This document shows positions 1-10,861 of a stretch of 10,861 nt of DNA, in pieces. Origin of the DNA: Chlorobiota bacterium. Its GTDB lineage: Bacteria > Bacteroidota > Bacteroidia > Bacteroidales > F082. Positions within the stretch are counted from its first letter, which is position 1; every line of letters begins with the position of its first letter. The notes beneath the pieces are model-generated. The model saw only the letters and a program-made list of their open reading frames with translations. It did not search any database and was not told the origin of the DNA. The translations under genes were made by a program, and so were the position numbers. The stretch lies in contig JAUXBM010000027.1 of the NCBI GenBank assembly GCA_030619415.1, positions 1 to 10,861 of the forward strand, read 5' to 3'.

Positions 1-524
1 AGGAGTGTTTGCTGCATGCCGGTGTTGTAATTGGTGCCGACGGATTTGGTTTTGCTCCGCAGCAGGACAAAAATTACAGGAAAGTACCCCAGATTGGCAA
101 TGTGGTTATTGAAGACAAAGTGGAAATTGGCGCAAATGCCTGCATCGACCGGGCTACGCTAGGATCTACAATTATCAGGAAAGGGGCCATTATCGACAAC
201 CTTGTTCAGATTGCCCACAATGTTGAAATAGGTGAAAATACGGCAGTCGCAGCGCAAACCGGAATATCGGGATCAACCAGGATTGGTGATAATTGTATTC
301 TTGCCGGGCAAACCGGTTTCGCCGGTCACTTGACTATTGCCAACGGAACAATCATAACAGCCCAGTCGGGTGTTGGCCGAAACATCAAACAGGAAAATAC
401 AATTTATGAGGGATCACCGGCATTCAGGCATAAAGATTTCCAAAAATCATATATTCATTTTCGCCGCTTGGACGAGCTTGTAAAACGCGTCAATGAACTT
501 GAGAGGAAGTTGAAAGAGAAGTAA
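1..524 (+). CDS. lpxD: UDP-3-O-acylglucosamine N-acyltransferase LpxD, 5'-truncated by window edge
   Basis: LpxD transfers a (3R)-hydroxyacyl chain from acyl carrier protein to the 2-amine of UDP-3-O-acylglucosamine, the third step of lipid A synthesis, in the cytoplasm. The reading frame is open back to base 3, so the gene begins outside the window; about 173 C-terminal residues of a usual 340 or so are visible. They form a left-handed beta-helix of hexapeptide repeats (I-G-x-x-x-x type) with the LpxD signatures GADGFGFAP near bases 39-60 and [11 protein letters not shown]. The motif DNLVQIAHN carries the catalytic histidine (codon 216-218, equivalent to E. coli H239), and GFAGHLTI carries the second conserved histidine (codon 327-329, equivalent to H276). 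The C-terminus is a charged helix ([21 protein letters not shown] region) typical of the trimer's tail. Both active-site histidines are present, so this is probably the functional housekeeping LpxD. The TTG at base 9 is internal, not a start. Confidence 0.93.
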
Positions 525-574
525 GTTGTAAGCCCGAGGCCGGATGACTGAAGTTAGAAACTACCCAGTTTTTA

Positions 575-607
575 TTTCACGCCGCGCCGCCGCGCTGCCG
601 TGTGAAA
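575..607. repeat. GC-rich hairpin in AT-rich spacer
   Basis: TTTCAC (575-580) pairs with GTGAAA (602-607). The G+C-only core between them can fold further: GC 581-582 with GC 597-598, and GCGC 584-587 with GCGC 592-595 around a CGCC loop. This core stands out sharply from the surrounding A+T-rich spacer. No T-run follows the hairpin on either strand, so it does not look like an intrinsic terminator. It resembles a dispersed palindromic intergenic element, but copies elsewhere cannot be seen from this window. The rest of the 525-802 spacer holds no credible gene. Confidence 0.5.
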
Positions 608-688
608 AATGAATTGTCCAATAACTTGAGACCTGAAACGAGCATCATTTCACCGATTCAACCATTTTCCAATTCCCCATTTTCCCTA

Positions 689-706
689 TTCAACCAGTTC
701 AACCAG
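689..706. repeat. 9-bp tandem direct repeat (TTCAACCAG x2)
   Basis: TTCAACCAG occurs twice back to back at 689-697 and 698-706, and an 8-bp copy (TTCAACCA) lies at 657-664. Between them is a C/T-rich run with repeated CCCATTTTCC-like units. This looks like low-complexity spacer drift or decayed repeats upstream of the lpxC-fabZ promoter. No function can be assigned. Confidence 0.45.
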
Positions 707-752
707 CAGCCAGAAACAAGTAACAACTAAGTAACCGCTTTATTAATTTTAC

Positions 753-760
753 TACTTTTG
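753..760 (+). promoter_or_regulatory. Bacteroidota -7 element for the lpxC-fabZ operon
   Basis: TACTTTTG followed by CAC matches the Bacteroidota sigma-ABfr -7 consensus TAnnTTTG. It lies 42 nt before the lpxC-fabZ ATG, giving an expected leader of about 35 nt that includes an 8-T run (767-774). No TTTG-type -33 box is visible at the usual 19-21 nt spacing, so the call rests on the -7 box and its position. It would drive lpxC-fabZ, lpxA, efp and the second lpxD-like gene. Confidence 0.6.
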
Positions 761-802
761 CACAACTTTTTTTTAAACCAATAATCACCTTTTATAATTT
801 CA

Positions 803-2206
803 ATGTCGGCAAAGCAGAGGACTATTAAAAAGCCAGTAACTGTGGCTGGTGCAGGATTGCATACCGGGCAGGTCGGCAAAATGACTTTCCTCCCTGCCCC
901 TGAATATCATGGCATCAAGTTCAAAAGAACAGATGTTGAGTCACAACCTGTTATAGAAGCAGATATAGACCATGTTGTGAGTACAGACAGGGGAACAACT
1001 ATCGGGATTAAAGGAACACATATTTATACCATTGAACATGTACTGGCAGCACTGATGGGCATGGGAATTGACAATGCCCTCATTGAAATTGACATGGAGG
1101 AAATCCCGATTAAGGACGGGTCTTCAAAATATTTTGTTGAAGCCTTGAAAAAGGCCGGAATTCAGGAACAAAGTGCGCCGAGGGAATATCTTACGATTAA
1201 AGAAAGAATTGAATTTGAAATTCCTGATAAAAAAGTAAAAATTATCGCTGAACCTGCTGATGAATTTTCCATAGAGGTTATCATTGATTTCGAAACAAAA
1301 GTGTTGGGCGAACAGAAAGCCGAACTTCAAAATATTGAGAATTTCACAAAGGAGATATCCGGGTGCAGAACGTTTGTGTTTCTGCACGAGTTGGAGTACC
1401 TATTAAGCAATAACCTGATCAAGGGCGGCGACCTGAGCAATGCCATCGTTTTCGTAAACAGGAAAGTAGAGCAGGATGAACTTGACCGTCTGGCCGATCT
1501 TTTTGATCAACCGCGGGTTCAGGTGAAAAGTGAAGGTATATTAAATAACCTCGATCTGTATTTTGAAAACGAACCGGCAAGGCATAAATTGCTTGATGTA
1601 ATTGGTGATCTTGCACTTCTTGGAAAACAAATCAAGGGCCACATTACTGCATACCGACCTGGCCATCACACGAACACCGAGTTTGCTAAAATTCTGAAAA
1701 AATACGATAACAATAATAGAGCTATGAGTATGAAACCACCTTTTGATATCTATACAGATCCTGTATATAATATCAATCAAATCAGGAAATTACTTCCGCA
1801 CAGGCCTCCCTTTTTATTGGTCGACAAAGTACTCGACGTCACCGACAAATATATTGTTGCAGTTAAGAATGTCACGATGAACGAACCGTTCTTTGTTGGT
1901 CATTTCCCTGACGAACCATTGATGCCGGGTGTACTTCTCGTGGAAGCCATGGTTCAGGCGGGTGGTATATTTGTGTTGCATCAACTCCCTGACCCGGAGC
2001 AGTATTCCACTTATTTTCTAAAGATTAACGAAGCCAGATTCAGACAAAAAGTTGTACCTGGTGATGTAATTGTTTTTGTGGTGGAATTGGCCGCACCAAT
2101 TAAACGTGGTATTTGCTCAATGAAAGGCAAAGCCTATGTGAATGACAAACTCGTAATGGACGGCAAGATGACAGCACAAATCACAAAAAACAAAGAAAAA
2201 ACGTAA
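803..2206 (+). CDS. lpxC/fabZ: Bifunctional UDP-3-O-acyl-N-acetylglucosamine deacetylase / (3R)-hydroxyacyl-ACP dehydratase (LpxC-FabZ fusion)
   Basis: This is a 467-residue two-enzyme fusion. Residues 1 to about 305 are LpxC, the zinc deacetylase that commits the cell to lipid A. EH at 78-79 gives the catalytic Glu and first zinc His. RHKLLDVIGDL supplies zinc ligands H261 and D265, and PGHHTN holds the catalytic His (H288). Residues about 317-460 are FabZ, which dehydrates 3-hydroxyacyl-ACP during fatty acid elongation. Its signatures are LLPHRPPFLLVD and GHFPDEPLMPG, with catalytic H367 and E381. Only about a dozen residues link the domains. The two activities compete for the same precursor branch: FabZ consumes (3R)-hydroxyacyl-ACP, while LpxA and LpxD need it. 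The fusion is common in Bacteroidota. The ATG lies in the promoter's expected leader without a clear Shine-Dalgarno site, as is usual there. The stop is 1 nt before lpxA. All expected active-site residues are present. Confidence 0.97.
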   Translation: MSAKQRTIKKPVTVAGAGLHTGQVGKMTFLPAPEYHGIKFKRTDVESQPVIEADIDHVVSTDRGTTIGIKGTHIYTIEHVLAALMGMGIDNALIEIDMEEIPIKDGSSKYFVEALKKAGIQEQSAPREYLTIKERIEFEIPDKKVKIIAEPADEFSIEVIIDFETKVLGEQKAELQNIENFTKEISGCRTFVFLHELEYLLSNNLIKGGDLSNAIVFVNRKVEQDELDRLADLFDQPRVQVKSEGILNNLDLYFENEPARHKLLDVIGDLALLGKQIKGHITAYRPGHHTNTEFAKILKKYDNNNRAMSMKPPFDIYTDPVYNINQIRKLLPHRPPFLLVDKVLDVTDKYIVAVKNVTMNEPFFVGHFPDEPLMPGVLLVEAMVQAGGIFVLHQLPDPEQYSTYFLKINEARFRQKVVPGDVIVFVVELAAPIKRGICSMKGKAYVNDKLVMDGKMTAQITKNKEKT

Positions 2207-2207
2207 A

Positions 2208-3005
2208 ATGAATCAACCTTTAGCATACGTACATCCACAAACCAAGATTGCAAAAAATGTTGTGATCGAGCCTTTCGTAAATATCGAAAAGAACGTCATT
2301 ATTGATGAAGGTACCTGGATCGGTTCAAATGTGACCATCATGGAAGGGGCACGAATTGGTAAAAATTGCCGGATTTTCCCCGGAGCGGTTATCGCTGCTA
2401 TCCCACAGGACCTAAAATTTGACAATGAGGATACTATTGTGAAAATTGGCGACAATGTAACCATTCGTGAATTCGCAACGATTAATCGTGGAACCAAAGC
2501 CAATATGGAAACCACCATCGGCAACAATTGCCTGTTGATGGCTTATGTTCACGTTGCGCACGATTGTATACTTGGCGACAATGTAATTCTGGCCAATGCA
2601 GCAACACTTGGCGGACACATTAAAATAGATGACTGGGCTATTATCGGTGGTCTGGCTGCTATTCATCAGTTCGTACATATTGGGACGCACGCTTTTATTT
2701 CTGGAGGGGGAATGGCCCGGAAAGATGTACCACCATTCTGCAAAGCCGGTCGTGAACCATTGGCATTTGCCGGTGTAAATTCCATTGGCCTCCGTCGTCG
2801 TGGTTATAGCAATGACAGGATAAATGCGATCCAGGATATTTACCGTATCCTGTTCCTGAGAGGACGAAATATCACGCAAAGTGTAAATTATATAGAGGCC
2901 AATATTCCATCAACTCCTGACAGGGATGAGATTCTGAGCTTTATAGCCACATCACAGCGCGGTATAATGAAAGGATTTACACGCATGAAAGACAGGCTGC
3001 AGTAA
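2208..3005 (+). CDS. lpxA: Acyl-[ACP]--UDP-N-acetylglucosamine O-acyltransferase LpxA
   Basis: LpxA performs the first lipid A step, adding a (3R)-hydroxyacyl chain to the 3-OH of UDP-GlcNAc in the cytoplasm. The 265-residue length matches the family (262 in E. coli). Hexapeptide repeats of the left-handed beta-helix fill about residues 5-185, followed by a helical C-terminal domain. Diagnostic motifs are AIPQDLKF, the catalytic segment VHVAHDC with H115 and H118 (E. coli H122 and H125), GGLAAIHQF and NSIGLRRRG. Aligned by hand to E. coli LpxA, the hydrocarbon-ruler position G173 is G166 here. A glycine there is known to allow long chains, so a long hydroxyacyl donor is inferred. The ATG is 1 nt after the lpxC-fabZ stop, implying translational coupling. 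Confidence 0.97.
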   Translation: MNQPLAYVHPQTKIAKNVVIEPFVNIEKNVIIDEGTWIGSNVTIMEGARIGKNCRIFPGAVIAAIPQDLKFDNEDTIVKIGDNVTIREFATINRGTKANMETTIGNNCLLMAYVHVAHDCILGDNVILANAATLGGHIKIDDWAIIGGLAAIHQFVHIGTHAFISGGGMARKDVPPFCKAGREPLAFAGVNSIGLRRRGYSNDRINAIQDIYRILFLRGRNITQSVNYIEANIPSTPDRDEILSFIATSQRGIMKGFTRMKDRLQ

Positions 3006-3035
3006 CGATTGAATTAAAGACAAACACGAAATAGT

Positions 3036-3602
3036 ATGGCAACAACAGCAGATTTTAGAAACGGATTGTGCTTTGAGCATAATGGAGAACTTTGGACAAT
3101 TAGCGAGTTCCAGCACGTAAAACCCGGAAAGGGACCTGCATTTGTCAGGACGAAGATCAAAAATGTAAAAACCGGCCGGACACTGTCAAATACATTTACT
3201 TCAGGGGTTAAAATAAATGTCCAGAGAATTGAAAACAGGAAGTACCAATACCTATACAACGAGGGTGATCTTTACCATTTTATGAATACACAGGATTACG
3301 AACAAACCTTTATCAATAAGGATATGATTTCTGCTCCTGAGCTTTTAAAAGAGGGGGAAAATGTGCAAATCGTTTTTCATGCAGAAACTGATACTGCCAT
3401 CTCCTGCGAAATGCCTACTTACGTTGTTCTTGAAATTACTTATACCGAACCGGGCGAAAGAGGCAATACGGCTACAAACACCTTTAAAAATGCTACAGTT
3501 GAAACTGGGGCAACCGTAAAAGTTCCGCTTTTTATTAACACCGGTGATAAGATCAAAGTTGATTCACGCAGTGGTGATTATTCTGAACGTGTAAAAGGAT
3601 AA
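3036..3602 (+). CDS. efp: Elongation factor P
   Basis: EF-P binds ribosomes stalled between the P and E sites and promotes peptide bond formation at consecutive prolines. The 188-residue length is typical. The N-terminal KOW-like domain (about 1-62) starts MATTADFRNGL and contains HVKPGKGPAFVRTK, whose loop tip lysine (K32) is the position modified in many bacteria. The two OB-fold domains follow (about 65-125 and 128-186), ending in the family motif TGDKIKVDSRSGDYSERVKG. The tip is Lys rather than the Arg of EarP-rhamnosylated forms; no EF-P-modifying enzyme is encoded here. It sits 30 nt after lpxA and 3 nt before the second lpxD-like gene, with no promoter of its own visible. I see only PP pairs and no PPP run in the neighbouring proteins, so a direct dependence of this operon on EF-P is not evident. 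Confidence 0.97.
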   Translation: MATTADFRNGLCFEHNGELWTISEFQHVKPGKGPAFVRTKIKNVKTGRTLSNTFTSGVKINVQRIENRKYQYLYNEGDLYHFMNTQDYEQTFINKDMISAPELLKEGENVQIVFHAETDTAISCEMPTYVVLEITYTEPGERGNTATNTFKNATVETGATVKVPLFINTGDKIKVDSRSGDYSERVKG

Positions 3603-3605
3603 TAA

Positions 3606-4535
3606 ATGGATTTCTATCGCCCTTTTGAGGTAAATGAAATTGCAGCGCTAATAGATGGCAAAGTACTTGGCAATATTAATGGCCAATGCACCGGCCTGAA
3701 CGAACTGCATGTAGTGCGGCCAGGGGACCTTACTTTTGTTGACCACCCAAAATATTATAGTAAAGTCCTGGATTCTGAAGCTACCTTTATTCTGATTAAT
3801 AAAGAAGTAGAGGCTCCTGAAGGAAAAACACTGATCTATCATGACAATCCGTTTGATGCATTTATAATACTAATCAATCATTTCAGACCATTTACGGCAA
3901 GCACACAATTGGTTAGCCAATCGGCCAAAATTGGAGAAGGCAGCATCATTCAACCAGGCGCTTTTATTGGAAATAATGTAAAGATTGGAAAAAACTGCCT
4001 CATCCATGCCAATGCCAGCATTTACGATCATGTTCAGATTGGTGACAATGTCATTATCCATTCTGGTTCTGTGATTGGCAGCGATGGCTATTATTTTCAG
4101 AAGCGCAAGGATGGCATGGTGAAATTTCAGTCGGGTGGAAGGGTAGTCATTGAGGATGATGTTGAGATTGGCGCATCTTGTTCGATTGACAAAGGCGTTA
4201 CGGGTGACACCATTATTGGAAAAGGCACTAAAATGGATAATCAGTGCCAGGTTGGTCATGATACAGTGATCGGGAAAAACTGCCTGATCGGCGCATTCGC
4301 CGCGATTGCAGGAGTTACATGTATTGAAGATGACGTTATATTATGGGCAAGGGTATCAATCAATAAAGACATTGTTGTTGGAAAAGGAACTGTACTTATG
4401 GCTACAGCCGGTTTAGATAAATCAGTAAAAGGCGGACAGGTATTGATGGGTGCTCCGGCAATAGATGTGCGAAAATACTGGAGGCAGTATGTTGCCGTTA
4501 AAAATTTACCCGATCTGCTTAAGAAAATAAAATAG
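3606..4535 (+). CDS. Second LpxD-like N-acyltransferase, diverged paralogue
   Basis: This 309-residue protein has full LpxD architecture: an N-terminal uridine-binding-type domain (about 5-95, FEVNEIAALIDGKV and PGDLTFVDHPKYY) and a left-handed beta-helix (about 103-285). VGHDTVIG keeps the catalytic histidine (H218). Several LpxD landmarks differ from the copy at the left edge: DGFGFAP is DGYYFQK (160-166), IDRA is IDKG (194-197), and the second conserved His falls at D255 in my hand alignment. It is also shorter than the usual 340 or so residues and lacks the long charged C-terminal helix. It may acylate a different sugar nucleotide, use a different acyl-ACP, or be a less active second LpxD. 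Bacteroidota often carry such a gene right after efp, so it is probably conserved. The ATG is 3 nt past the efp stop. I leave the symbol blank because the true substrate is unclear. Confidence 0.85.
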   Translation: MDFYRPFEVNEIAALIDGKVLGNINGQCTGLNELHVVRPGDLTFVDHPKYYSKVLDSEATFILINKEVEAPEGKTLIYHDNPFDAFIILINHFRPFTASTQLVSQSAKIGEGSIIQPGAFIGNNVKIGKNCLIHANASIYDHVQIGDNVIIHSGSVIGSDGYYFQKRKDGMVKFQSGGRVVIEDDVEIGASCSIDKGVTGDTIIGKGTKMDNQCQVGHDTVIGKNCLIGAFAAIAGVTCIEDDVILWARVSINKDIVVGKGTVLMATAGLDKSVKGGQVLMGAPAIDVRKYWRQYVAVKNLPDLLKKIK

Positions 4536-4548
4536 GATAACCTCTATT
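4531..4548. terminator. Weak palindrome spanning the two convergent stop codons
   Basis: AATAG (4531-4535) and CTATT (4544-4548) form a 5-bp stem around an 8-nt loop. The plus-strand stop TAG (4533-4535) and the minus-strand stop (TAG read from 4546-4544) lie within opposite arms. The stem is short and A+T-rich, and no T-run follows on either strand. It could be a weak bidirectional end point between convergent operons separated by only 8 nt, or chance. Confidence 0.2.
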
Positions 4549-5977
4549 CGGAAACCTGGTCAGGTTCGTCCAGATGATACACATCCAATGCAACAATTAT
4601 TGCGATAAAGCCCCAGAAAGGTACTGAAAGTTTATCCGTATCCAAAAAGTTATTCAACAGTCCATGCGTAAAATAGGTGATTAAACCCAGGGTCACCATC
4701 AGACTTAAAAATTTAACCTCTGTATTTCCTCTTTTATATACTCTTAAACCTGTATAAATCACATAGATCAGCAGTAGAATCACGATCAGCATTCCGGGAA
4801 TACCCATTTCTGAAAGGGGGCCGAGATATTCGCTGTGCGCATTGCCCTTGTCACCCAGGTTGGTACTAATAATGGTTTTTTCCTTCGCCATTTGATATGG
4901 AGCATACACAAACTGGTAGGTACCTGGCCCCCAACCTAATATAGGTCTTTCCTGATTAAGCCTGATTGCAGCCTGCCACCTGTTTATGCGCTCAAGGTTT
5001 GAGGCATCGGAAGTAATATTCGATATCGACTGAACATGTTCCACAAAATTAGCAGACGAATCCTGTTTATTCTTTTCTAACCTGTCAAGGATTTGCTGTT
5101 GAAATAAGGCGAATGTGCCAAAGAATAAAACAACAAACAACGCTACCCAATAAAACTTGATCCTCAGCATAACAATCAGAAATACAACAAATGCGCCAAT
5201 AACACTTATCCAGGCAGCCCGGCCATATGATAGTATTATCCCAACGATCATAATTACAAGTACAACGACAGCAAAAAACCGTGCCCGGGAAGTGATTCCA
5301 GGATAAAAAATAAATCCTGCAATAACCGGGAAGAACATTGCAAGGGCTGCCCCGTAAGCTGTGTGGTCATTATAAAACGGAGACATTACCCAGTGGCCGG
5401 CTTCTTCTTCAAACCCATACTTTGAATGTTGTATTAAAGTGTATAAAACAACCATCGATAGCGCAATGAGATAAAGCCACAGGAATTTTTTAATGTTGTC
5501 GATATTTTTAAATAAAATGACTGCAGCGAAATAAAACGGGATAACAAACCACAAGCGCGACAATAGATATTTTAGAGAAACGATCGGTAATTCGCTGGTC
5601 AAAGATGTGAGCATCATCCAGAACAATCCAATAAATATTACGTAAGAAATTGGATGTATTGTGACCCGTTTGTCGTAATTATTCTCAAAAATCAGGTTAG
5701 CCAGAAATATAAGTAACACGCCAAACATCAATGGTTCTGTAGGTAACGACACGCCCAGCCCCATCTCCATATCGGAAATATTGACTGCCAATGGCGTTAG
5801 AAAAGTGATGAACAGGATAATCTTATCGAGTGAAACAAGATAATAGTAGAAGACGATCAGCGCCACCGGTAATAGAAAGAACCAATAAATATCCTTTTCA
5901 AGAATCAAATAGAAATTTACCACAAGAAAAAGTGCGGTAAGTCCATAAACCCATACTATTTTGATTCTTTCTGTCAA
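4544..5977 (-). CDS. O-antigen polymerase/ligase family membrane protein (Wzy/WaaL-like)
   Basis: This inner-membrane protein (477 residues from the chosen start) has about 11-12 hydrophobic segments. A large periplasmic loop lies before the last membrane segments, the layout of the Wzy_C family. Landmarks are SYGRAAW (250-256), ERINRW (329-334), LGWGPGTY (347-354) and NAHSEYL (379-385). The last corresponds to the H-[NS]-x-x-L region that, with loop arginines, is needed for polymerase or ligase activity. Such proteins either polymerise undecaprenyl-linked repeat units (Wzy) or transfer finished glycan to lipid A core (WaaL); sequence alone does not separate them. The frame contains no ATG near its 5' end. 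A TTG at 6050-6052 would overlap the upstream gene by 50 nt, so I prefer the TTG at 5975-5977 (MTERIKIVWVYG). That leaves a 25-nt gap after the chain-length gene, suggesting co-transcription. It converges on the lipid A operon with an 8-nt gap. Confidence 0.85.
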   Translation of the reverse strand: MTERIKIVWVYGLTALFLVVNFYLILEKDIYWFFLLPVALIVFYYYLVSLDKIILFITFLTPLAVNISDMEMGLGVSLPTEPLMFGVLLIFLANLIFENNYDKRVTIHPISYVIFIGLFWMMLTSLTSELPIVSLKYLLSRLWFVIPFYFAAVILFKNIDNIKKFLWLYLIALSMVVLYTLIQHSKYGFEEEAGHWVMSPFYNDHTAYGAALAMFFPVIAGFIFYPGITSRARFFAVVVLVIMIVGIILSYGRAAWISVIGAFVVFLIVMLRIKFYWVALFVVLFFGTFALFQQQILDRLEKNKQDSSANFVEHVQSISNITSDASNLERINRWQAAIRLNQERPILGWGPGTYQFVYAPYQMAKEKTIISTNLGDKGNAHSEYLGPLSEMGIPGMLIVILLLIYVIYTGLRVYKRGNTEVKFLSLMVTLGLITYFTHGLLNNFLDTDKLSVPFWGFIAIIVALDVYHLDEPDQVSE

Positions 5978-6002
5978 TGTGCAGAATATTACTGAAATGC
6001 TC

Positions 6003-8237
6003 TTATCGTACCAATTTTCTTTTTTCAAGAAACAGAATGACAAGCATGGCAAATACCAGGGCGGCCAATGTCACTACAACAACGATCAACCAGCGAATGG
6101 GATAACTTTTTTTATCAGAAGCAAACGGATAGGTAACAATATTGGTGTAGGTCATTTCGGCATCCAGGAATCGTATGGCCATTTCATAATCGAGTTTCAC
6201 CTCTACATATGTCCGCGATTCATCCTGAATCATCTGAACAACTTCGATTAATTGCCCACTTTTATTTTTCATGCTTTCCAGTAACCTTTCAACTTCTTTG
6301 GTGTTGATCTGGCTTCCATTTTGTCCCATAACCGTCTTTAAATAACCCCTCATGATTTCCTGTGATTGGAACTCATATTCAAATATACCATACTCAGTTC
6401 CCAGCTCAATCATAACCTGTTTTAGCGAATCTAGATAGGCCCGCTTTTTAGTCAACTGTTTTTCGTACATGTCAGCAACCTCGACGTATTTACTTTTATG
6501 TAAACGTGCGACTTTCATATTGTAAAATTCCAGAATTGCATTTACCATCTGCATCGCTGTATCAGGGCTTTTATCATTTACTTCAATCATCACCGACTCA
6601 AAAAGTGTTTTACCAACACTTACGTTCTGATGATATTCGTAAAACAATACCGTTTTAAAGTATTTGTAGTTTTTGTCGATTTCGTAGTGGGTGGCCAAAT
6701 CAAACCTGTTTATTACACTATCAACAATATCTTGCGAATTAATGATCTGCAACATCTGCTCGGTTTCACTCTCTTCTGAATAAGAATCCACATTGGCAGG
6801 ATAAGCAATAGCATATGATTTAAACATCGGTGTGATGAAAGCAGGCCCTGAAAAAATTGCTGCAAAAAGAGCCGCCACTGCTATAATGATTAGTAAATGG
6901 TACTTCCATTTCCAAACCAGGTTTAGCAAATTTGAACTATTAAAAAAACTGTCCATCTCTATATTTTTATGTTCTCTTTTAACTTCTTTTCTGGTTTCTG
7001 TTGGTGTTATCTGATGTTGATCCAAAACTACTTTTACTTCTTTATTTCCTTCGGTCTCTTTCTGTTCTACTTTTTTTGATTCTACCGTTGTTACTTTAGT
7101 TTCTTTCTTAGGTTCATCTTTCAGTGTAACGGGTAAAGGTTTGCGCTCTTCATACTTATGGTTAAAAACAATCTCTTTTGCCCTTTTTCCTATATCAATA
7201 CTTTTTTTTTTAACCTCAAAGCTCATGCGGCCCGTCGAAACTTCGAAAGCCCCAAAAAGCACTATCGCTAAGAACAACGCTGAAAAAGTAGTTATTATGA
7301 CAATTATCCAACGGATGGGGTATGACTTTTTCTCGGCTTTGTATGCATTACTAACAATAAATTTATGCGGAAGACTTTCGGTTGCATCCACTTTGGCCTC
7401 GTCGTACCTGGCTTTTATTTTGCTCAGTTGTTTTTTATCGTGCTCCAGCGCATCGCGTAATGACACATAAGGTCCACCATATTTTGCAAGTATCTCAAGT
7501 TTTTTTTCAAGCCTTCTGATACCAGCTGTATTCCCATTGGCCATCTCAATTGCAAGCTGCCTGTTGAACATTTCAGACTGGCTTTCATAATCATGTACTC
7601 CAAATTCTCTCAGAACGGTCAACGAATCTTCTTTTAGCTGTACTTCAGCTTTTAAGGCATTGTATTCAGTTTTCACAATTCGGAACGCTTTTACAGCAAC
7701 CTCTTTTTGCATCTGGTTTATGGTTGAGTCAACCAGTTCAGCGATGTCGTTGGCCATATCCGCAGCCAATTGTGCATCTTTATCGTAAACTGTTATCTGT
7801 ACGGCCATAAATTCAGTTCGCCGGAACCTGAAGTTATCATCATACATCTTGAACAACTTTGTCATTTTATACTTCGACTCAGTCGAAATATTATAATGTT
7901 CCAATAGGTTGTAATTGCGGATAACCTTGTCGCGTATCTTATTGGAATTAAGAACCTGCAACATTTGCTCGGTTTGTTCCTCTTCTCCAAACTCCAGAAT
8001 ATCTTTGGTGTTACCAAAACTCTCAGCCAGCAATGCTTTCGAAATAGATTTACTGGCAGTAGGGTACAAAATCACGATGGACTTGTACAAAGGAGTAATA
8101 AAATAAGGAGATGAGAAGATAGCAGAAAAAATAATAGCTATGATTCCAATGCTCAGTAAGTGCTTTTTGTACTTAACAACAATTTGCATAAACACCCCAG
8201 AAGAATAAGGCTTATTGGATTGATTTTGAACTTCCAT
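6003..8237 (-). CDS. Tandem double Wzz-type chain-length determinant protein
   Basis: The 744 residues contain two complete Wzz/polysaccharide co-polymerase units. Unit 1 has a membrane segment at about 26-46, a periplasmic domain with coiled-coil-rich helices, and a second membrane segment at about 309-331. Unit 2 has membrane segments at about 447-465 and 716-737. Matching landmarks are FITPLYKS (46-53) and FITPMFKS (467-474), TEQMLQVLNS (89-98) and TEQMLQIINS (492-501), and KKSYPIRW (303-310 and 709-716). Unit 2 lacks about 17 residues before TEQMLQ. The units are joined by a Lys/Glu-rich linker (about 335-435) that topology places in the cytoplasm. Wzz proteins set the modal length of Wzy-made polysaccharide, normally as oligomers of single units of about 300-380 residues. 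No Walker motifs or tyrosine-kinase domain are present. M428, followed by SFFNSS-type sequence, looks like a relic start of a once separate gene. A strong promoter lies just upstream. Confidence 0.88.
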   Translation of the reverse strand: MEVQNQSNKPYSSGVFMQIVVKYKKHLLSIGIIAIIFSAIFSSPYFITPLYKSIVILYPTASKSISKALLAESFGNTKDILEFGEEEQTEQMLQVLNSNKIRDKVIRNYNLLEHYNISTESKYKMTKLFKMYDDNFRFRRTEFMAVQITVYDKDAQLAADMANDIAELVDSTINQMQKEVAVKAFRIVKTEYNALKAEVQLKEDSLTVLREFGVHDYESQSEMFNRQLAIEMANGNTAGIRRLEKKLEILAKYGGPYVSLRDALEHDKKQLSKIKARYDEAKVDATESLPHKFIVSNAYKAEKKSYPIRWIIVIITTFSALFLAIVLFGAFEVSTGRMSFEVKKKSIDIGKRAKEIVFNHKYEERKPLPVTLKDEPKKETKVTTVESKKVEQKETEGNKEVKVVLDQHQITPTETRKEVKREHKNIEMDSFFNSSNLLNLVWKWKYHLLIIIAVAALFAAIFSGPAFITPMFKSYAIAYPANVDSYSEESETEQMLQIINSQDIVDSVINRFDLATHYEIDKNYKYFKTVLFYEYHQNVSVGKTLFESVMIEVNDKSPDTAMQMVNAILEFYNMKVARLHKSKYVEVADMYEKQLTKKRAYLDSLKQVMIELGTEYGIFEYEFQSQEIMRGYLKTVMGQNGSQINTKEVERLLESMKNKSGQLIEVVQMIQDESRTYVEVKLDYEMAIRFLDAEMTYTNIVTYPFASDKKSYPIRWLIVVVVTLAALVFAMLVILFLEKRKLVR

Positions 8238-8259
8238 TCGTATCTTTTCTTGAAGCCGA

Positions 8260-8289
8260 CAAAATTAGGAAATTTTGCACACGGGTCAA
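8260..8289 (-). promoter_or_regulatory. Promoter for the chain-length/ligase genes
   Basis: Read on the minus strand, TTG (8289-8287) is followed after exactly 19 nt by TAATTTTG (8267-8260). This matches the Bacteroidota arrangement of a -33 TTTG-like box and a -7 TAnnTTTG box. Transcription would begin about 15-20 nt before the ATG at 8237, giving a short leader. It separates the chain-length and ligase genes from the upstream flippase gene as a possible transcription unit. Confidence 0.7.
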
Positions 8290-8407
8290 CTTTTCAAGTT
8301 AAACTAATTCAGTATGATATGCACGAAGAGGAAGTTGCAAGTCAAAGAAAAACCAATTCATTTTATAATGGAAAGCTGCAATAAACGATAATGATTCATC
8401 CTACATC

Positions 8408-9895
8408 CTATATCTGAGTCCCTTTCAGTATTGAAATAAATTGCTTCACATTCAACAACCTGAACAAAAAAGCAATAAGCAAACCGATCACAACCATCGC
8501 CCCCATTGATACCATCCAGTTCGAAAATTGCAAATACTGAATTATTAAACCAACACCTACAATTAAGCCGATCGTTGCAAACAAACTAAATAAAAACCCA
8601 CCATCGACTTTTAATTTGAATACCCTGTACACCAGAATTATTTGCAAGATGGCGGTCAGGCTTTGTGTCGATAAACTGGCAATGGCCGATCCAAAAGCGT
8701 AAAATTGAGGAATAAGAATAAAATTCAGTAAAATATTACAGATCAATCCTGCTAAGGCCACAAGATTCAAATATTTTAAGTTGTTATTTGCCGTTAGAAG
8801 CGTTCCAAAAATATAATTCGATGATACAGCTACAAAGCTAAACATCAATAGATTGAAGATGCGAACTGATTCCTGGATACGACCTAAATACTCCTGTGTT
8901 GTCTCTCCGGAAAATTGCGTGTACATCAACAGCATTAGCTCTTCTCCATAAAAAACAGAGGTAATCGCTATGATAAGAGAGCCCGTAATAATAATTGAAA
9001 ATGACAGTTTCAATAGATGAATTACCGACTGTTTCTCTTTGATCATTTTTGCGAACAATGGTAATAGAAGTATAGAAAAAAGAAAGGTAAAATTTTGTCC
9101 CGCATCGAGCAACCTGAACGCCTGGGCATATATTCCTGCTTGCTGGGCTCCAACATCCTGCGGTAATAATCGTTCGATAAGCACAGGATCAATGCGGTTG
9201 TAAAAACTCATCAACAGAACAAGCAAGGCAAATGGCATACTTTTTTTAAGGATCATCAGGAAAAATGGCAGGTTCCATTTCAGTTTTAACTTGCCGGATT
9301 TTTGCAATACAGCGAATAAGGCCACAATAGCCGTTAGTGAATAAGCCAGCGTTTGGGCATAGACGAACCATTCGATTGAGAAATATCCACCGAATAAATT
9401 TGTCCAGAGAAGTACTGCACAAATCGCAATCATTAAGGTGCGGTCAAGGACAGATATCAGGCTATCTGTTTTAAAAAGCAGCAAACCCGATAAATTTGAA
9501 CGTAGGTAAAGAATAAAAGACAAAATAAATTGATTAAATCCCACCCAGGCAAGCAAATACAATTGTCTTCCTTCGTATCCAATCATAAGTCCAAAAGCAA
9601 AAATGACAATGGCGTACAAAAACCCCAGTAATAGTTTTAGCGTGCCAATACTGGCCAGGTGTTTATTTAAAAGCTGATTATGCCGGGCAATATTTCGGTT
9701 GTTGAAGTTGGTAATACCCAGGTCGAGGAAAATAAAAAACAGGAAAGAGAAATTAAAAATGGCAAAATAAAAACCATATTCTTCAGGGCCAACCACGTTC
9801 TGAACTTCACGGTCGATGCCGAATATCCAGAAGGGCTTTACCAGCAGGTTAACAATGATGAGTAACGCAAGGTTTTTCAGGAATTTCTTTTGCAT
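8408..9895 (-). CDS. Polysaccharide flippase, MOP/PST family (Wzx-like)
   Basis: This polytopic inner-membrane protein (495 residues from the chosen start) has about 12-14 hydrophobic segments, as in the MOP-superfamily polysaccharide transporters that flip undecaprenyl-diphosphate-linked oligosaccharides to the periplasm. Supporting features are the N-terminal GPEEYGFYFAIFNFS segment (about 36-50), the charged NRIDPVLIERLL stretch in the middle (about 233-244) and GIYAQAFRLLDA (about 254-265). All three are common in PST flippases. An ATG 28 codons further upstream (9977-9979) is in frame. I prefer the one at 9893-9895 (MQKKFLKNLALL) because the extension is polar, does not look like family sequence, and contains the promoter box. 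It is transcribed toward the chain-length and ligase genes, giving flippase, length regulator and polymerase or ligase in a row. It could export O-antigen, capsule or exopolysaccharide repeats; the cargo cannot be told from sequence. Confidence 0.87.
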   Translation of the reverse strand: MQKKFLKNLALLIIVNLLVKPFWIFGIDREVQNVVGPEEYGFYFAIFNFSFLFFIFLDLGITNFNNRNIARHNQLLNKHLASIGTLKLLLGFLYAIVIFAFGLMIGYEGRQLYLLAWVGFNQFILSFILYLRSNLSGLLLFKTDSLISVLDRTLMIAICAVLLWTNLFGGYFSIEWFVYAQTLAYSLTAIVALFAVLQKSGKLKLKWNLPFFLMILKKSMPFALLVLLMSFYNRIDPVLIERLLPQDVGAQQAGIYAQAFRLLDAGQNFTFLFSILLLPLFAKMIKEKQSVIHLLKLSFSIIITGSLIIAITSVFYGEELMLLMYTQFSGETTQEYLGRIQESVRIFNLLMFSFVAVSSNYIFGTLLTANNNLKYLNLVALAGLICNILLNFILIPQFYAFGSAIASLSTQSLTAILQIILVYRVFKLKVDGGFLFSLFATIGLIVGVGLIIQYLQFSNWMVSMGAMVVIGLLIAFLFRLLNVKQFISILKGTQI

Positions 9896-9901
9896 CGGGC
9901 G

Positions 9902-9931
9902 CAAAGGTAGCCAGTTTTGGTCATCAGCAAA
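9902..9931 (-). promoter_or_regulatory. Promoter abutting the flippase start codon
   Basis: On the minus strand, TACCTTTG (9909-9902) is a perfect TAnnTTTG -7 box, with TTTG (9931-9928) 18 nt upstream, one short of the usual 19-21. Only six nt separate the -7 box from the ATG at 9895. Transcription should therefore begin at or within a few bases of the start codon, giving a leaderless or near-leaderless mRNA. This box also argues against the upstream in-frame ATG at 9979. Confidence 0.6.
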
Positions 9932-10054
9932 TTCGGTTACTGCAAACAACAAATAGAAGTTTTGAATCTGAGTTTCCATGTTCCATCATATAACTGTGGG
10001 TTTGGTTTCATGTAAGTTAAACTGAATTTTTCTGCATATTTGTTCATAATTAAT

Positions 10055-10060
10055 GAAGGG
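10055..10060 (+). promoter_or_regulatory. Shine-Dalgarno-like site supporting a TTG start
   Basis: GAAGGG ends 3 nt before the TTG at 10064. The spacing is rather short, but it is the only purine-rich site near the start. No in-frame ATG exists between the upstream stop (10013-10015) and the conserved N-terminus. The ATG at 10053 is in another frame. No convincing TAnnTTTG promoter was found for this gene; CATATTTG at 10035-10042 is the nearest approach. Confidence 0.4.
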
Positions 10061-10063
10061 ATC

Positions 10064-10861
10064 TTGAGAATTGCTGTAAATACAAGGCTGTTATTGAAAA
10101 ACAAGCTGGAGGGAATTGGCTGGTTCATTTATGAAAGCCTGAGCCGCATCACTAAAAACCATCCAGAGTATGAATTCTTCTTCCTTTTCGACAGGAAATA
10201 TGACGAAAGTTTCATCTTTCATGATAACGTTACACCCGTTGTAATCGGACCCCAGGCTCGGCACCCTGTTTTGTTTTACATCTGGTTTGAAATATCCGTT
10301 CCCAGGGCACTCAAAAAAATAAAGCCCGATATTTTTTTATCACCCGATGCATATTGCTCTTTATCAACGGATATCAAAACATTAATGGTGATTCATGATC
10401 TGAATTTTGAACACTATCCCAAGCATCTGCCCTGGCTTGTAAGAAGGTATTACAAGCACTACACCCCTCTTTTTGCACATAAAGCAACGCGAATTGCAAC
10501 AGTTTCAAACTTCTCCAAAGAAGACATCATGACTCAGTATAACGTCGGGGCTGATAAAATTGATGTTGTAGTCAATGGCGCCAACGAAAAATTCAAACCC
10601 GTAAGTGAAAAAGTCAAATCAGAAACTAAATCGAAATATACTGATGGTGAGGATTATTTTCTTTTTATTGGCGCATTGCATCCCCGCAAAAACCTTGTTA
10701 ATTTATTCAAAGCATTTGATATTTATAAGGGCCATTCGGATTCCAAAGCCAAATTGATAGTTGTTGGTGAAAAGTTGTGGTGGACCGGTGATATTAAAAC
10801 CACATTCGACAATATGCAGTTCAGCAAGGATGTGATATTTTCGGGCAGATTGCAAGCTGAC
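10064..10861 (+). CDS. GT4-like glycosyltransferase, 3'-truncated by window edge
   Basis: An open frame of 266 codons runs off the right edge. It begins TTG, reading MRIAVNTRLLLKNKLEGIGWF, a typical N-terminus of Bacteroidota GT4 enzymes with a glycine-containing acceptor loop (GIG, 17-19). Further landmarks are PDIFLSPD (88-95), VIHDLNFEHYP (109-119), ATVSNFSKEDI (145-155), NGANEKF (171-177) and FIGALHPRKNL (201-211). The last marks the start of the C-terminal Rossmann domain of a GT-B fold; its Arg-Lys pair normally contacts the sugar-nucleotide diphosphate. The usual E-x7-E motif would lie beyond the edge. Such enzymes add a sugar, often mannose, to lipid-linked or lipopolysaccharide glycans on the cytoplasmic face. 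The gene diverges from the flippase gene across about 170 bp, suggesting it works on the same polysaccharide. Donor and acceptor are unknown. Confidence 0.88.
   Translation, partial: MRIAVNTRLLLKNKLEGIGWFIYESLSRITKNHPEYEFFFLFDRKYDESFIFHDNVTPVVIGPQARHPVLFYIWFEISVPRALKKIKPDIFLSPDAYCSLSTDIKTLMVIHDLNFEHYPKHLPWLVRRYYKHYTPLFAHKATRIATVSNFSKEDIMTQYNVGADKIDVVVNGANEKFKPVSEKVKSETKSKYTDGEDYFLFIGALHPRKNLVNLFKAFDIYKGHSDSKAKLIVVGEKLWWTGDIKTTFDNMQFSKDVIFSGRLQAD

What the first reader, a model, noticed from the sequence alone, without database searches (positions are those of the whole stretch)
6003..8237. Two full Wzz-type chain-length units in one polypeptide
The sequence shows two co-polymerase units in one frame, each with two membrane segments and the shared motifs FITPxxKS, TEQMLQ and KKSYPIRW. 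Known Wzz proteins carry one unit and oligomerise. A covalent pair would fix subunit pairing or allow one chain to hold two different length settings. The units have diverged clearly (unit 2 lacks about 17 residues before TEQMLQ), so this is an old duplication or a fusion of adjacent paralogues, not an assembly artefact.
Basis: partly seen in the sequence, partly recalled or inferred. Interest (0 to 1): 0.72.

Follow-up and report, generated by a model that had tools for sequence, protein, structure and literature searches.

The report
Slippery junction links two Wzz units
A bacterial gene of the kind that sets sugar-chain length encodes two Wzz-type units in one protein, and in many relatives the joint between them carries a slippery sequence, so one gene could make both a single-unit and a double-unit protein in a built-in ratio.

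Summary
Confirmed: 6003-8237 (-) is one 744-aa ORF with two Wzz-type units (31% identical), between a Wzx-type flippase and a Wzy-type polymerase.

The larger finding is the joint. Right after unit 1's second membrane helix the window has A10 (T10 at 7202-7211). Of 91 loci with both units adjacent (window included), 17 are one ORF and 74 are two. Most two-ORF forms do not look like independent genes. In 41, unit 2 lies in the -1 frame behind an A9-A11 run, with 0 stops in 1841 codons from run to unit-2 Met (other frames 137/1814 and 288/1832). In 24 of 26 loci of one genus a +1 frame is open from TTT TTT C to unit 2. Fused and split forms interchange on the tree (at least 7 changes), and fused-with-run loci sit among -1 loci.

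Best reading: as in dnaX, one gene makes unit 1 alone and the covalent unit 1-unit 2 chain, by transcriptional slippage (A-run) or +1 frameshifting (UUU_CGN). In the window the fused chain is frame 0, and slippage in either direction stops within 4 codons.

Sequence evidence only. The slippage itself, a possible unit-2-only product from invariant Met428, and effects on chain length are inferred. DNA-level phase variation may contribute.

The parts
6003..8237 (-). Two-unit Wzz-type gene, 744 aa, ATG start at 8237, stop codon 6003-6005
7212..8237 (-). Unit 1 (residues 1-342): N-terminal membrane-type helix, periplasmic-type coiled domain, C-terminal membrane-type helix
7202..7211 (-). Slippery run A10 (AAA AAA AAA A, residues 343-346; T10 on the + strand), the only A/T run of 9 or more in the window
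   Evidence: in relatives
7195..7197 (-). TGA in the -1 frame, just after the run; would end a unit-1-only product after one added A
7190..7192 (-). TAG in the +1 frame, three codons after the run; would end a unit-1-only product after one lost A
6957..7201 (-). Linker (to residue 427), predicted disordered, sequence not conserved, frame 0 open
6954..6956 (-). ATG of Met428 (MDSFFNSS), invariant at the start of unit 2; possible internal start (inferred)
6006..6956 (-). Unit 2 (residues 428-744), Wzz-type, lacks the 18-residue segment of unit 1
8408..9979 (-). Upstream Wzx-type flippase (Pfam Polysacc_synt)
   Evidence: synteny
4544..5977 (-). Downstream Wzy-type polymerase/ligase (Pfam Wzy_C); probable start TTG at 5977, not 6052

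Best explanation
The gene encodes two polysaccharide co-polymerase units, U1 and U2, in a wzx-wzz-wzy operon. The joint is a recoding site. In the window, frame 0 reads U1-linker-U2 as one chain. RNA polymerase slippage on the A10 run would add or lose an A in part of the transcripts, and the ribosome would then stop within 4 codons, giving U1 alone (about 347-348 aa). In most of the relatives read here the roles are swapped: frame 0 gives U1 alone and slippage (-1 frame) gives the covalent U1-U2 chain. One genus appears to reach U2 by a +1 shift at UUU_UUU_CGN instead. So one gene would supply a set ratio of single-unit and double-unit subunits for the co-polymerase ring, as dnaX supplies gamma and tau. 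Shown by sequence: two units, the conserved run, the held frame and open linker, the repeated swaps, the operon. Inferred: that slippage happens, its level, a possible third product (U2 from Met428), mixed rings and effects on chain length.
For: (1) Frame holding: in 41 split loci with an A9-A11 run, the U2 frame from run to U2 Met has 0 stops in 1841 codons against 137/1814 and 288/1832 in the other frames. Counting only after the U1 stop, it has 0/1299 against 336/2598 in 30 loci. (2) In 20 of 41 the U2 frame is closed upstream by a stop codon that begins 1-2 nt before the run, in 5 more 6 nt before; in 23 of 41 the open U2 frame holds no ATG, GTG or TTG before the U2 Met. An ATGA overlap with the U1 stop is seen in 1 of 41. 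(3) KKK at the joint is nine A in 43 of 48 loci, elsewhere in these loci 2 of 60 (Fisher P 5e-22). (4) 53 of 60 loci of the family outside genus g14 were flagged with A9 or longer, and G065 also has A10 (read). (5) At least 7 fused/split changes on the tree, with fused-with-run loci among -1 loci in four genera. (6) Genus g14: 24 of 26 loci have in-phase TTTTTTC, 23 of those TTT TTT CGN; the +1 frame is open, 0/976 against 50/952 and 56/952. (7) Control: U2 to Wzy in the same operons shows no held frame (46/19/24 of 89). (8) No extra RNA structure after the A-run in the 41 split loci, mean z -0.05, and the run occurs in all three codon phases; both fit transcriptional slippage better than stem-loop-driven -1 frameshifting. 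(9) Precedents: dnaX (PMC5009743, section 21) and tssM on A11, where both forms and their ratio are needed (PMC4256274, abstract).
Against: No RNA or protein data. Linker codon patterns are mixed: pN/pS 0.24-0.53 in five -1 genera from 1-3 pairs each, 0.72 in g14 (18 pairs), and 1.44 in g8 (10 pairs), where the overlapping frame-0 tail seems to be the one selected. Early out-of-frame stops in the 13 fused loci with a run are only a trend (P 0.070 for -1, 0.058 for +1). Met428 is invariant, which fits separate translation of U2 too. One species is seen both fused and split. Genus g5 is fused with no run, G015 and G118 look like plain separate genes, and G178 (offset +1, A7) is unclear. The g14 loci were picked mostly from the top of a ranked listing (28 of 85 matching genomes).
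Confidence: 0.74

Rival explanations
1. DNA-level phase variation: replication slippage changes the A-run length in the population, switching cells between a fused gene and a U1-only (or separate) state.
For: Protein P0081 (fused, 694 aa) is 100% identical over 339 aa to U1 and 99.2% over 361 aa to U2 of split G022. Within genus g12 fused loci have A11 and split loci A10, and in g1 fused loci have A10-A11 and the split one A9. Contigs of G028, G063 and G074 end close to the run, and the two G028 contigs overlap there by 44 nt.
Against: A split state in 41 loci with 0 stops in 1841 linker codons needs the fused product to be made from the split state or the fused state to return very often. It does not explain the +1 T6 form of g14, a run I take to be too short to be hypermutable (recalled).
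Confidence: 0.13
2. Homopolymer miscalls: the split loci are really in-frame fusions whose run was read one base short.
For: Nearly all splits of the family outside g14 are -1, as one missing A would give; one species is seen both ways.
Against: 41 loci from different genomes, run lengths 9-11 in split and 10-11 in fused; split locus L044 comes from a contig labelled 1402x coverage; the g14 form has only T6. Even if true, the conserved long A-run would remain.
Confidence: 0.05
3. Two separate proteins: U2 is translated on its own from the invariant Met; fused ORFs are incidental.
For: Met present in 91 of 91 loci and 78 of 78 aligned fused proteins; single-unit operons exist; G015 and G118 look like plain pairs.
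Against: Does not explain a stop-free U2 frame upstream of the Met back to the slippery site, nor the run itself.
Confidence: 0.05
4. Plain fusion of paralogues; the Lys run is a positive-inside anchor and has no coding role.
For: KKK just after a membrane-type helix in 66 of 77 anchored fused proteins; g5 is fused without a run.
Against: Lys is AAA only in 64% of codons here and KKK elsewhere is almost never nine A (2 of 60), but is at the joint (43 of 48); the split loci are unexplained.
Confidence: 0.03

Closest known systems
dnaX (tau/gamma) recoding in E. coli and Thermus thermophilus (PMC5009743, section 21 read)
   Same: One gene, a long and a truncated product from one start; roles of frame 0 and shifted frame swapped between species; Thermus uses RNA polymerase slippage with stops in both other frames
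   Different: Here the long form adds a second homologous unit rather than a different domain, and one genus appears to use a +1 site
tssM1 of Citrobacter rodentium (PMC4256274, abstract read)
   Same: A11 run just before a stop, slippage gives a short and a full-length membrane protein; both and their ratio matter
   Different: There it restores one interrupted domain, with one other species named in the abstract; here a whole second unit is added and the site recurs in many genera
Wzz polysaccharide co-polymerases (WzzB, WzzE, FepE)
   Same: Pfam Wzz match, fold, two membrane-type helices per unit, wzx/wzy neighbours
   Different: Known ones are described as homo-oligomers (PMC10397196 passages), with one unit per chain (recalled); here two diverged units are in one chain
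WzzE octamer with alternating L4 loops (PMC10397196, abstract and passages read)
   Same: Ring repeat is a pair of neighbouring subunits in two states (C4)
   Different: In WzzE the two states are one sequence; here the pair is two sequences, covalently linked. The link to ring symmetry is a guess
Influenza A PA-X +1 site UCC_UUU_CGU (PMC3498833, title and abstract start seen in a listing)
   Same: UUU followed by CGN, +1 direction, in genus g14
   Different: Bacterial cellular gene; not tested

Membership tests
Wzz / polysaccharide co-polymerase | Match to Pfam PF02706 above its cut-off | tested here: met
   33.2 bits against 25.5, two stretches
Wzz / polysaccharide co-polymerase | Periplasmic-type coiled domain between two membrane helices, co-polymerase fold | tested here: met
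Wzz / polysaccharide co-polymerase | Operon with wzx and wzy | tested here: met
   Both neighbours in 74 of 91 loci, Wzy but no Wzx found in 15, no Wzy in the fetched stretch in 2
Wzz / polysaccharide co-polymerase | Sets modal chain length; forms a ring | not testable with these tools
   Needs experiment
Wzc-type (kinase-bearing) co-polymerase | C-terminal tyrosine kinase domain | tested here: not met
   No kinase domain in Pfam or NCBIfam at E up to 1
Transcriptional slippage gene | Run of 9 or more A inside the coding sequence, conserved in homologues | tested here: met
Transcriptional slippage gene | Organisation of the two frames joined at the run conserved in non-identical homologues (criterion of PMC1088944, Results) | tested here: met
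Transcriptional slippage gene | Heterogeneous mRNA and both proteins observed | not testable with these tools
   No expression data
Stem-loop-stimulated -1 ribosomal frameshifting | Stable structure downstream of the site | tested here: not met
   Mean z -0.05 in 41 split loci, 2 below -2; 13 fused loci mean -0.66; control mean -0.39
+1 programmed frameshift (genus g14 only) | Conserved UUU_C site and open +1 frame | tested here: met
   24 of 26 loci have the in-phase site; +1 frame 0 stops in 976 codons; function untested

The most novel reading that the evidence does not exclude
A family of uncultured Bacteroidota bacteria sets the make-up of its polysaccharide co-polymerase ring by recoding: one gene gives U1, U1-U2 and perhaps U2, mixed rings follow the slippage ratio, and the ratio tunes chain length. 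The same two-unit product has been reached by interchangeable routes (in-frame fusion, A-run slippage, +1 UUU_CGN shift, perhaps UGA readthrough) that replaced each other repeatedly.
Probability: 0.45. Interest if true: 0.92.

Novelty: new variant of a known kind. Interest (0 to 1): 0.8.

Why it matters
Proven, conserved recoding in cellular bacterial genes is known for few genes (recalled), and among the papers that my searches listed none reports it for a Wzz gene (some lists were capped). Here the same product seems to be kept through changes of mechanism, a natural experiment on what recoding is for. It also gives a handle on how neighbouring Wzz subunits are arranged in the ring: a covalent pair of unlike units, with the single unit supplied at a set ratio, can be used to ask whether ring composition decides sugar-chain length.

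Tried and rejected
Rejected: one-off misassembly (many full-length relatives). Ordinary overlapping genes with ATGA coupling: 1 of 41 A-run loci (G041), and the start-codon counts speak against it in general. Stem-loop-driven -1 frameshifting: no structure signal after the A-run in split loci; g14 has a mild one (mean z -1.32, 8 of 24 below -2; control mean -0.39, 4 of 78), left open. A readthrough hairpin after the UGA of G048/G197: z 0.7 and 0.1, no support. Recoding between U2 and Wzy: frames are not held and a TTG or GTG lies at the start of most Wzy frames. Base composition upstream of the unit-2 ATG: A-rich like the linker, no Shine-Dalgarno-like string in 91 loci, not informative.

Weak or negative: linker pN/pS is mixed and in g8 goes against me. 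PDB sequence search with the alignment found nothing. Of 312 protein hits the best 120 were listed and 78 aligned.

Sampling: of 158 matching family genomes, 73 are outside genus g14, and I fetched 66 of these (the window's own included), leaving out seven of genus g2 that matched once. Of 85 matching g14 genomes I fetched 28, mostly from the top of the ranked listing. 23 of 114 loci had only one unit or none and were left out of the counts. The tree is a quick one with long-branch warnings; six loci meant for it (L181-L186) were dropped because my script did not find unit 1 in them, and L175 went in with unit 1 only.

Full report
WHAT IS THERE. The window is a whole contig (C95) of a 56%-complete genome bin. 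The minus-strand ORF 6003-8237 encodes 744 aa. Pfam Wzz matches it twice, and the two halves align at 31% identity over 305 columns. AlphaFold2 with a 78-sequence alignment gives two co-polymerase-like units joined by a disordered linker at 337-435 (mean pLDDT 77.7, pTM 0.40). Foldseek and VIA-align match solved co-polymerases: WzzE, KpsE, Wzc and WzzB. The upstream neighbour is a Wzx-type flippase and the downstream one a Wzy-type polymerase. This order recurs: both neighbours in 74 of 91 loci, Wzy but no Wzx found in 15, no Wzy in 2.

RELATIVES. 158 of 173 genomes of the family match at E 1e-20. I fetched loci for 66 of the 73 matching genomes outside genus g14 (the window's own included), for 28 of 85 in g14, and for some genomes of other families of the order. 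114 loci (window included) gave 17 with both units in one ORF, 74 with two adjacent ORFs in the order unit 1, unit 2, and 23 with one unit or none. The 91 two-unit loci include five from other families. The organisms are uncultured; public records of some of the same loci are labelled Bacteroidales, Bacteroidetes, Bacteroidia, Marinilabiliales or Chlorobiota.

THE JOINT. Just after unit 1's second membrane-type helix lies a run of A. In the window it is A10 (7202-7211), encoding KKK. In 41 split loci unit 2 is in the -1 frame relative to unit 1 and an A9-A11 run precedes the unit-1 stop by at most 20 codons. From the run to the Met that starts unit 2, the unit-2 frame has 0 stops in 1841 codons; frame 0 has 137 in 1814 and the third frame 288 in 1832. 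Counting only after the unit-1 stop it is 0 in 1299 against 336 in 2598 for the 30 loci with at least 30 nt there. Taking the longest linker of each of 13 genera (g14 included), the chance of such openness is about 10^-32 if genera were independent; they share ancestry, so this is only a guide. In 20 of 41 the unit-2 frame is closed upstream by a stop codon that begins 1-2 nt before the run, in 5 more 6 nt before. In 36 of 41 there is no ATG, and in 23 no ATG, GTG or TTG, in the open unit-2 frame before the unit-2 Met. In those 23, as far as common start codons go, the linker can be translated only by a change of frame, for which the run is the obvious site.

THE RUN IS SELECTED. 53 of 60 family loci outside genus g14 were flagged with A9 or more; a 54th, G065, has A10 that the script missed (read). 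KKK at the joint is nine A in 43 of 48 loci; elsewhere in these loci 2 of 60 KKK are, although 64% of Lys codons are AAA (Fisher P 5e-22). Outside the joint there are 29 runs of 9 or more A or T in 1.158 Mb, and 4 runs of A on the coding strand of ORFs of 250 aa or more (any frame, about 1056 kb). Run length is 9-11 while codon phase takes all three values, and there is no RNA-structure signal downstream in the split loci. This fits RNA polymerase slippage. [quoted passage not shown]

FUSED AND SPLIT SWAP. On a 94-row quick tree, fused and split need at least 7 changes, and fused-with-run loci lie among -1 loci in genera g1, g10, g12 and g13. In g12 fused loci have A11 and split loci A10; in g1 fused loci have A10-A11 and the split one A9. 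Thirteen fused loci (window included) keep the run. There the first stop after the run comes at 0-6 codons in the -1 frame in 12 of 13, and at 1-7 codons in the +1 frame in 11 of 13, a trend against their own linkers (P 0.070 and 0.058). In the window the stops are TGA 7195-7197 (-1) and TAG 7190-7192 (+1). So both arrangements could give the same two products with the default swapped, as reviewed for dnaX (PMC5009743, section 21 read).

A SECOND SITE. In genus g14, 25 of the 26 loci with both units have unit 2 in the +1 frame; 24 have TTTTTTC in codon phase 0, 23 of them TTT TTT CGN. The +1 frame from there to the unit-2 Met has 0 stops in 976 codons against 50/952 and 56/952; it is open before the site as well. 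UUU_CGU is the known +1 site of influenza PA-X (PMC3498833, title and start of abstract seen). A T6 run is unlikely to be miscalled, so this genus argues against homopolymer error as a general explanation.

CONTROLS AND EXCEPTIONS. In the same operons the unit-2 to Wzy frame is not held: offsets 0, 1 and 2 in 46, 19 and 24 of 89 loci. Genus g5 (4 loci) is fused without a run. G015 and G118 look like plain separate pairs, and G178 (offset +1, A7) is unclear. Of the five loci from other families, G041 is -1 with A9; G048, G039, G056 and G049 have no such run. Five further split loci outside these counts are all -1 with A10-A12, one from a contig labelled 1402x coverage. Of the other 13 loci in that listing, 10 are copies of loci already counted, one is fused without a run, one was inconclusive and in one unit 1 was not found.

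AGAINST. No expression data exist here. Linker substitution patterns are weak: pN/pS 0.24-0.53 in g10, g12, g13, g15 and g6 from 1-3 pairs each, 0.72 in g14 (18 pairs), and 1.44 in g8 (10 pairs), where the frame-0 tail overlapping the linker looks like the selected one. Met428 is invariant in 78 of 78 aligned fused proteins, which may mean unit 2 is also started on its own. One database protein, P0081, is the fused form of the same species as split G022, and some contigs end close to the run, so the run may also vary in DNA. Single-unit operons exist with unit 2 only (for instance the single-contig genome G006) or with a unit-1-like gene only, so two units are not needed by all.

HOW IT MAY WORK. 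Known Wzz proteins are described as homo-oligomers; WzzE is an octamer whose neighbours alternate between two loop states, so its repeat is a pair (PMC10397196, abstract and passages). A covalent pair of unlike units could build such alternation in, and single units would dilute it. In tssM of Citrobacter, slippage on A11 gives two lengths of a membrane protein and the ratio matters (PMC4256274, abstract). That the ratio here tunes sugar-chain length is a guess.

NOVELTY. Full-text searches for tandem or fused Wzz (1 paper, on the enterobacterial Wzy-Wzz complex, holding 'Wzz fusion'), Wzz with frameshifting (none), slippage with Bacteroidetes (6) and wider sets (lists capped, 15 of 702 shown) showed no title or abstract start reporting this. 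The frameshift catalogue of PMC3711429 has no 'Wzz', 'polysaccharide' or 'chain length' in its main text; its supplements were not seen. I rate it a new variant of known kinds: a co-polymerase made by dnaX-like recoding.

Noticed in passing
L010 (G048) and L175 (G197), between the units: Two genera of another family have the units in the same frame parted by one TGA; the first 27 bases after it are identical while the bases just before it differ by synonymous changes. UGA readthrough is possible; a fold test gave no special structure.
   Followed up: partly
L020 (G039) and L184 (G205): Another family: same-frame units parted by a single TGA, linker open; congeners, so weak evidence.
   Followed up: partly
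window 5977 (-) and relatives: The wzy frame has no ATG within 60 nt of the unit-2 stop in 75 of 89 loci; a TTG (often followed by ACNGA) or a GTG usually sits there instead.
   Followed up: yes
L072 (G022) against protein P0081: Same species seen split in one assembly and fused in another.
   Followed up: partly
L066/L067 (G028), L117 (G063), L129 and L130 (G074): Contigs end within tens of bases after the A-run; the two G028 contigs overlap there by 44 nt, as if the assembly graph branched at the run.
   Followed up: partly
L087 (G006), L088 (G033), L089 (G018): Operons with unit 2 only between wzx and wzy.
   Followed up: partly
L136 (G080), genus g13: Fused locus with A10 whose out-of-frame stops are far (27 and 18 codons), unlike most others.
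   Followed up: no
window 803-2206 and 3606-4535 (+): LpxC-FabZ fusion, and a second LpxD-like gene next to efp; the LpxD-like and efp genes lie downstream of wzy in many of the loci.
   Followed up: no
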